A DNA stretch of 64,000 nt, taken from positions 124,001-188,000 of the forward strand of contig BEHX01000002.1 of NCBI GenBank assembly GCA_002898295.1, written 5' to 3'. Positions 1-64,000 of the stretch are shown one piece after another (within the stretch, counting starts at the first letter, position 1; each line of letters starts with the position of its first letter). The notes under the pieces were generated by a model. That model did no database searches and had not been told where the DNA came from. It was given only the letters and a program-made list of their open reading frames with translations. This DNA is from a bacterium HR21 (lineage in GTDB: Bacteria > Bacteroidota > Ignavibacteria > Kapaibacteriales > HRBIN21). Made by a program: the position numbers and the translations under genes.

Positions 1-1198
1 TCACCCCGTGCTCCGCCTGCAGAGTAACCGGCTCAGCCGCGGGCGGGAGCTGTACCCACGACCGCAGGCGCAGAGTGCGGATGACCCCTTGATCCTCCGT
101 CTCCGGCACCAATGCCAGCGGTCCTTGGAGAACTAGCTCATCCTCCCGCCGCTCACCTGCGCCAAGGGAGAAGGTTTGCCGAACAGGGGTCCCGTTGCGT
201 CGCAGCTGCCCGAAGCGCCATTCTCCACGCAGGGCTATGGGAAAGCCGTTTTCCACCTCAGTCCGGAGGGCAAGCAGGTGGAATGTCCCGCCGCTGAGCG
301 CAGCATCGTTAGGCAGGGGCACCTCTACCGGGAGCTCCGCCTCCCACGCTGAAGAAGGTAGTACCCGTGCCCAGACAAGCTCTACTCCGCTCGGCTGCAG
401 CACAACACGCAGTACACTCTCCGAGCTGTACGCCACTCTCTGTCCTCCACTGCCTGGAGAACTCAACGACAAGGACAGCTGGGTTTCTGCGCTGAGCACA
501 ACTCCCGCCAAGGGTAAGTGCAGTGGACCGCCTGGATCTGTGCTCTGCCCACGGCTTTCTCCTGGCGGAATTACCTGCTGCGCTGCTGATACGGGGACAA
601 ACCATTCCCCATATCCCGGCGTGCGGAGGACAATACCCGGTTGCGAGTAACCTGCGGGAGCCTCTATGCGGATAGGCACGGGATAGCGGTTCTCCACACG
701 GAGCTCCGCTGTCCCCGCTCGATAGGCAACAGCGAGAATTTCCTCAGGTAGTCGGAGGATGGAGTCTATCTGAACTGGTGCTGCTATCGGAGGGACAACC
801 GCCTCTGCCGGAGGCTGGGGTATCTGTGGGAAGAGGCTCCGCAGCGGAAGCTCCAGCGCTCCATGCGACCAGCCCTGAAAATGCTCTCGAAAAGCGGCGA
901 TATCGTTGAGCTGGAAGCTCCGTTCGAAGCGAAGCGTATCAATGCGCCCAAGCTCCTTGCCCAGGATAACCGGAGTCAGCTCCCCAGCAAGGGCAAGCGA
1001 GAGATTCCCGCTGCCAGGCTCGATGTGGAGCTGTGTCGTGTCGGCAATGAGCTCCTGTAGCGTCAGGAGTGAATCTACAAGCGGGAGTTGTACAACCAGG
1101 GGCACCTCCGGGGCCAAGAACCGAGTGGGCATATCCGAACATGCCCCAACTCCCAGAACCAGTGCCATGACAATCCCCCAGGTCCTCCGTGCCTGCAT
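1..1198 (-). CDS. Exported lipoprotein of unknown function (3' part outside window)
   Basis: The reading frame begins at ATG 1198 on the minus strand and stays open for 399 codons to the left edge, so the C-terminus is missing. The start is MQARRTWGIVMALVLGVGAC: a short basic region, a hydrophobic stretch and a lipobox ending in Cys20, which predicts lipid attachment after export. The rest is rich in Val, Leu, Pro and Thr with few charged clusters and reads like consecutive beta-sandwich modules. Two similar stretches (VENRYPVPIRI and VENGFPIAL) suggest an internally repeated fold. I do not recognise a named family. It is read in the same direction as the recombinase gene upstream of it, with a 20-base gap, so it may be cotranscribed. 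Confidence 0.65.
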   Translation of the reverse strand, partial: MQARRTWGIVMALVLGVGACSDMPTRFLAPEVPLVVQLPLVDSLLTLQELIADTTQLHIEPGSGNLSLALAGELTPVILGKELGRIDTLRFERSFQLNDIAAFREHFQGWSHGALELPLRSLFPQIPQPPAEAVVPPIAAPVQIDSILRLPEEILAVAYRAGTAELRVENRYPVPIRIEAPAGYSQPGIVLRTPGYGEWFVPVSAAQQVIPPGESRGQSTDPGGPLHLPLAGVVLSAETQLSLSLSSPGSGGQRVAYSSESVLRVVLQPSGVELVWARVLPSSAWEAELPVEVPLPNDAALSGGTFHLLALRTEVENGFPIALRGEWRFGQLRRNGTPVRQTFSLGAGERREDELVLQGPLALVPETEDQGVIRTLRLRSWVQLPPAAEPVTLQAEHGV

Positions 1199-1218
1199 TG
1201 GTGATCCCGTGAAATGAC

Positions 1219-2166
1219 CTACAAGCGCACTAGACTCTGCAATTCTGGACCACTCCCCACCTTCCCCCGCTGGCGCACATAGAGCAGTGCTGTTGGACGC
1301 CAGCGGATCCGCATCCGCTGCATGAGTTCTTCGACGGAAACACCGCTCTCCACCAGCAGTAGCCCTGCCGTATGGCGGAGCGAAAACGGGGTCAATTTTC
1401 GAGCTCGCTCCCGCTTGATGCCACTTTCACGAAGACGCTGGTTGACCACCTCCCGCATGCCCCGGACGCTCATCCGCTGCCCACGCCCACGAGGGCTATA
1501 GCTGACGAAAAGCGGTTCTGCCGGGTCCTCCACCCCCCTTGCCGCAAGATACGCCGTGAGCGCTTCGTATACCTTCGGGGGGATTGGGACCACCTCGTCT
1601 TTCGCCCGATGTCCCTTGCCCTGCAGGTAAATCACCCATTTGCCTGCCTTCCGGCGAATGTCACCCACATCTGCGGCAGCAAGTTCCCGCTCCGAACATG
1701 CGCAGCCGAGCATCATCAAGATGAGCGCTCGGTCCCGCAATCCCACAAGCGTCGATGTTTCAATGCTTGCCAGCAGTTGCTCTATCTCCGCTGCCGTTAG
1801 AAACAGACGGCTATGCTGCTGGGCACGACGTGCTCCCAGAACTCGGCGCGCAGGATTGCGCTCCAGCACCCCACGGTCTACCAGGTACTGACACAGCCGC
1901 CGCAGTGCCGTCATGTACGTTGCCACCGATGCCGGCTGGAGCTTCTTGATGCGTACCAGGTACGCCCGATACCGCTCGACATCCCGCGGACGAAAGAAAA
2001 AGCGCCGGTCACGAGTGAAGAAGTAGAGAAACTCCCGGAGCGCACGGTTATAAGTTGCGCGGGTTTCCCAACTCTTCTGCTCGTACGCCGCTAGAAATCC
2101 CGCCACATATTCCATCAGCTCCTGTAAACGCAAGCGCACGGGGGCAAATGCCTCCGCTCCCATCAT
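1219..2166 (-). CDS. Tyrosine recombinase/integrase-like protein with eroded catalytic residues
   Basis: The protein has the XerC/XerD layout: an N-terminal SAM-like core-binding domain and a C-terminal catalytic domain containing LRDRALILMML and a terminal LLYVRQ that supplies the nucleophilic Tyr. Aligned by eye to XerD, only part of the catalytic set remains. The first Arg (GLRVSEL in XerD) is Ser (ACSEREL), the His of HxLRH is Phe (FSLRH), and the His of the LGHS motif is Ile. The second Arg, the beta-hairpin Lys region (GKGHRAK) and the Tyr remain. The frame is open back to 2238, but a TAATTTTG promoter box at 2191-2198 lies inside that extension, so ATG 2166 (or 2163) is preferred. It is probably a DNA-binding or slow recombinase, or a decaying one. 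No attachment repeats were seen. Confidence 0.75.
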   Translation of the reverse strand: MMGAEAFAPVRLRLQELMEYVAGFLAAYEQKSWETRATYNRALREFLYFFTRDRRFFFRPRDVERYRAYLVRIKKLQPASVATYMTALRRLCQYLVDRGVLERNPARRVLGARRAQQHSRLFLTAAEIEQLLASIETSTLVGLRDRALILMMLGCACSERELAAADVGDIRRKAGKWVIYLQGKGHRAKDEVVPIPPKVYEALTAYLAARGVEDPAEPLFVSYSPRGRGQRMSVRGMREVVNQRLRESGIKRERARKLTPFSLRHTAGLLLVESGVSVEELMQRMRIRWRPTALLYVRQRGKVGSGPELQSLVRL

Positions 2167-2190
2167 ACGCCCTTGTCTGAAAACTCCCGA

Positions 2191-2198
2191 CAAAATTA
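2191..2198 (-). promoter_or_regulatory. TAnnTTTG-type -7 box for the recombinase gene
   Basis: TAATTTTG on the minus strand (CAAAATTA on the plus strand) ends 24 bases before ATG 2166. It matches the Bacteroidota -7 consensus and recurs upstream of at least seven other genes here. A convincing -33 TTTG was not seen. Confidence 0.5.
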
Positions 2199-2247
2199 GC
2201 CTGATGTGCTCTAACTCCACCTCACCAGACATTCCCACGAAACCGGT

Positions 2248-2279
2248 GGCACACTTTGTCCCCAGGGCTCATCTAGACT
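2248..2279 (+). promoter_or_regulatory. Shared island promoter-like motif, copy 1
   Basis: GGCACACT (2248-2255), exactly 13 bases, then TCATCTAGACT (2269-2279). The same arrangement occurs at 4748 and 7164, always upstream of a small-protein gene. The spacing suits a -35/-10 pair recognised by an alternative sigma factor. It lacks the GC dinucleotide of a sigma-54 site and does not fit TAnnTTTG well. The link to the ECF factor at 8528 is inference. Confidence 0.45.
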
Positions 2280-2284
2280 GGGGA

Positions 2285-2314
2285 CGGTGGACGCTCTGTC
2301 CCGGACAACCACCG
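2285..2314 (+). other. Leader hairpin of the 2353 gene, distant relative of the island leader element
   Basis: CGGTGG (2285-2290) can pair with CCACCG (2309-2314). The segment contains GTGGACGC, then TG, CCGG and CCACC, in the same order as the better conserved leaders at 4801-4895 and 7209-7274. Similarity is partial, so this copy is tentative. Confidence 0.3.
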
Positions 2315-2352
2315 CCACGGAACCCATATGTCAACCAGCCGAGAGGAACGCC

Positions 2353-2721
2353 ATGCGCTCTCTCAGTGTGGCAGCCCTCATCGCGTTGCTAGCAACAGCG
2401 GCAAGCCATGCACGGGCCATTGTCATCATCAAGGAGCGGGGCGGGATTTTCGGATACCTCTACGTCAACGAACGCCACATCGAGGAAAGGGGTCAGGACT
2501 ACCACGAACTCAAGTGCACCGAACCTGGTTTCACATCGTGTAGGTGGACCCATCCTCCACAGATGGTTCGCGGCTTCCCCCGGCTGATAGAGTATGCCGA
2601 AGAGCGCATCGCCGCCGGGGAACTTACAGGCAGTTACAGCGAAACCATTGACGGCGTGGTGTGCACGGTGCGGTGGGAAGCCCAGGATACCCGAAATGCA
2701 ACGATTACCCTGGAGGATTAG
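2353..2721 (+). CDS. Small exported Cys-containing protein, island type
   Basis: A 122-residue protein of no recognised family. ATG 2353 is chosen over the in-frame ATG at 2287 because it is preceded by GAGAGGAA at a suitable distance and begins a clean signal peptide (MRSLSVAALIALLATAASHA, cleavage near residue 20-22). The mature part is about 100 residues with three Cys (KCTEPG, TSCRW, VVCTV) and a mixed beta-rich composition. Its 3' end overlaps the start of the next, larger exported protein by 26 bases, so the two are probably translated together. It sits behind the shared GGCACACT promoter motif and a hairpin leader. The product is expected in the periplasm or outside the cell. Confidence 0.7.
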   Translation: MRSLSVAALIALLATAASHARAIVIIKERGGIFGYLYVNERHIEERGQDYHELKCTEPGFTSCRWTHPPQMVRGFPRLIEYAEERIAAGELTGSYSETIDGVVCTVRWEAQDTRNATITLED

Positions 2722-4702
2722 TCCTTGGTGGCGCGTGATCGGGCTGGGAGTGGCTCTGCTCAGACCGCTCCCAGCTTCCTTTGCCCAAGAGCCTCTGCCG
2801 TGTTGGGGACGCCAGGAAGAGGTGCTGCGGGGCATCCGGGTGTTCCGTGCCCCACAGGCGCTGTCTATAGAGCAGGATGTCGTCGGTGTCGTTGGAATTA
2901 TCGACACCCTGTTGTGGTGGTGCCAACCGATCGGAGAACCCCATCAGAGCCTCCGAATCTGGTGGTACCGGCTGAGCTCAGGTAAACTCTCACACTCTGA
3001 GGAGCTTCCTTTACCGGAAATCCCTCCCTCTGCCGAGAAAATCCGCCGCACCTTGTGCGGTTTCCCTCCACAGCAGCTCTTTCCTGCCACTCCCCGAGAA
3101 CGTATCCAGCAGTGGGACTCCCTCCAGCAACTTCTCTCCACATGGAGTGACGAGAGCCTTGTCCACGCCATTGCCGATGGTCGTCGAGAAGTTTCCTCTC
3201 CCGACGGGTTCTGGCACGCTGTTGACGTCGGGCGGGTATACGCTGCGGCGCTCCTTTCCTCCAACGGCACCCAACACCTTGTGCTCTGGCAGCGCACGTC
3301 ACCCGGCTGGCGGGTAGATACAGTCATCTTCGTCGTAGGCGGGGCAACAGCTCTGCGCTTCCTCGACGACTCAACGCTCGCACTGTGGCGCTGCCAGAAG
3401 GTCGGTCTCTACGTTCCGTACACCTTCTTGCTCCGGCTCCAGCGAGAGAGCGGAAGATGGAGGAGCCTCGGGGAACACGCCTTGCCCAATCCCGAAGGGC
3501 TCATCTTTACTGTCTTCCAGCCCCGCCGCCTGATGGACCTCTCGCGCAGCTGGATTGCTATTGCCGACGCTGTCCGCTATCGGATACGCCTCTACCGGTG
3601 TGGCTCGCTGCAGACCCCAGCTGCCCTCATCGAGCACCCTGCGCCGTTTTGGAAGCCCATAGCTGACACAGTATACCGCACGCTCGACCGCGATCCCTAC
3701 CGCTTCGACATCAAGGAACTCATGGACACTGTTCGCGTGCATGCATACACGGCATCGCTCATCCAGTCGGTGGTCTTCCTCGACAGCATAACCCTCGGCG
3801 TATACTGGTACGTCCGGCGCCCGCTGCCCCACGATTCGGGGACTGTTCTGGAAAACAGCAGTCGCCGCGGCTACGTCCACCTTTTGGACATCTGGCAGTA
3901 CCATCGCGGGGCATGGCAGCTCATCCAGGAAGGGCTGTGTCCTGCCAATCCACTGCGGAACGCCCACTTCTCTCCTGCCAACGCTCCCCCTGCTCCCAGC
4001 ACCTTCTGTGACGGGAAGGGGAACTGTTTCTCGCCCCTGAAGCTGCCTCCGGGCGTTATTCCAGAGGAACATCGCTTCGGTGAGCTCGATAGCCTCTTTG
4101 AGCAGCACTCCCGAGATTCTGACTCCGTTTCCATGGGCATTCTCTGGTACCGATGGACTGCGGCTTTGTCTCCGACACTCCCCCGTCCTCCGGAACCTCC
4201 CCGTCGAATGCTCGGAACTCCTCCACCTTCCACTCACCCTCCGGTACCCGAGATCGCACACACTTGGAAAGCGGTGACTCTCCAAGGGGAGACTCTTACC
4301 GTTGCGACCCTGGCTCCAGTTGTTGCCGTACTCTTCCTCTCAGGCTACAGTTGCTTTGAGTGTATCCCAGACGCTGTAGATTCTCTCTCCGTCCAGGTGC
4401 AGGGCTTCTCCGATGCGGTTCGCTGGGTTGCACTCTGCCTGACTCATCCGAGCACTCTAGCTCGGCGTCGGTTTCACACCATGGTGCGCAAGGCTTTACC
4501 CAGAGAGTACTCCTGGATGATTCTCTTCGACATCTGTTCGGATATCCTCCCACCGGTTCAGTGCGCCTCCGCCACTTCGGACTTCCCGTGTACGTGGTGG
4601 CAGAGCCTTCAGCTGTGCCGCACTCCCGCGCTTGCACTCTTTCACGGCGGGAAGCTCGTACGGGTGCAGCGTTATGAGGAGCTCGGGCTGAAACAGAAGT
4701 AA
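2696..4702 (+). CDS. Large exported protein with C-terminal thioredoxin-like domain
   Basis: A 668-residue protein. ATG 2696 is preferred to the longer frame starting at 2594 because it opens a signal peptide (about residues 1-31, ending PASFAQ) and overlaps the preceding gene, which suggests translational coupling. Most of the protein (about 35-530) reads like a repeated beta-strand domain, with recurring patterns such as WQRTSPGWRVDTVIF and RLQRESGRWRSLG, consistent with a beta-propeller. The last 130 residues look like a thioredoxin fold: a hydrophobic strand, then SGYSCFECIPD, whose CxxC would be the redox centre, and a later TPALALFHGGKLV where TPALA resembles the cis-Pro loop. More Cys pairs lie near the C-terminus. 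The function is unknown; a periplasmic thiol-redox or protein-binding role is inference. Confidence 0.65.
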   Translation: MQRLPWRISPWWRVIGLGVALLRPLPASFAQEPLPCWGRQEEVLRGIRVFRAPQALSIEQDVVGVVGIIDTLLWWCQPIGEPHQSLRIWWYRLSSGKLSHSEELPLPEIPPSAEKIRRTLCGFPPQQLFPATPRERIQQWDSLQQLLSTWSDESLVHAIADGRREVSSPDGFWHAVDVGRVYAAALLSSNGTQHLVLWQRTSPGWRVDTVIFVVGGATALRFLDDSTLALWRCQKVGLYVPYTFLLRLQRESGRWRSLGEHALPNPEGLIFTVFQPRRLMDLSRSWIAIADAVRYRIRLYRCGSLQTPAALIEHPAPFWKPIADTVYRTLDRDPYRFDIKELMDTVRVHAYTASLIQSVVFLDSITLGVYWYVRRPLPHDSGTVLENSSRRGYVHLLDIWQYHRGAWQLIQEGLCPANPLRNAHFSPANAPPAPSTFCDGKGNCFSPLKLPPGVIPEEHRFGELDSLFEQHSRDSDSVSMGILWYRWTAALSPTLPRPPEPPRRMLGTPPPSTHPPVPEIAHTWKAVTLQGETLTVATLAPVVAVLFLSGYSCFECIPDAVDSLSVQVQGFSDAVRWVALCLTHPSTLARRRFHTMVRKALPREYSWMILFDICSDILPPVQCASATSDFPCTWWQSLQLCRTPALALFHGGKLVRVQRYEELGLKQK

Positions 4703-4747
4703 TCACCCGTCCTGCCCACGCAACTACCACCGCTGCTGCTTCCCTGT

Positions 4748-4779
4748 GGCACACTAAGAGGCAGAGGGTCATCTATACT
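4748..4779 (+). promoter_or_regulatory. Shared island promoter-like motif, copy 2
   Basis: GGCACACT (4748-4755), 13 bases, TCATCTATACT (4769-4779). This copy has the best -10-like sequence (TATACT). It is followed by the structured leader at 4801-4895 and then the small exported protein at 4947. Confidence 0.45.
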
Positions 4780-4800
4780 GTGGAGCAGCACCCCAGTTTG

Positions 4801-4895
4801 GGTGGGAGCCTCCGCTCGGGAAGGCCAGCAGCTGGCATGCCCCGGCACCCATGGCAGAGCTTGGCTTCCCCTGCGGACGCGGTGCCGGTCCCACC
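4801..4895 (+). ncRNA. Structured 5' leader element, copy A
   Basis: The 95-base segment is closed by a perfect 7-bp inverted repeat, GGTGGGA (4801-4807) with TCCCACC (4889-4895). Its 3' part (4858-4898) is 41 bases long and differs from the copy at 7237-7277 at one position (CTGCGG versus CTGTGG). The 5' part between the stems differs in sequence and length from the other copy. Conservation of only the closing stem and 3' core suggests a cis-acting RNA (riboswitch, attenuator or protein-binding leader) or a DNA operator. It matches no RNA family I recognise. Confidence 0.45.
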
Positions 4896-4946
4896 AGGCT
4901 GCGGGTGGCGAAAAAAGTCAAGTAGCACAAAAAGTCGAGTAGCACC

Positions 4947-5366
4947 ATGAAAGCGCATCTGTGGATCTTCGCTCTGCTTGCCCTCGGAACAGTAACGCAT
5001 GCTGCGGAGCCCTCGAAGGCGGCGAAGACAGCTCCGGGCATCAAAGTGCTCATTTGGTGTGAGCCTGCCCCAGACCACATATGCTTTGAGATCCTCTGGG
5101 GACTTTTCAGAGCGCGGGGCTTATTCAGATCCTCTATTTCCTTCGATCATCCTGCCGCTACCGAAGATGACTGCGAACCTGGGGAAGCTCAGGCTTCCTG
5201 CCTCTTCGGCTTCACGAACCCCGACAACCCTGACGAAGGGATTGGTTGGACGAATGCCCGAGTGTGCTACAATCCTGAGGCTGCCACGGCTACGGTCTAT
5301 GTGCTGCCCGAAACCCAGGAGCACCGTTCGTACAGTGTATGGCGACAGGCATGTCCGGAACCATGA
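4947..5366 (+). CDS. Small exported Cys-rich protein, island type
   Basis: A 139-residue protein with a clear signal peptide (MKAHLWIFALLALGTVTHA, cleaved after residue 19) and six Cys in the mature chain: IWCEP, DHICFE, DDCEPG, ASCLFG, ARVCYN and QACPEP. An even number of Cys in an exported small protein suggests disulphide bonds. No family is recognised. Its leader carries the conserved structured element, and the 40 bases before ATG hold two short repeats, AAAAAGTCAAGTAGCAC and AAAAAGTCGAGTAGCAC (from about 4913 and 4930), of unknown role. A lipoprotein with a thioredoxin-like domain follows 89 bases downstream, the same small-then-large pattern as the 2353/2696 pair. Confidence 0.7.
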   Translation: MKAHLWIFALLALGTVTHAAEPSKAAKTAPGIKVLIWCEPAPDHICFEILWGLFRARGLFRSSISFDHPAATEDDCEPGEAQASCLFGFTNPDNPDEGIGWTNARVCYNPEAATATVYVLPETQEHRSYSVWRQACPEP

Positions 5367-5455
5367 GATGCTGGAACACTCTTCCCCATCCGGTGCCGCC
5401 TGCTCCCGGCACCGGGTGGATTCATTGCGTATGTCTCACCTCTCCATTTCGTGCC

Positions 5456-7087
5456 ATGCGTCGTGTGCTGCTCCTCTTTCTGGTCCTCATGATCGGAGGA
5501 TGCAATCTCATCAGCAAGCCTGAGAATGAGAAGGGCAATCCAGACATTGCCCGTCAGATCCGCCAATGGGGGAAGCAGCTCGAGGACTTCAACCCTGAGC
5601 GCCCCACCGTCCTGTTCGCAACGGACGTCTCAACCTGCTTCGCCTGCGGTGGCGCTGGCATCAACGAAGCTCTTGAAGAAATCAAGCAGTCGCAACTCAA
5701 TGTCAACACGATGGTCGTCATCGCGGTAGAAGCTCAGGGAGAGGCGGAGGTCTTTCGAGAAGCATTCCGCACGCGGAATATCGTCGAAGACCTTGAGGGC
5801 GCCCTCGAGAAACTCTTCAAGCTTACGGTTTTCCCAACTGCTGTAATCATCTCTCCGAAGGGGGCTATCCTCCATACGCACCCTGATCCAACACATAATC
5901 CCCTAACAGTCGGAGTGCTCCTGACCTACCTTGACCAGAAGCCGCAAACTCTCAGTAACGGTCAAAAGCTCAGTGCTACTGGCGGAATGCTCGTTGACAT
6001 CGACTGGGCTCTACCCCAGCCAGAGAGAAACCGGGTCATCCTCTGTGATCGCTCACAGAATGCCCTCTTCCTCTTCGAACCAGACCATGCCCGGTACCGG
6101 CTCCTGTGGAAATCCCACGACTCCCTCCTCTTCTCCCCTGTCATAAGCCGCTTTCTGCAACTCCCCAATTCCCCGGAAGCGCGAGCAAAACTCCAGAGCC
6201 TCATAGCGAAAACCAGGAAATTTTACCCAACACCATTTGTCTCCCTTTCTTACCCGCTGTACATACGAGATGACACACTGTGTGCCACACTTTCCCTGTC
6301 TTACCCAACGGAGAACGGTGCTGCCATAACTCTCGAATCCTCTAACGCGCGAGCACTATTCCTCCTCCGGGAGCATACTGCAGAACTGGTACATCTGGAT
6401 TCACTTCCCACCTTCCCTAGCTCACTTGGGGCTGCTCACCCCTTTCTCTGGCAAGGCGAGCTTTTCGTCACTGGAGAAGCGTCCACAGAGTTCCATGTTG
6501 CTCTCTATCAGTACCGCCAAGGAAAATGGACCGCGTTTGCTTCTTTCCCGTTTGCTCCATCTGATACTCAGCTCTCCCGCCAATTCCAGATTCAGCCACT
6601 TCCCCTCACGACTCCGAACCTCCTCGCCCTTGTGAGTCCTAGACTCCCTGCCATTGTGGGATTCATTCGCCATCACCAGAAACTCGACACCCTCTACATC
6701 CCTCTAGCGGGGAAGCTGGCACGAATTTCTACCACATGGCAAGAAAAAGCCCGCGAGGCTCTGGAAGAGGTCAAAAGAATCGCCAAGCTCCTCGGTGTGG
6801 ATACTCCTAGGGTAGCGCTTTCTATACCGCTCGACGGTATGATTGTGAACGATTCAACGCTATGCGTCATCGTGTATCCCTCCCAAGAGTTGAGGATCGA
6901 CTACCCCGCGGTACAGTTTTACTCACCTTCTGGCTTCCTTCGGGAGATTCTGTACGCCGTCTCTCCGCCAGCCGAGAAAGAGGTACGGACTGACAGCAAA
7001 GCGTTCCTCAGTGGACGCGAACTCCTCATGCTTGTAAAATGGAAACCGAGTGGATGGTACATGTATCGGGTCAATTTGGCTCCATAG
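5456..7087 (+). CDS. Exported lipoprotein: thioredoxin-like domain followed by a propeller-like region
   Basis: A 543-residue protein. The start is set at ATG 5456, not 5339, because it opens a lipoprotein signal (MRRVLLLFLVLMIGGC, lipid-modified Cys16). Residues about 40-165 resemble a thioredoxin/redoxin fold: PTVLFATDVSTCFACGGAG with a CFAC motif at the helix start, and FPTAVIISPKG giving the cis-Pro strand and the following hairpin. The remaining 370 residues look like a beta-propeller or repeated beta-sheet domain. The order (redox domain first) is the reverse of the protein at 2696. It shares the CF-x-C motif and genomic context with that protein, so they probably serve a common extracytoplasmic process. 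That process is not identified. Confidence 0.65.
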   Translation: MRRVLLLFLVLMIGGCNLISKPENEKGNPDIARQIRQWGKQLEDFNPERPTVLFATDVSTCFACGGAGINEALEEIKQSQLNVNTMVVIAVEAQGEAEVFREAFRTRNIVEDLEGALEKLFKLTVFPTAVIISPKGAILHTHPDPTHNPLTVGVLLTYLDQKPQTLSNGQKLSATGGMLVDIDWALPQPERNRVILCDRSQNALFLFEPDHARYRLLWKSHDSLLFSPVISRFLQLPNSPEARAKLQSLIAKTRKFYPTPFVSLSYPLYIRDDTLCATLSLSYPTENGAAITLESSNARALFLLREHTAELVHLDSLPTFPSSLGAAHPFLWQGELFVTGEASTEFHVALYQYRQGKWTAFASFPFAPSDTQLSRQFQIQPLPLTTPNLLALVSPRLPAIVGFIRHHQKLDTLYIPLAGKLARISTTWQEKAREALEEVKRIAKLLGVDTPRVALSIPLDGMIVNDSTLCVIVYPSQELRIDYPAVQFYSPSGFLREILYAVSPPAEKEVRTDSKAFLSGRELLMLVKWKPSGWYMYRVNLAP

Positions 7088-7163
7088 GATCGGAGATGCC
7101 CTCGCATTTGCCGCTTGATACCGGACACGTATCTTCGCTGGTGCACCAATACCGTTTCCTTAC

Positions 7164-7190
7164 GGCACACTTCGAAGGAAATGCTCAGTA
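7164..7190 (+). promoter_or_regulatory. Shared island promoter-like motif, copy 3
   Basis: GGCACACT (7164-7171), 13 bases, TCAGTA (7185-7190). The spacing is identical to the other two copies, but the -10-like part is weaker. It lies ahead of leader copy B. Confidence 0.4.
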
Positions 7191-7208
7191 GGGCACCATT
7201 CTGGCTTT

Positions 7209-7274
7209 GGTGGGAGCTGCTGTTCGAGCCCCTAGCAGCTTGGCTTCCCCTGTGGACGCGGTGCCGGTCCCACC
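7209..7274 (+). ncRNA. Structured 5' leader element, copy B
   Basis: A 66-base segment closed by GGTGGGA (7209-7215) and TCCCACC (7268-7274). Inside, GCTGCT pairs with AGCAGC across a loop (about 7216-7239). The 41-base 3' core (7237-7277) matches copy A at 40 of 41 positions, although the surrounding DNA is unrelated, which points to selection or recent copying of this element. Confidence 0.45.
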
Positions 7275-7348
7275 AGGGGGAAGGGAGAAGTCAACTCACT
7301 CAGGAGAAGAACTACGTCCCGCTTACCACTTGGCTTACCGACGCTCCA

Positions 7349-7609
7349 GTGTTTTCGACAAAGGCAGTGCTGCAGGATGCTCTCCGCTCTGCCTTCGAGG
7401 CAACCGAGGCAAACAACTCCAGTGACCGCCTCCGCTGGGCAACGGCGTTTGCGCACGAATGTGCCCGCCTGAGTCAAGAAGAGCAGCCTTCGAGCGTGTA
7501 TCCCGGCAGTTGCCCGCGTGTGAGAATTACTGTCAAGCCGACTGCGGAGATTCAGTGTACGGATGGCACAAGACCTCGATGTCAGTGCATCGTCTTCTTC
7601 GCCGAGTAG
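7349..7609 (+). CDS. Small protein with Cys-rich C-terminus (start uncertain)
   Basis: The frame is open from 7115, but its first ATG lies upstream of the promoter motif and leader, so translation probably starts later. No in-frame ATG follows; GTG 7349 (used here, 86 residues) or GTG 7367 are candidates. The N-terminal half is a charged helix (KAVLQDALRSAFEA, then WATAFAHECARL). The C-terminal third holds the pattern GSCPRVRITV and CTDGTRPRCQC and ends with TAG at 7609. No signal peptide is seen, unlike the other small proteins of the island. The helix-then-Cys layout resembles leader-core peptides, but no maturation enzyme is nearby. It could instead be a degraded relative of the 4947 gene. 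Confidence 0.35.
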   Translation: MFSTKAVLQDALRSAFEATEANNSSDRLRWATAFAHECARLSQEEQPSSVYPGSCPRVRITVKPTAEIQCTDGTRPRCQCIVFFAE

Positions 7610-7634
7610 GCATGCGAGCAGTAGCCAGCGCGCA

Positions 7635-8454
7635 GTGGCTGGGATTTGGCTGCTATTTGTATGCGCAGCGGGGGTTGTGTGCGCTGGTGGGCAGCATGGA
7701 GTTGAGCTACAGGTGGCGCAGCGGGCGGTACGGGACTGGCGTGAGGGAGAACGCATGAGCCTAGAGGGGACACTACGGCTGGAATACGCTCCTGAGCTGC
7801 GGTGGGGGCGCTGGCAGCTTCAGCCGGGGATGCGGCTGCGCTACGGGGTGCAGTACCTGGAGCTGGGCGAGGAGCTGCCGAGCCTTGTGATACCCTCAGA
7901 CAATGAGCTGCGGCTGGAGGGGAGACTGCGGTGGCGTCGGGGCTGGATACTGGACCCGTACGTGACGGTCGGTTGCAGCACGGCGCTGGGGCGTAGCTGG
8001 CGGCTGCAGGGACTGCGCCGGGTGGAGACTGCCCGCTGGGGGGACCCGCTGGTCTGGTGGCAGAGTCTAGGGGCTGGCTACGGGGGGGGGGGGACAGTGG
8101 GAAGTACGCTTCGGGGCGGTTCTGCAGCAGGTGCGGGCACAGGCGTTCGTGCAGCTGACGGATAATCCCGGCACACCCCAACGGGAGCGGGTGCGGACGG
8201 AGGCAGCAGTGGAACTGCAAGGACGCTGGGCTTGGCAGCTGGACTCCTTACGTCTGTGGCAGGGGGAAGGGGGAGTACAGAAGGCGGTGGAACCGCCTGC
8301 CCCCTGGAGGCTCCGCCTGGAGCAGCGCTTCGTGCACCGCCTCTGGAAAGTGTTCGAAGTGACCCTCCGACTGGAGCTGGCATACGACCGACAACAAAAC
8401 GCGAAATTGCAGTACAAACAAACCCTCTCTCTCGGCATCGCCTACCGATGGTGA
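7635..8454 (+). pseudogene. Outer-membrane beta-barrel protein interrupted at a G12 tract (frameshifted or phase-variable)
   Basis: Two frames together make one outer-membrane protein. The first part starts at GTG 7635 (signal peptide MAGIWLLFVCAAGVVCA; the frame is also open from ATG 7563) and gives alternating amphipathic strands up to SLGAGYGGG at 8081. After the G tract at 8082-8093 the continuation shifts by one base: GQWEVRFGAVLQQVRAQAFV and onward to the end, QTLSLGIAYRW, a typical barrel C-terminus with a terminal aromatic residue. With 12 G the first frame stops at 8165. Loss of one G (G11) or gain of two (G14) would restore one product of about 272 residues. It may be a contingency gene caught in the off state, a true pseudogene or a homopolymer sequencing error. 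Confidence 0.6.
8082..8093 (+). repeat. G12 homopolymer tract inside the barrel gene
   Basis: Twelve consecutive G lie at the frame break between the two halves of the barrel protein. Tracts of this length in surface-protein genes commonly slip during replication. Confidence 0.8.
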
Positions 8455-8527
8455 AGGCATCGGATCATCGGGCAAATAAACTGCGTTCGCACACGATAAG
8501 TATGTCCCACCTTCTGCACCACCTATC

Positions 8528-9190
8528 ATGCCACAAAGGATACTACCGACGGACGAGGAGCTCCAGGCTGCCCGTGAAGCTGTAACCCGCTGGCACCGGG
8601 TACGCTACCGTGCTCTGCGGGATTGGGTCGCGCTCCGACTCCGAGCTGTACCACCAGCCTTCAAAGCCGAAGACATCGTGCAGGAAGCGCTGGCTCGCCT
8701 CTGGGAGGGGATCGTCAGCGGGAGAGTAGCATGCTCCGTGTGGGGGATCGAGAACCGGCTGGATTGCTGGCTCCGCCACACGTGTGAGCATATTATCTCC
8801 GAGTTCCGGCGGAAGGCACAGAAGGTGCTGTCCACCGTCTCCCAGCCTCCTGTCAGGGAACAAGGAGAAACCCTTGCGGAGGACGATCGTCCAGGAGGGC
8901 TGAGCCTCTACCAGATGTCCGAACTGAGCCAATGGCTCGGGCAGCAGTTCTATAGCCCGCCGGCGGAGGAGGCGCTGGAGACAGAGTACATGGAAGCCAT
9001 CGTCAGGAAAGTGCGAGAGGACGTCTGGTGTCTCCCAGAGCCACATCGCACTGTAGTACTGCGCCGGTACTGGGAGGCGACACCCTGGCAGGCAATCGCA
9101 GGCGAGCTAGGGCTTGCGCTCCGCTCACTCTACCGGCGGCATCGAGAAGCGCTCGACATGCTGCACCGCCGCCTTGCTTCAGTGGTCTGA
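8528..9190 (+). CDS. ECF-type sigma-70 family RNA polymerase sigma factor
   Basis: A 220-residue protein with the two conserved regions of an ECF sigma factor. Region 2 (about 28-90) contains FKAEDIVQEALARLWEG, the DIVQE-type -10 recognition helix. Region 4 (about 165-215) contains LPEPHRTVVLRRYWEATPWQ, AIAGELGLALRSLYRRHREA, a helix-turn-helix for -35 recognition. The linker of about 70 residues is longer than in minimal ECF factors. No anti-sigma factor gene is adjacent. It follows the exported-protein island directly and is the obvious candidate to read its shared GGCACACT promoters, but this is inference. Its 3' end overlaps the convergent hpnE gene by 12 bases. No TAnnTTTG box was found in its 73-base upstream gap. 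Confidence 0.8.
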   Translation: MPQRILPTDEELQAAREAVTRWHRVRYRALRDWVALRLRAVPPAFKAEDIVQEALARLWEGIVSGRVACSVWGIENRLDCWLRHTCEHIISEFRRKAQKVLSTVSQPPVREQGETLAEDDRPGGLSLYQMSELSQWLGQQFYSPPAEEALETEYMEAIVRKVREDVWCLPEPHRTVVLRRYWEATPWQAIAGELGLALRSLYRRHREALDMLHRRLASVV

Positions 9191-10486
9191 CTCGCCCACG
9201 ATTCTCGCTGCTGCTACCTGCCCGCTGCGGGCTGCTCCCTCCAGCGTACAGGGCAGTCCCGTCTGGAGCCAATCTCCTGCCAGGACAAGGTTGTCCCAAG
9301 GCGTTTTCCCAGAAGGGCGAAGCGCCACCAGTTCCGGGGTAAGCCGAGCAGTTGCCGTCCTCTGCACCATCACGCGCTGGTGGAGCACGAGCGCGGGATG
9401 GAACGCAGGAATTACTGTTGCAAACGCCCGAAGACAGCGCTCCAGAAGCTGCCGATACGGGAGATCACGTAGATGGTCGGCAGCACTGACCACAAGGGAG
9501 ACTTTCTCTGCCCCGAACCTTGTCGGATGGCGGAATGCCCAGTGCAGATCAGGATGCGCGAAGGCACACACCGGCGCTGGCAGCAGTGGCTCACGGAGCC
9601 AGAGGTAGAGCGTGAGGATAGGCGAGGAGCGCAGGGTATGGAGAAATCCAGCATATTCGGGCACCCTCCGGAGCACCGGCAGAATGCGCACGAGCGACCA
9701 TGGTGGGAGTGCCAGGACAACGGCATCGGCAGGGATCTTCCCATCCGGACTCACACGGACAGCCCGAACAGTGCTTCCCTCAAACTCAAGCCCCGTAACC
9801 AGTGTATTGAGCCGCAACTCACCTCCATGGTCTGCGAGCCATCTCCCGAAGGGGTCCAGCACCTCATGGAGACTCCGACAGGGAACCAGAAACCGCGCTG
9901 CTTCGGCATCCCGGAGAAAGCCCTCCCGAAGCACTGTACGCAGGAGCGAGAGGGCGGCTTCCTCCGGTGGGGCATTCAGGGTTGCCAGTGTCAGAGGCTG
10001 CCAAAAAGTGCTGGAAGCTCTCTTTCCTTGCCGAGAGCGGTGGAGGAACTCGGCAACAGTCATCTCCGGGATTTTCCCAGTAAGGATCTGGCGCAGTGCC
10101 CAGAGCAAGCGGAAGCGTTCCCACCGTGAAAGTCCCGGGATGCCCCAGAGTGCTGCCACGAAGCCGAGCCTGCCGGGAAGTCGTCCTGCATCGAAGAGGA
10201 ACTGCCCTGACTCCTCACAGAAGAGGAAGCGCAGAGGCGTCTCAGCACCCAGTAGCTGGCGAGTTCCCAGAGCCTGTAGGGTCGCGAAAAACGCCGTATA
10301 GGCACCCAGGAGCACGTGCTGTCCACAGTCAACGAATTCCCCAGCCGTTGCATCCCAAACCGAGCTAGCGCGTCCTCCGACCGAGGAGCGGGCTTCCAAC
10401 ACGAGGACCTCCCAGCCACGACGGACCAGGGACACCGCTGCCGCAATCCCCGCAACACCAGCACCGACTACAACCACCCGAGGCAT
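9179..10486 (-). CDS. hpnE: FAD-dependent squalene-associated desaturase family, probable hydroxysqualene dehydroxylase HpnE
   Basis: A 435-residue flavoprotein. The start is ATG 10486 (MPRVVVVGAGVAGIAAAVSL), since the longer frame runs back through the tRNA-Leu gene. The N-terminal Rossmann fold has GAGVAG and an acidic end of strand 2 (LEARSSVGGRASS), the amine-oxidase/phytoene desaturase signature. The central FWQPLTLATLNAPPEEA resembles the HpnE subfamily, which converts hydroxysqualene to squalene in hopanoid or carotenoid precursor synthesis. The C-terminus has the FAD-contacting NLVLAGDWLQTGLPCTLEGA. The usual partners HpnC and HpnD are not in the window, so phytoene-type desaturation of another polyprenyl is possible. 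Confidence 0.75.
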   Translation of the reverse strand: MPRVVVVGAGVAGIAAAVSLVRRGWEVLVLEARSSVGGRASSVWDATAGEFVDCGQHVLLGAYTAFFATLQALGTRQLLGAETPLRFLFCEESGQFLFDAGRLPGRLGFVAALWGIPGLSRWERFRLLWALRQILTGKIPEMTVAEFLHRSRQGKRASSTFWQPLTLATLNAPPEEAALSLLRTVLREGFLRDAEAARFLVPCRSLHEVLDPFGRWLADHGGELRLNTLVTGLEFEGSTVRAVRVSPDGKIPADAVVLALPPWSLVRILPVLRRVPEYAGFLHTLRSSPILTLYLWLREPLLPAPVCAFAHPDLHWAFRHPTRFGAEKVSLVVSAADHLRDLPYRQLLERCLRAFATVIPAFHPALVLHQRVMVQRTATARLTPELVALRPSGKTPWDNLVLAGDWLQTGLPCTLEGAARSGQVAAARIVGESDH

Positions 10487-10578
10487 TGGAGCTTCCTCCG
10501 GGGAGGCACGACGGAAAGGGCACTGCCTCCAGTGCACGAAAGCGGCTCTCTTCGCCGTCTTCACATGGCGCATTCTGT

Positions 10579-10664
10579 GCGGGCGTGGCGGAAGTGGTAG
10601 ACGCGCCAGACTTAGGATCTGGTGGGGCTTGCATCCCGTGGGAGTTCGACTCTCCCCGCCCGCA
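10579..10664 (+). tRNA. tRNA-Leu (anticodon TAG)
   Basis: An 86-base cloverleaf with acceptor stem GCGGGCG (10579-10585) pairing with CGCCCGC (10657-10663), a T-loop GTTCGACTC and an anticodon loop ACTTAGG reading CUA/CUN Leu codons. The long variable arm (GGGGCTTGCATCCC) is typical of class II tRNA-Leu. CCA is not encoded. It lies in the divergent gap between hpnE and tig. Confidence 0.93.
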
Positions 10665-10701
10665 CGGTAGGAAGCTTCTGCAACAGCCAAACAGGTGGAC
10701 C

Positions 10702-11979
10702 GTGGAACACCAGGTAACGAAAATCGCCGACTGTGAACACGAGGTACGCATCGAGCTGCGGTACGACGAAGCCGCTCCCGTTCTGGAAGAGGCGTATGAG
10801 GCTGCTCGGCGGGATATCACCATCGAAGGCTTCCGCAAAGGCAAAGCCCCGCTGGAGCTCATCAAGCAGCGATATGGGGCCAAGATTGAAGCCGAGGCGC
10901 TGGAAAAGCTCGGCAAGCAGATGGTCCGAGAGTTAGCGCGTCAGAACCAGTGGGCATTGCTGAGCGAACCACAGCTGATCGACCTCCGACGCTCGCCCGA
11001 AAGCATCGGGTTTACCTTCCGCTACTACACCCTCCCGGAGCTGACCGTTGACCTATCGGGCATCACGCTGCAGAAGCCTGTCCGGGAAATCTCAGAGGAC
11101 GAGGTTGAATCCCAGCTAGAGGAGCTCCGTCTGCGCTACGGCACCGTCCGTGGGGAAGTAGACCGCGTTGCAGATTACTACCACGAGGTCACCCTCCACT
11201 TCCAGCCTGCAGACCCGCAGACCGGCATGCCGCTGGTCGGGGAGGAAGCCGAGGAGCTTACTCTGGCGCTCTACGACCCGGAGACGCTCCCAGAGCTGCG
11301 CCAGCGCTTGCTCAACGCTCATCTCGGGGAGAGTTTCCTCTACACCCTCCCGGAAACCGAAGCTGGGCATTCCCCGCAGACGTACCAGGTGACGGTCCGC
11401 TCTATCCGGCAAATTCAGCCTGCGGAGTTCACCCCGGAATTTGTCCAGCAGATCAGCGGTGGACGCCTCCGGGACGTGGACGAGCTGCGGCACTACATCC
11501 GGCAGGAGCTCCAACGGCAGCATGAGCTCTATGCCCAATCCGTCTTGCGCAATCAGCTGGAGCTGGAGCTGTCGCAGCGCTACCCTTTTACTCCCCCGAA
11601 ACCCATTGTGCACAGCATCATCCGTGACTTGGTCACCTCACTGCAGCGGGGCGAACTCCGCGTTCCGGCAGAGTACATGCAGGAAGGCGAAACGGGCATT
11701 TACCGCTTCCTGGCACATATGGCGGAGTTCCAAGCACGGCTTGCCATCCTGGAACTCCTCCTGCTCCAGCAGTACCAGATTCAGCTCACCGCGGAGGAAC
11801 TGCACAATCTGGCGCGCTCGCTCAGCATGAGTGTGTCCGAGCTCGAGAAGCGGCTCCAGGAAGATGTTGACCTCGAATACGACCTACGTCGCCGGAAACT
11901 GTGGCAATTTCTCCTCCAAAACGTCCATGTCGAACCAGTGACTATGGATACTAATGCTGGACACGCTCCACACGCCTAA
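10702..11979 (+). CDS. tig: Trigger factor, ribosome-associated chaperone
   Basis: A 425-residue protein, the usual length. The start is GTG 10702, just downstream of the tRNA; no ATG fits. The N-terminal domain has [17 protein letters not shown], close to the GFRxGKxP ribosome-docking signature. The middle region (about 150-240), where a FKBP-type prolyl isomerase domain normally sits, lacks the usual glycine-aromatic core (GxxF, GFExG), so isomerase activity is doubtful. The long helical C-terminal arm is present and ends [11 protein letters not shown]. It overlaps clpP by 26 bases and clpP overlaps clpX, the common tig-clpP-clpX operon for folding or degrading new proteins. Confidence 0.92.
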
Positions 11980-12634
11980 TCCCAGCCAGGTGCTCTGGCT
12001 CCACTCCCATCTCCTCCAGGGGCAGCTGGTCCCCATTGTGGTTGAGCAAACCAGTCGCGGGGAACGAGCCTACGACATCTACTCCCGCCTGCTCAAAGAG
12101 CGCATCATCTTCCTAGGCTCGCCCATCGACGACTACGTTGCCAGCCTGACCATTGCCCAATTGCTCTTCCTGGAGAGCGAAGACCCGCACAAGGACATCT
12201 ACCTCTACATCAACTCCCCTGGTGGGAGTGTCACTGCTGGATTGGCGATCTACGACACAATGCAGTACGTCCGCCCCGATGTGTGTACTATCTGTATCGG
12301 GCTGGCAGCCTCAATGGCACAAGTACTGCTCTGCGCGGGGGCAAAAGGCAAGCGCTTCGCACTGCCTCACTCCCGGATTATGATGCACCAGCCGCTCGGC
12401 GGAACTCAAGGACGCGCTGCGGACATTGAAATCTACACCCGCGAGATGCTGCGCATCCGCGACATGCTCTACGAAATCATCGCCCACCACACCGGGCAAC
12501 CTCTTGACAAGATTCGGCAGGACGCGGACCGGGACTACTACATGTCTGCCCACGAGGCACTCGAGTACGGCATCATTGACAAAGTGTTGGAGCGCCGCAC
12601 CGAGGAGAAGAAAGTTGCCGGAGAAAGCGCATGA
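11954..12634 (+). CDS. clpP: ATP-dependent Clp protease proteolytic subunit
   Basis: A 226-residue serine peptidase. The catalytic triad is visible: Ser120 in [11 protein letters not shown], His145 in [10 protein letters not shown] and Asp194 in [11 protein letters not shown]. The [20 protein letters not shown] segment (from residue 25) matches the processed N-terminus of ClpP, so residues 1-24 may be a propeptide, or a start further downstream may be used. The ATG lies inside the end of tig. The product forms the tetradecameric barrel that works with ClpX encoded next. Confidence 0.95.
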
Positions 12635-13920
12635 GTGCCCCGCCTCGCTACCCGAGCTTCCGTCCCGAAGAGCTGCGCTGTTCTTTCTGCGGGCGCTCCT
12701 CGAGCGAGGTCACCAGCCTCATTGCCGGTCCGGACGTGTACATTTGCGATATCTGCATCCAGAACTCCGTCCGCATCCTCCAGCAGAGTGCCCTCCAACG
12801 GGCACGCCGCAGTCTGGCAGAGCTTCCCAAACCCTCGGAAATCAAAGCCAAGCTGGATGACTACGTCATCGGGCAGGAGCACGCCAAGCGGGTTCTCTCC
12901 GTGGCAGTTTACAACCACTACAAGCGCATCCAGGCCCAGAGCCTCCTGGGAAGCTTCGATGAGGTGGAAATCGAAAAGAGCAACATCCTGCTCATCGGTC
13001 CGACCGGCACGGGGAAGACACTCTTAGCGCAGACCCTGGCACGCATCCTCGATGTTCCCTTCGCCATCGCTGATGCGACAACCCTGACCGAAGCTGGGTA
13101 CGTCGGGGATGATGTCGAAACAGTCATCCTCCACCTCTTGCAGAATGCCGATTACAACGTCGAGCGTGCCGAGCGGGGCATCGTGTACATCGATGAAATT
13201 GACAAAATCGCCCGGAAAAGCGATTCCCCCAGCATCACGCGAGATGTCTCCGGAGAGGGTGTCCAACAAGCGTTGCTGAAGATCCTGGAGGGGACTCTGG
13301 CTGGCGTTCCGCCGAAAGGGGGCAGGAAGCACCCCGAGCAATCCCTCATTTACGTCAACACACGCAACATCCTCTTCATCTGTGGCGGCGCTTTCGAGGG
13401 CATCGAGCGCATTATCGCCCGCCGACTCCGCAGGGGAAGCATTGGATTTACGGCAAAGCTTGCAGACCCGGTCGATACGGAAGACCTCTACGGACTCCTG
13501 CGACAGATTGAGCCGGATGACCTGCTCAAGTTCGGCTTCATTCCGGAATTCATCGGACGCCTGCCGGTCATTGTCCCGCTTCACCCCCTGGACGATACCG
13601 CACTGATGGACATCCTGGTGCGCCCGAAAAACGCGCTCGTCAAGCAGTACCAGAAGCTCTTCCGCATGGAGGGGGTGGAATTAGAATTCACGCCCGAAGC
13701 GCTCCATGCCATTGTCCGCCGTGCCCGAGAACGCGGTACCGGTGCCCGAGGTCTGCGCGCGATTATGGAAGAGGTCATGCTCCCCATCATGTTCCAGCTG
13801 CCTGACCGGCGCAACATCCAACGCTGCATCATCACGGCAGAGACCGTGGAACAGGGCGCCGAGCCGCTGTACATCAGCACCACGGAAGAGGGACAATCTT
13901 CTGTCGGCGTGACTCTCTAG
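12631..13920 (+). CDS. clpX: ClpX, AAA+ unfoldase of ClpXP
   Basis: A 429-residue protein. It has an N-terminal zinc-binding domain with Cys17, Cys20, Cys39 and Cys42 (CSFC and CDIC), Walker A GPTGTGKT at about 123-130, Walker [11 protein letters not shown], the sensor-2 region [16 protein letters not shown], and an RKHPEQ-type pore loop region. The ATG overlaps the clpP stop as ATGA. Its stop codon shares the palindrome CTAG with the stop of the convergent amidohydrolase gene. Confidence 0.96.
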
Positions 13921-16900
13921 TCCTCCTCATATCCCTGCACCTCGTCGCCGACCTCCTCGCAGTGATACAGACGGCGCTTCTGCAACGCTGGAGGGCTGGG
14001 CTTTCCTCCTTCACGCAGCGCACGGAGTGCCCTCTGTTCGAGCTCTCGCCGCAACCGTGCATCACGTTGTCGCAGCTGCTCATCGAGGCGGCGGTCAAAG
14101 TAGAGCCGCCCATCAACGTAGGTTTGCTCGACAACAGCTTTCGAGGATAGCGGCGCCTCAGACCAGAGCACAAGATCGGCGTCCTTGCCTACCTCGATAC
14201 TGCCGACGCGATGGTCAACGCGGAGCATACGGGCAGGGTTGAGCGTGATGAACTTCAATGCCTCCTCCTCTGGGACACCACCGTACTTGACCGTCTTGCC
14301 GGCTTCCTGGTTGAGGCGGCGCCCCATCTCAGCGTCATCACTGTTGATGGCAACCAGCACGCCCTGCTCATACATGAGTGCAGCGTTGTACGGCGTTGCA
14401 TCGTAGACCTCGAACTTGTACGCCCACCAATCCGAAAAGGTTGAGGCACCGGCACCGTGCTGTGCGAGCTCCCGGGCAACTTTGTATCCTTCAAGGACAT
14501 GCGTGAAGACATTGACACGGAAGCCAAACTCCTCGGCAAGGCGCATGAGCATGAGGATCTCGCTCTGTACATACGAGTGGCAGTGGATGAGCCGTTTGCC
14601 GCGGAGGATTTCCAGCAGCGCCTCGAGCTGAAAATCCCGTCGGGGCGGCACAGTGCGCTGCCGCTCTCGCTCTGGAAGACTCTCCCAACGCTTCCAGGCA
14701 GCTTCGTACTCCCGGGCAGCCTGGAAAGCATCGCGCATGATTTCCTCCACTCCCAGCCGCGTCTGCGGATAGCGGCTCGTATAGCGATCACCCCAGTTTG
14801 ACTGCTTGACGTTTTCACCGAGAGCAAACTTGATTGTGGCAGGTGCTCCCTCGAACTTCATCTCTTCCGCATCGGCACCCCAGCGCAGCTTGACGAGTTG
14901 ACATTGCCCCCCGATAGGATTTGCCGAACCATGCAGCAGGTGCGCCGCCGTGACACCACCGGCAAGCTGACGGTAGATATTGATGTCGTCCGGGTCCACG
15001 ACATCACCAATCCGCACCTCTGCCGTCACGGCGTGAGTTGCTTCGTTGACTCCCCCTTCGATGGCAATGTGGGAGTGCTCATCAATGATGCCCGGTGTCA
15101 GGTGTTTCCCCGTGGCATCAATGATAGTATCTGCCTGTACGGAGAGACTCGGACCGATGGCTGCGATTTTCCCGGCACGGATCAAAACATCGGTATTGCG
15201 CAGCACTCCCGCAGGGGTACACGTCCAGACCGTCGCATTCCGGAAGAGCACGGTCCGCTGCGGGGGTGGGGCTACCAGCCCAAAAGGACCATCGGGGAAG
15301 GTCCGAGGAGCGAGAGCAAATTCCCGCTTCTGCTCCCGCAGCCGGGATTTGGGGACAAAGGCAGAATCGCGCCGTGCCGACCAGCGCACTTCCCGTCCAT
15401 CGGGTAGTAGAGCTGTTCCCGCAGCCGTGTCCCGGTCAACTGTACCGGACAGGCGCACAATGCCAGCTATGCCGAAGGTATCGGCAGCAAACGAGAAGGC
15501 AACTTTGTGCCGCTCTTGAGTCCACTGCACCGAGAGCCGCAGCGTGTCTCTCCGAAGGCTTGCTTCCGGTGCTGTCGGCTTTCCTTCCAGCCGCAGCTGG
15601 AGCACGGGAAGTCCTTCAATAGTAAGGCTCCATATCCCCCGAGTGTCCACAAAGGGCTCCGATACCTGAGGGAATTCCTCCCCGGCAACGAAGACACTGC
15701 GGATGGTGGTCTCTTCCTCGAAGAGCTCACCATCGCAGAGAAGGAGATTTGCCAGCTTCCCTGGTTCTATTGTGCCGACGAGCTCTGCAATGCCGAGGAA
15801 CTCCGCAGGGACCGTGGTCAAGGCTGCCAGCGCACTCTCCGGCGAGAGCCCTCGCTGCAGCGCACGGCGGAGGTTATCCCAGAAGCCGGTCTTCTCCCGT
15901 AGCCCATGTGTAGTCAGCGCGAAGCGGATCCCCGCGGAGTCCACCCAGAAGGGATTCTGCGGCGCGGCATCCCAGTGCTTGAGCTCTTCCAGCGTGATAT
16001 CAGCTGCCTTCTCGGGTGTAGACACGTCCGGCACGTCCGGGAAGGCAATCGGCAGAATAAGCCGGGGGCGAAAGCGCGCGATCCAGGGCAGACGCCGGTA
16101 CTCCCGCCCACTCCCCACGAACAGCGCCGGGAGTCCAAACTCCTGCATCAGACGCAGCGCGCGCAGCAAGGTCAGCTCGTTCTCTGTCTCGACGACGAAA
16201 GGGAGCTGGCGGCGCAGCGCAGTGGCTAAGGCGTCCAGCGAGATGTTGACTTCCGGACGCGGCTGATGGGGATTGCGCCGGTAGGCTTCCCACGCCTGCC
16301 GGTACCACTGTGCGTCGGCAAGCGTCTGGCGCACCAGCGCAAGAGCACCCATGAGCGAACTCGGGTATGGCGTCCGGGATTTCCCTTTGCGGAAGCCTAT
16401 CCACTGGGCAACATCGGAACGGAGCGCAATCTCGGCTCCTTTGCCCGCTCGGGTCAGAACCAGCGCAGAAAAGCCCCGGAAGATCCCCTCACGGCTGCCA
16501 CAGTGCAGGAGAGCAAAGCCGAGCCCACGGAGCTCCTCGGCGCGTTTTGCCTCGATTTCCAGCTGCTCAACAACACGCCGTTCCGGACGTACCGCCTGAT
16601 TCCAGTGCCGATTGCCTTCCGGCGGCGGAGTCTGCACAACTTCCTCCTCACTTTCCACTCCCCGCGCTGGGGGCAAGGGAACTTCGTAGTAGGGCTCGAT
16701 GAAGGCTGGATAGAGCCACATCCCAGAGCACTCCCGCACGCTCGCCCCAGCAGGGATTGGGATCCCTACACCAACGGCGACGATCCGATCCTCGCGGATG
16801 ACAACCGTGGCGCGCTCGAGCTTCTGCCCCGGACGTGGAACAACGGTGAGATTGGTCAGTGCCAGAAACCGCACCGGCTTTTCCCGAATCCCCTCGGTCG

Positions 16901-16976
16901 GGCGCGTCTGCACCAGCTGCGCCCAGCTCTGTGCCAGACTCAGCAGCATGCCTCCGAGGACAGGCAACCACCACAT
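13917..16976 (-). CDS. Exported tandem amidohydrolase (imidazolonepropionase-like)
   Basis: A 1019-residue protein. The start is set at ATG 16976, not 17039, because it opens a signal peptide ([19 protein letters not shown]) and a TAATTTTG box at 17009-17016 lies inside the longer frame. Two amidohydrolase halves follow. The first (about 30-430) has lost metal ligands: [13 protein letters not shown] stands where PGxIDxHxH is expected. The second (about 580-980) keeps [32 protein letters not shown] and [11 protein letters not shown], so it should be the active metal-dependent hydrolase. A beta-rich linker joins them. The family acts on cyclic amides, dipeptides or imidazolone-type rings; the substrate here is unknown. 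Location is periplasmic or extracellular. Confidence 0.82.
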
Positions 16977-17008
16977 AGAGCGCTCCGTTCGGTTCAGACA
17001 GCACGCCA

Positions 17009-17016
17009 CAAAATTA
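17009..17016 (-). promoter_or_regulatory. TAnnTTTG box for the amidohydrolase gene
   Basis: TAATTTTG on the minus strand, 32 bases before ATG 16976. It supports that start over 17039. Confidence 0.5.
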
Positions 17017-17045
17017 GTCGAGTCATGCATGCCTCCCAAAACTTG

Positions 17046-17053
17046 TAGCTTTG
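17046..17053 (+). promoter_or_regulatory. TAnnTTTG box for metK
   Basis: TAGCTTTG, 40 bases before metK ATG 17094 and 29 bases from the divergent box of the amidohydrolase gene. Confidence 0.5.
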
Positions 17054-17093
17054 TATTCCTTCCGGCGGTCTGTCAAGCCTGCTGTCGTGGGAG

Positions 17094-18233
17094 ATGCGTA
17101 CGTACCTTTTTACGTCCGAGTCCGTCTCCGAAGGGCACCCGGACAAGATATGCGACCAGATTTCCGATGCCGTCCTGGATGCGGTGTTGGAACAGGACCC
17201 CGATGGACGCGTCGCCTGCGAATGCTTTGTGACAACAGGGCTTGTCGTCGTCGGCGGTGAAATCCGAACAGACGCATCGCTGGACCTGCAAGCTCGCGTC
17301 CGGGGTGTTATCCGGGAAATTGGCTACACACGCCCGGAATACCGCTTCGACAGCGAGTCCTGCTGCATCATCAACGTGCTCAATCGCCAATCCCCAGACA
17401 TTGCGCTCGGGGTAGACCGCGGCGGCGCCGGTGACCAGGGACTCATGTTCGGCTATGCCTGCCGAGAGACCCCGGAGCTGATGCCGCTGCCGATCATGTT
17501 GGCGCACGCCCTGGTGCGGCGTCTGGCACATATCCGCAAACACGAATCGCACCTGATGCCCTACCTGCGCCCTGATGCCAAGTCACAGGTCACGGTCGAG
17601 TACGCCGACAATGGCGAACCTCTCCGAGTCGATGCCATTGTTGTGTCAACGCAGCACGATCCCGAAATCGAGCACGAGGAGCTCTGCCGGGACGTCATCG
17701 AGCATGTCATCCGCGCTGTCATTCCGGACCACCTACTCGACGAGCGGACGCGCTTTTTCATCAACCCCACCGGGCGCTTTGAGATTGGTGGACCGCATGG
17801 TGACACAGGGCTGACAGGACGCAAGATTATCGTGGACACCTACGGCGGACGCGCTCCCCATGGCGGCGGTGCCTTCTCGGGCAAGGACCCTACGAAGGTA
17901 GACCGCTCCGGGGCATACATGGCACGATACCTGGCGAAGAATATCGTTGCTGCTGGTCTGGCACGGGAATGCACTGTGCAGCTTTCCTACGCCATCGGGA
18001 TACCGGAGCCAATCTCGCTCCATGTCAACACGCACTGCAGCGGTTCCATCCCTTCCGAGGTGTTGGAGCGCTTCATTCGTGACAACATTGATTTGACCCC
18101 GATAGGCATCATCGAGCGCTTCCAGCTCCAGCGCCCCATCTACCGGCAGACTGCCGTCTATGGGCACTTCGGGCGCCCGGAATTCCCGTGGGAACAGCTG
18201 GACCTGGTCCCAGAACTGCAGCGACTTGCATAG
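17094..18233 (+). CDS. metK: S-adenosylmethionine synthetase
   Basis: A 379-residue enzyme making S-adenosylmethionine from Met and ATP. Family motifs are present: [17 protein letters not shown] near the N-terminus, [18 protein letters not shown] (ATP-binding hexapeptide GAGDQG), and the glycine-rich P-loop-like [20 protein letters not shown]. Length and order fit the bacterial enzyme. The next gene, ahcY, removes the S-adenosylhomocysteine left after methyl transfer, so the pair forms a methyl-cycle unit. Confidence 0.97.
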
Positions 18234-18261
18234 CGGTGAGTCTCACACGCTCGTCATCCCC

Positions 18262-19569
18262 ATGGGGTATCCGCCGCGTCGCTCACGAGAACCACTCGAG
18301 GAGAAACCGGGCGTGTACTGTATCCGCAGCCTGGCTCTGGCAGAGGAAGGGCGCAAGCTCATCGAGTGGGCAGAAGCCCATATGCCCGTCCTCATGGAAC
18401 TGCGTCGACGGTACAGCGCCAGCAAGCCCTTTGCGGGGTATCGCATCGCCGGATGCCTGCACGTTACAAAGGAAACCGCCGTTCTCATTCGCACTTTCGT
18501 TGCTGCCGGGGCAGAGGTTGCCTGGTCGGGCTGCAATCCGCTATCCACCAACGACGCAGTTGCTGCCGCCTTGGCTGCCGAAGGTATCCGCATCTTCGCC
18601 TGGCACGGGAACGGGGAAGACTTCTACTGGTGCATTGAGCGGACACTGGACTTCGAACCGCATCTGGCACTCGACGACGGGGCAGACCTTATCACGACCA
18701 TCCACGAGAGGTACCCCGAACTGGCAACCCGAATGCTCGGCGGGACAGAAGAAACGACCACTGGCGTCAACCGCCTCCGCGCTCGTGCCCGGCAAGGACG
18801 GCTGGTATTCCCCGTCATCGCTGTCAATGACGCAGAAACAAAGTGGGATTTCGACAACGTCTACGGCACGGGGCAATCCACCATTGACGGCATTCTGCGG
18901 GCAACCTCCGTCATGCTCGCTGGCAAGGTTTTCGTCGTTGCTGGCTATGGACACTGCGGCTCTGGCGTCGCCCGCCGAGCCCGTGGGATGGGCGCCCGTG
19001 TCGTTGTCACAGAAGTCCGTCCCATCGCTGCTTTGAAAGCGGTGCTCGAAGGCTACGAGGTCATGCCTATGGATGAGGCTGCCCGCATCGGCGATATTTT
19101 CTGCACCGCAACAGGCATGCGCGATGTTATCCGGCGCCATCACTTCGAGCTGATGAAGGACGGCGCCATCCTCTGCAACACCGGACACTACGATGTGGAA
19201 ATCAACTTGCCAGAGCTGGAAGAGCTGACGCTGCGCAAGCGGGACATCCGCCCTAACTGCACCGAATACACGCTGCGCAACGGCAAACGGCTCTACCTCC
19301 TGGCCGAGGGACGGCTAGTCAATCTCGCCGCCGCTGAAGGGCACCCCTCGGAGGTAATGGACATGTCCTTCGCCAACCAGTTCCTGGCACACCTCCATCT
19401 GGTCGAAGCTGCGAAGCGTGGCGAGCGCTTCCCCGCCGCGATCCTGCCAATCCCCCCGGAGCAAGACGAACTCGTCGCCCGCATGAAGCTCGAATCCCTG
19501 GGCATCCGGATAGACGAGCTCACCCCTGAGCAGCTTCGCTACCGCGATGACTATCTTGCCGGTACCTGA
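18262..19569 (+). CDS. ahcY: Adenosylhomocysteinase (S-adenosylhomocysteine hydrolase)
   Basis: A 435-residue NAD-dependent enzyme hydrolysing S-adenosylhomocysteine to adenosine and homocysteine. ATG 18262 is chosen 28 bases after metK, since the longer frame from 18160 only re-reads the end of metK. Motifs: GCLHVTKETAVLI, WSGCNPLSTND, NDAETKWDFDNVYGTGQS (catalytic Lys/Asp), and the NAD fold VVAGYGHCGSGVA. It is the shorter form, without the 40-residue insertion and the C-terminal KPDHYRY of the mitochondrial/proteobacterial type; the end QLRYRDDYLAGT resembles thermophile and archaeal enzymes. The 3' end overlaps the convergent cheR gene by 19 bases. Confidence 0.95.
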   Translation: MGYPPRRSREPLEEKPGVYCIRSLALAEEGRKLIEWAEAHMPVLMELRRRYSASKPFAGYRIAGCLHVTKETAVLIRTFVAAGAEVAWSGCNPLSTNDAVAAALAAEGIRIFAWHGNGEDFYWCIERTLDFEPHLALDDGADLITTIHERYPELATRMLGGTEETTTGVNRLRARARQGRLVFPVIAVNDAETKWDFDNVYGTGQSTIDGILRATSVMLAGKVFVVAGYGHCGSGVARRARGMGARVVVTEVRPIAALKAVLEGYEVMPMDEAARIGDIFCTATGMRDVIRRHHFELMKDGAILCNTGHYDVEINLPELEELTLRKRDIRPNCTEYTLRNGKRLYLLAEGRLVNLAAAEGHPSEVMDMSFANQFLAHLHLVEAAKRGERFPAAILPIPPEQDELVARMKLESLGIRIDELTPEQLRYRDDYLAGT

Positions 19570-20474
19570 AGCTCCCCTTCAGGTTTTCGGTATGCGAGCG
19601 TTCGCACGAAGTGCACCAGCTGCACCGCATCGGTTATTCCCGTAAGCGTCTCCGTTGCACCCACGAAGAGATAGCCACCCGGAGCGAGCGCATCAACGAG
19701 GTGGGAAGCGACACGCTTGCGCACCTCCGGGGAAAAATACAGCAACACGTTTCGGCAGAAGAGCACGTCCACCGGCGCCATCGAGCGCACCGAAGCTTCC
19801 TCCAGCAGATTGAGTACCGCAAAGCGCACCAGCGCTCGAATCTCCGGTACGACACGGTACTCCCCACCGCTTTCCTGGAGGTACGGGCGGTACTCTGCCG
19901 GCATCCCGTGCAGGCTGGGCGGGAAGTAGCGCCCTGCTTGAGCCGTTGCAATAGCCTCGGAGCTCAGATCCGTGCCGAGAATCTCCACCTGCACCCCTGG
20001 GAAGGCAGGCAGGAACTCCCGATGCACAACCATGGCGAGCGAATATGCCTCTTCTCCTGTCGCACAGCCGGCGCTCCAGAGGCGTAAGTGGTGCCGTCTC
20101 GCCGCAAGCTCTGGCAGTACACTCCGCACCAGCGCCGTAAAGTGCTCCGGAGAACGGAAGAAGTGCGTTTCGACAACTACGATGCTATTGAGCAACTCCT
20201 GCCGCTCACGCGCCGCATCTGGTCCGGGCTCCGTGAGCAAGGCGAAGTACTCCTCAAACGAGCTCAGCCCCAGGACCTGCATCCGCCGGAGCAGCCGCGT
20301 CTTGAGAAAATACCGCCGGTTGTCAGCAACATAGATGCCACTGAGCTGGTAGATGAGCTCTCGGAAACGCCGGAACGTCTGCTGCCCAAAGGGTGGCTCC
20401 TGCCGCGCAGCTTCAGCAAAGGGGAGGAAAACCTCTGGCGGCGTAAAACGGAGCATTCGCATCACCTCCGTCAT
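19551..20474 (-). CDS. cheR: CheR-type protein-glutamate O-methyltransferase
   Basis: A 307-residue SAM-dependent methyltransferase. The N-terminal helical CheR domain covers about 25-85. The catalytic domain has LRLWSAGCATGEEAYSLAM (SAM motif I), ILGTDLSSEAIATA (acidic residue binding the ribose) and DVLFCRNVLLYF. HFFRSPEHF matches the family's FFRD-x-HF region with Ser for Asp. It would methylate Glu residues of chemoreceptors, but no receptor, CheB, CheA or CheW is in the window, so its target may lie elsewhere or be non-chemotactic. It is the last gene of a six-gene operon; its ATG overlaps the stop of the preceding gene by four bases. Confidence 0.9.
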   Translation of the reverse strand: MTEVMRMLRFTPPEVFLPFAEAARQEPPFGQQTFRRFRELIYQLSGIYVADNRRYFLKTRLLRRMQVLGLSSFEEYFALLTEPGPDAARERQELLNSIVVVETHFFRSPEHFTALVRSVLPELAARRHHLRLWSAGCATGEEAYSLAMVVHREFLPAFPGVQVEILGTDLSSEAIATAQAGRYFPPSLHGMPAEYRPYLQESGGEYRVVPEIRALVRFAVLNLLEEASVRSMAPVDVLFCRNVLLYFSPEVRKRVASHLVDALAPGGYLFVGATETLTGITDAVQLVHFVRTLAYRKPEGELQVPAR

Positions 20475-21393
20475 GCCCCTTCCGCAGCTCGGGAGACATC
20501 CTCATCACTCTGGTCTGGCAACGATTCCAAGACAACCCGCATGCCATCGCTCGTGAAGCGTACAGCAATCAGCTCCGACGGAACCCGGTAGACAATCCCG
20601 TGGATGGCAACAATAGTATCGGCAGGGACGCTCTCCCGAACCTCGATAACGGGCTTCCGGGAACCCGTGCCGTAGAGGCGCATCTCAACCTGTTGCACCT
20701 GTTCCTGTAGCTGGGCATAGTCACGCTGCAGACGCTGGATTTGCTCCAGCGGACGCCCCCGACGCATTTGGAGGAGGCGCTCCAACTCGTGTTGCAGCTC
20801 CTGGAGCTGTCCCCGCAGCTGGCGGAACAGGGTCCGCCAATGCTCCTGCTCGAGCTGCTGCAAGAACGGCGTCCCAATGGAGAGCACCACCGCCTGCTCC
20901 CCAAAAGCCCAGCGTAACTGCCGGACGCGAATCTGCTCAGCAGCCATCAGCTGTCCGCCGAATAGTACGGCGTCCTCCGCTGCAATTTCCCGTGCTTGCA
21001 GGGTAGTAAACCGCGCTTCTCTCCGCACCGAAAGCCGTGCCCGGGCAAACAGCTGCGAGTAAATCGCCGAGTGGACTTCCATATCGCCGAGGGCAATGAC
21101 CAGAGCATGCGAACACCAGCCTTCGATACGGACACTGCCAGCAGCCAGGAGCTGGGCATGGTAGAGGTCGGATTCGCAGACAACATCTCCTTCGACAATG
21201 AGCGTTGCTCCCTCCATGCGCTCCGGCAAGCGGACGTGCCGGGCATGGAGAGTGCGGATTTCTCCGGGTCGGATTCCCTCCACCGCTTCCTGTTCTCCCT
21301 CCAGGTCTTCGAGCTCACCGCTGACGGATTGTAAGCGGCGCAGGAGAAAACGCCGTGCATGCCCGAGCAACGGCTCGGGAATCTCATACACCG

Positions 21394-21397
<4 letters not shown>
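20471..21397 (-). CDS. FapA/DUF342-family protein
   Basis: A 308-residue cytoplasmic protein. Residues about 50-175 show short repeating beta steps (GATLIVEGDVV, QLLAAGSVRIEGWCSHA, LVIALGDMEVHS, AREIAAEDAVLFGG), the right-handed beta-helix of the FapA/DUF342 and polymer-forming families. Residues about 185-255 form a Leu/Gln/Arg coiled coil, and the end GIVYRVPSELIAVRFTSDGM is a small beta domain. DUF342 proteins are linked to cell-surface, flagellar or envelope functions, but no biochemical role can be read here. It overlaps neighbouring genes on both sides by four bases, between a sigma-54 activator and cheR. Confidence 0.75.
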
Positions 21398-22850
<1,453 letters not shown>

Positions 22851-22854
<4 letters not shown>

Positions 22855-23921
22855 GAGCGTTCCTCCGCTGCTGGCAGACGGACAAGACATCGGGTGCCTG
22901 CTCCCGGTGTACTGTGCAGGAGCAGTTCCCCACGGTGCTGTATGACGATACGGCGGGCAATTGCTAGTCCCAAGCCCGTCCCGTGCGGCTTGCGGGTGAA
23001 GAAAGGCTCAAAGATACGGGCAAGATCCTCCGGGGCAATTCCCTTGCCCGTATCCTCGATGGAGACCACTACGAAGCGGGTAGCTCCAGCGTGTTCCTGT
23101 GCCGTCTGAATCGTGATGGTTCCTTCCCCTTCGATTGCATCAACGGCGTTGGAGAGCAGATTGATGAACACCTGCTGCAGCTGGCGGGCGTCTCCATAGA
23201 CTGGAGGCAACTCTGAGGCATACTGACGCTGGAGCACAATATTGCGGTTGTACAGCATCGTCCGCAGCAGCCCGAGCGCCCCTTCGAGGATGGTGTGGAT
23301 GTCGTGCAACTGCACCAACTGCGCTGTCGGACGGGCAAAGCTGAGAGTGGTCTCGATCAGCTCGGCGATCCGCTCCGTGCCTGCCAGCGCCATTTGGACA
23401 AACGAAGCGCACTCGGAGTCTTCCGGCAAGCTTTGCCGAACCAGATGCAAATTGAGCTGGATTGCTGCCAGCGGATTCCGGATTTCGTGGGCAATCCCCA
23501 CCAGGAGCTGCCCCAGTAATGCGAGCCGATCGGTCAAGACCAAGCGCTCGGTCAACCCCCGTTCATTGACCGGCTCCAGGAGCAGGACCCAGAGGTAGTG
23601 CGTCCCATCAAAGGTGACCAGGCGTGCCTGAGCATCGACGGTCTGCGTGCGTCCATCGGGAAGAGCCAACACGGTTTCTGCCCGCACCGCGCCCTGCCCG
23701 GATTCCCGCTGGAGAAGCTTATAGAGTCGTCGGAAGCCTGAGAGTACGAGTCCTTTCAGCTCCGACAACCCTAAAAGCTCTGCAGCAGCTGCCGAGGCTT
23801 CCACGATTTCCCACGTCTCCGGACGCACAATAACCCAGGCTTGCGCGGCATGCTCCAGCAGGAAACGGTACCAGCGCTCATCCCGAACGTGCTCCCCCGA
23901 GCGCTCACGAGGCTGTTCCAT
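22851..23921 (-). CDS. Soluble PAS histidine kinase, partner of the sigma-54 regulator
   Basis: A 356-residue kinase. ATG 23921 is chosen four bases after the DUF58 stop; the longer frame up to 24230 only re-reads that gene. No membrane segment is seen. A PAS-like domain (about 15-125, WEIVEASAAAAELLGLSELKG) precedes the HisKA domain with phospho-acceptor His in LVGIAHEIRNPLAAIQ and the ATPase domain with the N box (FINLLSNAVDAIEG) and G boxes (VSIEDTGKGIAPE and HGTGLGLAIARR). The layout recalls the cytoplasmic NtrB/FlgS type that phosphorylates NtrC-like regulators. The signal sensed by the PAS domain is unknown. Confidence 0.92.
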
Positions 23922-23925
23922 CACC

Positions 23926-24837
23926 CTACCTGCCATAGCGCTTGGCCAGATACTGCTGGAGTGCACGGTCAAAAGGCGTTGTGGTATCCAGCTCAACGAA
24001 GTCAATCCCATACTCGGCGCAGCCCACAGCGAGCTGCCGCTGATGGTGCTGGAAAGCGCGCTGGTAGTCCTGGTAGAAGAATGACGGGTGCACGACCATC
24101 CGCTCGCCCGTTTCCAGATCGCGGAACTCTGCGGCACGGGCACCGGCAAGCGTACGCTCAACTGGCTCCAGGATCTGGAAGGCAAGTACCTCATGTTTCT
24201 GCGCCCGGAGGCGGCGCAGAGCGGCAACACTCTCGGCAGGATCGTCGAGGAAGTCGCTCATTACCACCACGAGGCTGCGCCGGTGAAGACGCTCGGCAAG
24301 CTCGGAGAGAGCTGTCGCCAGCTGTGTCTGCCCCTTCGGTTCGGCGCTCTGCAAGAGCTCCAGGAGGACGGAAAAGTGCGATGCACGGGCACTCGGTGGC
24401 TGATAGGCTCGGAGCTCTGTATCATACAGCGCCAGTCCAACAGCGTCTTTCTGCCGCAACAGTAAGTACGCCAAGGCAGCAGCGCACAGTGCGGCGTAGT
24501 CCCATTTGGACACAGGGCTTTTGTATCGGAAGCCCATCGAGGCACTGCAATCCAGAGCGAGCAGTGTGCGCACATTGGTCTCCTGCTCAAAGCGCTTGAC
24601 GTAGAAGCGGTCCGTCCGGGCATAGACCTTCCAGTCAATCAATCGCGGTTCATCGCCCGGCTGATACTGGCGATGCTCAGCAAATTCAACGCTAAAGCCG
24701 TGATACGGTGAACGGTGAAGCCCGATGAGGAAGCCCTCAACCACTGCCCGCGCTCGCAGTTCCAGGGACTGCAACCGCATGAGCACCTCAGGCTTGAGGT
24801 ATTCCCGCCAGCGCGTCTCCCCAGGATAGACCGGCAT
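23926..24837 (-). CDS. DUF58 family protein (VWA-like fold)
   Basis: A 303-residue cytoplasmic protein. The DUF58 core EFAEHRQYQPGDEPRLIDWK (about 50-69) and the following RTDRFYVKRFEQETN are clear, then ALDCSASMGF provides the DxSxS metal site of a von Willebrand A fold. DUF58 proteins usually accompany MoxR AAA+ ATPases; none is seen here. Instead it lies between a carboxylate-amine ligase and a two-component pair, 4 bases from the kinase and 12 from the ligase. Its role is unknown; the family is thought to assist maturation or assembly of partner proteins. Confidence 0.88.
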   Translation of the reverse strand: MPVYPGETRWREYLKPEVLMRLQSLELRARAVVEGFLIGLHRSPYHGFSVEFAEHRQYQPGDEPRLIDWKVYARTDRFYVKRFEQETNVRTLLALDCSASMGFRYKSPVSKWDYAALCAAALAYLLLRQKDAVGLALYDTELRAYQPPSARASHFSVLLELLQSAEPKGQTQLATALSELAERLHRRSLVVVMSDFLDDPAESVAALRRLRAQKHEVLAFQILEPVERTLAGARAAEFRDLETGERMVVHPSFFYQDYQRAFQHHQRQLAVGCAEYGIDFVELDTTTPFDRALQQYLAKRYGR

Positions 24838-24849
24838 GCTTTTGAGCTG

Positions 24850-26055
24850 CTATGGAACCGATGGGGAAGGACGGAGCAGATCCAGGAACGGTGTGGCGTC
24901 CTCCAGCAGTCCCTGCATCGTTTCCTGATGGATGTAACGAACAACCGCCTCCAGGGAGCCGGTCTCACGCCAGACTCGAAGCTGACGATCAGCCCCCGTG
25001 CCCATCTCCAGGATCTCGTAGATGTACTCGATCTCTCGGCGCGAGCCCAGCTCATCGACAACCTCGTCAACGAACTGCAGCAACTCCCGGATCAGGTCCC
25101 GGGCAGGGAACTCGCGCTGTTTGCCGAAATCAATGAGCTTGCCGTCGAGCCCGTAGCGGACAGCACGCCATTTGTTCTCCATAATGAGCGAACGCCGGTA
25201 GATCCGGAAGCTCATGTTCTTCTCGTAGAGCGAGAAGAGCTTTGCCGCAATTGCCTGGCAGAGGGCTGCCAGCGCAACGGTCTCATCCACTCGCATGGGA
25301 ATATCGCAGATGCGGATCTCCAGGGTTGGGAAAAACGGATGCGGGCGAATGTCCCACCAGATTTTCTTCCCGTTGTCTATGCAGCCGGTGCGGATGAGCA
25401 GCTTGACGTAATTCTCAAACTCCGCCCAGCTGCCGAAGAAATCCGGCAACGCTGTGCGTGGGAAGCGCTCAAAGACTTTCGAGCGGTAGGACTTCAACCC
25501 CGTGTTCATCCCCATCCAGAAAGGCGAATTGGTGGAAAGCGCCAGCACATGGGGCAGGAAGTAGCGCATGACATTCATGAGCTGAATCTGGGTTTCCCGA
25601 TTCTCAATCCCGATGTGGATGTGCAGACCGAAGATAAGCAGCGAGCGAGCCAGAATCTGCATGTCTTCCACAATCCCCAGGTAGCGCTCATCGGGATAGA
25701 TCTCCTGCTCTTGCCAGCGGGCAAAGGGATGTGTGCTGGCAGCCCCGATGAGCAAGCCATTCTGGCGAGCCAGATGGGCAACCACGGAGCGAATCTTCAC
25801 CAGTTCTTGCCGCACTTCCTGAATCGTTCGGCAAACCCCTGTACCGACTTCGACAATCGAGCTATGGAGCTCCGGCTTGATGTGCTCGTGAAGGACCATC
25901 CGCCCTCGCGAGAGAAGCTCCATCCCAATGTGCGAGCGGAGATCCCACGTCTGCGGGTCGAGCACCATGTACTCCTCTTCGACCCCGATAGTGAAGCTGG
26001 GGCGCTGGTATGGATCGTACTCGTCCATCCGTGGGGTGACTTCCTCGGGCTTCAT
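24850..26055 (-). CDS. Carboxylate-amine ligase, YbdK/GCS2 family
   Basis: A 401-residue protein of the glutamate-cysteine ligase type 2 group. FTIGVEEEYMVLDPQT at about 21-36 is the family's EEEx nucleotide/metal motif. HEHIKPELHSSIVEVGTGVC, GLLIGAASTHPF and IFGLHIHIGI follow, with the basic substrate site WWDIRPHPFFPTLEIRICD. Such enzymes join an amine to a carboxylate with ATP, often weak gamma-glutamylcysteine synthesis; the true substrate here is not known. It is the first gene of the six-gene operon. A TACTTTCG box (26101-26108, minus) lies 45 bases upstream. The long opposite-strand frame covering it is a shadow. Confidence 0.88.
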   Translation of the reverse strand: MKPEEVTPRMDEYDPYQRPSFTIGVEEEYMVLDPQTWDLRSHIGMELLSRGRMVLHEHIKPELHSSIVEVGTGVCRTIQEVRQELVKIRSVVAHLARQNGLLIGAASTHPFARWQEQEIYPDERYLGIVEDMQILARSLLIFGLHIHIGIENRETQIQLMNVMRYFLPHVLALSTNSPFWMGMNTGLKSYRSKVFERFPRTALPDFFGSWAEFENYVKLLIRTGCIDNGKKIWWDIRPHPFFPTLEIRICDIPMRVDETVALAALCQAIAAKLFSLYEKNMSFRIYRRSLIMENKWRAVRYGLDGKLIDFGKQREFPARDLIRELLQFVDEVVDELGSRREIEYIYEILEMGTGADRQLRVWRETGSLEAVVRYIHQETMQGLLEDATPFLDLLRPSPSVP

Positions 26056-26100
26056 TGCTCGGCTTCCTCCAAGCTAGAGGACCTCAGCCGTCTACTGGCA

Positions 26101-26108
26101 CGAAAGTA
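26101..26108 (-). promoter_or_regulatory. -7-like box for the six-gene operon
   Basis: TACTTTCG on the minus strand, one mismatch to TAnnTTTG, 45 bases before ATG 26055. It lies back to back with the lpxH box at 26111-26118. Confidence 0.35.
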
Positions 26109-26110
26109 CG

Positions 26111-26118
26111 GAGTTTTG
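26111..26118 (+). promoter_or_regulatory. -7-like box for lpxH
   Basis: GAGTTTTG followed by CAC, as in the boxes at 35646 and 61091, but without the leading T. It lies 11 bases before ATG 26130, so the leader would be very short or absent. Confidence 0.3.
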
Positions 26119-26129
26119 CACAGATACTC

Positions 26130-26915
26130 ATGGAGCGCATCTGCTTTCTCGGCGACGTCCATTTGGGCTGTGGCACCCCCTCTGAGCAGCGGGCACAGGC
26201 TGCACTGCTGTGCGAGTTCCTCCGCGCTCTGCCCGGACGCTACTCCCACGTGGTCATCCTCGGCGACCTCTTCGACTTCTGGTTTGACTACCGGACGGTG
26301 ATTCCCCGAGCATTCTGGGACACGGTCGCGGTCCTCGGTGCTCTGCCGCACCAGGGGGTAACGGTGGACTACCTGATTGGCAACCATGATTTTGGGCATT
26401 GGCGCTTCTTCCGGGAAGAGCTCGGGATTGAACCATCCACCACCGATCTTGAACGGTGCTGGCACGGGAAGCGCTTCTACATTGCCCACGGCGATGGGAA
26501 GATACCGGGCGACTGGGGGTACCTGCTACTCCGGTCCATCCTGCGCAGCCGCCTTGCTCAGAGCCTCTACCGCTGGATTCACCCCGATATCGGCATCGGG
26601 CTTGCACGCTGGGCATCGCGGACGAGCCGCCAGCACACCGGGACCCCACCCCGGGACGTGGTCGAAGGATTGGAAGCGTTTGCCGCCCGGAAGCTCGCCG
26701 AAGGCTACGATATCGTTGTGCTCGGGCACAGCCACGTCCCCGTCCTGAAGCCTTTTCCCACAGGCTGGTACGTCAATCCCGGGGGCTGGCTAGAGGGTGA
26801 ACCGCTCTTTGCCTCCTTTGACGGGGAACGCTTGGAATTACTCCCCGTGCGTGGCTTCCTCGCTGCAATGGGCGAAAAATCCTCTTCGTCTGCCATGCTC
26901 GCACAGCAGCGCTGA
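26130..26915 (+). CDS. lpxH: UDP-2,3-diacylglucosamine pyrophosphatase family, LpxH-like
   Basis: A 261-residue metallophosphoesterase. ATG 26130 (MERICFLGDVHLG) is chosen; the earlier ATG at 26055 would place 25 unlikely residues ahead of the first strand. Metal-site motifs appear in order: GDVHLG, ILGDLFDFW, IGNHDFGHW, YIAHGD and VLGHSHVPV. This set, with DFWF and the helical insertion (SILRSRLAQSLYRW), is that of LpxH/LpxH-like hydrolases that cut UDP-diacylglucosamine in lipid A synthesis at the inner membrane. The rest of the Lpx pathway is outside the window. A general calcineurin-like phosphatase is the alternative. Confidence 0.85.
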   Translation: MERICFLGDVHLGCGTPSEQRAQAALLCEFLRALPGRYSHVVILGDLFDFWFDYRTVIPRAFWDTVAVLGALPHQGVTVDYLIGNHDFGHWRFFREELGIEPSTTDLERCWHGKRFYIAHGDGKIPGDWGYLLLRSILRSRLAQSLYRWIHPDIGIGLARWASRTSRQHTGTPPRDVVEGLEAFAARKLAEGYDIVVLGHSHVPVLKPFPTGWYVNPGGWLEGEPLFASFDGERLELLPVRGFLAAMGEKSSSSAMLAQQR

Positions 26916-26921
26916 GCTGCC

Positions 26922-27884
26922 ATGGAGTTCAAGGATTACTACGCCATCCTCGGGATTGAACCAAGCGCCTCTCCGGAGGAAATCAAGCGAGCTTACCGCA
27001 AGCTGGCACTCCAGTACCACCCGGACCGCAATCCGGGCAATAAGGAAGCCGAGGAGCGCTTCAAGGAAATCGCTGAGGCATACGAAGTGCTGGCAGACCC
27101 GGAAAAGCGCGCCAAGTACGACCAGCTCTACGCTCAGTGGAAGGAATTCCAACGCCGCGGCGGGCGCCCGGAAGCCTTCGACTGGTCCCCGTGGACAACG
27201 GTAGGTCCGGGCTTTGCCGAAGTGCGGTTCGTCACGGAGGAATTCCCTGACCTGGGGGACTTCTTCAGCAGCGGCTTTTCGGAGTTCTTCGAGCGCCTCT
27301 TCGGTGGATTCACAACCCAGACCCGCCGTACACGGCACTCGCGCACTGCCGCGGTTGGACTCAAGGGAGAGGATTACACGGCAACGCTCGACCTCACCCT
27401 CGAGGAAGCCTTCTCCGGTACCCAGCGTCGGCTGCGCTTCGGGGATAAAACCATCGAAGTGCGCCTCCGCCCTGGCATTCCGGACGGGCACCGCCTCCGC
27501 ATCCCGGGCAAAGGCGCCCCAGGCTACATGGGCGGTCCCCCAGGTGACCTGTACTTGACCGTCCGCATCCTGCCGCACAGCCGCTTTGAGCGCAAGGGCA
27601 ACGACCTCTACACCACGCTCACGGTTGACCTCTACACCGCTATCCTCGGCGGGACGGCAACGCTGCGCACACTGGATGGGAAAACCCTGCAAATCCGCAT
27701 TCCCCCGGAATCCCAGCCGGGCACGCTCCTCCGGCTCCGTGGACAAGGCATGCCCGACTACACAAACCCGAACCAGCGTGGCGACCTCTACGTGCGGCTG
27801 GAAGTGGAATTCCCCCGCAACTTGACCCCACAGGAACGAGAACTCTTCCAGCAACTGGCACGCCTGCGGAAGACGATTTCCTGA
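26922..27884 (+). CDS. cbpA: CbpA/type-II DnaJ co-chaperone
   Basis: A 320-residue J-domain protein. The J domain (about 3-70) has [20 protein letters not shown] and LQYHPDRN, with the HPD needed to stimulate DnaK. A Gly/Phe-rich linker (about 75-145) and two C-terminal substrate-binding beta domains (about 146-315, [36 protein letters not shown]) follow. The CxxCxGxG zinc domain of true DnaJ is absent, so it is type II, like CbpA. It lies 6 bases from both neighbours in a lpxH-cbpA-ABC cluster, without dnaK or grpE. Confidence 0.92.
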
Positions 27885-27890
27885 CAAGCA

Positions 27891-28976
27891 ATGACACGTC
27901 TGCGCTTGCAACAGCTGACGAAACTCTACGGCACCACCCCTGCTGTCCAAGAACTCTCGCTTACGGTCGAGCCGGGTGAATTCCTCACGGTCGTTGGTCC
28001 ATCAGGGAGCGGCAAATCCACGCTGCTGCGCCTGATTGCCGGGCTGGAGATGCCCTCCACCGGGGAAATCTTCTTCGATGACCAGCCGGTTACCCACCTC
28101 CCACCGCAGGCGCGCGATGTCGGCATGGTCTTCCAGAATTACGCCCTCTATCCCCACATGACCGTATTCGAGAACCTGGCATTCCCTCTACGGCTCCGGA
28201 AGTGGAAGCGGGAAGCCATTCGAGAACGCGTCCACAGCGTGGCGCGCCTTCTAGGCGTAGAAGATCTCCTGGCGCGCCGCCCCGGAGAACTCTCCGGCGG
28301 ACAACGGCAGCGGGTCGCTCTGGGACGGGCATTGGTGCGCTCTCCACGGCTCTTCCTCTTCGACGAACCACTGTCCAACGTGGATGCTCAGCTCCGCGCA
28401 GCAATGCGTGCGGAACTTGCAACCCTGCAGCGGACGCTGGGCATTACCGCTCTCTACGTCACCCACGACCAGACCGAGGCTCTCTCGCTGGGCGACCGGG
28501 TTGCCGTGCTCATTGCCGGACAGCTCCTCCAACTTGCGCCCGCTGCAGAGCTCTACACCAAACCCGTCTCGGTCACGGTCGCCCGCTTCATTGGCACCCC
28601 CCCGATGAACCTGCTGACCGCTACCGTAAGGCACGGCAAGCTCTCGATTGGCTCTGCCGCTATTCCGTTACCCGACTCTCTATGGCTACCCGAGGATTCC
28701 CACTGGTTACTCGGTGTACGCGCCGAGGCGCTCACCCTCTCCGCGAGCGAAAGCATGCACCCTCTGGGCGAGGTCCGTGTGCGAGCGCGGGAATACGCGG
28801 GGCATGAAGTGTTGCTGGCACTCGAGCACCCGGCAACGGCGTGCTCTCCTTTGATGCTCCGCGTGGCAGCAGGGCAGCCATGCCCGCAGCCCGGAGATGT
28901 GATCCCGCTTTTCCTCCCACCGCAGGGATGGTGCCTGTTCGAGCCGGAATCGGGCGCACGGATCTTCCCACCCTAG
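27891..28976 (+). CDS. Sugar/polyol-type ABC transporter ATPase (MalK/UgpC family), without permease genes
   Basis: A 361-residue ATPase. The nucleotide-binding domain has Walker A VGPSGSGKST (about 39-48), Q-loop VFQNYALYPHMT, signature LSGGQRQRVALGRALV, Walker B LFLFDEPLSNVDAQLR and switch His YVTHDQTEAL. A C-terminal OB/TOBE domain (about 240-355) is typical of carbohydrate importers. No membrane or binding-protein genes are adjacent, so it may energise transporters encoded elsewhere, as MsmX-type shared ATPases do. Its stop shares the palindrome CTAG with the stop of the convergent TonB receptor gene. Confidence 0.93.
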   Translation: MTRLRLQQLTKLYGTTPAVQELSLTVEPGEFLTVVGPSGSGKSTLLRLIAGLEMPSTGEIFFDDQPVTHLPPQARDVGMVFQNYALYPHMTVFENLAFPLRLRKWKREAIRERVHSVARLLGVEDLLARRPGELSGGQRQRVALGRALVRSPRLFLFDEPLSNVDAQLRAAMRAELATLQRTLGITALYVTHDQTEALSLGDRVAVLIAGQLLQLAPAAELYTKPVSVTVARFIGTPPMNLLTATVRHGKLSIGSAAIPLPDSLWLPEDSHWLLGVRAEALTLSASESMHPLGEVRVRAREYAGHEVLLALEHPATACSPLMLRVAAGQPCPQPGDVIPLFLPPQGWCLFEPESGARIFPP

Positions 28977-31507
28977 AGCTGCACTGTGACGCCGAAAGTC
29001 GGCAGGATTGGGAGCATACGGATAGGGTTCGGCTCGATGGCGAGCGTCTCCGGATTGACCCGGTACGTGATTGCCAGGATATTCGCCCGATTGTAGAGGT
29101 TGACCACATCCAGGTAGAGACTCCACTGCTTGCCAAACCAGGTCGTGTACGTGGTCACCCGGAGGTCCAACCGGTGATAGTCCGGCAGCCGCCCACGGTT
29201 GAGGTTCTCCAGCCCTCCACGATCGACCACGAAGCTCACTCCGCGCCAGTCCGTATCAATGCGTGCCCGGGGATTGCCCGAGGAGTCTTGCTCGACGACA
29301 ATCCGCGGCTTGATCCCCAGGGGCTCTGTCCAGGGGAAGCCCGTCCCGTAGGTCCAGGTCACGTTGAGCTCCAGCCGCGAGCTAATGCGCCAGCCGAGCA
29401 CGAGATTGACCACATGGCGGCGATCGTAGCTGAACGGGTAGCGAATCCCATTCTGCTGGCGGTATGCCCACGCCAGAGAGTACGACACCCAGCCATAGAC
29501 AGGCAGTTCCGGGGTGAAGAACTTCTGGAGCAGGAGCTCCACGCCGTACGCCTCGCCTGTTGCGCCGTTGACCGGGATCACCGTCAAGGAATCCCCAGGC
29601 ACGGGCACCGGTGGCGTCCAACTCTCGGGCTTGCGCGGATCTTCTCCCGGCGTGAGGCTCGTCACCCACACTGTCCCGGGTAACCGCTCCTGGACAATCA
29701 AATTCCAGAAGCGCTTCGAGTACCCCTCCAGCCGCAGGAGCCACTCTGGGGAAAATCTCCGCTCGATGCCGAGCACGACATGGGAAGCTGCTTCCGGCTT
29801 GAGACCACGAGCGCGAGGGTGGGTGAAATCGAGGAAGAGCTGCCGGTCTAGCAGCTTCTCATAGCCCGGCGACTGGAAGTAAAGCCCCCAGGCAGCCCGG
29901 AGCGTGGTTGTTGACCAAAGGGCATACGACAGAGAAAACCGCGGCGAGACCACCCCGCGGCGCAAGAACCCAAAGTAATCCCACCGCAGCCCCGGCAGGA
30001 GTGTGAGTGCGGATGTCAGGCGAATCCGGTCCTGAACGTACACCCCGACGCGCGGGTATTCCACGCTCACAGTATACGACTCTGGCAACCGCGGGATATT
30101 CGGATTGCTTGCCTGCAGCGCCTTCAGACGCGGGTCTATCTCGAGACGGAGCCGGAGCTCGTTGCGGATCCAGTCGACACCAATACCCCACTGGAGTGTC
30201 TGCCGCGGTGAGGCTTCCCATGTTGCTTCCCAGAGCGCACCATACCGCCGGAAGGCAAAACCGCCGGCGCCCTCGACACGGAACAGCTGCGGCACCTCCA
30301 ACCCCCGTCGCTGCAAGGAATCCCGCAAGCGACGGAACTCCTCCAGTGTTGGGTCCTCCCGCCCGAGCACGAGCTCGCTCCCGCCCTCTCCTCCGAAGCT
30401 ACTGGTGCCATGATTGCTATAGGCAGAGAGCAGCAACCGGGCAGACACCCCCGGTCGCGGCTGCCACAGCCAGGTAGCCCCTACAAGCACGTTGTACGAC
30501 TCGTCGAAGAGGCTGATGCTGTCCGGGCGCGGACGCTCGGGTCCAGCAGTGAGTTCTGTGTTGTCCCGATTGGCAATGGTCAGAAATGACACCGTATGCT
30601 GCCGATGTGGGGAGAGCGTGAGCTTGAGTTGAAGGTCTCCAAAATTCGGCAAGGCAACATCGCCCTCAACGAGCTTGAGCGCTCGCACAATCGGTCCGGC
30701 AATCAAGTCGTAGTAGGTCCTCCGGGAGCTCACAAGCCAGGAACCTTCCCAGAACGGCAGCCGTCCCTCCAGGACGGTGTTCGCATTGACAATGCTTGCC
30801 GCTACATGGGCACGCAGGGGGCGTTCTCGATCCCCGCTCCGGTTTGTCACATCGAGTACCGCCGAGAGGCGGTCCCCGTACTGCGCTGGGAAACCGCCTG
30901 TCAGGAGCTGAATATCGGCAACCGTCTCCGGGTTGTACATCGAGACCAACCCATAGAGTCGGTACGGGTTGAACACCTCGAAGCCATCGATGAGGATGAG
31001 ATTCTGGTCCGGTGTGGAGCCTCGGATAACCAGCTGCGAGGAAAAGTCGCTGACAGCAAGTACCCCGGGCAGAGCCTGGAGAGTTCGCAGCACATCCTCC
31101 ACTGCTCCTGCTCGGTACTTGACCTGGCGGGGCTCAACGGCTATCAGACTCGGACGCGTATCCTCTGGAAGCTGCACAGGCTGCCGTCCAAGGACCCGCA
31201 CCTCTTGCAGGGAAATGACTCGTTGCCGCAGGCGGAGAGCAACGCGCTGTGTCTTCCCTGCCTCAACCCGCACGGTCACCCGCCCGGGCTCATAGCCCAA
31301 CAGCCGTGCCTCAAGACGATAGCTCCCTGCCGGGAGCTCTAACCGGAACTCGCCCCCTGGACGGCTTACCGTCCCAACCCCAAGGGGTTCCACCCGAATG
31401 CTCACACCACTGAGCGGGATACCCGCTGTATCCCGGACAACCCCGACCACCGTCCCCTGCTGTGCCAGAAGCGGGCAGGAAACAAGGAGCGCAACAACCC
31501 ACCACAT
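28973..31507 (-). CDS. TonB-dependent outer-membrane receptor
   Basis: An 844-residue protein. It has a signal peptide (MWWVVALLVSCPLLAQ), a carboxypeptidase-regulatory-like beta domain (about 18-95: GTVVGVVRDTAGIPLSGVSI, YRLEARLLGYEPGRVTVRV) and a plug (about 105-215: ALPGVLAVSDFSSQLVIRGS, NLILIDGFEVFNPYRL). A 22-strand barrel ends in FGVTVQL. It should import a ligand using energy from TonB-ExbBD; the ligand is not evident. The DNA just upstream, 31508-31640, has no recognisable promoter box. No SusD-like partner is adjacent, so it is not a glycan-utilisation pair. Confidence 0.92.
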   Translation of the reverse strand: MWWVVALLVSCPLLAQQGTVVGVVRDTAGIPLSGVSIRVEPLGVGTVSRPGGEFRLELPAGSYRLEARLLGYEPGRVTVRVEAGKTQRVALRLRQRVISLQEVRVLGRQPVQLPEDTRPSLIAVEPRQVKYRAGAVEDVLRTLQALPGVLAVSDFSSQLVIRGSTPDQNLILIDGFEVFNPYRLYGLVSMYNPETVADIQLLTGGFPAQYGDRLSAVLDVTNRSGDRERPLRAHVAASIVNANTVLEGRLPFWEGSWLVSSRRTYYDLIAGPIVRALKLVEGDVALPNFGDLQLKLTLSPHRQHTVSFLTIANRDNTELTAGPERPRPDSISLFDESYNVLVGATWLWQPRPGVSARLLLSAYSNHGTSSFGGEGGSELVLGREDPTLEEFRRLRDSLQRRGLEVPQLFRVEGAGGFAFRRYGALWEATWEASPRQTLQWGIGVDWIRNELRLRLEIDPRLKALQASNPNIPRLPESYTVSVEYPRVGVYVQDRIRLTSALTLLPGLRWDYFGFLRRGVVSPRFSLSYALWSTTTLRAAWGLYFQSPGYEKLLDRQLFLDFTHPRARGLKPEAASHVVLGIERRFSPEWLLRLEGYSKRFWNLIVQERLPGTVWVTSLTPGEDPRKPESWTPPVPVPGDSLTVIPVNGATGEAYGVELLLQKFFTPELPVYGWVSYSLAWAYRQQNGIRYPFSYDRRHVVNLVLGWRISSRLELNVTWTYGTGFPWTEPLGIKPRIVVEQDSSGNPRARIDTDWRGVSFVVDRGGLENLNRGRLPDYHRLDLRVTTYTTWFGKQWSLYLDVVNLYNRANILAITYRVNPETLAIEPNPIRMLPILPTFGVTVQL

Positions 31508-31640
31508 ACTGGGAAGTTCTCACCTCGAACTAGGGCACTGCCAAGGACGAACACGCCCCTCCCCTCATGCTCCGCCGACGGACGAAAACCCCGGCTCTGC
31601 CCCTGTCCGAGCCCGAGCGGAAAAGCTGGCAAGGGAACCC

Positions 31641-32480
31641 TCACCCACGCAGGACAAGCCACAGGTACATCCCAGCTCCGGCAAAGAGCAAGCTATCCAC
31701 ACGATCGAGCATCCCACCATGTCCCGGGAGTACCCTCGAGCTGTCTTTGACCCCGACATCGCGCTTGAGCTGGGATTCTGCCAAATCTCCAAGCTGTCCA
31801 ACAACCCCGAGCCACATCCCCAGCAGAAGCCCCTCCCCACTGGGGAACGCTGGGACCCACCAGCGGAGACACAGCCAGAACACGAGCGCCGTCGCAACAA
31901 AGCAGGCAATTGCTCCTTCCCAAGTCTTTCGCGGGCTTACCCGCGGAGCCAACGCCCGCCGTCCCCAGCGGCGTCCGATAGCATAGGCAGCGCTATCCCC
32001 AATCCAGATCGCCCCGAGCAACCCCAGCAGGAAGGCGCCGGGAAGCTCTTGCTCCATCCCGAAATCCCCCTGCCGGAGAGCTACCAGGCAGCTGAGCAGC
32101 CCCCCAATGTATCCCACCCCTGAGACAACTGCCGCCGTATTGAGCAGCGCCGAACCAGGGCGTCCCCGCAGTTCCAGAGTCCATGCCAGCAGGACCACAA
32201 CGAGCACCACAGCCCCAAGTGCCCGGAAGGGTTCCCCCCAGACAAACGTTACCCCGACCTGAAGTCCTGCTCCCAGCACGCCTAGTGACAGAATCGGTGA
32301 CACGCCGCGCCGGCGCATCAATATCCCATATTCCCATGCCGCTACTGCGGCGACACCCGACACCACCAGCGCGAACACCCATCCCCCGACCAGAACTGCC
32401 CCGACCACGAGTGGAATGCCAATCGCAGCCACGATGACCCGCTGCACGAAATTTTTCCGCCCACTGTCCGATAACTCCAT
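31641..32480 (-). CDS. cdsA: Phosphatidate cytidylyltransferase
   Basis: A 279-residue integral membrane enzyme making CDP-diacylglycerol from CTP and phosphatidate, the entry to phospholipid synthesis. ATG 32480 (MELSDSGRKNFVQRV) is chosen because the longer frame crosses a TAATTTTG box at 32511-32518. About eight hydrophobic segments are visible, and the C-terminal signature is complete: SQLKRDVGVKDSSRVLPGHG, then GMLDRVDSLLFAG. It is transcribed away from the dehydrogenase-like gene at 32561. Confidence 0.93.
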   Translation of the reverse strand: MELSDSGRKNFVQRVIVAAIGIPLVVGAVLVGGWVFALVVSGVAAVAAWEYGILMRRRGVSPILSLGVLGAGLQVGVTFVWGEPFRALGAVVLVVVLLAWTLELRGRPGSALLNTAAVVSGVGYIGGLLSCLVALRQGDFGMEQELPGAFLLGLLGAIWIGDSAAYAIGRRWGRRALAPRVSPRKTWEGAIACFVATALVFWLCLRWWVPAFPSGEGLLLGMWLGVVGQLGDLAESQLKRDVGVKDSSRVLPGHGGMLDRVDSLLFAGAGMYLWLVLRG

Positions 32481-32510
32481 TGCGTCCAGTAAGTGCCCAG
32501 GACCGACGCC

Positions 32511-32518
32511 CAAAATTA
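32511..32518 (-). promoter_or_regulatory. TAnnTTTG box for cdsA
   Basis: TAATTTTG on the minus strand, 30 bases before ATG 32480. It lies back to back with the plus-strand box at 32522-32529, with three bases between them. Confidence 0.5.
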
Positions 32519-32521
32519 CCG

Positions 32522-32529
32522 TAGTTTCG
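32522..32529 (+). promoter_or_regulatory. -7-like box for the 32561 gene
   Basis: TAGTTTCG followed by CAC, one mismatch to TAnnTTTG, 31 bases before ATG 32561. Confidence 0.4.
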
Positions 32530-32560
32530 CACGGTCCGTCAGCTCGGTTGCGCACGCACA

Positions 32561-33361
32561 ATGCCCATACACGTGCTTCTCGTCGGGGATACAGCGGAAC
32601 ATCCACGGGCAGCTTCGGAAATCGCCACTCGCTGCCGTCAACATGGCGTCAACGTGTACCTCTGGCTCCCGGAGCGCCCGCATACCGGGCAATGGCGCGC
32701 GGAATGGCAGGCACTTGCACAGGAATTCCCGCCGGCTGACTCGCTTCCGGAAAGCGTGGTAGACTTCATCATCGATCCCTGTCTGAGCCCCACGGCACAG
32801 CGGGCAGAATTTGTGCGCCAATTACACACGCAATACCCTACTGCAGGATGGCTCCGCTCTGGACTGACTGAGACCGCAACGGCATGTGCCAATGCCCTGG
32901 ATTTCCCCGACGTGGTTGCCTTCAACGGTATGCCTGGTCTCTTCCGGCTACTGGAATCTCTGGAAATTGCCCCTGCGCTCACAGCTTCAGCCGAAGCCCA
33001 ACAGAGGGCTATGGACTTCTTTGCCACCCTCCAGTTTCGCCCCGAACGGGTAGAAGATCGCATCGGGCTGGTCATCCCGCGCATCTTGGCAATGCTGATC
33101 AATGAAGGCGCCTTCGCTGTTTTGGAGCGCCTGGCCGAGCCGCAAGACATTGACACAGCAATGCGGCTGGCGACGAACTATCCCCGCGGGGTTCTAGAAT
33201 GGGCAGACGAGATCGGGTTGGATACCATCGTTGCCATCCTCGACGCCCTCTATGCCGAATACCACCAAGAGCGCTACCGTGCCTGCGTGCTCCTGCGGCA
33301 GTACGTACGCGCTCACCGTCTGGGACGTCATACAGGCAGAGGCTTCTACGCCTATGGTTGA
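32561..33361 (+). CDS. 3-hydroxyacyl-CoA dehydrogenase-like protein with eroded NAD and catalytic sites
   Basis: A 266-residue protein. The C-terminal 110 residues match the 3-hydroxyacyl-CoA dehydrogenase C-terminal domain closely: DRIGLVIPRILAMLINEGAF, ATNYPRGVLEWADEIGLD, RHTGRGFYAYG. The N-terminal part has the length and strand/helix rhythm of the NAD-binding domain, but the GxGxxG loop is replaced by GDTAEH. By eye, the HFFNP region with the catalytic His is replaced by FNGMPG, while the Glu of LVE is kept (LLESL). It may bind an acyl-CoA without oxidising it, or be a regulatory paralogue. It overlaps the downstream phosphatase gene by 8 bases, so the two are probably coexpressed. Confidence 0.75.
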   Translation: MPIHVLLVGDTAEHPRAASEIATRCRQHGVNVYLWLPERPHTGQWRAEWQALAQEFPPADSLPESVVDFIIDPCLSPTAQRAEFVRQLHTQYPTAGWLRSGLTETATACANALDFPDVVAFNGMPGLFRLLESLEIAPALTASAEAQQRAMDFFATLQFRPERVEDRIGLVIPRILAMLINEGAFAVLERLAEPQDIDTAMRLATNYPRGVLEWADEIGLDTIVAILDALYAEYHQERYRACVLLRQYVRAHRLGRHTGRGFYAYG

Positions 33362-34121
33362 GCTTCCCGGCTCATACCCATTTGCTGGTCAGCAACTGCG
33401 AGCCGTCTTGTTCTGCGACTTTGACGGGACGCTGACGCCGGAGGATATCGGTCTGGAACTTTTCCGCCGGTATAGCAGAGGAGAGGTGCTCGAAGAGCGG
33501 TTGCGCCAGGGCGAGATTTCCGTGCTGGAATACTATCAGCAGGCATGTCAGCACCTTGACCCGGACATAACCGCCGAACAGATTGCCGAATTTGCCCACC
33601 GGATAGGGCTTCGCCCCTCCGTTGAGGCGCTTTTCCGCTTCTGCTCCCAGCATGGCATCGGGGTTGCTATCCTCAGTGACGGGCTCGATGTCTACATTGA
33701 GCCGCTCCTGGCTGCTGCCGGACTGGAGATGATTCCGGTTGCGTGCAACCGCCTGCGGTGGGTATGCGGCACTCCCCAGGTGGATTTCCCCTGGGCAAGC
33801 GAGAGCTGTCAGTACACCTGTCCCAGTCCGTATCCCTGCGCTGCCTGCAAGCGCGCCGCGCTCTTGAGTTGGACCCCGCCGCAGGTGCCTGTCCTCTTCC
33901 TCGGTGAGGGACTCTCAGACTTCTGCCCAGCGTTCTATGCCGATATTGTTTTCGCTCGAGCCGCCTTGGCTGCTTGGTGCCGAGAACACCAGCTCGGCTT
34001 CATCCCCTATGAGGAGCTCTCCGATGTCTGCCAGGCGTTGGAACAGCTCCTCCAGCGCCAGCGCCTCTCCTTACGGTATCTCTCTGGACAACGACGGCAG
34101 CGAGCATGGGTGGAGGAGTAA
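33354..34121 (+). CDS. HAD-superfamily phosphatase, MtnX/PHOSPHO-like
   Basis: A 255-residue class IB HAD phosphatase. ATG 33354 (MVELPGSYPF) is chosen for its overlap with the preceding gene; the longer frame re-reads that gene. Motif I is FCDFDGTLTPEDIGLELF with the nucleophile Asp, motif II is VAILSDGLD, and the motif III/IV region is VLFLGEGLSDFCPAFYAD. A Cys cluster (CQYTCPSPYPCAACKR, about 157-172) matches the insertion seen in MtnX-like and PHOSPHO-like phosphatases and may bind zinc. MtnX acts in methionine salvage; metK and ahcY are 15 kb away and no other salvage gene is present, so the substrate is unproven. Confidence 0.8.
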   Translation: MVELPGSYPFAGQQLRAVLFCDFDGTLTPEDIGLELFRRYSRGEVLEERLRQGEISVLEYYQQACQHLDPDITAEQIAEFAHRIGLRPSVEALFRFCSQHGIGVAILSDGLDVYIEPLLAAAGLEMIPVACNRLRWVCGTPQVDFPWASESCQYTCPSPYPCAACKRAALLSWTPPQVPVLFLGEGLSDFCPAFYADIVFARAALAAWCREHQLGFIPYEELSDVCQALEQLLQRQRLSLRYLSGQRRQRAWVEE

Positions 34122-35632
34122 ACCGTTTTGTGCTCACTTTCCTGCTGGTGGTGCTTCCCACAACGGCGCAGGAACCGGTGCGGCAGACGGTGCTGCGGGC
34201 AATCGCCCTCAATGGGATCAACCTCCAGGACCGCGAGTGGGACAGTCTCATTGTCGCTCCTCACGATACGCTCAGCCTTGCCTATGCCTGCCAATGCCCG
34301 CCGAGTTCCACCCCACTGCTCTTCCGCCTCACGCTCCGCCGCCATGATGACAACCGAGAGCAGGTTCGCTCCATCGGAGTCGATAGTGTCCTCTACACCA
34401 ACCTTCCCGAAGGGGAGTACAGCTTCACTGTTCAGGCATTTGCTCCCACCGAGGGCTGGTTTGCTCGCCCTGTGACGCTGCGCTTTCGCGTCAATGCCGC
34501 CGAAGCCACAGGCTGGAAAGCGCGGTGGCAGCAACGCCGAGCCTCTGTCTCCCGCCCTTCTGAGACGGTCACTGACTCGTCCTCGCATACTCCCCGTGCA
34601 AGCCAGGGCTGGCTCTGGTGGCTCATCGCTCTGGCTGGCGTAGGCGCCCTGCTGCTTGCGGGGATTACTTTGGGATTCCGTCTCAAAACTCGCCGATGGG
34701 CACGGACAATGGCACAGCGCTCACACCCTGCACCGATGGACTCCGCCGCCTACGACGCTTTGCTCGCGGAGAACAGCCGTCTCAAGGCAGAGCTCAGTAA
34801 CCTCCGAGGACAAATCAGCGCACTCGAGGCGCGAAGCCGCCACTTGCAGCAGGAAAACCGCCTGTTGCGCGAGCAGGTCGAGCGCCTCTCTGCTAAACAA
34901 GAGGAACTGGAACAGCTGCAGGAACAGAAAGACACCCTCTTTGCCACCCTTGTCCACGATATCAAAAACCCCGCTCTCGTCATCCGGAGTCTGGTCGAAC
35001 TCTTACGCTCCTACGACCTGAGTGCCCAAGAGCAGCAGGAAATCATCAATGATATTGTGGAGACGACCACCCGCATCGTGGAGCTGTCGCAGGAAATTTC
35101 TCGCATTCTCACCCTGGAAGCCAAGGTGCTGCAGCTGGATTTTCAACCGGTAGACATCGCAGAGCTGCTCCGCTCCGTCTGCCGGCAGAATATGCCGTTA
35201 GCAGAGCAGAAATCCATCACGCTACGGCAGGAGCTTGAACCCGGGCTTCCCCCCGTGCCGGCAGATCCCCAACGCCTGGAGGAAGTGCTCGATAACCTGC
35301 TCAGCAACGCTATCAAGTACTCGCAAAAGGGAGCAACGGTCGTAGTGCGAGCATACGTGCGTGATTCCCACATGTGTCTGGAAGTCGAGGACAACGGCTT
35401 AGGTATGAGCGAAGAGGATGTGCGCAACGCCTTCCAGCGCGGAGTCCGCCTGAGCACCAAACCAACCGCCGGGGAACCCAGCTCCGGCTTAGGACTCTGG
35501 ATTGTCAAGCGCTTGGTCGAAGCACACAACGGAAGCGTCCGCATCCGGAGCGCACTGGGCAAGGGAACCACCGTGTTCGTCGAGCTCCCCCTCGAACAGC
35601 CTTCGCGGATGTCCGTTGAGTCAGAAGCGTAG
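34106..35632 (+). CDS. Membrane sensor histidine kinase
   Basis: A 508-residue kinase. It has a signal peptide (MGGGVNRFVLTFLLVVLPTTA), a periplasmic beta-sandwich-like region (about 22-130, with RQTVLRAIALNGINLQDREW and LPEGEYSFTVQAFAPT) and one membrane segment (about 170-192, WLWWLIALAGVGALLLAGIT). A long coiled coil (about 210-275) leads to HisKA with LVHDIKNPALVIRSLVELL (phospho-acceptor His) and the ATPase domain (LDNLLSNAIKYSQKG, VEDNGLGMSEEDV, SGLGLWIVKRLVEAHNG). The periplasmic part recalls the Y_Y_Y domain of propeller sensors, but no propeller is present. No response regulator is adjacent. It overlaps the phosphatase gene by 16 bases. Confidence 0.88.
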   Translation: MGGGVNRFVLTFLLVVLPTTAQEPVRQTVLRAIALNGINLQDREWDSLIVAPHDTLSLAYACQCPPSSTPLLFRLTLRRHDDNREQVRSIGVDSVLYTNLPEGEYSFTVQAFAPTEGWFARPVTLRFRVNAAEATGWKARWQQRRASVSRPSETVTDSSSHTPRASQGWLWWLIALAGVGALLLAGITLGFRLKTRRWARTMAQRSHPAPMDSAAYDALLAENSRLKAELSNLRGQISALEARSRHLQQENRLLREQVERLSAKQEELEQLQEQKDTLFATLVHDIKNPALVIRSLVELLRSYDLSAQEQQEIINDIVETTTRIVELSQEISRILTLEAKVLQLDFQPVDIAELLRSVCRQNMPLAEQKSITLRQELEPGLPPVPADPQRLEEVLDNLLSNAIKYSQKGATVVVRAYVRDSHMCLEVEDNGLGMSEEDVRNAFQRGVRLSTKPTAGEPSSGLGLWIVKRLVEAHNGSVRIRSALGKGTTVFVELPLEQPSRMSVESEA

Positions 35633-35645
35633 GCAGGGGAACGCG

Positions 35646-35653
35646 TACTTTTG
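35646..35653 (+). promoter_or_regulatory. TAnnTTTG box for the 35689 gene
   Basis: TACTTTTG followed by CAC, 35 bases before ATG 35689 and just after the kinase stop. Confidence 0.5.
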
Positions 35654-35688
35654 CACCTCTCCAGTGCGTCCATCCGCTGCCCAGTGGG

Positions 35689-36672
35689 ATGGAGTGTGAC
35701 CCCGTGGTTGTCGAAGAGTACCGCCCCGAACACCGTGCCGAGTGGGAAGCATTCGTTGCCCGCTCAAACAACGGGACGATGTTCCACCGGCTACAGTTCC
35801 TGGACTACCATCCGCCCGGGAAATACCGCTTCCATCACCTGCTTTTCCGCAAAAAGGGGAAGCTCGTCGGTGTGATGCCAGGCGGGCTGACAGACGACGG
35901 TCAGGTTCTCTGGTCGCCCGTCGGTGCCAGCTACGGTGGCATCGTCACCGAAGATATCCCCTTTGCGCTCGCTCTCGAGATTGTCGATGCCCTCCTTGAC
36001 TACGGTCGCCGCCGAGGTTTGCGGGAGCTCTTCCTCATCCCGGCACCGTTCATCTATAGCCGCCAGTATTCGCAGAACTTGGAGTATGCGCTGCTCTACC
36101 GGCGCTTCGGCTTTGAGCATCACTACATCTCTCACGCCATTCACCTCAGGCATGGACACAACTTCCTGCGCTTCTTCGACAAGACCGCCCGCAAAACCAT
36201 CCGCAAGCAGCTTCGAGAAGGACGCTTACGCGTCTGCGAAAGCGAGGACTACGAAACCTTCTACCACATCCTGCTCCACAACAAAGCACGGCATGGAGCA
36301 AAGCCCACGCACTCCCTGGAAGACCTCTATCGACTCCGTCAGCTGGTGCCGGAGCACTTGCGCTTGCTGCTGGTTTACGACGGGGATACCGCCGTTGCCG
36401 GTTCTCTGCTCTTCCTCTGCAATCCGAAGGTCGTGCTCTGCTTCTACAACATGATGCTCTACCCCTACAAGCAGCTCCGCCCGGTCTATCTGCTGATGTA
36501 CGAGATCGTGCGCTGGGCTGTGGAGCAGGGATACGAGTGGGTTGACATTGGAGTCTCGCAGGATACCAGAGCCGCCGATCCCATGACGCCAGCGCTGAGC
36601 TTGATTGCCTTCAAGGAACGCTTCGATAGCCGGGGCATCCTCCGCAGCACGTTTCACTACCGCTTCCGTTAG
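35689..36672 (+). CDS. FemAB/GNAT-type acyltransferase-like protein
   Basis: A 327-residue cytoplasmic protein with the double-GNAT layout of FemAB-like transferases (peptidyltransferases and the exopolysaccharide/PEP-CTERM-associated type). GTMFHRLQFLDYHPP near the N-terminus matches their substrate loop. PVGASYGGIVTEDIPFALAL, KTIRKQLREGRLRV and the C-terminal half with VYDGDTAVAGSLLFLCNPKV and WVDIGVSQDTRAADPMTP fit the acyltransferase fold. A glycosyltransferase follows after 4 bases, so a role in envelope or surface-polymer modification is likely. The exact donor and acceptor are unknown. Confidence 0.75.
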   Translation: MECDPVVVEEYRPEHRAEWEAFVARSNNGTMFHRLQFLDYHPPGKYRFHHLLFRKKGKLVGVMPGGLTDDGQVLWSPVGASYGGIVTEDIPFALALEIVDALLDYGRRRGLRELFLIPAPFIYSRQYSQNLEYALLYRRFGFEHHYISHAIHLRHGHNFLRFFDKTARKTIRKQLREGRLRVCESEDYETFYHILLHNKARHGAKPTHSLEDLYRLRQLVPEHLRLLLVYDGDTAVAGSLLFLCNPKVVLCFYNMMLYPYKQLRPVYLLMYEIVRWAVEQGYEWVDIGVSQDTRAADPMTPALSLIAFKERFDSRGILRSTFHYRFR

Positions 36673-36676
36673 CCGG

Positions 36677-37816
36677 ATGGGAGCTCCCTGGGACGTGTGT
36701 GTGCTGAGCTTTTCCGAGGTTCTCTACGATGCTCGGACGCTCAACGTCGTGCGGAGTTTTGCTCGAGAAGGATACCGGGTCTGTCTTCTCGGCTGGGGGA
36801 ATGCCCGTGCCGTAGAAGTGCTCCGCCGTGCTCAGGTACAGCCCTTCCTGCGCCCGCGTCCGGCTCTGCCTCGGGTATGGCAGCAATGGGTGCTCTTTGC
36901 CCTATGGGTCCTCGTCCATCGCCGACAGCTTCACGCTCGCGCCTACTGGGCAGCAGACATCTATGGATTGCCTGTCGCGGCACACCTGGCGCACCGCTAT
37001 CGCTCGTGCCTCTTCTACGATTCGCGGGAGCTCTACTTCGCCCTCGCCCCTCTTCGGGACCGTCCGCGGACGCAGCGCATACTCCAGCGGATCGAAGCTC
37101 ACTACATCCGCAACGCTCATCGCTGCATTGTCTCCGGTTGGCTGGACGCCGAAGAGCTCCAACGCCGGTATCGTCTCGCGCAGCCCCCGCTGGTGTTGCT
37201 GAATGTACCGCCGTACCGTGTGCTGCCGCGGACGGATCGGCTCCGTCAAAGCCTACGTCTGCCCTCGGAAAACCTCGTTTTGCTCTACCAAGGAGCAGTA
37301 ATGCGAGGACGAGGACTGGAGCACACGATTCAGCTGCTGTGTCGCTTGCCGGAGTCTGTCTTGTGTGTGCTCGGCGATGGGGAGTACCGGAGCATACTGC
37401 AGCAGCTGGCCGAACGCTTCAACGTCGCTCAACGTGTTCACTGGCTGGGCTGGCGTCCCTACGATGAGCTTCTGGAATGGACTGCCTCCGCCGACATCGG
37501 TCTGGCTCTGATCGAGCCAATCACCCGGAGCTATGAATTGGCTCTGCCGAACAAGGTCTTCGAATACTGCATGGCGGGGATTCCGACTATCGCTACGGAT
37601 CTGCCAGCACTGCGCACGCTCTTCGAGCGCTACCGTATTGGCATCTTGATCCCGCCGGATTTCTCCCCAGAGGAGCTCCTCCGTGCTGTCCGTACCCTCC
37701 GGATTCCCGAAGTCTGGCAACAATACCACCAACGATGCCGAGAAGCCGCTCCGCGCCTCTGCTGGGAAGCCCAGCACTCCAAACTCATCGAGCTGCTCGC
37801 GACATCCTCGTGCTGA
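36677..37816 (+). CDS. Glycosyltransferase, GT4-like (GT-B fold)
   Basis: A 379-residue enzyme. ATG 36677 is chosen 4 bases after the FemAB-like gene; the longer frame re-reads that gene. The N-terminal Rossmann half begins WDVCVLSFSEVLYDARTLNV, and the C-terminal donor-binding half contains VLLYQGAVMRGRGLEHTIQL, VHWLGWRPYDELLEWTASAD and the GT4-type ending FEYCMAGIPTIATDLPALRT with the acidic nucleotide-sugar site displaced. No membrane anchor is seen. The product is probably a cell-envelope or exopolysaccharide sugar linkage; neither sugar nor acceptor can be read from sequence. Confidence 0.87.
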   Translation: MGAPWDVCVLSFSEVLYDARTLNVVRSFAREGYRVCLLGWGNARAVEVLRRAQVQPFLRPRPALPRVWQQWVLFALWVLVHRRQLHARAYWAADIYGLPVAAHLAHRYRSCLFYDSRELYFALAPLRDRPRTQRILQRIEAHYIRNAHRCIVSGWLDAEELQRRYRLAQPPLVLLNVPPYRVLPRTDRLRQSLRLPSENLVLLYQGAVMRGRGLEHTIQLLCRLPESVLCVLGDGEYRSILQQLAERFNVAQRVHWLGWRPYDELLEWTASADIGLALIEPITRSYELALPNKVFEYCMAGIPTIATDLPALRTLFERYRIGILIPPDFSPEELLRAVRTLRIPEVWQQYHQRCREAAPRLCWEAQHSKLIELLATSSC

Positions 37817-38667
37817 TCCTCCAGCAGGCAATCGGTTCCAGCACGCACCTGATTGCCCAGCATGCCCTGCAGGCACTGCTCCCAGCCGCAGCTCTCTTCT
37901 GGCGAGGATTTTTCGCCGCTGGCGCTGCTCTGGGATGGCTCCTGTGGCGCAATCACCTGCGTCGAATGCTTGCCTTGCTATCGCGCTCGGAGAAGCTTCG
38001 GCTGCTGTTGCTCGGGGTACTGGCAGTCCCGCTCAACCAGTGGTGTTTCTTCACCGGCGTGCAGCTGACAGCTGCTGCGAACGCTTCGCTGTTCTACGCC
38101 CTGACCCCGGTGTGGACCCTCCTGCTCAGCTGGCGCTTGCGGCAGGAGCGCCTCTCTGCCTGGAAGCTGGGAGGCATCGGGCTTGCACTCCTCGGGGTCG
38201 GGAGCGTGCTGACAGAGAAAGAATTCGCTTTCGGAGCGGCGCATCTGACGGGGAATCTCCTCTTGCTGACCGCCAGCCTGGCATGGGCAGCCTTCACCGT
38301 GCTGAGCCAACCACTCTCACTCCGCTACGGAGCTCTCCCGATCACTGCCGCAAGCATGGTCGCAGGCTGGCTCTCGTATATGCCCCTCTGGCTCCTCCTC
38401 GGCGCACCACTCCAGCTGGAGCACATGAGCCCTACCCTCTGGGGCGAGCTGGCATACATGGGGATCATCACCTCAGGCATCGGGTACTTACTGTGGCTCA
38501 TCCCGCTCCGCCACTTGGAGACAAGCAAGGTTGCTATCTTCTCCACGCTGCAGCCTGTCTTCACAACACTGGCAGCCATTCCGCTCTTCGACTTCACACT
38601 CACCCTGGGATTCCTCCTCGGCGGGGTGCTCATCCTGGCAGGTGTTGTGCTCACCCACTCGGGGTAG
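37810..38667 (+). CDS. EamA/DMT-family transporter
   Basis: A 285-residue membrane protein. GTG 37810 is used as start, overlapping the glycosyltransferase stop by 7 bases; the longer frame from 37735 re-reads that gene. About ten hydrophobic segments form two EamA repeats: the first ends near TAAANASLFYALTPVWTLLL and the second near FSTLQPVFTTLAAIPLFDFT, both with the family's alanine/proline pattern at the end of helices 4 and 9. Members export amino acids or other metabolites, or carry lipid-linked sugars. The position behind a glycosyltransferase makes an envelope-related substrate possible but unproven. Confidence 0.9.
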   Translation: MLILQQAIGSSTHLIAQHALQALLPAAALFWRGFFAAGAALGWLLWRNHLRRMLALLSRSEKLRLLLLGVLAVPLNQWCFFTGVQLTAAANASLFYALTPVWTLLLSWRLRQERLSAWKLGGIGLALLGVGSVLTEKEFAFGAAHLTGNLLLLTASLAWAAFTVLSQPLSLRYGALPITAASMVAGWLSYMPLWLLLGAPLQLEHMSPTLWGELAYMGIITSGIGYLLWLIPLRHLETSKVAIFSTLQPVFTTLAAIPLFDFTLTLGFLLGGVLILAGVVLTHSG

Positions 38668-38696
38668 GATGTGCCGGAGAAGTGGCGCCATCAGTG

Positions 38697-38704
38697 TATT
38701 TTTC
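38697..38704 (+). promoter_or_regulatory. -7-like box for the type IX cargo operon
   Basis: TATTTTTC, one mismatch to TAnnTTTG, 36 bases before ATG 38741. Confidence 0.35.
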
Positions 38705-38740
38705 CCCTTGCACCGGTGACCTGCCGAGAGGAAATCTGCC

Positions 38741-41700
38741 ATGCATCTCCGCGCCGTAGCTCTCCTTTTGGGAGTAGCCATCCCTTGCTTGGGCAGCGCA
38801 TTCTGGGAAAATCGTGGACAGCTCCGCGATACGGACGGGAACCCCTGTTCGGAGGTCCTCTTCGCAGCGGAAGCACGGGGGGTGTGCGTTTACATCCGCA
38901 CTGAGGGGCTGAGCTACGTCTTCGTGCAACCGCTTCCCGGCGATTCCGCGCCGTATTGTCGGCGTTTCCTACTGCGGCGAATTGATCTGGAATGGCTCGG
39001 AGCTAATCCCTTCTTCCACTGGCAGGGCGAGTCTCCTCTCCCGATGACCTGCTCGGTCTACCGACCCGGAGCACGCACAGAGGGGCTCCGTGGGTACCGT
39101 GTGCTACGCCTGCAAGGGCTCTACCCGGATGTTGAGCTGCGACTGACTTGGACAGAGCGTGGGGAACTCAAGTATGACCTCCTTGCCCGGCGAGCAGAAG
39201 CGCTCTCTGCCGTCCGCTTCCGATACACCGGCGCTGACGCGCTCCGGCGTGACCCCGATGGGAGCTTGCTTGTAACCACTGCACTCGGTCAGCTGCGAGA
39301 GCTCCCACCTGTGGTGTACCAAGCCGGACGCCAGCTCCTGGGGACATTTGTCCTCCGGGGCGATACGCTCTCCTTCGCTGTCCCGGAGGCATGCCCAGAG
39401 GAAGAGCTGCTCTTCGACCCCGGCGTCGTCTGGTCCACCTACTACGGGGGGAGCGCCGTTGAGGAGTTCACCGCCGTAGCAACCGATAACGCTGGTAACG
39501 TGTACTGTGCGGGCTGGAGCATTAGCCCGGACTTTCCCGTGCGAAACGCACTGCAGAATAGCCTGGCAACGACTGTCGCCTCCGACGCCGTTATCGTCAA
39601 ATTCTCCCCCGCAGGTCAGCCTCTCTGGGCAACCTACTACGGCGGGGACAGTATCGAGGTTGCCTCCGGCATCGCCTGCGATGGGGTGGGGAATGTTGCC
39701 GTTGTAGGCACAACCTCGAGCCCGAATTTCCCCACCCAGAACGCTTTCCAGAGCACGCTCTCCGGCACCAGCGACGCGTTTCTGCTCCGGCTCAACTCCG
39801 CCGGGCAGCGCCTCTGGGCAACTTACTACGGCGGGAGTGGCGAAGAAAACGCCTCTGGTGTAGCAGTTGACCGTACAAGCGCGGCTCTCGTCGTCTGTGG
39901 TGCAACCAGCAGCACGAATTTTCCCCTTGCCAACGCCCTCCAGCCAACCCATGGCGGCGGCACGCTGGACGGCTTCCTGCTCAAGTTCTCCGCCGCCGGG
40001 CAGCGCCTCTGGGCAACCTACTACGGCGGGAGCGGCGAAGACATCCTCCGGGGCATTGCCACCGATAGTACCGGCGCTGTCATTGCCGTTGGGAGTACCA
40101 GCAGTCCGGACTTTCCCGTACAAAATGCGCTCCAGCCGACCTTTGCCGGCGGCGGAACGGATGCCGTCGTGCTCAAGCTCACCGCCACCGGACAGCGCCT
40201 CTGGGCAACCTACTACGGCGGGAACCGGCAGGACATTGCTAACGCCGTTGCCACCGACATCCGGAAGAGTGTCATCATCGGTGGCTCAACGCTGAGCGAT
40301 ACCATCCCGATTGTCAACGCTGTCCAAGCCCGCCGAGCAGCCGCACTGGATGCTTTCGTGACGAGCCTCGACAGTGCCGGTCGGCTCCAGTGGGGGACCT
40401 TCTACGGCGGGAGCAGCATGGAGGAAATCCGCGGTGTTGCGGTAGCTCGGAACCGCTGGGTTATTGCGTGCGGATACACCTACAGCTCGAACTTTCCCCG
40501 CTGGTTTGCCCTGCAGTCATACGCCGGCAACGGGGATGCGTTCGTGGTCATGTTCCACTACGTCGGCACGCTCCAGTGGTCCACCCCTTTTGGAGGTGGG
40601 GGCTACGACGTCTTCCAGGGCGTTGCTACCGACACAGGCGTGGGCTTCTACGCATGCGGCTCCACAGCCAGCTCGGATTACCCCACGCGCGCTGCCGAAC
40701 AAGCGCAGTTGCGCGGGAGCTCCGACGCTGTCCTGACGCGTTTTGACCGGGAAACCATTCGCTGCCGGGTTCTGCGCCAGCCTCTCTGTGCTGGCGATAC
40801 GCTCACGGTGGAATTCACCACGACGGGCTCCTTCTTCGCCGACAACTCCTTCACTGTGGTGCTCTCCGATTCCTCAGGGGATTTCGCCCGTTCCACCCTC
40901 ATCGGGGAGCAGCTCGGGCAGACCGGCGGGCGCGTTGTTGCCCGGATCCCCGATACAATGCCGGCAGGCAAGCGCTACCGCATTCGCGTCCTGGCTTCCA
41001 GTCCAGTTACCATCGGGGAGCCTACGGACACGCTCGTGATTCTGCGTCCTCCCCTGCCTCCGACCATCCGGGTTGAGCCCGATACAGTGCTCTGCCCCGG
41101 GGATAGCGCCGTGCTCCGCATCGACCCAGAGGAGATGGCAACCTATACCTGGCGCCGGAACAACGTTCCTATCAGCGGCTCCAACGCTCCGCAGCTCATC
41201 GCCCGGCAGCCTGGCCGCTATACTGTCGAAGTCCGCACCCCATGCGGGACAGCTCTGGCAGAGCGGGAAATCATTCTGAGTAGCGGCGCGCCCCCAGCTG
41301 TTCCGGATATCCGTGTCGGCGGACCGACACGCTTGTGCCGAGGCGATAGCCTTGTGCTGTCCACATCGCCGCAGCCTGAGCTCTCTTACCAGTGGTACCG
41401 CGATGGGCAGCCCTTCGGCGGCGATACTCCAGCCGTTGTCATCCGCGATGCGGGTGCGTACACTCTGGCAGTCCGGAATCGCTGCGGCGTAGCGTATGCA
41501 CGAGACACGATCCGGGTCCTGGTAGACGAGCCACTGCAGAAGCCTTCCTTGGTGGTGCAGGGCTCATCCCGCTTGTGCCAAGGAGATAGTGCCGTTTTGG
41601 AGACCTCCCCGCAGCCGACGGTACAGGAATACCGCTGGTATCGCAACGGCAACCTCATCATGCGGAATCCCCAAGCATGGCGATACACGGCGCGTCAGCC

Positions 41701-43372
41701 TGGGTGGTATCGCGTCGAGCTGCTCAACACGTGCGACACCGTTGGCTCCGACAGCATTGCCATTGAAGTTCTCCCGCTCCCCGAACCTCCGCGGCTTGTT
41801 GTCCTCGGCGGGGTCTTCCTCTGCCCTGGTGACAGCACCGTGCTCACCACCGCGCAACAGCCCGGGGCACGTTACCGCTGGTACCGCGATGGGCAGCCGG
41901 TAGCAGACACCACGCTGCCGCGCTACGTTGTTCGCCAGGCGGGGACCTACACCGTGGAAGTGCTTACCCCTTGTGGACGCGCTCTCTCGCCCGATAGCGT
42001 CACCATCCGGTTCCTGGACACGCTCCCGACACCGAAACTGCAAGCCCAAGGGAGTCTGGAGCTATGCGAGGGCGATAGCCTCCTGCTCTGGATTGAGCCT
42101 GTCGGTGGTGCCCACTACCAGTGGTACCGGGATGGGGTACCCCTCGGCGGCGATACCTCGGCTCTGACAGTGCGTGCTGCCGGGACGTACTGGGTGCGCC
42201 TCTCCAGCCCTTGTGGGGAAGCCGTCTCTGACTCGGTCAGCGTCTCTGTGACCCCCCGCCCAGCGCCACCGCACTTGCGTGTGGAAGGTGCGACGCAGCT
42301 CTGCGAAGGCGATTCCGTGCGCTTGTCAAGCGATGAGCAACCGGGTGTTGAGTACGAATGGTACCGTAACGACACGCTGATCGCCCGCGCTCGTTCGGCT
42401 GTGACTGTACGGGAAGCAGGCACGTACTGGATTCGTGCCTACAATCGCTGTGGAGAGCGTCTCTCCAACCGCGTCACCCTCACGGTCATCCCCCGCCCTC
42501 CGAAACCAGTCATCACGCAGCAAGGGGATACGCTCATTTCCAGCTCGCCCGAAGGTAATCAATGGCTCGACAGCGCAGGCGTACCCATCCCCGGGGCAAC
42601 CGAGCAACGCTTCGTGCCCCCGCGCAGCGGCGAGTACCGAGTTCGAGTAACCATCGAGGGATGTTCCTCAGAGTCTGAGCCCTTCCGGTTTGTCCGGCGG
42701 ACGGAGCCTCTTGTGGTACGTCTCCGGGGTGGGCGAGCAGCTCCGGGCACAACCGTGCGTCTACCGCTGCTGCTGCGCGTTCCCGAGGCAGGGATCACTG
42801 CCAATAGGCTCCACTGTACGCTCCGGCTCTGGGCACGTCTCTTGGAGCCGCTCCCACCGGTTCCGCCGGGCAATATCTCCGGAGACTGGCGGCGCATCCC
42901 ATTGGAACTCCCTCTCGGTGAGCTCTCGCCGGGCGAGATTCTCCTGCTGGAACTGCCCTTCCGTGTCCTGCTCGGAGACCGAGACCGTACGCCACTGATT
43001 CTGGAAGAGCTCGCCTGGAGCCCGAGTGCACTCCCAACGGAGATCGTTGTAGACACTTTCTTCGTGGACATCTGCCGGCAAGGAGGAGAGCGTCTCTTCG
43101 TGCCGACCACAACGGGAGCATTCCTGGAAATTGTACCCCAGCCAGCAACGAAGCAAGCGCTGGTGCGTTACGGTACGCCGGAGACCGGACCTGTGGTCAT
43201 TCGTCTCTGGACGCTCTGGGGGGAGGAGGTTGCCCGACCTATCGAGGGATGGAGAACGCCAGGTGTGTACACAGAGCCACTGCCTCTCGGGGAGCTGGCA
43301 GCAGGTGTGTACCTTGTGACCCTCCAAACTCCGTCGCAGGTTTTGTCTCTCTTGCTCCAATACGTTCCATGA
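38741..43372 (+). CDS. Giant secreted SBBP-repeat and Ig-like protein with type IX sorting domain
   Basis: A 1543-residue secreted protein. It has a signal peptide (MHLRAVALLLGVAIPCLGSA) and an N-terminal domain (about 21-228, FWENRGQLRD and SYVFVQPLPGD) of the kind that precedes SBBP propellers. Seven SBBP beta-propeller repeats of 62-66 residues follow (231-668; each with a W-[AS]-TYYGG motif), then a beta-sandwich (about 673-770). At least six Ig-like domains carry the pattern LC-x-GDS with YxWYRDG, and then comes a partial seventh. The last 80 residues (LEIVPQPATKQALVRYGTPE, GELAAGVYLVTLQT) form a type A C-terminal sorting domain for type IX export and surface anchoring. A surface adhesin or matrix protein is likely. 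ATGA overlap leads into the next gene. Confidence 0.88.
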   Translation: MHLRAVALLLGVAIPCLGSAFWENRGQLRDTDGNPCSEVLFAAEARGVCVYIRTEGLSYVFVQPLPGDSAPYCRRFLLRRIDLEWLGANPFFHWQGESPLPMTCSVYRPGARTEGLRGYRVLRLQGLYPDVELRLTWTERGELKYDLLARRAEALSAVRFRYTGADALRRDPDGSLLVTTALGQLRELPPVVYQAGRQLLGTFVLRGDTLSFAVPEACPEEELLFDPGVVWSTYYGGSAVEEFTAVATDNAGNVYCAGWSISPDFPVRNALQNSLATTVASDAVIVKFSPAGQPLWATYYGGDSIEVASGIACDGVGNVAVVGTTSSPNFPTQNAFQSTLSGTSDAFLLRLNSAGQRLWATYYGGSGEENASGVAVDRTSAALVVCGATSSTNFPLANALQPTHGGGTLDGFLLKFSAAGQRLWATYYGGSGEDILRGIATDSTGAVIAVGSTSSPDFPVQNALQPTFAGGGTDAVVLKLTATGQRLWATYYGGNRQDIANAVATDIRKSVIIGGSTLSDTIPIVNAVQARRAAALDAFVTSLDSAGRLQWGTFYGGSSMEEIRGVAVARNRWVIACGYTYSSNFPRWFALQSYAGNGDAFVVMFHYVGTLQWSTPFGGGGYDVFQGVATDTGVGFYACGSTASSDYPTRAAEQAQLRGSSDAVLTRFDRETIRCRVLRQPLCAGDTLTVEFTTTGSFFADNSFTVVLSDSSGDFARSTLIGEQLGQTGGRVVARIPDTMPAGKRYRIRVLASSPVTIGEPTDTLVILRPPLPPTIRVEPDTVLCPGDSAVLRIDPEEMATYTWRRNNVPISGSNAPQLIARQPGRYTVEVRTPCGTALAEREIILSSGAPPAVPDIRVGGPTRLCRGDSLVLSTSPQPELSYQWYRDGQPFGGDTPAVVIRDAGAYTLAVRNRCGVAYARDTIRVLVDEPLQKPSLVVQGSSRLCQGDSAVLETSPQPTVQEYRWYRNGNLIMRNPQAWRYTARQPGWYRVELLNTCDTVGSDSIAIEVLPLPEPPRLVVLGGVFLCPGDSTVLTTAQQPGARYRWYRDGQPVADTTLPRYVVRQAGTYTVEVLTPCGRALSPDSVTIRFLDTLPTPKLQAQGSLELCEGDSLLLWIEPVGGAHYQWYRDGVPLGGDTSALTVRAAGTYWVRLSSPCGEAVSDSVSVSVTPRPAPPHLRVEGATQLCEGDSVRLSSDEQPGVEYEWYRNDTLIARARSAVTVREAGTYWIRAYNRCGERLSNRVTLTVIPRPPKPVITQQGDTLISSSPEGNQWLDSAGVPIPGATEQRFVPPRSGEYRVRVTIEGCSSESEPFRFVRRTEPLVVRLRGGRAAPGTTVRLPLLLRVPEAGITANRLHCTLRLWARLLEPLPPVPPGNISGDWRRIPLELPLGELSPGEILLLELPFRVLLGDRDRTPLILEELAWSPSALPTEIVVDTFFVDICRQGGERLFVPTTTGAFLEIVPQPATKQALVRYGTPETGPVVIRLWTLWGEEVARPIEGWRTPGVYTEPLPLGELAAGVYLVTLQTPSQVLSLLLQYVP
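39431..40744 (+). repeat. Seven tandem SBBP-coding repeats
   Basis: Units of about 186-200 bases encode the propeller blades. Stretches such as GCCTCTGGGCAACCTACTAC near 39626, 39811, 40008 and 40196 are almost identical, which makes this a site for unequal recombination. Confidence 0.8.
41060..42495 (+). repeat. Tandem Ig-like domain-coding repeats
   Basis: At least six units of about 240-250 bases, each encoding LC-x-GDS and (Q/R/E)WYR(D/N). They are more diverged in DNA than the SBBP repeats. Confidence 0.7.
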
Positions 43373-44154
43373 GCCGCCACTTCCGCCTCTGTGGTTTGCT
43401 GTTCTTGACTGCCGCACCTGTTGTGACCCATGCGCAGTACGCTGTCGGGGGCGGCGTGCTCGCTGACCTCAATGCCCACAGAGCGAACTTCCGGACCATC
43501 TCGCCCGACATTCCAAACTGCTGTCCTGGCTTTGAGAGTGCAACAGGTGTAGGCTGGGGGGTTTTCGCGACCTACGACGGGCTATGGCTTGCCCCTCGGC
43601 TCCGCCTGCTCATCGAGCTGAGCTATCGGCGGCATGAAGCGACGTTCCTCCAACGCGAACCAACCACCGTCAGTAGCCCTGAAGGGACTGCCACAGCGGG
43701 GATGTTCGAGCACGAGCTGCGAACCCGATGGCATATGCTGACGGCAATGCTCTTCCTGGGCTATAGCCCCGTCGAAGGGCTTCCGCAGTTCCAGCTCCGA
43801 CTTGGGGTTGCCGCTGGGCATACGCTGGAAGCCACGTTCTGGCAGCAGGAGCGGCTTGTCGAACCCGCATACGGCTACTTCCTCGACACGGGCACGCGCA
43901 CGCGCAATGAGTATTCCGGTCCCCTGCCCGGCAGAGCTCCCGTCTCGCTCTCCCTGGGTGCCGGGGTTCGCTACCTGCTCCCGCTGCTGCCGCGTGGTTC
44001 TCTGGCACTCCAGCCAGCACTGACAGGCTGGCTCGGGCTTACCCGGCTGCTCTCCGGCATCCCCTGGCGGGTTCACGGCGTGATCTTCTCCCTGGGGATT
44101 GTCTACGCACCGTTTGAGTTGCCCTCGCCACTCCAGCCAGGGACTCCGCAATGA
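43369..44154 (+). CDS. Outer-membrane beta-barrel protein
   Basis: A 261-residue protein starting at ATG 43369, which overlaps the cargo gene stop (ATGA). The signal peptide is MSRHFRLCGLLFLTAAPVVTHA, and the mature chain is a series of amphipathic strands (VGWGVFATYDGLWLAPRLRL, LRLGVAAGHTLEATFW, VSLSLGAGVRYLLPLLP) as in small Bacteroidota porin-like barrels. A pair of Cys (NCCPGF) lies in the first loop. Genes for barrels, a type IX cargo and a DUF5103 protein overlap here, so it may help assemble or anchor the cargo, but there is no direct proof. Confidence 0.78.
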   Translation: MSRHFRLCGLLFLTAAPVVTHAQYAVGGGVLADLNAHRANFRTISPDIPNCCPGFESATGVGWGVFATYDGLWLAPRLRLLIELSYRRHEATFLQREPTTVSSPEGTATAGMFEHELRTRWHMLTAMLFLGYSPVEGLPQFQLRLGVAAGHTLEATFWQQERLVEPAYGYFLDTGTRTRNEYSGPLPGRAPVSLSLGAGVRYLLPLLPRGSLALQPALTGWLGLTRLLSGIPWRVHGVIFSLGIVYAPFELPSPLQPGTPQ

Positions 44155-45455
44155 GGGGCATGAACATCGCGCTGGCACTCCTCGTGCCAGCTTCTGCTTT
44201 GGCTCAGCAGCTATGGCTTCTGCGGAGCATTCGGATGTACGGAGGCGAGGACGAGACAGCTCCCCCGGTTCTGCTCCTCTCCCCCGATGCCCAAACAGCG
44301 CCTTCTATGGGTTTTCCCTTCGTAACTCTGGAGGTGGATGTGGACGCTTCGGTTCCTCCTGCACTCATCGCCCGTTTCGTCCACTGCCGTCCGGATTGGA
44401 GCGAGAGTGGGAATGTCTTCCTCAGCTTTGGCGCCGCCGGCACGAGCCTCTTTTCCTGGGAACCAGCTCCTTCCGGCTCCCGCTTTTACAGCTATCGAGG
44501 GCGGCTGAGGATCCCGAACCCGCAGGTTACTATCCCGTACGCCGGGAACTGGAAGCTCCTGCTCTTCGAACGGGGCTCCGAGCAGCCCGTGGGGGAGGCG
44601 CGCTTTTTCGCCGTCCAACCTCAGGCGGTCTGCCGCGTTAGCGTCTATAGCGATCTCTACACTGCCCCGCCCGGTATCAGTCCGGCAGCTGTGACCGTTG
44701 AGGCAGTGGTTTCCGTGCCGCCCGAACTCAGCGCTGACCAGCGCCTGCAGACTGTCGTCTTCTACCGCCGCCACCGTTGGTTCGAACCCTACATTGTCAG
44801 CCACGACCGGACGTTGACAGCAGGGACCCAGCGGCTCTACCGCACCCCGTACCGAGGCAGCATCGCCGGAATGCTTCCCGGGGCGAAGCTCTTCCGGCTG
44901 GAACGCATCCCAGCACAGAACGAATACCGCGTCTTGGACCTGAGCAATCCCACCCAATTTCCGCCGTATACAAGCTCGCCCCTCCGCTTCCCTCTGGCAG
45001 ACCTGCGCCGCAATGGGAGTTTCTGGGATTGGGCAGACGACGGGGCGGCTGTAACCTCGCACCTTGCCCCGTATTTGCAGGATTACGTGCCCTTGGAATT
45101 CGTTCTGGATCCGGAAGGCGCTCCACCGCTTCCCTCCGAGGTCTTCGTTGTCGGCTCCTTCAATGGCTGGCGCGCCAGTGCAGAGTGGCGCCTCAGCTAT
45201 GACCCGGAAGAACGCCTCTACCGCCTCCGGCAGCTTGTCCGACGTGGACGTCACAACTACCTTTATGCCACCGGCTACCTCAACGCTGATACGGGCTCTG
45301 TGGAGTCCCTCTCCTTCGAGGAGTGGGAAGGCAACACCACGAGCACCCGGATCTCCTTCTGGGCGTTTGTCTACTACCGATTCCCCGACTTCGGCGGCTA
45401 CGATGCCCTCATTGCTGTTGGCGCCGCAAACCTCCAGGGACCTCTCCAGCCATAG
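44151..45455 (+). CDS. DUF5103 protein, type IX secretion system plug-like
   Basis: A 434-residue exported protein with a signal peptide (MNIALALLVPASALA, from ATG 44160; ATG 44151 overlaps the preceding stop). Family marks of DUF5103: PPVLLLSPDAQ at the front, ARFVHCRPDWSESGN (the HCxxDW motif), YSYRGRLRIPNPQVTIPYAG with NWKLLLFERG, and at the end EVFVVGSFNGWRASAEWRLS with RRGRHNYLYA. This fits the plug component that closes the large outer-membrane translocon SprA in type IX secretion. Its overlap with a type IX cargo operon supports that reading. The SprA gene is not in the window. Confidence 0.8.
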   Translation: MRGMNIALALLVPASALAQQLWLLRSIRMYGGEDETAPPVLLLSPDAQTAPSMGFPFVTLEVDVDASVPPALIARFVHCRPDWSESGNVFLSFGAAGTSLFSWEPAPSGSRFYSYRGRLRIPNPQVTIPYAGNWKLLLFERGSEQPVGEARFFAVQPQAVCRVSVYSDLYTAPPGISPAAVTVEAVVSVPPELSADQRLQTVVFYRRHRWFEPYIVSHDRTLTAGTQRLYRTPYRGSIAGMLPGAKLFRLERIPAQNEYRVLDLSNPTQFPPYTSSPLRFPLADLRRNGSFWDWADDGAAVTSHLAPYLQDYVPLEFVLDPEGAPPLPSEVFVVGSFNGWRASAEWRLSYDPEERLYRLRQLVRRGRHNYLYATGYLNADTGSVESLSFEEWEGNTTSTRISFWAFVYYRFPDFGGYDALIAVGAANLQGPLQP

Positions 45456-45461
45456 GCTCGC

Positions 45462-46787
45462 TTAGCGCTTGAGGGCATTGACCTCTGCCAGAATCTGGTC
45501 GCTCACCGTGACGATTCGCGCCGCCGCTTCAAATGCCCGCTGGGTGGCGATCAACTCTGTAAACTCCGTGGTCAGCTCTACGTTCGACTCCTCAACTGCC
45601 CCGCCGACGACAGAGGTGCCGGAGAAAAGCTCGCCGGCCGTGCCCAGAATCGGCGCACCACTGTTGGGCGAGACGGCGAAGAAGTTGTCTCCTTCCCGCA
45701 GCAGTCCTCCAGGATTGAGGAATTGAGCGAGGACGAGCTGCCCGAGCACTTCTGTGCGCCCGTTACTGAAGCTCCCCAGGAGCTTTCCTGTGGAATCGAT
45801 CCGCAGGTCTACAAGCTCGCCGATCCCATAGCCGTCCTGCTCAATGACAGCAAGCGTGCTGGGTCCGGACATCTGCGTTACACCCGAAAGGAGACTTCCC
45901 TGGGGGGCAAGCTCGATAGTCAGACTCTTGGCAGGGTCGAAGACCGGCGGATTGGCTCCCAGAGCTGTATTGAGCTCGGCACCAGGGATGACGACCGAGA
46001 GCGGTGATTCCAATGTGCCATCCCCTCGGAAACGTACGGGCGAGGAACCCGTTGGGAGAGTAAGGGGCTGCTCATCGAGAGTTGCTGTCAGCTCGAATTC
46101 ACCCGGCGTTGCCGTTTTCCGCAGCTCCAACCGCAAAACGTGTGTTACCCCACGGCTGTCGTAGATGAGGATGCTTGTTGCAATGCTTTCGCCGTCTGCC
46201 ATCTCCGCACTGAGATTGCCTGACAGCCGTACCCGTTCGGTCTGATGGGCAGGGGACCGAAGTCCTAGCGGAATCCGCAGTGCCCCTACTTGCCGGGAGA
46301 GCACTGTATTGCCCGAGCTATCCCGCACGGGGAGCCCATTGGCGTCGAGCACAATCCCATATCCCTGGACCAGTGCTCCGGTTGCTGTATCCACCAAGTT
46401 GCCCCGGGAATCCAGTGTGAAGGAGCCCGCTCGCGTGAAGAGCTGCCGCCCGTTGAGTTGTACGACGAAGAACCCATCCCCCCGCACGGCAACATCCAGC
46501 GGGCGATTCGTGGGAGTGATTGTCCCCTGCGCCATATCCGCCACAGTCGCTGCCAAGCGTACTCCCAAGCCAATCTGCAGGGGGTCTACTCCACCGATGT
46601 CTGCTCCGCTAACTATTGGGAGCGTCCCGATACCCAAGCGCTGGATAACGTTCTCCGCAAAGCGGGCTCGGCTGGCTTTGTACCCGATGGTGTTCACGTT
46701 GGCAACGTTGTTTGCAATGACGTCGAGCCGCCGCTGATGTGCCAGAAGCGACGTCTGCGCTGCCGTCAATGACCGTGAGAGTCCCAT
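45462..46787 (-). CDS. flgE: Flagellar hook protein FlgE
   Basis: A 441-residue axial protein. It begins MGLSRSLTAAQTSLLAHQRR, followed by NNVANVNTIGYKASRARF, the conserved N-terminal rod/hook helix, and ends TTEFTELIATQRAFEAAARI, VTVSDQILAEVNALKR, the partner helix. The middle domains (about 90-380) are beta-rich with GDGFFVVQLNGRQLFTRAGS. It is exported through the flagellar channel without a signal peptide. The gene order fliK-like, flgD, flgE supports hook rather than rod identity. It is convergent with the DUF5103 gene, 6 bases apart. Confidence 0.93.
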   Translation of the reverse strand: MGLSRSLTAAQTSLLAHQRRLDVIANNVANVNTIGYKASRARFAENVIQRLGIGTLPIVSGADIGGVDPLQIGLGVRLAATVADMAQGTITPTNRPLDVAVRGDGFFVVQLNGRQLFTRAGSFTLDSRGNLVDTATGALVQGYGIVLDANGLPVRDSSGNTVLSRQVGALRIPLGLRSPAHQTERVRLSGNLSAEMADGESIATSILIYDSRGVTHVLRLELRKTATPGEFELTATLDEQPLTLPTGSSPVRFRGDGTLESPLSVVIPGAELNTALGANPPVFDPAKSLTIELAPQGSLLSGVTQMSGPSTLAVIEQDGYGIGELVDLRIDSTGKLLGSFSNGRTEVLGQLVLAQFLNPGGLLREGDNFFAVSPNSGAPILGTAGELFSGTSVVGGAVEESNVELTTEFTELIATQRAFEAAARIVTVSDQILAEVNALKR

Positions 46788-46816
46788 TATGGCTCACCTC
46801 TCGAGTGTTGGACTTC

Positions 46817-47494
46817 CTACGGACGTTTCCGAATCTCCAAAAGCCCCGATAGGGGCACTTCCAGCTCACCGATGAGCATCATCGCCCCCTGAGCTGTGAA
46901 GCGCACTGCCTCCACGACGCCTTCCAGGAACGGGCGAACCTCCAGCTGTTGTCCTGCTGTCCCGACCGCGGTAATCCGGACGGTATACGTCCCTGCTGGG
47001 AGCCGCTCTCCCGATGCCGCTCGACCGTCCCACAGAATACGGTGGTCCCCCGGGGGAACGTTCCGGAACTCCCAGCTCCTGACCACGGCACCCGAGGAGG
47101 TACAGATTTCCACCCGTACGCTCTGCGCCTCTTCCGGGAGCTCGTATCCAAAGCGGACTTCCGTGGCATCTGGAGAGAGCCGAAGCAGGGAGCTTTCCGC
47201 TCGGACATATGCTCCTACAAGCGCTGGTGTAGCAGCATTGCCAACTGTCTCGGCAAGCCCGGAGAGCTGGCTGACCTGCAACTCCAGAAGTTGTCGGACG
47301 GAGAGCAGCTGCTCGAGCTGCGAGAAGATCGCCAGCTGTACGGCGAGCTCCTGACCTTCGTAAGGCTTCAACGGACTCTGCATGCGCAGCTGAGCAATGA
47401 GCAGCCGCAGGAAGTCTTCTTTCCCACTTCCTGCCCCGTTGGGGATGAGAAGCGTCCCTTGTGCTCCCGTCACAGCTCCAACGGCTTCTGCCAT
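46817..47494 (-). CDS. flgD: Flagellar hook capping protein FlgD
   Basis: A 225-residue protein starting at ATG 47494 (MAEAVGAVTGAQGTLLIPNG); the longer frame re-reads the upstream gene. The N-terminal scaffold signature KEDFLRLLIAQLRMQSPLKP, followed by QELAVQLAIFSQLEQLL, is diagnostic. The C-terminal part (about 100-220) has the FlgD Ig-like/tudor hybrid, with WEFRNVPPGDHRILWDGRAA and ERLPAGTYTVRITA. It caps the growing hook to allow FlgE to polymerise, and flgE follows 29 bases downstream. Confidence 0.93.
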   Translation of the reverse strand: MAEAVGAVTGAQGTLLIPNGAGSGKEDFLRLLIAQLRMQSPLKPYEGQELAVQLAIFSQLEQLLSVRQLLELQVSQLSGLAETVGNAATPALVGAYVRAESSLLRLSPDATEVRFGYELPEEAQSVRVEICTSSGAVVRSWEFRNVPPGDHRILWDGRAASGERLPAGTYTVRITAVGTAGQQLEVRPFLEGVVEAVRFTAQGAMMLIGELEVPLSGLLEIRKRP

Positions 47495-47507
47495 CGTATG
47501 CCCCTTT

Positions 47508-48479
47508 TTAGGATGTTGGACTCCGGAGGCGATGCCAGAGGAAGGAGCGAACGAAGTGCGCTCGCTCCCGGTAGAGCTCCTCTTCCTTTTGCCCTTGCGG
47601 GAAGCGGGAGAAGTCACCGAACGCGGCTGCCGACTCCGCAAAGCGCACGGTCACTTCTCCGAGCCGGAGTTGCCGCCCTGAGAGCATATGCTGGAGTCCA
47701 TCGGCAGCTGCCACAAACTGTCGCGCAAGCTCCGACGAGGGAGTCTCAGCGTGAACGAAAACCTGCTCTCCGTGGACAGCAACGAAGAGGAGAAGTTGCC
47801 CCCCGTGGGGAAGCTCCACGTGGAGCTGTGCCACTGTCGGTGGCTCCATTCGAGCTCCGGAGAGTGCTCGCCCCAGCGCCTGGACAAAAAGCACACGCAG
47901 CTGCTCCTGAAGCCCATTGACGGGGGAAGTTGAAGTCATCTCTACTCCGGCACGGTGGTGGATATTCCCCGCTGGCGATCCTACCAGCGCGGTAAGCTCA
48001 CCCCGGAAGAGGAGGTCTGAGAGCTGGGACGACAACTGCCGATCTGCTTCCCGCGCCGACTGCGACGGTGCAGGACCCAAGGAAGCCTCCGGCTCCAGCT
48101 TCAAAAATATTGGAGACACCGCCTCTTCCACCACTGCCGGAGTCCCTGGCAGACTTTCTATGCCCCGTTGGAGCACAGCACGGGACAGAAGTCCACTTGC
48201 TGGAGCCTCCCCACGCTCCAGAACCTGCAGACCAGAGCGGGACGCCGCGAGAGCGGGCTCACTCTCACCTGTTAGATCGGGGAGAGCCTCCGAGAAATGC
48301 GCACCTTGTCCGCATGCCTCTTGAGCCTCTGCCTGCGGTAGTGCAGGCACCCCTCCGAAGAATAGAGCAAGGAGCTCGGCAAAGACCTCTTCGCTGCCCT
48401 GCGCTGCGCAGCGTCGGGGGGAATCGGCTCCACACTGGGGCGATACACCCTCTACGGGAAAGGGAGCACCCGCGTGCAT
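47508..48479 (-). CDS. Probable flagellar hook-length control protein (FliK-like)
   Basis: A 323-residue protein placed 13 bases upstream of flgD. The first 220 residues are low in conserved features and rich in Ala, Pro, Glu and Ser, as in FliK rulers. The C-terminal part (about 222-295) has the FliK domain pattern: VAQLHVELPHGGQLLLFVAV, HGEQVFVHAETPSSELARQF, then LQHMLSGRQLRLGEVTVRF. FliK measures hook length and switches the export gate. The call rests on position plus this weak C-terminal similarity. Confidence 0.6.
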   Translation of the reverse strand: MHAGAPFPVEGVSPQCGADSPRRCAAQGSEEVFAELLALFFGGVPALPQAEAQEACGQGAHFSEALPDLTGESEPALAASRSGLQVLERGEAPASGLLSRAVLQRGIESLPGTPAVVEEAVSPIFLKLEPEASLGPAPSQSAREADRQLSSQLSDLLFRGELTALVGSPAGNIHHRAGVEMTSTSPVNGLQEQLRVLFVQALGRALSGARMEPPTVAQLHVELPHGGQLLLFVAVHGEQVFVHAETPSSELARQFVAAADGLQHMLSGRQLRLGEVTVRFAESAAAFGDFSRFPQGQKEEELYRERAHFVRSFLWHRLRSPTS

Positions 48480-48541
48480 CCTGCACCTTCACTCCATCCT
48501 GTCGCAGCTGAATATCGGCACACTGGGGTGAAACTGAAGAA

Positions 48542-48982
48542 TCACTCCTGCGGCGACTCTCCTCGGCGGCGGCGCATGTCGTTCTGCAGCTGCTTGAACC
48601 AAGACAGATCATGTGCCAGGTCAACCAGGTTCCGAACCGCTCCTTCAGCAAGCCGGAGATAGGTTTCCTGAAAGCGCTGCTGAACCTCTGCTGGAGCCTC
48701 CTCCAGAAGCTGTCCCAATAGCTGCCGCAGCGCTGTAATGCTCTCCGAAAAGGTCTCCGTAACCGTCCGGTACCCCTCTGCCGAAGGGGGCAGCCGTTTC
48801 CAGACTCGGTAGACTCGCCAGAGTGCCGCCCCAGTGAAGATGATATCGTTCGCGAGGGCGGCAACATTCCGTTGCGCCGCCACCTCAAGGATCAGTCCCA
48901 CATCCCGCATCTTGCGGAGCGTGTTCCCCGAGTACGCCTGCAGGTATGCCAGAACTGCTTCCGTGTCTGGAGAGAGCTCCAT
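48542..48982 (-). CDS. Helical protein of unknown function in the hook operon
   Basis: A 146-residue, almost wholly helical cytoplasmic protein with no signal peptide or membrane segment. It begins MELSPDTEAVLAYLQAYSGN and includes NVAALANDIIFTGAALWRVY and a C-terminal charged tail RRRRGESPQE. No family is recognised. It starts 3 bases after the preceding lipoprotein gene and precedes fliK by 62 bases, so it is read with the hook genes; a flagellar chaperone or regulator role is only a guess from context. Confidence 0.6.
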   Translation of the reverse strand: MELSPDTEAVLAYLQAYSGNTLRKMRDVGLILEVAAQRNVAALANDIIFTGAALWRVYRVWKRLPPSAEGYRTVTETFSESITALRQLLGQLLEEAPAEVQQRFQETYLRLAEGAVRNLVDLAHDLSWFKQLQNDMRRRRGESPQE

Positions 48983-48985
48983 GCG

Positions 48986-49582
48986 TCAGAACTGGAGTGC
49001 CCGAAGAACCCCGTAGAACATGCGTTCGCGCTCCTGTTCGGTCGGCGGCTCCATCGCCCGCAGCGAGAGCGGAAAGAGCGCGAGCTCATAGACCGTTCCG
49101 AGCGAAGAGACGAAAACCGCCACCTGCACAGTCCGCCCGCCATCTGAAAAATGGTAGACCACGAACGACTTCATCCCCACCCGCACAACGTTGAAGTCGC
49201 TGCTGAGCCGGAGAGCCCCCGCTGACCGCGCCTGGTGCCGAGCAAAGCTCTGCCGAGCAAGCTCAAGCAGGTCGTACTGCCCCGCTGTATCCGCCGGCGC
49301 ACGACGGAAGAGAACCACCGTCAGAGCCAGAGTGTACTCAGGATTGACTCCCACGACAACTGTCCCTGCCGGCGCTCGTTCCCCGAGATCCAGCGCGAAC
49401 CACCCACGGGGCAGGAAGATCACCAGATCCCCTGCCGGCGAGAAGACTGGGTTCTCCGCAAGGAGGATCCCAGGCTCTGGAGTGAGCTCTGTCACGACAA
49501 CTCCCGCCTGCTCCGACATGTGCCAGAAGGCACAGCCAGAGGCTGCTAACCATGCCCCTGTGACGAGCACCCACTCCCTCAT
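48986..49582 (-). CDS. Small lipoprotein of unknown function
   Basis: A 198-residue protein with a lipobox (VTGAWLAASGC, lipid-modified Cys17). The rest is predicted beta-rich: FSPAGDLVIFLPRGWFALDL, NPEYTLALTVVLFRRAP, FVVYHFSDGGRTVQVAVFVS. This resembles the PsbP/DUF1795 type of small periplasmic protein, but no diagnostic residues confirm it. Its ATG overlaps the DUF1684 gene stop by four bases, and both precede the flagellar genes. Confidence 0.65.
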   Translation of the reverse strand: MREWVLVTGAWLAASGCAFWHMSEQAGVVVTELTPEPGILLAENPVFSPAGDLVIFLPRGWFALDLGERAPAGTVVVGVNPEYTLALTVVLFRRAPADTAGQYDLLELARQSFARHQARSAGALRLSSDFNVVRVGMKSFVVYHFSDGGRTVQVAVFVSSLGTVYELALFPLSLRAMEPPTEQERERMFYGVLRALQF

Positions 49583-50211
49583 CTCTGCTCCCTAGGCGCT
49601 TTCTCACCCGCCCGTATGGGAATCGGAAGCACGTTCTCCGGTGGCACTACGGGACAGGCGTAGTCAGGGTTATACGCACAGTACGGATTGTACGCTCGGT
49701 TGAAGTCCAGCCAGTACTCTTCCGCCTCGGGCTGCTCTTCTATCTCCAGATACCGCCCCCCAGCGTAGGTCTCCGTTCCCGTGGTCGCATCCTTGAACGG
49801 AACGAAGAGCAGGTAAGGGTATACCCCGAGCGGCTTGTATACTACGAGCCGAAAAACCGTATCCGCCCATCCGATGTGAAAGACCCCATAGCGCACCATT
49901 TGATGTCGGTAGCCAGGCTTCGTCGAGGGCAGCTCCACTGTATCCTGCTGCGGAAACACCTCCAGCACCGCTGGAAGCACATACTCCCGGCTCGGAGGAT
50001 AGTAGCGCAACCCGGAGAATCGCCCTCGTCCCTCTGGCGGAATGGGAGACTCAGGAGAAGCTCGGAATAGGCTGTCTTTCAGCCGCCGTTCAGCTAGCAA
50101 AGCCAGGGAATCGAACTCCACTTCCTCTCCTTCCCTCCCCTGCTCGCTCCCACACCCACCGGAGAACAACACCACCAGGAGGCACCACGATATCCACAAC
50201 GTTTTCCCCAT
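49579..50211 (-). CDS. DUF1684 lipoprotein
   Basis: A 210-residue lipoprotein. ATG 50211 opens the signal (MGKTLWISWCLLVVLFSGGC, Cys20); the longer frame from 50355 crosses the DnaA-box cluster. The DUF1684 core is clear: LVVYKPLGVYPYLLFVPFKD, TGTETYAGGRYLEIEEQ, WLDFNRAYNPYCAYNPDYAC, PPENVLPIPIRAGEK. The family is widespread in Bacteroidota and Actinobacteria, and its biochemical role is not established. It is the first gene of the operon that ends in flgE. Confidence 0.85.
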   Translation of the reverse strand: MGKTLWISWCLLVVLFSGGCGSEQGREGEEVEFDSLALLAERRLKDSLFRASPESPIPPEGRGRFSGLRYYPPSREYVLPAVLEVFPQQDTVELPSTKPGYRHQMVRYGVFHIGWADTVFRLVVYKPLGVYPYLLFVPFKDATTGTETYAGGRYLEIEEQPEAEEYWLDFNRAYNPYCAYNPDYACPVVPPENVLPIPIRAGEKAPREQR

Positions 50212-50401
50212 TTCCACAGCCTCTATCCACAGCACTGTGGATAACCACTGCGTTGTCCACACTCCTGAGCCCCTTCCCACCGTGCCATCGCTTTTCCACC
50301 AGGGAAATCCACACCAGCGAGCGGTCTTCCCACACCCGGAAGAATCCTTCTGCATCTAAGTACTCCAGGCTTGCCCGGAGCGAATTTTCCACATTTCCAC
50401 A
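50190..50401. other. Candidate replication origin (oriC): cluster of DnaA-box-like nonamers
   Basis: Ten nonamers resembling the DnaA box TTATCCACA lie within 212 bases. Plus strand: ATATCCACA 50190, ATTTCCACA 50210, CTATCCACA 50223, TTGTCCACA 50253, TTTTCCACC 50292, AAATCCACA 50305, CTTCCCACA 50326, TTTTCCACA 50385 and ATTTCCACA 50393. Minus strand: a perfect TTATCCACA at 50236-50244. The cluster fills the gap between a minus-strand operon and serS. Plus-strand genes to the left (clpP, metK, the SBBP protein) tend to be C-rich and those to the right (pyk, gcvPA, ROK) G-rich. No dnaA or dnaN is adjacent, and no long AT-rich stretch is obvious. Confidence 0.6.
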
Positions 50402-50430
50402 CTCTCACTACCACCACCTCTCCTGAGGGA

Positions 50431-51702
50431 CTACTCCGCTGTGATGATGTCGAAACCACAGTAGGGACGGAGAGCTTCGGGAACAACCACGACACCTTCG
50501 GGTGTCTGGTACTGTTCCAAGAGAGCAGCCATAAGCCGGGAAGTAGCCAGCCCGCTCCCGTTGAGTGTATGGACAAACTCCGGTCTGGCACCAGGCTGAG
50601 GACGGTACCGGATGTTCGCCCGCCGTGCTTGGAAATCCTCGAAGTTTGAGCAGCTGGAGGCTTCCAGCCACCGCTGCTGGCATGGTGACCAGACCTCGAT
50701 GTCGTATGTCTTCGCACTAGCAAAGCCGAGATCACCGGCGCAGAGGAGAACAACCCGGTAGACCACTCCGAGTGCTTGGAGCACTGCCTCAACCTCGGTG
50801 ACAAGCCTCTCTAGCTCGTCGTAGGATTCCTCAGGACGGCTGAGGATAACAAGCTCGACCTTGTTGAACTGGTGCATACGCACGAGCCCCCGGGTCTCGC
50901 GCCCGTAGCTTCCTGCCTCCCGCCGGAAGCAAGCGGAGTAGCCGCAGAGCTTGATAGGGAGCAAATCTGCTGGGAGGATTTCATCGGCAAAGTAGTTGGT
51001 CAGCGGGACTTCAGCGGTGGGAATAAGGTAGAGCTCATCCTGCTCGATGTAGTACATGTCCTCCCGCAGCTTTGGGAGCTGTCCGGTTCCCTCCATCGCT
51101 TTGGGCGACACTAGGAAGGGGGGGAAGATCTCCCGATAGCCGTGGAAGCGCACGTGGAAGTCCAGCATGAAATTGATGAGTGCCCGCTCCAGTTGGGCTC
51201 CCTTGCCGGTGTAGAAGACAAATCCGCTGCCGCTGACCTTTGCTGCTCGGGGAAAATCCAGAATGCCCAGGGAGCGGGCGATTTCCAGGTGATCTTTCCG
51301 GAACTCCTGCGGCTGCGGCTTACCCCAGCGCCGGACTTCGCGATTCTCAGCCGCGGTCGCTCCATCGGGAACGCTGGGATGAGGTACGTTCGGCAGCAGC
51401 AGGAGGAGCTCTCGGAGCCGCTGTTCGACCTGCTGGAGCTCATCTTCCAGGCTCCGGACGTGCTCGGCGATGGTACGCAGCTGGGCTAGGAGCTCTTCGG
51501 GGTGTTCGCCCCGGCGCTTGGCTGCGGCAACTTGTTCTTGTGCTGTCTTGCGCTCGTGTTGGAGCTGGTCAAGGGTACGGATAATCTGACGCCGTTTGGC
51601 ATCCAGTTCGAGGATCGGGGCAATGTCGATGGAATCGCCGCGGCGGCGGAGCTGCGCGGCAATCTCAGTGCTTTGCTCCCGAATTCGCTGGAGGCTCAGC
51701 AT
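50431..51702 (-). CDS. serS: Seryl-tRNA synthetase
   Basis: A 423-residue class II synthetase charging tRNA-Ser. The N-terminal long coiled-coil arm (about 30-100, LDQLQHERKTAQEQVAAAKR) contacts the long variable arm of tRNA-Ser. The catalytic domain has EREIFPPFLVSPKAMEGTGQ-like motif 1 (here YREIFPPFLVS), motif 2 CFRREAGSYGRETRGLVRMH and motif 3 TLNGSGLATSRLMAALLEQY. Length and order are complete. It starts immediately to the right of the putative origin, reading toward it. Confidence 0.96.
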   Translation of the reverse strand: MLSLQRIREQSTEIAAQLRRRGDSIDIAPILELDAKRRQIIRTLDQLQHERKTAQEQVAAAKRRGEHPEELLAQLRTIAEHVRSLEDELQQVEQRLRELLLLLPNVPHPSVPDGATAAENREVRRWGKPQPQEFRKDHLEIARSLGILDFPRAAKVSGSGFVFYTGKGAQLERALINFMLDFHVRFHGYREIFPPFLVSPKAMEGTGQLPKLREDMYYIEQDELYLIPTAEVPLTNYFADEILPADLLPIKLCGYSACFRREAGSYGRETRGLVRMHQFNKVELVILSRPEESYDELERLVTEVEAVLQALGVVYRVVLLCAGDLGFASAKTYDIEVWSPCQQRWLEASSCSNFEDFQARRANIRYRPQPGARPEFVHTLNGSGLATSRLMAALLEQYQTPEGVVVVPEALRPYCGFDIITAE

Positions 51703-51737
51703 CGGAGTGGAGGGAGAGGCAATGGAACATTGCGGCT

Positions 51738-51745
51738 CAAAAATA
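51738..51745 (-). promoter_or_regulatory. TAnnTTTG box for serS
   Basis: TATTTTTG on the minus strand, 35 bases before ATG 51702. Confidence 0.5.
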
Positions 51746-51802
51746 CCGAAACTCGGCAGAGGGCAATGCGCTGGTGGGAGAAAGCCCGCGTGGGGAAGTC
51801 CG

Positions 51803-51810
51803 TATTTTTG
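51803..51810 (+). promoter_or_regulatory. TAnnTTTG box for pyk
   Basis: TATTTTTG, 113 bases before ATG 51924. The leader contains a short hairpin (GGGAC 51864-51868 with GTCCC 51872-51876). Confidence 0.45.
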
Positions 51811-51923
51811 TCCGGCAGTGCCAGAGAGCTGTGAACTATGAAGCGGTTCTTCAGGAGCATCCAGGGACGGGGTCCCGGTGATGGCAGAAGTGTCCCGGGA
51901 AACTGATCCGGAGGATGTGCTCT

Positions 51924-53399
51924 ATGAATGCCCCAGTACAGCTCCGCTTAGTATACCACCGCACGAAGATCCTCTGCACTGTTGGTCCTGCTGTTGCATC
52001 GCCGGAGAAGCTCTATCAGCTTCTGACAGCTGGAGCTGACGGCTTCCGGCTCAACTTCTCGCATGGTTCCGAGGAGTCCCACGCTGCCTATGTCCGGTGG
52101 ATTCGGGAGGCAGAGCAGCGTGTCGGGCGGTTTGTCCCGATTATGGTGGACCTGCCCGGACCGAAGCTGCGCGTTGCCACTCTTCCCCAGGGGGCGCTGG
52201 AGCTCCGGGCGGGGGAAGAAGTGGTGCTGGCAGACGTATCCCAGGGAGAGGGTATTACTCCTGGGCGGGGCGAGCTGAGTGTTATCCCCGTGGAGTACCC
52301 CACGATTGCCCGGGATCTCAAAGTTGGGGATTCCATCCTGCTCGATGATGGCAAGCTCCGGCTGAAGGTGACGGGGAAGCGGGGAAAGGGAGTCCGCGCC
52401 ATTGTCGTTGCAGGGGGGATTTTGCAGTCACGGAAAGGCATCAATGTCCCAGGGGTGCAGATTTCCCTGCCGAGCATTACGGAGCGGGATCGCCGGGGGA
52501 TTGAGTTCGCTGCCCGGTATGCCTGCGACTACGTTGCCGTCTCCTTTGTGCGCTCTGCTGAGGACGTGCGTGCTGTGCGGAGGTTACTGCAGGAGACTGG
52601 TAGTCTCGCGTGGGTAATCGCAAAGATTGAGAAGCCTGAAGCACTGGCTGACATTGAGCGGATCCTGCAAGCTGCCGATGGAATCATGATTGCCCGGGGA
52701 GATCTCGGAGTGGAAATCCCCGCCGTTCAAGTCCCGCTGGTCCAAAAACAGCTCATCCAGCTTGCTAACCAGCGAGCGAAGCTGGTCATCACGGCGACGC
52801 AGATGCTCGAGAGCATGGTCCAGAACCCGATGCCGACCCGGGCAGAGGCAAGCGACGTTGCAAACGCCGTGCTCGATGGGACCGACGTCGTCATGCTCAG
52901 TTCCGAGACGTCCGTGGGGGCTTATCCCGTAGAGGCGGTCATGTACATGCGCTCGATTTGCCAGGAAGCTGAGCGCGCACTGACCGTCCACCCGGAAGTG
53001 GTCCATACTCTGGTGGGCAAAGGGGAACGACCAGAACGGCTCACCACGGATGCCATTGCGGCTGCAGCGGCAGCTATCGCCGCGGAAGGACACGTCCAGG
53101 GCATTGTCTCGCTGACGCTCTCGGGGGAAACTGTCCGCCTCATCTCGAAGCGGCGCCCCCCGGTGCCGATCCTAGCAGTGACGCAGAACCCAATGGTTGC
53201 CCGGAATGTCGGGCTGCTGTGGGGAACAACAGGGATGCTCCTCGAGCGGGTTGGCTCTACGGACGAGACTATTGAGGAAGTCAAGCAACTGCTCCGTCAG
53301 CAAGGGTACTTCATGCCCGGGGAACGGATCGTCATTACCATCGGGCGTCCCTTGGTGGCGCGTTCCCGGACGAACATGCTCTCGATTGAGACCATATGA
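51924..53399 (+). CDS. pyk: Pyruvate kinase
   Basis: A 491-residue glycolytic enzyme converting phosphoenolpyruvate and ADP to pyruvate and ATP. ATG 51924 lies 9 bases after GGAGG (51910-51914); the in-frame ATG 51915 would touch that site. Motifs: RTKILCTVGPAVASPEKLYQ, DGFRLNFSHGSEESH, VMVDLPGPKLRVAT, the active site IAKIEKPEALADIERIL, GIMIARGDLGVEIP, and TQMLESMVQNPMPTRAEASD with NAVLDGTDVVMLSSETSVGA (usually SGETA). The C-terminal domain (about 360-490) is present. The coding strand is conspicuously G-rich. Confidence 0.96.
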   Translation: MNAPVQLRLVYHRTKILCTVGPAVASPEKLYQLLTAGADGFRLNFSHGSEESHAAYVRWIREAEQRVGRFVPIMVDLPGPKLRVATLPQGALELRAGEEVVLADVSQGEGITPGRGELSVIPVEYPTIARDLKVGDSILLDDGKLRLKVTGKRGKGVRAIVVAGGILQSRKGINVPGVQISLPSITERDRRGIEFAARYACDYVAVSFVRSAEDVRAVRRLLQETGSLAWVIAKIEKPEALADIERILQAADGIMIARGDLGVEIPAVQVPLVQKQLIQLANQRAKLVITATQMLESMVQNPMPTRAEASDVANAVLDGTDVVMLSSETSVGAYPVEAVMYMRSICQEAERALTVHPEVVHTLVGKGERPERLTTDAIAAAAAAIAAEGHVQGIVSLTLSGETVRLISKRRPPVPILAVTQNPMVARNVGLLWGTTGMLLERVGSTDETIEEVKQLLRQQGYFMPGERIVITIGRPLVARSRTNMLSIETI

Positions 53400-53424
53400 G
53401 AAACCCCAATATGGCGAGGGTCTG

Positions 53425-53970
53425 ATGCGGGTCTTGGTTCCAATCGCAAACGGCACGGAAGAGGTGGAAGCGGTGACGGTCATTGACCTCCTGCGGCGGG
53501 CAGGTATTTCGGTTGTGGTAGCGGGAGAGAGCCCGATCGTTGTCTGCTCCCGCGGGGTTCGGATTGTCCCGGATGTGCTGCTGGAGGAGGTTTCCGAAGA
53601 AGAGGAATTCGCTGCCATTGTCCTGCCGGGAGGAAGTCGGGGAACAGAAGCGCTAGCTCACAGCGAACATCTCCAGCGCTTGCTCCAGGCGCAGCGCCGG
53701 CGCCAGGGGTACCTCGCCGCCATTTGCGCTGCACCGACGATTCTGGCACGGCATCGCCTCCTACCGGCAAATTCTCCGGTGACGAGCCATCCCAGTGTTG
53801 CTGACCAGCTCTCGGAGTATCTCTACCGCACCGAGCCTGTCGTTGTCGCCGATCGTATCATCACCAGCCGTGGGGTAGGGACAGCTCTCGCCTTCGCTCT
53901 GGAGCTGATACGGCTCCTCCGGGGTGAGGAAGTCGCTGCCGAGGTTGCTCGGCAGATCGTGCTGCAGTAA
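53425..53970 (+). CDS. DJ-1/PfpI family protein
   Basis: A 181-residue protein starting at ATG 53425 (MRVLVPIANGTEEVEAVTVI), 25 bases after pyk. The conserved Glu (GTEEVEA) and the nucleophile elbow Cys (YLAAICAAPTILARH) are present, with LPGGSRGTEALAHSEHLQRL before it, as in YajL/DJ-1. DJ-1-type proteins are linked to oxidative-stress protection and to glyoxalase or deglycase activity; which applies here is unknown. The frame from 53197 is only a shadow of pyk. Confidence 0.9.
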   Translation: MRVLVPIANGTEEVEAVTVIDLLRRAGISVVVAGESPIVVCSRGVRIVPDVLLEEVSEEEEFAAIVLPGGSRGTEALAHSEHLQRLLQAQRRRQGYLAAICAAPTILARHRLLPANSPVTSHPSVADQLSEYLYRTEPVVVADRIITSRGVGTALAFALELIRLLRGEEVAAEVARQIVLQ

Positions 53971-54022
53971 CGCTCAGGAGGTGGGAGAACGATTGGCGGG
54001 CGTGTGGCATCCACCGCGGCAG

Positions 54023-55234
54023 CTAGAACAGGAGCCATCTCCACGGATGTTCTCCCAAGCGGAGGAGTCCGAGGCGAGCACTCCAGCCGAGAAGCACATC
54101 GCCATCGGGGGTAACAGCCGGGACAAGGAGCAGGGGCGGGGCTTCCTGGAGGGAAAGCAGCTCCTGCAGGCTCCCATCCGCCAGCGAGAGGATGTATCCT
54201 CCGAGAGCCCCGTTGCTCTGCACGGCGAAGACCAGCAGCGATTTCTTGAACAGGAGGGCAGGGGTGGTAATCGTCGCCTGCAAGTAGAGCTTCCAGCGCT
54301 GATGCCCGTCAGCCCCGTAGGCAAGGATACCGCTGATGGGGTCTCCAACCCCACTGCTGTGGGCAATGACATAAGCCCTGCTGGAGTCGTCCAAGGAAAC
54401 CCACCGCGGTGCCGCCGGCAAAGTCCTCGACCAGAGCAGTTCCCCAATTGCTGAGAAGCAGTGGAGGACGGGGATCGGCTCTTGGGGTCCGTCCCGGACG
54501 CCCGCAACGAAGAGCCGTCCGTTCCCAAAGACCACACAGGTCAGCTGTGTCTGGGGCAGTACTCGGGACCACCGCTGCTGCCCGGTGGAATCTAGGACAA
54601 GCAGCGTATCGCCGTTGTCTGCAGCAATGCCGAGGGCAAGGAGTCCATCGGCGCTGGTGCTCCAGCTTCTTCGCAGAGAGCCGCCTCGGCGCTGTTCCCA
54701 GAGAATCTTCCCCGTGGCAGCAACTCGAACGAGGCGTCCGCCTCCATCGGCAGCGAGGATCCCCTGATGCTGCGCGAGCAGAGGAAGGTATGGACCCCCG
54801 CCGTGTGCCAATCCCGGGAAGAGCGGCTCCCTCCAGAGGAGCTTCCCGTCAAAGGAGAGAGCGGAAAGGACGCCGTCACTGCCGAGAAGGTAGAGCGTCC
54901 CTGAATCGGCAACAAGGGGGACAGCAGCTACCGTCTCGGCAGGGAGGCGCAAACGCCAGATTGGCTCGGACATTCCAAGCCCGATGAGAGAACCCTCCGC
55001 GGTTGCCAGTACGGTCAGTCGGGAGGAGAGAGCCAGCGGGGGCTGGAGGCAGCCGCTGGTATCGGGGGCTGTAATCGGCTGCAGGAAGAGCATGCGCGGT
55101 GGATCAGCTGCCCAGCGGGAGTAGTTGTGCGAGCCGGTGGGGAAACCGCTGCCAGAGGTTGGCACACCCCAGCGCTCAGTTTGGCATCCCAAGAGGAACA
55201 TGGTAGCAAGTACGGCAGCTCGGGGGAAGGACAT
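54023..55234 (-). CDS. PQQ-like beta-propeller lipoprotein
   Basis: A 403-residue lipoprotein (MSFPRAAVLATMFLLGC, Cys17). Blades recur with patterns typical of PQQ/BamB-like propellers: LYLLGSDGVLSALSFDGKLL, ILAADGGGRLVRVAATGKIL, LLVLDSTGQQRWSRVLP, ILAYGADGHQRWKLYLQ. BamB functions in outer-membrane protein assembly, but nothing specific to BamB is seen, so only the fold is called. Its ATG overlaps the cca stop as TGATG, at the end of a six-gene operon. Confidence 0.8.
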   Translation of the reverse strand: MSFPRAAVLATMFLLGCQTERWGVPTSGSGFPTGSHNYSRWAADPPRMLFLQPITAPDTSGCLQPPLALSSRLTVLATAEGSLIGLGMSEPIWRLRLPAETVAAVPLVADSGTLYLLGSDGVLSALSFDGKLLWREPLFPGLAHGGGPYLPLLAQHQGILAADGGGRLVRVAATGKILWEQRRGGSLRRSWSTSADGLLALGIAADNGDTLLVLDSTGQQRWSRVLPQTQLTCVVFGNGRLFVAGVRDGPQEPIPVLHCFSAIGELLWSRTLPAAPRWVSLDDSSRAYVIAHSSGVGDPISGILAYGADGHQRWKLYLQATITTPALLFKKSLLVFAVQSNGALGGYILSLADGSLQELLSLQEAPPLLLVPAVTPDGDVLLGWSARLGLLRLGEHPWRWLLF

Positions 55235-56760
55235 CAGGACGAGGGTTCCGGCTTCGGGGTAGACTGACCTCGCTTGCGGCGGAAGTGCTCTTCCTGGTAT
55301 GCAAGAGCTTCTGCCAGGAGCTGCTCCTTGTGTTCCAGCAGGTAAGCCTTGACGGCGTCGTAGTCGTTTGGCACGATGCCATCCAAAATAGCCTCCTCCA
55401 GCGCCTTTTTGATGTACCCCACCGCGGGCGAAGGTGGCAGATTACAGAGCGCCATGATTTCATCTCCGCGGACCGGGGACTGGAATGCCCGCAGGCGGTC
55501 CTTCTCCTGGACTTCGAGGATGCGCTGGTAGAGGGCGTCGTAGTTCTTCAGGTACTTACGCGCCAGCACGGGATTCCGCGTCGTGATATCGGCTCGGCAG
55601 AGGATGAAGAGGTCTTCGAGAGCGTCGCCTGCCTGGACGATCAGGCGACGGATGGCAGAGTCGGTCACACCTTCATCGACCAGTGCTTGCGGGCGCTGGT
55701 GGAGGCGCACCAGAGTTTGCACGTACGGGAGCTTGTCCAGCGGTAGCTTCATGCGGCGGAAGAGGCGCTCGACCATGCGAGCCCCAACCTCTTCGTGCCC
55801 ATGGAAGGTCCAGCCGACGCCCTCGACGAAGCGTTTCGTTTTGAGTTTGCCGATATCGTGGAGCAGGGCTGCCAGACGGAGCCAGACCTGCTCGCTGTGT
55901 TGGGCAACGTTATCGAGCACTTGCAGCGTATGGCGGAAGACGTCCTTGTGTCCATAGGCCTGATTGCCCACCTGGACCAGCTCCACACCTGCCAGCCGGT
56001 GGAGTTCGGGGAAGATGTACTGCAGCAATCCAGTCTCGAAGAGCACAAGGAAGCCCTTGCTGGGGCGAGGGGTTTGCAGTAGCTTGAGGAGCTCCTCGGT
56101 GATGCGCTCTTGGGAGACAATCTGGATGCGCGAGGAGAGTTTCTCCATCGCTTGGCGTGCGTCCTCCGCGAGGGTGCCGTCGAGCGCTGCCACGAAGCGA
56201 GCAGCACGCAGCATGCGGAGCGGGTCTTCGTTGAAGGTTACGCTGGGGTCGGTGGGAGTCTGAATGTAGCGTTGGTGCAGATGGCGTAAGCCTCCGAAGA
56301 GGTCCAGGAAGGCGCCCCAATATGGCTCGTTGAGAGCGATTGCCATCGCGTTGATGGTGAAATCCCGCCGGCGCAGGTCATCCCAGAGCGTTCCCTCTTC
56401 TACCTGCGGTTTGCGGGACTCCGGCTCGTAGGTCTCCCGTCGGGTGCCGACGAACTCGCAGCGGTACTCCCCGATGGGGACCAGCGCCGTGTGGAAGCGC
56501 TCGTAGATGACCGCCTTGGAGCGGAAGCGCCGCGCAAGGAAGCGGGCAAACGCCAGTGCATCCCCGACGACGGTGAAGTCGATGTCCTTCCGCTCCTTGC
56601 CTAGGAAGTAGTCGCGAACAAATCCGCCGACAACGAAGAGTCCAACCCCCTGCTCGTCGGCGAGCTTGCCCAAGGTGCGCAGAAAAGGTTCCTGCAGCTC
56701 CAGCCGCGGGGCTTGCTCGAGGTACTCCCGAACATCGTCCGGCAAGAGGGCAGGGCTCAT
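55234..56760 (-). CDS. cca: CCA-adding tRNA nucleotidyltransferase / poly(A) polymerase family
   Basis: A 508-residue nucleotidyltransferase. The head domain has LFVVGGFVRDYFLGKERKDI, then DFTVVGDAL (catalytic acidic pair DxD), RRRDFTINAMAI and EDPLRMLRAARFVA. An HD domain follows (RLAALLHDIGKLKTKRF, FHGHEEVGARMVERL), as in CCA enzymes with phosphohydrolase-like tails. Since tRNA-Leu in this window lacks encoded CCA, such an enzyme is needed. It overlaps the antiporter gene by four bases (ATGA). Confidence 0.92.
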   Translation of the reverse strand: MSPALLPDDVREYLEQAPRLELQEPFLRTLGKLADEQGVGLFVVGGFVRDYFLGKERKDIDFTVVGDALAFARFLARRFRSKAVIYERFHTALVPIGEYRCEFVGTRRETYEPESRKPQVEEGTLWDDLRRRDFTINAMAIALNEPYWGAFLDLFGGLRHLHQRYIQTPTDPSVTFNEDPLRMLRAARFVAALDGTLAEDARQAMEKLSSRIQIVSQERITEELLKLLQTPRPSKGFLVLFETGLLQYIFPELHRLAGVELVQVGNQAYGHKDVFRHTLQVLDNVAQHSEQVWLRLAALLHDIGKLKTKRFVEGVGWTFHGHEEVGARMVERLFRRMKLPLDKLPYVQTLVRLHQRPQALVDEGVTDSAIRRLIVQAGDALEDLFILCRADITTRNPVLARKYLKNYDALYQRILEVQEKDRLRAFQSPVRGDEIMALCNLPPSPAVGYIKKALEEAILDGIVPNDYDAVKAYLLEHKEQLLAEALAYQEEHFRRKRGQSTPKPEPSS

Positions 56761-58439
56761 GGCGCTGTGTCGAGAAGCTGTTTCTGGAAGAGCTCGTAGT
56801 GCTGTGCCCGGAAGTGTTCCTGAAGCGCCCCAATGCGCTCCTCCGGCACGCCTAAATGACGCAGAAGCAGTGCCAGGAGGTAGAGCGTAGCCTCGAATTC
56901 CTCGGCAACGACAACGGAAGCGCCCGCCGCGTAGAGCGGTTCGATGTGAGCAACGAAGCGGGTTCGAACAGCGAGGAATGCTGACGGATTCAGCGAACGG
57001 AGAATTCCCACAGCTTTCGGCAGCAGAAGCGTGTCGGAGATTGCCACCACGATGATGGCAGCACGATCTGCCCCAGCCCGGCGGAGGCTCTTCTCGTCAG
57101 TGCAATCACCGTGGATGACCGGTTCTCCCGCTTCCTCCAACCGGGCAGCAGTGAAGGGGTTCAGCTCCATGATGGCGTATGGTAGACCGGCAGCCTTGAC
57201 GGCAGCGTGGATAGTCTGTCCCGTTATGCCATAGCCGATAATCAGGACGTGCCCTTCGGTGCGCCGTTCCGGCGGCGCGGCAGAGGGGAAAGCAAGGCGG
57301 TACTTGCGCAAGACAGTGTACAGCACGGTGGAGCTCAGCATCGTGAGAGCGACAACCCCGGAACCGAACTGGAGCAGATCGGGGCGAAAAAGACCGTGCG
57401 ACGCCCCGAGCGAGAAGCCCACGATGGCAAATTCCCCTACGGACGCCAGGAGAAGTCCTGTCAGAAGTGCGACTCGCGCCGGGTACCGGAAGGCACGCAG
57501 AAGCCCGAACACGATGAGGAGCTTCCCGCCAAAGAGGATACCAGCGACGATGAAGACGGTGCTTGCTTCCTGGAAAAACGCTGGGGTAAGCAGCAGCCCA
57601 ACAGAGAGGAAGAAGAGACTGCTGAAAGCGTCGCGGAACGGCTCCACTGTTGCCATCAGCCGGTAGCGTTCTCGCAGCCCCGAGAGGAGTAAACCCGCAA
57701 TGAAAGCGCCGAGCGCTGCCGAAAGTCCGAGCATGTGGCTCAAGAGTGCAGCACCAATCCCAATAGTTAGCCCCATGAACAGGAGCGCTTCGCGAGAGAC
57801 CGAGAGGCGGAGTACCTGCACGAGAAGACCGATCAGAAGCCGCAGGGAAATAAACAGGACGACTGCAGCGCCGAGCAACAGAGCAAACGAACGGAGAAGC
57901 TTCCATACCCCTCCGTGTTGAACATCTCCCAGCAGCTGGAGTAGCAGGAAGATTGGGGCAACGGCAGCGTCTTGAAAGAGAAGTACGCTGAAAGCTGCTC
58001 GCCCATGCGGTGCCGCAAGATCACCATGCTCCAGGAGGAGGCGAAGTCCAACAGCAGTGCTGCTGAGTGCTGCAATAAGCCCGACACCGACCGCCTCGGG
58101 AATCGGTGCTCTCTGCCAGAAGAGCCAGAGGAGGGATGCGAAGAGCACGGTTGTCCCAATCTGCAAGGTCCCTCCCAGCAGAGACAGCTTCCGCGTTTGC
58201 CAGAGAGCATGGAGTGAGAATTCCAGTCCCAGGGTAAACAGCAACAACGTGATACCCAACTCTGCCAGGAGCCGGATAGAGACAGAGCTCTCTACAATGG
58301 AGAAGCCTGCTGGACCGAGCAAGACCCCTGTGACCAAGAGTCCAACCAGCGGGGGGAAGCGGAAGCGATCGGACAGAGCGGTGATGAAAAAGGCGACAGC
58401 TCCCAGTACCACAAGGTCTCGCAGCGGGGTGGAATCCAT
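56757..58439 (-). CDS. CPA2-type monovalent cation/proton antiporter with RCK (TrkA-N) domain
   Basis: A 560-residue membrane protein starting at ATG 58439 (MDSTPLRDLVVLGAVAFFIT), 8 bases after the transketolase subunit. About twelve membrane segments form the CPA2 core, with LAELGITLLLFTLGLEFSLH, ALSSTAVGLRLLLEHG, VLLFQDAAVAPIFLLLQLLG (ion-site Asp) and LGAFIAGLLLSGL. A cytoplasmic nucleotide-binding domain (about 415-530) has HVLIIGYGITGQTIHAAVKA with the GxGxxG loop and HGDCTDEKSL. It is similar to KefB/KefC and YbaL; glutathione gating cannot be judged. Confidence 0.92.
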   Translation of the reverse strand: MDSTPLRDLVVLGAVAFFITALSDRFRFPPLVGLLVTGVLLGPAGFSIVESSVSIRLLAELGITLLLFTLGLEFSLHALWQTRKLSLLGGTLQIGTTVLFASLLWLFWQRAPIPEAVGVGLIAALSSTAVGLRLLLEHGDLAAPHGRAAFSVLLFQDAAVAPIFLLLQLLGDVQHGGVWKLLRSFALLLGAAVVLFISLRLLIGLLVQVLRLSVSREALLFMGLTIGIGAALLSHMLGLSAALGAFIAGLLLSGLRERYRLMATVEPFRDAFSSLFFLSVGLLLTPAFFQEASTVFIVAGILFGGKLLIVFGLLRAFRYPARVALLTGLLLASVGEFAIVGFSLGASHGLFRPDLLQFGSGVVALTMLSSTVLYTVLRKYRLAFPSAAPPERRTEGHVLIIGYGITGQTIHAAVKAAGLPYAIMELNPFTAARLEEAGEPVIHGDCTDEKSLRRAGADRAAIIVVAISDTLLLPKAVGILRSLNPSAFLAVRTRFVAHIEPLYAAGASVVVAEEFEATLYLLALLLRHLGVPEERIGALQEHFRAQHYELFQKQLLDTAP

Positions 58440-58447
58440 TGCAGGGT

Positions 58448-59473
58448 CTATCCTCCACGCCCGTCCAGAGAATGGATGCCCGGGACATCGGTGACGCGGC
58501 GGAGCCCCGTGCTGCCTTTGTCTCGGCGTTCTATAGCGACAAGGGCAGCAGCGTAGATTTGGCGCCAAGTCAGACCGAATTTCTCCAAGAGCTCATCCGG
58601 GTCCCCGCTTCCGCCGAAGGTATCCCGAACCCCGACGAATTCAATGGGGACGGGGCAGTTTTTCGCCAGTACCTCCGCTACGGCACTTCCCATCCCGCCG
58701 TGGATCTGGTGCTCCTCGGCCGTCACCACAGCACCACACTCCCGGGCGGCTGTCACAATAGTTTCGATGTCCATCGGCTTGATGGTGTGGTTGTTGATGA
58801 CGCGGGCAGAAATCCCGCGCTTGGCAAGCTCATCGGCTGCCAGGAGAGCCTGCCAGACCATCGAACCGCAGGCAATGATTGCCACGTCGTTGCCCTCTCG
58901 GAAGATCTCTGCTCGCCCAAGCTGGAAAGGAGTCTCCTCTGTGGTGAACCACGGCACGCTGGCGCGCCCGAAGCGCACGTAGGCCGGACCCCAAATTTCG
59001 CCGATGGCAATGGTGGCTTTCTTCGTTTCCATGTAGTCGCACGGTACCACCAGCGTCATGTTGGGCAGCGTCCGAATAACGGCGATCTCCTCCAGCGCTT
59101 GGTGTGTTGCCCCATCGGGACCGACGCTGATCCCGGCATGTCCTCCACCGATTTTGACGTTGACGAAGTTGTAGCAGACGGAAATTCGCAGCTGGTCGGC
59201 ATTCCGGAAGGCGCAGAAGGTCCCGTAACTGGCAAAGAAGGGGATCTTCCCCGAGAGCGCCAGCCCGACAGCGATGGTAGTGGCATTCTGCTCGGCAACT
59301 CCGATGGAGAAGAAGCGGTCGGGGAAGCGATCCCGGAACAGCGAGGTCATGACGGACTCGGTGATATCGCCACCGAGCACGACGACGTTCTCGTAGCGTT
59401 CGCCCAGCACGACGAGTCCTTCGCCGAATCCTTGCCGTGTGGGCTTCTGACCCAAGAGCTTGAATTCCGGCAT
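58448..59473 (-). CDS. Transketolase, C-terminal subunit (split type)
   Basis: A 341-residue protein covering the pyrimidine-binding and C-terminal domains of transketolase. VVLGGDITESVMTSLFRDRF, FFSIGVAEQNATTIAVGLAL (catalytic Glu in AEQNA), NVKIGGGHAGISVGPDGATH and VNNHTIKPMDIETIV-type C-domain (here ARVINNHTIKPMDIE) are clear. The thiamine-diphosphate site is completed by the subunit encoded at 60085-61008. Together they move two-carbon units between sugars in the non-oxidative pentose phosphate pathway. A 1-deoxyxylulose-5-phosphate synthase assignment is less likely, because the N-half follows the short transketolase pattern. Confidence 0.93.
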   Translation of the reverse strand: MPEFKLLGQKPTRQGFGEGLVVLGERYENVVVLGGDITESVMTSLFRDRFPDRFFSIGVAEQNATTIAVGLALSGKIPFFASYGTFCAFRNADQLRISVCYNFVNVKIGGGHAGISVGPDGATHQALEEIAVIRTLPNMTLVVPCDYMETKKATIAIGEIWGPAYVRFGRASVPWFTTEETPFQLGRAEIFREGNDVAIIACGSMVWQALLAADELAKRGISARVINNHTIKPMDIETIVTAARECGAVVTAEEHQIHGGMGSAVAEVLAKNCPVPIEFVGVRDTFGGSGDPDELLEKFGLTWRQIYAAALVAIERRDKGSTGLRRVTDVPGIHSLDGRGG

Positions 59474-59476
59474 GGC

Positions 59477-60085
59477 TTATGGTGAGGGTTGGGAGACCTC
59501 TCCAGCGCGTATCGGCGGGAAGTAGTCCAGAAGGCGGCTCCAGGCAATTTGAGGAGGAAGGTCACCGCCTTCTGCTTCGAAGAGGAAGCGTCCGGCGCGC
59601 AGAGCCCGCAGGCGCCCATTCCGGCTGATAGGGTCCCAGAGCACGTAGCCGAAGCCATCCGGGGGAGAGAGGAACTCCAGAAGCTGGCTTTCGTAGTCTT
59701 TGCCAGGCGTGCGGATCAGCTGAGCTTCCTTCTGGAGGTGCGTGGGGGCAGAGGCGTAGTCGCTGACCTGGACGACGAGGTAGCCCCCGTTGCGGAAGCG
59801 GAACTCGCGCGAGGCGCGGAAGATCTCATTCCCGTCCCCAAAAACCTGGCGCCCGGTGCTCGGCGGAGGGGCATCCTTCACTTCGGGGAGCGCCGTCGGT
59901 GATGGTAGCAGCTCGAGCAGCTGTGTGGGCGAGAGTGCTGTGCGCGGCGATGTCGGGGTAGATGCCGGTAGGGGGGAAACGCGTGTGCTCTCAGAAGTTG
60001 CCCCGGAGAGCGCGGGGTGTCCCGGCGTGGAGCGGGAGCAGCCGGACACCAAGAGCATCAGCGGTGCCAGAGCAATCCACAGCAT
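59477..60085 (-). CDS. Lipoprotein of unknown function between transketolase halves
   Basis: A 202-residue protein with a lipobox (MLWIALAPLMLLVSGC, Cys16). It has a Ser/Thr/Pro-rich linker (about 17-80) and a C-terminal globular part (about 90-190) with FRFRNGGYLVVQVSDYASAP and FGYVLWDPISRNGRLRALRA. No family is recognised. Its ATG overlaps the upstream transketolase stop by one base (TGATG), and it ends 3 bases before the other half's ATG. An envelope protein is thus translated between two cytoplasmic subunits, which is unusual. Confidence 0.65.
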   Translation of the reverse strand: MLWIALAPLMLLVSGCSRSTPGHPALSGATSESTRVSPLPASTPTSPRTALSPTQLLELLPSPTALPEVKDAPPPSTGRQVFGDGNEIFRASREFRFRNGGYLVVQVSDYASAPTHLQKEAQLIRTPGKDYESQLLEFLSPPDGFGYVLWDPISRNGRLRALRAGRFLFEAEGGDLPPQIAWSRLLDYFPPIRAGEVSQPSP

Positions 60086-61008
60086 CAGGCTTCGATAGGC
60101 TCGATGACAGCGATGTAGGGGTCTTCCAGCTCCTGCAGTGCTTTGAGGGCTTGTTCAGGGGTCGGCGGTTTGCCGTGCCAGCGGTAGTCGTCTTCCATGA
60201 AAGAGACGCCGCGCCCCATCTTCGTGTGGGCGATAATCACGGTGGGCTTCCCGATGCTCCGCCGGTGGTTTTCCAGGAACTGGTCGAAACATGCCATCAG
60301 TTCGGCGTAATTGTGTCCATCGCATTCCAGGACGGCAAAGCCGAAGGCGTCGAATTTTTTGTCCAGCGGGTAGATGCTCATCACATCGTGGACGCGTCCA
60401 TCAATCTGGCAGTCGTTGTTGTCAACAATCCAGCACAGGTTGTCCAGCCGATAGTGCGCAGCTGCCATAGCGGCTTCCCAGACAGAGCCTTCTTGGAGTT
60501 CACCGTCCCCGGTCAGGGCAAAGACGCGGCGATCGTTTCGGTCGAGCCACTTGTCGCTGAGCGCCATCCCGACGGCAATAGAGATTCCCTGCCCGAGAGA
60601 GGCAGTGGAAGTCTCAATGCCAGGCAAGCCCATATCACGCCCGGGGTGTCCCTGGAGGCGGCTTCCGAACTTGCGGAGGGTCCGAAGCTCTTCGATCGGG
60701 AAGAAGCCTGCCCGAGCTAGCGTGGCGTAGAGTACGGGGCAGAGGTGTCCGGCACTCAAAACATAGCGATCGCGCCCGACCCACCACGGTTCCTTGGGGC
60801 GATAGCGCATGTAGCCGCCGAAGAAGAGCACGGCGTGGATGTCGGCGCAGCCGAGAGGTCCACCGCTGTGCCCGGAGCCGGCAAGGACAAGCATCTTGAT
60901 GATGTCGCGGCGAATTTCTCGGGCAATTTCCGCGAACTCCTCTGGACGGCGCCGCCGGTTCTCGTACACCGTGGGGCTGAAGACAATGCGCAGGTTCTCG
61001 ACCTTCAT
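60085..61008 (-). CDS. Transketolase, N-terminal subunit (split type)
   Basis: A 307-residue thiamine-diphosphate-binding subunit. LVLAGSGHSGGPLGCADIHA near the start, DRYVLSAGHLCPVLYATLA, LPGIETSTASLGQGISIAVG and the cofactor motif FALTGDGELQEGSVWEAAMA with DNLCWIVDNNDCQIDG (GDG to NN spacing) are all present. It is the first gene of the six-gene minus operon that continues to 54023. A TAAGTTTG box lies at 61040-61047. Confidence 0.94.
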   Translation of the reverse strand: MKVENLRIVFSPTVYENRRRRPEEFAEIAREIRRDIIKMLVLAGSGHSGGPLGCADIHAVLFFGGYMRYRPKEPWWVGRDRYVLSAGHLCPVLYATLARAGFFPIEELRTLRKFGSRLQGHPGRDMGLPGIETSTASLGQGISIAVGMALSDKWLDRNDRRVFALTGDGELQEGSVWEAAMAAAHYRLDNLCWIVDNNDCQIDGRVHDVMSIYPLDKKFDAFGFAVLECDGHNYAELMACFDQFLENHRRSIGKPTVIIAHTKMGRGVSFMEDDYRWHGKPPTPEQALKALQELEDPYIAVIEPIEA

Positions 61009-61039
61009 CGGAGAGCAGAGTCCGGAGCCAACAGGTATG

Positions 61040-61047
61040 CAAACTTA
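61040..61047 (-). promoter_or_regulatory. TAnnTTTG box for the transketolase operon
   Basis: TAAGTTTG followed by CATA on the minus strand, 31 bases before ATG 61008. Confidence 0.5.
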
Positions 61048-61090
61048 CAAAACCGCTAAGCCTTCCAGCCAGGGCATGGAAAGCGAGGTG

Positions 61091-61098
61091 TAATTTTG
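61091..61098 (+). promoter_or_regulatory. TAnnTTTG box for gcvPA
   Basis: TAATTTTG followed by CAC, 31 bases before ATG 61130. Confidence 0.5.
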
Positions 61099-61129
61099 CA
61101 CCGCCTGTGGTGCCGCAAGCCGAGAACCG

Positions 61130-62482
61130 ATGACGCATCCATTCCTGCCATTGACCGACGAGGATCGCCAGCAGATGCTGCAGAGCATCGGGGTACAGGA
61201 GGAAGAGGAGCTCCTACGCGCCATTCCTGAAGAACTCCGGCTGCGTGAGCCGTTGCCACTCCCCCGGCGACTCTCCGAGTGGGAGACGTACGAATACCTG
61301 CGCCAGCTAGCCAGCCGGAATAGCGGAGCGCATACACACATCTGCTTCATGGGCGCAGGGGCATACGATCATTACGTCCCTGCCGTGGTGGAGTGGATCA
61401 TCAACCGCTCGGAGTTCCAAACGGCGTATACGCCGTACCAGGCAGAGGTCTCGCAGGGGACGCTGCAGAGTATCTACGAGTTCCAGTCTATGATCTGCCA
61501 GCTGACGGGTATGGAGGTTGCAAATGCGTCGCTCTATGATGGTGCCAGTGCTGTGGCGGAGGCGTGTCTGCTCGCAGTTGCGGCAACGCAGCGGCGTCGG
61601 ATCCTCCTTGCCGGGACACTCCATCCGCATTACCGGCATGTGGCGCGCACGATCACGGCAGGGCGCGGGTTGCTCTTCGAAGAGGTTCATGCAGCCGATG
61701 GGACGGCGGATCCCGACCTCCTCGCCCATCGGATTGGAGAAGATGTTGCCGCTGTTCTCGTCCAGCAGCCGAACTTTTACGGTACGGTCGAGGAAGCTGC
61801 CCCCCTCATTGGTGAGATTGCTCACCGGGTCGGAGCGCTCTTCATCGTTGTAGCAGACCCGATCAGCCTTGGGGTGTTGGAAGCCCCGGGAGCATATGGG
61901 GCAGACCTTGTCGTCGGCGAGGGGCAGTCGCTGGGAATTCCGCTGAGTTTTGGGGGACCGTATTTGGGCTTTTTTGCCGCGCGGAAGCAGTTCATCCGCT
62001 TGATGCCGGGGCGCATTGCAGCAGTGACTGAAGATAGCGAAGGGCGGCGCGGGTTTGTCTTGACACTCCAGACACGGGAGCAACAAATCAAGCGTGAACG
62101 GGCGACCTCGAACATTTGCACCAATCAGGGTCTGATGATGCTGGCAGCGACCGTGTACCTCGCATGGCTGGGCAAGGAGGGGCTGCAGGAGCTGGCACGG
62201 CAGTGCGTCCAGCGGGCGCATTATTTGGCGCAGCGTCTTGCTGCACTGCCTGGGTTTGAGCTGGCAGTGCCGAAGCCGTTCGTCCGGGAGTTCTTGCTCC
62301 GGACTCCAGTTGCTGCCGAGCAGATCGTGGCGGCGGGAATTCAGCAGGGCTTTCTGCCAGGAGTTCCCACACGGATGCTCGGAGCGGAACTGGATGGGTT
62401 GCTCATCGCCGTCACGGAGAAACGCACCCGGGCAGAGATGGATGCCTTCGTGTCGTTCTTGGCAGGATTCTCAGCAGGGTGA
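61130..62482 (+). CDS. gcvPA: Glycine dehydrogenase (decarboxylating) subunit 1
   Basis: A 450-residue protein matching the N-terminal half of glycine decarboxylase P-protein: HICFMGAGAYDHYVPAVVEW, FQTAYTPYQAEVSQGTLQSI, FQSMICQLTGMEVANASLYD, GEGQSLGIPLSFGGPYLGFF, RATSNICTNQGLMMLAATVY. The PLP-lysine half (subunit 2) is not in the window. With subunit 2 and the H and T proteins, it releases carbon dioxide and transfers the aminomethyl group to lipoyl-H protein. The coding strand is strongly G-rich. Confidence 0.94.
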   Translation: MTHPFLPLTDEDRQQMLQSIGVQEEEELLRAIPEELRLREPLPLPRRLSEWETYEYLRQLASRNSGAHTHICFMGAGAYDHYVPAVVEWIINRSEFQTAYTPYQAEVSQGTLQSIYEFQSMICQLTGMEVANASLYDGASAVAEACLLAVAATQRRRILLAGTLHPHYRHVARTITAGRGLLFEEVHAADGTADPDLLAHRIGEDVAAVLVQQPNFYGTVEEAAPLIGEIAHRVGALFIVVADPISLGVLEAPGAYGADLVVGEGQSLGIPLSFGGPYLGFFAARKQFIRLMPGRIAAVTEDSEGRRGFVLTLQTREQQIKRERATSNICTNQGLMMLAATVYLAWLGKEGLQELARQCVQRAHYLAQRLAALPGFELAVPKPFVREFLLRTPVAAEQIVAAGIQQGFLPGVPTRMLGAELDGLLIAVTEKRTRAEMDAFVSFLAGFSAG

Positions 62483-62488
62483 AAGCCA

Positions 62489-62812
62489 CTGAAGCACGCA
62501 TCTTCCATATCGGCGCGGGTACAGCGTCGGCGCCTTCGCCGCTCATGGTTCTGGGCGGCTGCCCTGGTCGGTCTGGCAGTTCTGGTGTTCGCTCTCTTCT
62601 CCCGCTATGGGCTATGGACCCGTTGGCGTGTTGAACAGCAGTACCGGCAGGTGCGCCGTTCCTATGAGGAGCTTGTGCGCCGAGCAGATTCTCTGGCTCA
62701 GCGTCTCCGGCAGCTCCGGTCTGACTCGACAGAACTCGAGCGGCTGGCTCGGGAGCACTACGGGATGGCGCGCCCGGGGGAAAAGCTCTATCGCGTACCG
62801 GAAGAGCCATGA
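62489..62812 (+). CDS. DivIC/FtsB-like septum formation protein (non-AUG start)
   Basis: A short bitopic membrane protein. The open frame begins right after the gcvPA stop; the only ATG/GTG-type start in frame is GTG 62585, which would cut into the membrane segment WFWAAALVGLAVLVFALFSR. CTG 62489 is used here (about 107 residues). The membrane helix (about 24-43) is followed by a coiled coil (about 55-90, VEQQYRQVRRSYEELVRRAD, LAQRLRQLRSDSTELERLAR) and EHYGMARPGEKLYRVPE, the ending typical of FtsB/DivIC. These proteins bridge the divisome at mid-cell. The start codon is uncertain. Confidence 0.65.
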   Translation: MKHASSISARVQRRRLRRSWFWAAALVGLAVLVFALFSRYGLWTRWRVEQQYRQVRRSYEELVRRADSLAQRLRQLRSDSTELERLAREHYGMARPGEKLYRVPEEP

Positions 62813-63762
62813 TCCTCGGGGCTGACGTTGGTGCTACGCGGACAAAGCTGGCGGTAGTGGAGCCGGAAACCCTCCAGCTGCAAGAGCGCATGGTCATGCC
62901 AACGCCGGCGGGTACCTCAGCGCACGACTTCATGCTCTGGCTCCGGGAGAGCATCGAGGGGCTTGTCCGTCAGCACAGGGTCGAGTGTGTCGGGATCGGT
63001 ATTGCTGGATTTGTGACATACGAAGGGGTGCTGGTGCACTCGCCGAATATGCCGGCACTCCAGCAGCTTCCGTTGCAAGAGTGGCTCAGCGCAGAGCTTG
63101 CTCTCCCGGTTGTGGTCGAAAACGATGCCAATGCTGCTGCCTGGGCGGAGCATCGTGCTGGTGCTGCTCGGGGGATATCCGACGCTCTTTACATCACGCT
63201 CGGGACTGGGGTCGGGGGAGCGCTTATCCTCGGGGGCAAGCTCTGGCGCGGTGCCCACGGTGGAGCTGGGGAGTTTGGGCACATGGTGGTGGACATCACC
63301 GCGTCAGGGCAGACTGGGATGGCGCCCTTCCGTATCGGAGTGTTGGAAGAGTATGTTGGGCAGGCAGCTCTCCTACGGTGCGCTGCTTCTGTTGTCCGGC
63401 GCTATCCGGCGTCGGTATTGGCGTCTCGCCCAATTACCGTGGAGTCCCTGGCAGATGCCTATGCAGCCGGTGATGAAGCTGCCCGCGAGTGCCTGACGTG
63501 GGTGGCGTGGATTCTGGGGTTGGGCATTGTCTCTGCCGTTGCACTCCTGGACGTAGAGCTTATCGTCCTGGGCGGTGGGCTGGTGGAGGCATTTCCAGGG
63601 ATGCTCTCCGTTGTGGAGGCAACAGTGCGCCAACGGGCATTACCGGCGGTGGCGTACCACGTGCAGCTCCGCCGGGCTCACTTCGGCACCTGGGCAGGTG
63701 CCCTCGGTGCTGCTCTCCTTGCGTGGGAAAGAAGCACATCTCAGGGGAAGCCCGATGCGTGA
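62809..63762 (+). CDS. ROK-family sugar kinase lacking the zinc motif
   Basis: A 317-residue kinase. MILGADVGATRTKLAVVEPE carries the phosphate-binding loop, CVGIGIAGFVTYEGVLVHSP and LPVVVENDANAAAWAEHRAG the catalytic Asp, and YITLGTGVGGALILGGKLWR the second phosphate loop. After GEFGHM, where ROK proteins have CxCGxxGC, the sequence is ASGQTGMAPFRIGVLEEYVG without Cys. Glucokinase activity is the usual guess, but loss of the zinc site makes the substrate uncertain. The ATG overlaps the DivIC-like stop by four bases. Confidence 0.87.
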   Translation: MILGADVGATRTKLAVVEPETLQLQERMVMPTPAGTSAHDFMLWLRESIEGLVRQHRVECVGIGIAGFVTYEGVLVHSPNMPALQQLPLQEWLSAELALPVVVENDANAAAWAEHRAGAARGISDALYITLGTGVGGALILGGKLWRGAHGGAGEFGHMVVDITASGQTGMAPFRIGVLEEYVGQAALLRCAASVVRRYPASVLASRPITVESLADAYAAGDEAARECLTWVAWILGLGIVSAVALLDVELIVLGGGLVEAFPGMLSVVEATVRQRALPAVAYHVQLRRAHFGTWAGALGAALLAWERSTSQGKPDA

Positions 63763-64000
63763 GCCGATACACACACCGCATGCTCCAGCGCCCATCGGAC
63801 CGTACGTACAAGCCCTGGTGACAGAGGGACGCCTGCTGTTCATCTCCGGGCAAATTGGGCTCACACCTGCCGGCTCGCTAGCCGGGGAGGACGTTCGAAC
63901 ACAAACCCGACAGGCGTTAGACAACCTCCGGGCAATCCTGCAGGCGGCTGGCGCTGGGTTGGAGCACGTGGTCAAGACCACGGTTTTCCTCCGCTCATTG
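63755..64000 (+). CDS. ridA: RidA/YjgF family enamine/imine deaminase (3' end outside window)
   Basis: The frame begins at ATG 63755, overlapping the ROK stop by 8 bases, and is open to the right edge (82 codons). It reads MREPIHTPHAPAPIGPYVQA, LLFISGQIGLTPAG, QTRQALDNLRAILQAAGAGL, VVKTTVFLRSL, which is the first two-thirds of RidA. The catalytic Arg lies beyond the edge. RidA hydrolyses reactive enamines such as 2-aminoacrylate released by PLP enzymes. Confidence 0.88.
   Translation, partial: MREPIHTPHAPAPIGPYVQALVTEGRLLFISGQIGLTPAGSLAGEDVRTQTRQALDNLRAILQAAGAGLEHVVKTTVFLRSL

Follow-up and report, generated by a model that had tools for sequence, protein, structure and literature searches.

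A probable DnaA-dependent chromosomal replication origin beside serS and away from dnaA in the uncultured bacterium HR21

The stretch of DNA analyzed here (the window, 64,000 nucleotides) corresponds to positions 124001-188000 of contig C2 in a draft genome of 17 contigs that is 95% complete. A gene for seryl-tRNA synthetase (serS) and a gene for a DUF1684 lipoprotein, both on the minus strand, face a short spacer in and around which nonamers resembling the DnaA box TTATCCACA are crowded. The features of this locus are listed below in window coordinates, with the source of each assignment in parentheses.

49579..50211, minus strand: DUF1684 lipoprotein gene (Pfam; 210-residue counterpart in G004; lipobox LFSGGC)
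50190..50401, unstranded: probable oriC core with ten DnaA boxes (box scans of window and genome; simulations)
50190, plus strand: DnaA box ATATCCACA (box scan)
50202, plus strand: DnaA box TTTTCCCCA (box scan)
50202..50218, plus strand: imperfect second copy of the tandem, TTTTCCCCATTTCCACA (box scan; order-wide pattern search)
50210, plus strand: DnaA box ATTTCCACA (box scan)
50223, plus strand: DnaA box CTATCCACA (box scan)
50223..50244, unstranded: inverted pair CTATCCACA-gcac-TGTGGATAA, with a similar pair at a like place in congeners (box scan; alignment)
50236, minus strand: DnaA box TTATCCACA, the sole perfect copy in the window (box scan)
50253..50261, plus strand: DnaA box TTGTCCACA (box scan)
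50292, plus strand: DnaA box TTTTCCACC (box scan)
50305..50313, plus strand: DnaA box AAATCCACA, TCCACA core kept in 5/5 aligned species (box scan; alignment)
50385, plus strand: DnaA box TTTTCCACA (box scan)
50385..50401, plus strand: tandem of two overlapping DnaA boxes, TTTTCCACATTTCCACA (alignment; order-wide pattern search)
50393, plus strand: DnaA box ATTTCCACA, second occurrence (box scan)
50402..50434, unstranded: candidate unwinding site, a pyrimidine-rich stretch after the tandem (stability scan; function inferred)
50431..51702, minus strand: serS, seryl-tRNA synthetase, 3' end towards the probable origin, containing the skew minimum at 50924 (Pfam; skew)
51915..53399, plus strand: pyruvate kinase gene, located past serS in those members of the genus that were tested (Pfam)

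The sequence places the start of the DUF1684 lipoprotein gene most likely at position 50211 on the minus strand. An alternative start at 50355, which gives the longest open reading frame, would run across the boxes. With the start at 50211 the product carries a lipoprotein signal with the lipobox LFSGGC, and a DUF1684 counterpart of 210 amino acids beside a like box cluster in G004 agrees with this start. The first codons are overlapped by the boxes at 50190 and 50202 and by the first two bases of the box at 50210; with DnaA boxes across its start codon, the gene could be controlled by DnaA. The neighbor on this side varies within the genus: it is a DUF1684 gene in the window's genome (G000) and in G004, and in G001 and G003 it belongs to no known family. 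Flagellar genes are found directly to the left (45462-48479), encoding a FlgE-like hook protein and a weak FliK-like match. An Rfam scan of 48-53 kb gave no matches.

The box scan of the 64-kb window recovered 10 nonamers within two mismatches of TTATCCACA at 50190-50401. Five of these are within one mismatch, including the single perfect copy, which lies on the minus strand at 50236, and 9/10 point the same way. The original prediction had described ten DnaA-box-like nonamers, one of them perfect, in 212 bases of spacer. All of the boxes were recovered as described, but the left end of the cluster overlaps the lipoprotein gene, and the spacer proper extends over approximately 50212-50430. Chance was modeled by simulating the window 200 times with a second-order Markov model and scoring the densest 212-base stretch of each copy. 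The maximum in these copies was 2 boxes at up to one mismatch and 6 at up to two, compared with 5 and 10 observed. The Poisson E values for the cluster across the genome are approximately 7e-7 and 4e-8, respectively. The same segment is the densest box cluster of the 1,834,294-base draft, with 10 boxes at up to two mismatches and 5 at up to one; the runner-up has 6 and 2.

Cumulative GC skew was computed for every contig of the draft. In 2-kb bins, all but one of those to the left of 50 kb are C-rich, and all of those to the right of 52 kb are G-rich. The switch from C to G excess, predicted earlier from base counts made by hand, is therefore real, and the counts themselves were correct save one (at 52321 the number of C is 13, not 12). 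The cumulative minimum falls within serS at window position 50924 (C2:174924), the last box being 0.5 kb away, and is the same for the window alone and for the whole contig; the keto-skew minimum is at 50932. A minimum had been expected at about 50.3 kb, and the only V-shaped curve in the genome (1/17 contigs) is the one on C2. Its position off the boxes and 0.5 kb inside serS is a point against placing the origin on the boxes, although the minus-strand gene to the right of the origin may shift the minimum into serS.

A clear inverted V is found on C1 only, at 204730. The skew of the remaining longer contigs is essentially monotone, and C17 (6 kb) is too short to judge. The orientation of a contig is irrelevant here since a V remains a V after reverse complementation. 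One V and one inverted V thus indicate one origin and one terminus within the assembled sequence, and the position near 204.7 kb on C1 is the putative terminus. No dif site was recognized at this position: the matches to the E. coli dif and to looser patterns were weak and scattered. The replichores cannot be joined because the draft is 95% complete and in 17 contigs.

The sole dnaA gene of the genome is located at C12:30514, between tatC and a thioredoxin-TPR gene, on a contig with monotone skew. No box cluster was found near dnaA in this genome or in 14 relatives. A stronger cluster beside dnaA or at another locus, proposed as a check on the original prediction, was likewise not found, the serS cluster being the densest in the genome. 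The DnaA protein is full length, with its N, AAA+ and C domains, and contains GGRDHTT, the box-reading signature. From its sequence, the encoded DnaA is predicted to be able to read TTATCCACA.

Five further species of the genus were available, of which the four with an intact serS (G001, G002, G003 and G004) were used to compare clusters and skew. A box cluster lies just past the 3' end of serS in all four, and the skew minima are all within serS (at 44840 in G001, 107072 in G002, 13815 in G003 and 67597 in G004). In the alignment the flanks have diverged, but all 16 bases of the tandem TTTCCACATTTCCACA are identical across five species of the genus. The inverted pair and another box with TCCACA recur at like places in the congeners. 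The closest named relative by serS is Candidatus Kapaibacterium (61%).

Perfect parS sites occur only twice in the genome, at C2:115332-115347 and C2:117238-117253. They lie at both ends of mnmG, next to mnmE and 57-59 kb to the left of the box cluster; a ParB-type gene is found on another contig (C3:133114). Origin-proximal parS sites are the rule in bacteria. The segregation center of the chromosome seems to be at mnmG, 57-59 kb from the origin.

We conclude with high confidence that this bacterium has a single chromosomal oriC, formed by the segment 50190-50401 and the adjoining bases as far as the stop codon of serS. The assignment is based on the box cluster, its uniqueness, the switch in skew, the conservation in the genus and a dnaA gene that has no cluster, each of them observed directly. 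The prediction of a chromosomal origin beside serS is accordingly borne out by the skew minimum, the densest cluster, four congeners and the two parS sites. The origin is almost certainly of the ordinary DnaA-dependent type, a known kind found here in an uncultured lineage, and is located far from dnaA beside a tRNA-synthetase gene.

In other bacteria, DnaA-box clusters are also used for titration and for transcription control, and three of the boxes here reach into the first codons of the lipoprotein gene. The cluster could therefore be a datA-like titration site, or DnaA bound there could control the promoter of the DUF1684 gene, with the true origin elsewhere. This explanation is considered improbable: the genome's sole skew minimum falls at the cluster, a coincidence seen in five species, G001 and G003 keep the cluster though the gene on the lipoprotein side has no DUF1684 match, and the genome is without another cluster fit to be an origin. 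Even less probable is that the nonamers became crowded by chance, the spacer being rich in C and in ACA. When two mismatches are allowed, such sites do occur at approximately 1.6 per kb genome-wide, but no simulated copy exceeded 6 boxes against the 10 observed, the boxes are kept in congeners amid drifting flanks, and the cluster coincides with the skew minimum.

The origin might instead be at mnmG with its parS sites or at dnaA, the switch in skew at serS having been produced by a recent inversion. The mnmG gene is a classical origin neighbor and carries both perfect parS sites here. In Melioribacter roseus, a member of the Ignavibacteria, oriC is found in 303 bp between dnaA and dnaN (PMC3534657). 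The skew of the dnaA contig is monotone, however, and dnaA lacks a box cluster in all 15 genomes; at mnmG there is no cluster either, and the skew passes without a turn. An inversion would be expected to leave additional turns, and a like switch is present in four congeners. These placements are extremely unlikely, and the segment beside serS is retained as the origin.

The least stable 50 bases of the neighborhood begin at the tandem, according to a stability scan of the window's species. In the congeners a like unstable stretch is found no more than 25 bases from the tandem and ranks first or second. The published criterion for DnaA-trios is at least three consecutive NAN (3'-5') trios at 0-16 bp from a box (PMC8287927). 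By this criterion, no DnaA-trios were found on either strand in the window's species; trios after the tandem are present in the congeners G003 and G005. The AT content at the candidate stretch is 44-53% compared with a mean of 39%, without a marked AT peak. Since trios of this kind are missing and the stretch is not AT-rich, we only infer that opening takes place at 50402-50434. Tandem DnaA boxes by the opening site, a feature of the basal unwinding system, are found at 50385-50401, adjoining the presumed opening site.

In the proposed mechanism, DnaA encoded on another contig would bind the box cluster. The end pair at 50385/50393, which points to serS, would most likely load a DnaA filament onto one strand of approximately 50402-50434. 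This stretch would then open and take two helicases, and the forks would run both ways to the putative terminus on C1 near 204.7 kb. A cluster whose end pair would load DnaA towards serS is the best-supported model, in analogy to the basal unwinding system (PMC8287927).

The 16-base tandem TTTCCACATTTCCACA was found with at most one mismatch in 35/61 genomes of the order; a reversed control pattern was found in 3/61. Box clusters bearing the tandem are located elsewhere in other families: beside genes for an enoyl-CoA hydratase and rmlD in f4, alaS in f3, anmK and thiN in f9, and an M20 peptidase gene in f7. These clusters (L223-L231, L237 and L241-L244) are probable origins with changed neighbors. 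Family f4 includes a complete genome, G008, with its cluster at 126.3 kb. The skew of this genome is weak and turns from minus to plus somewhere from approximately 1.97 Mb, through the zero point, to 0.14 Mb, a range that contains the cluster and has a local minimum at 139.9 kb. The opposite turn falls between 1.2 and 1.4 Mb. The weak skew of G008 fits an origin at the 126-kb cluster.

Of the six loci of family f2 that were examined, five have a box cluster 3' of serS with 4-7 DnaA-trio triplets behind it. The boxes and trios of this family are textbook-like just past serS (L047:1277-1320, L053:1355-1395, L049 and L057), for example TCATCCACACTATCCACAGGCTTATTACTCTTACTGTTCTTT. Unlike the other families, f5 (G009, G018 and G025) carries TTTCCACATTTCCACA in several copies in each genome, spread over different contigs and with two or three exact; these copies could represent repeats, sites for titration or more than one origin-like cluster. 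On the question of common descent of the serS location in f1 and f2, a tree of SerS placed f2 with f4 at 93/93 and left f1 unplaced. The simplest reading of these sequences, offered as a lead, would be that the origin departed from dnaA on the lineage leading to this order and later came to lie beside different genes. Tentatively, and at somewhat less than even confidence, the origin may be a movable module of the tandem and satellite boxes, set by family beside serS, rmlD/enoyl-CoA hydratase, alaS, anmK/thiN or M20 peptidase genes; in the window's GC-rich genus such a module would open with neither canonical DnaA-trios nor an AT-rich element. A literature search found no paper on a Kapabacteria origin.

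Among known systems, the oriC of Bacillus subtilis (DnaA-boxes 6/7 and DnaA-trios) resembles the origin beside serS in having a tandem box pair at one end of the cluster; the boxes of the cluster, all but one pointing the same way, are likewise followed by the least stable stretch. In family f2 of the order, the pair beside serS is followed by 4-7 trio triplets. The window's species differs from B. subtilis in that it has no run of three trios, the stretch is not AT-rich and the origin is away from dnaA. The Melioribacter roseus oriC is also a single DnaA-box origin at a GC-skew switch, in the common Bacteroidota/Chlorobiota branch, whereas the origin in the window lies between serS and a lipoprotein gene and the boxless dnaA is on another contig. 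The E. coli oriC (mnmG/gidA-mioC) is likewise away from dnaA and contains several DnaA boxes. Unlike in E. coli, mnmG in the window's genome is 57 kb off with its parS sites, and no AT-rich 13-mer architecture was found.

The change in location of the origin is moderately interesting within a known kind. Fixing the origin and replichores of an uncultured lineage allows peak-to-trough estimates of growth rates from metagenome coverage. The change of neighbors between families, with the tandem kept, provides a natural series for how origins move and which of their elements are indispensable.
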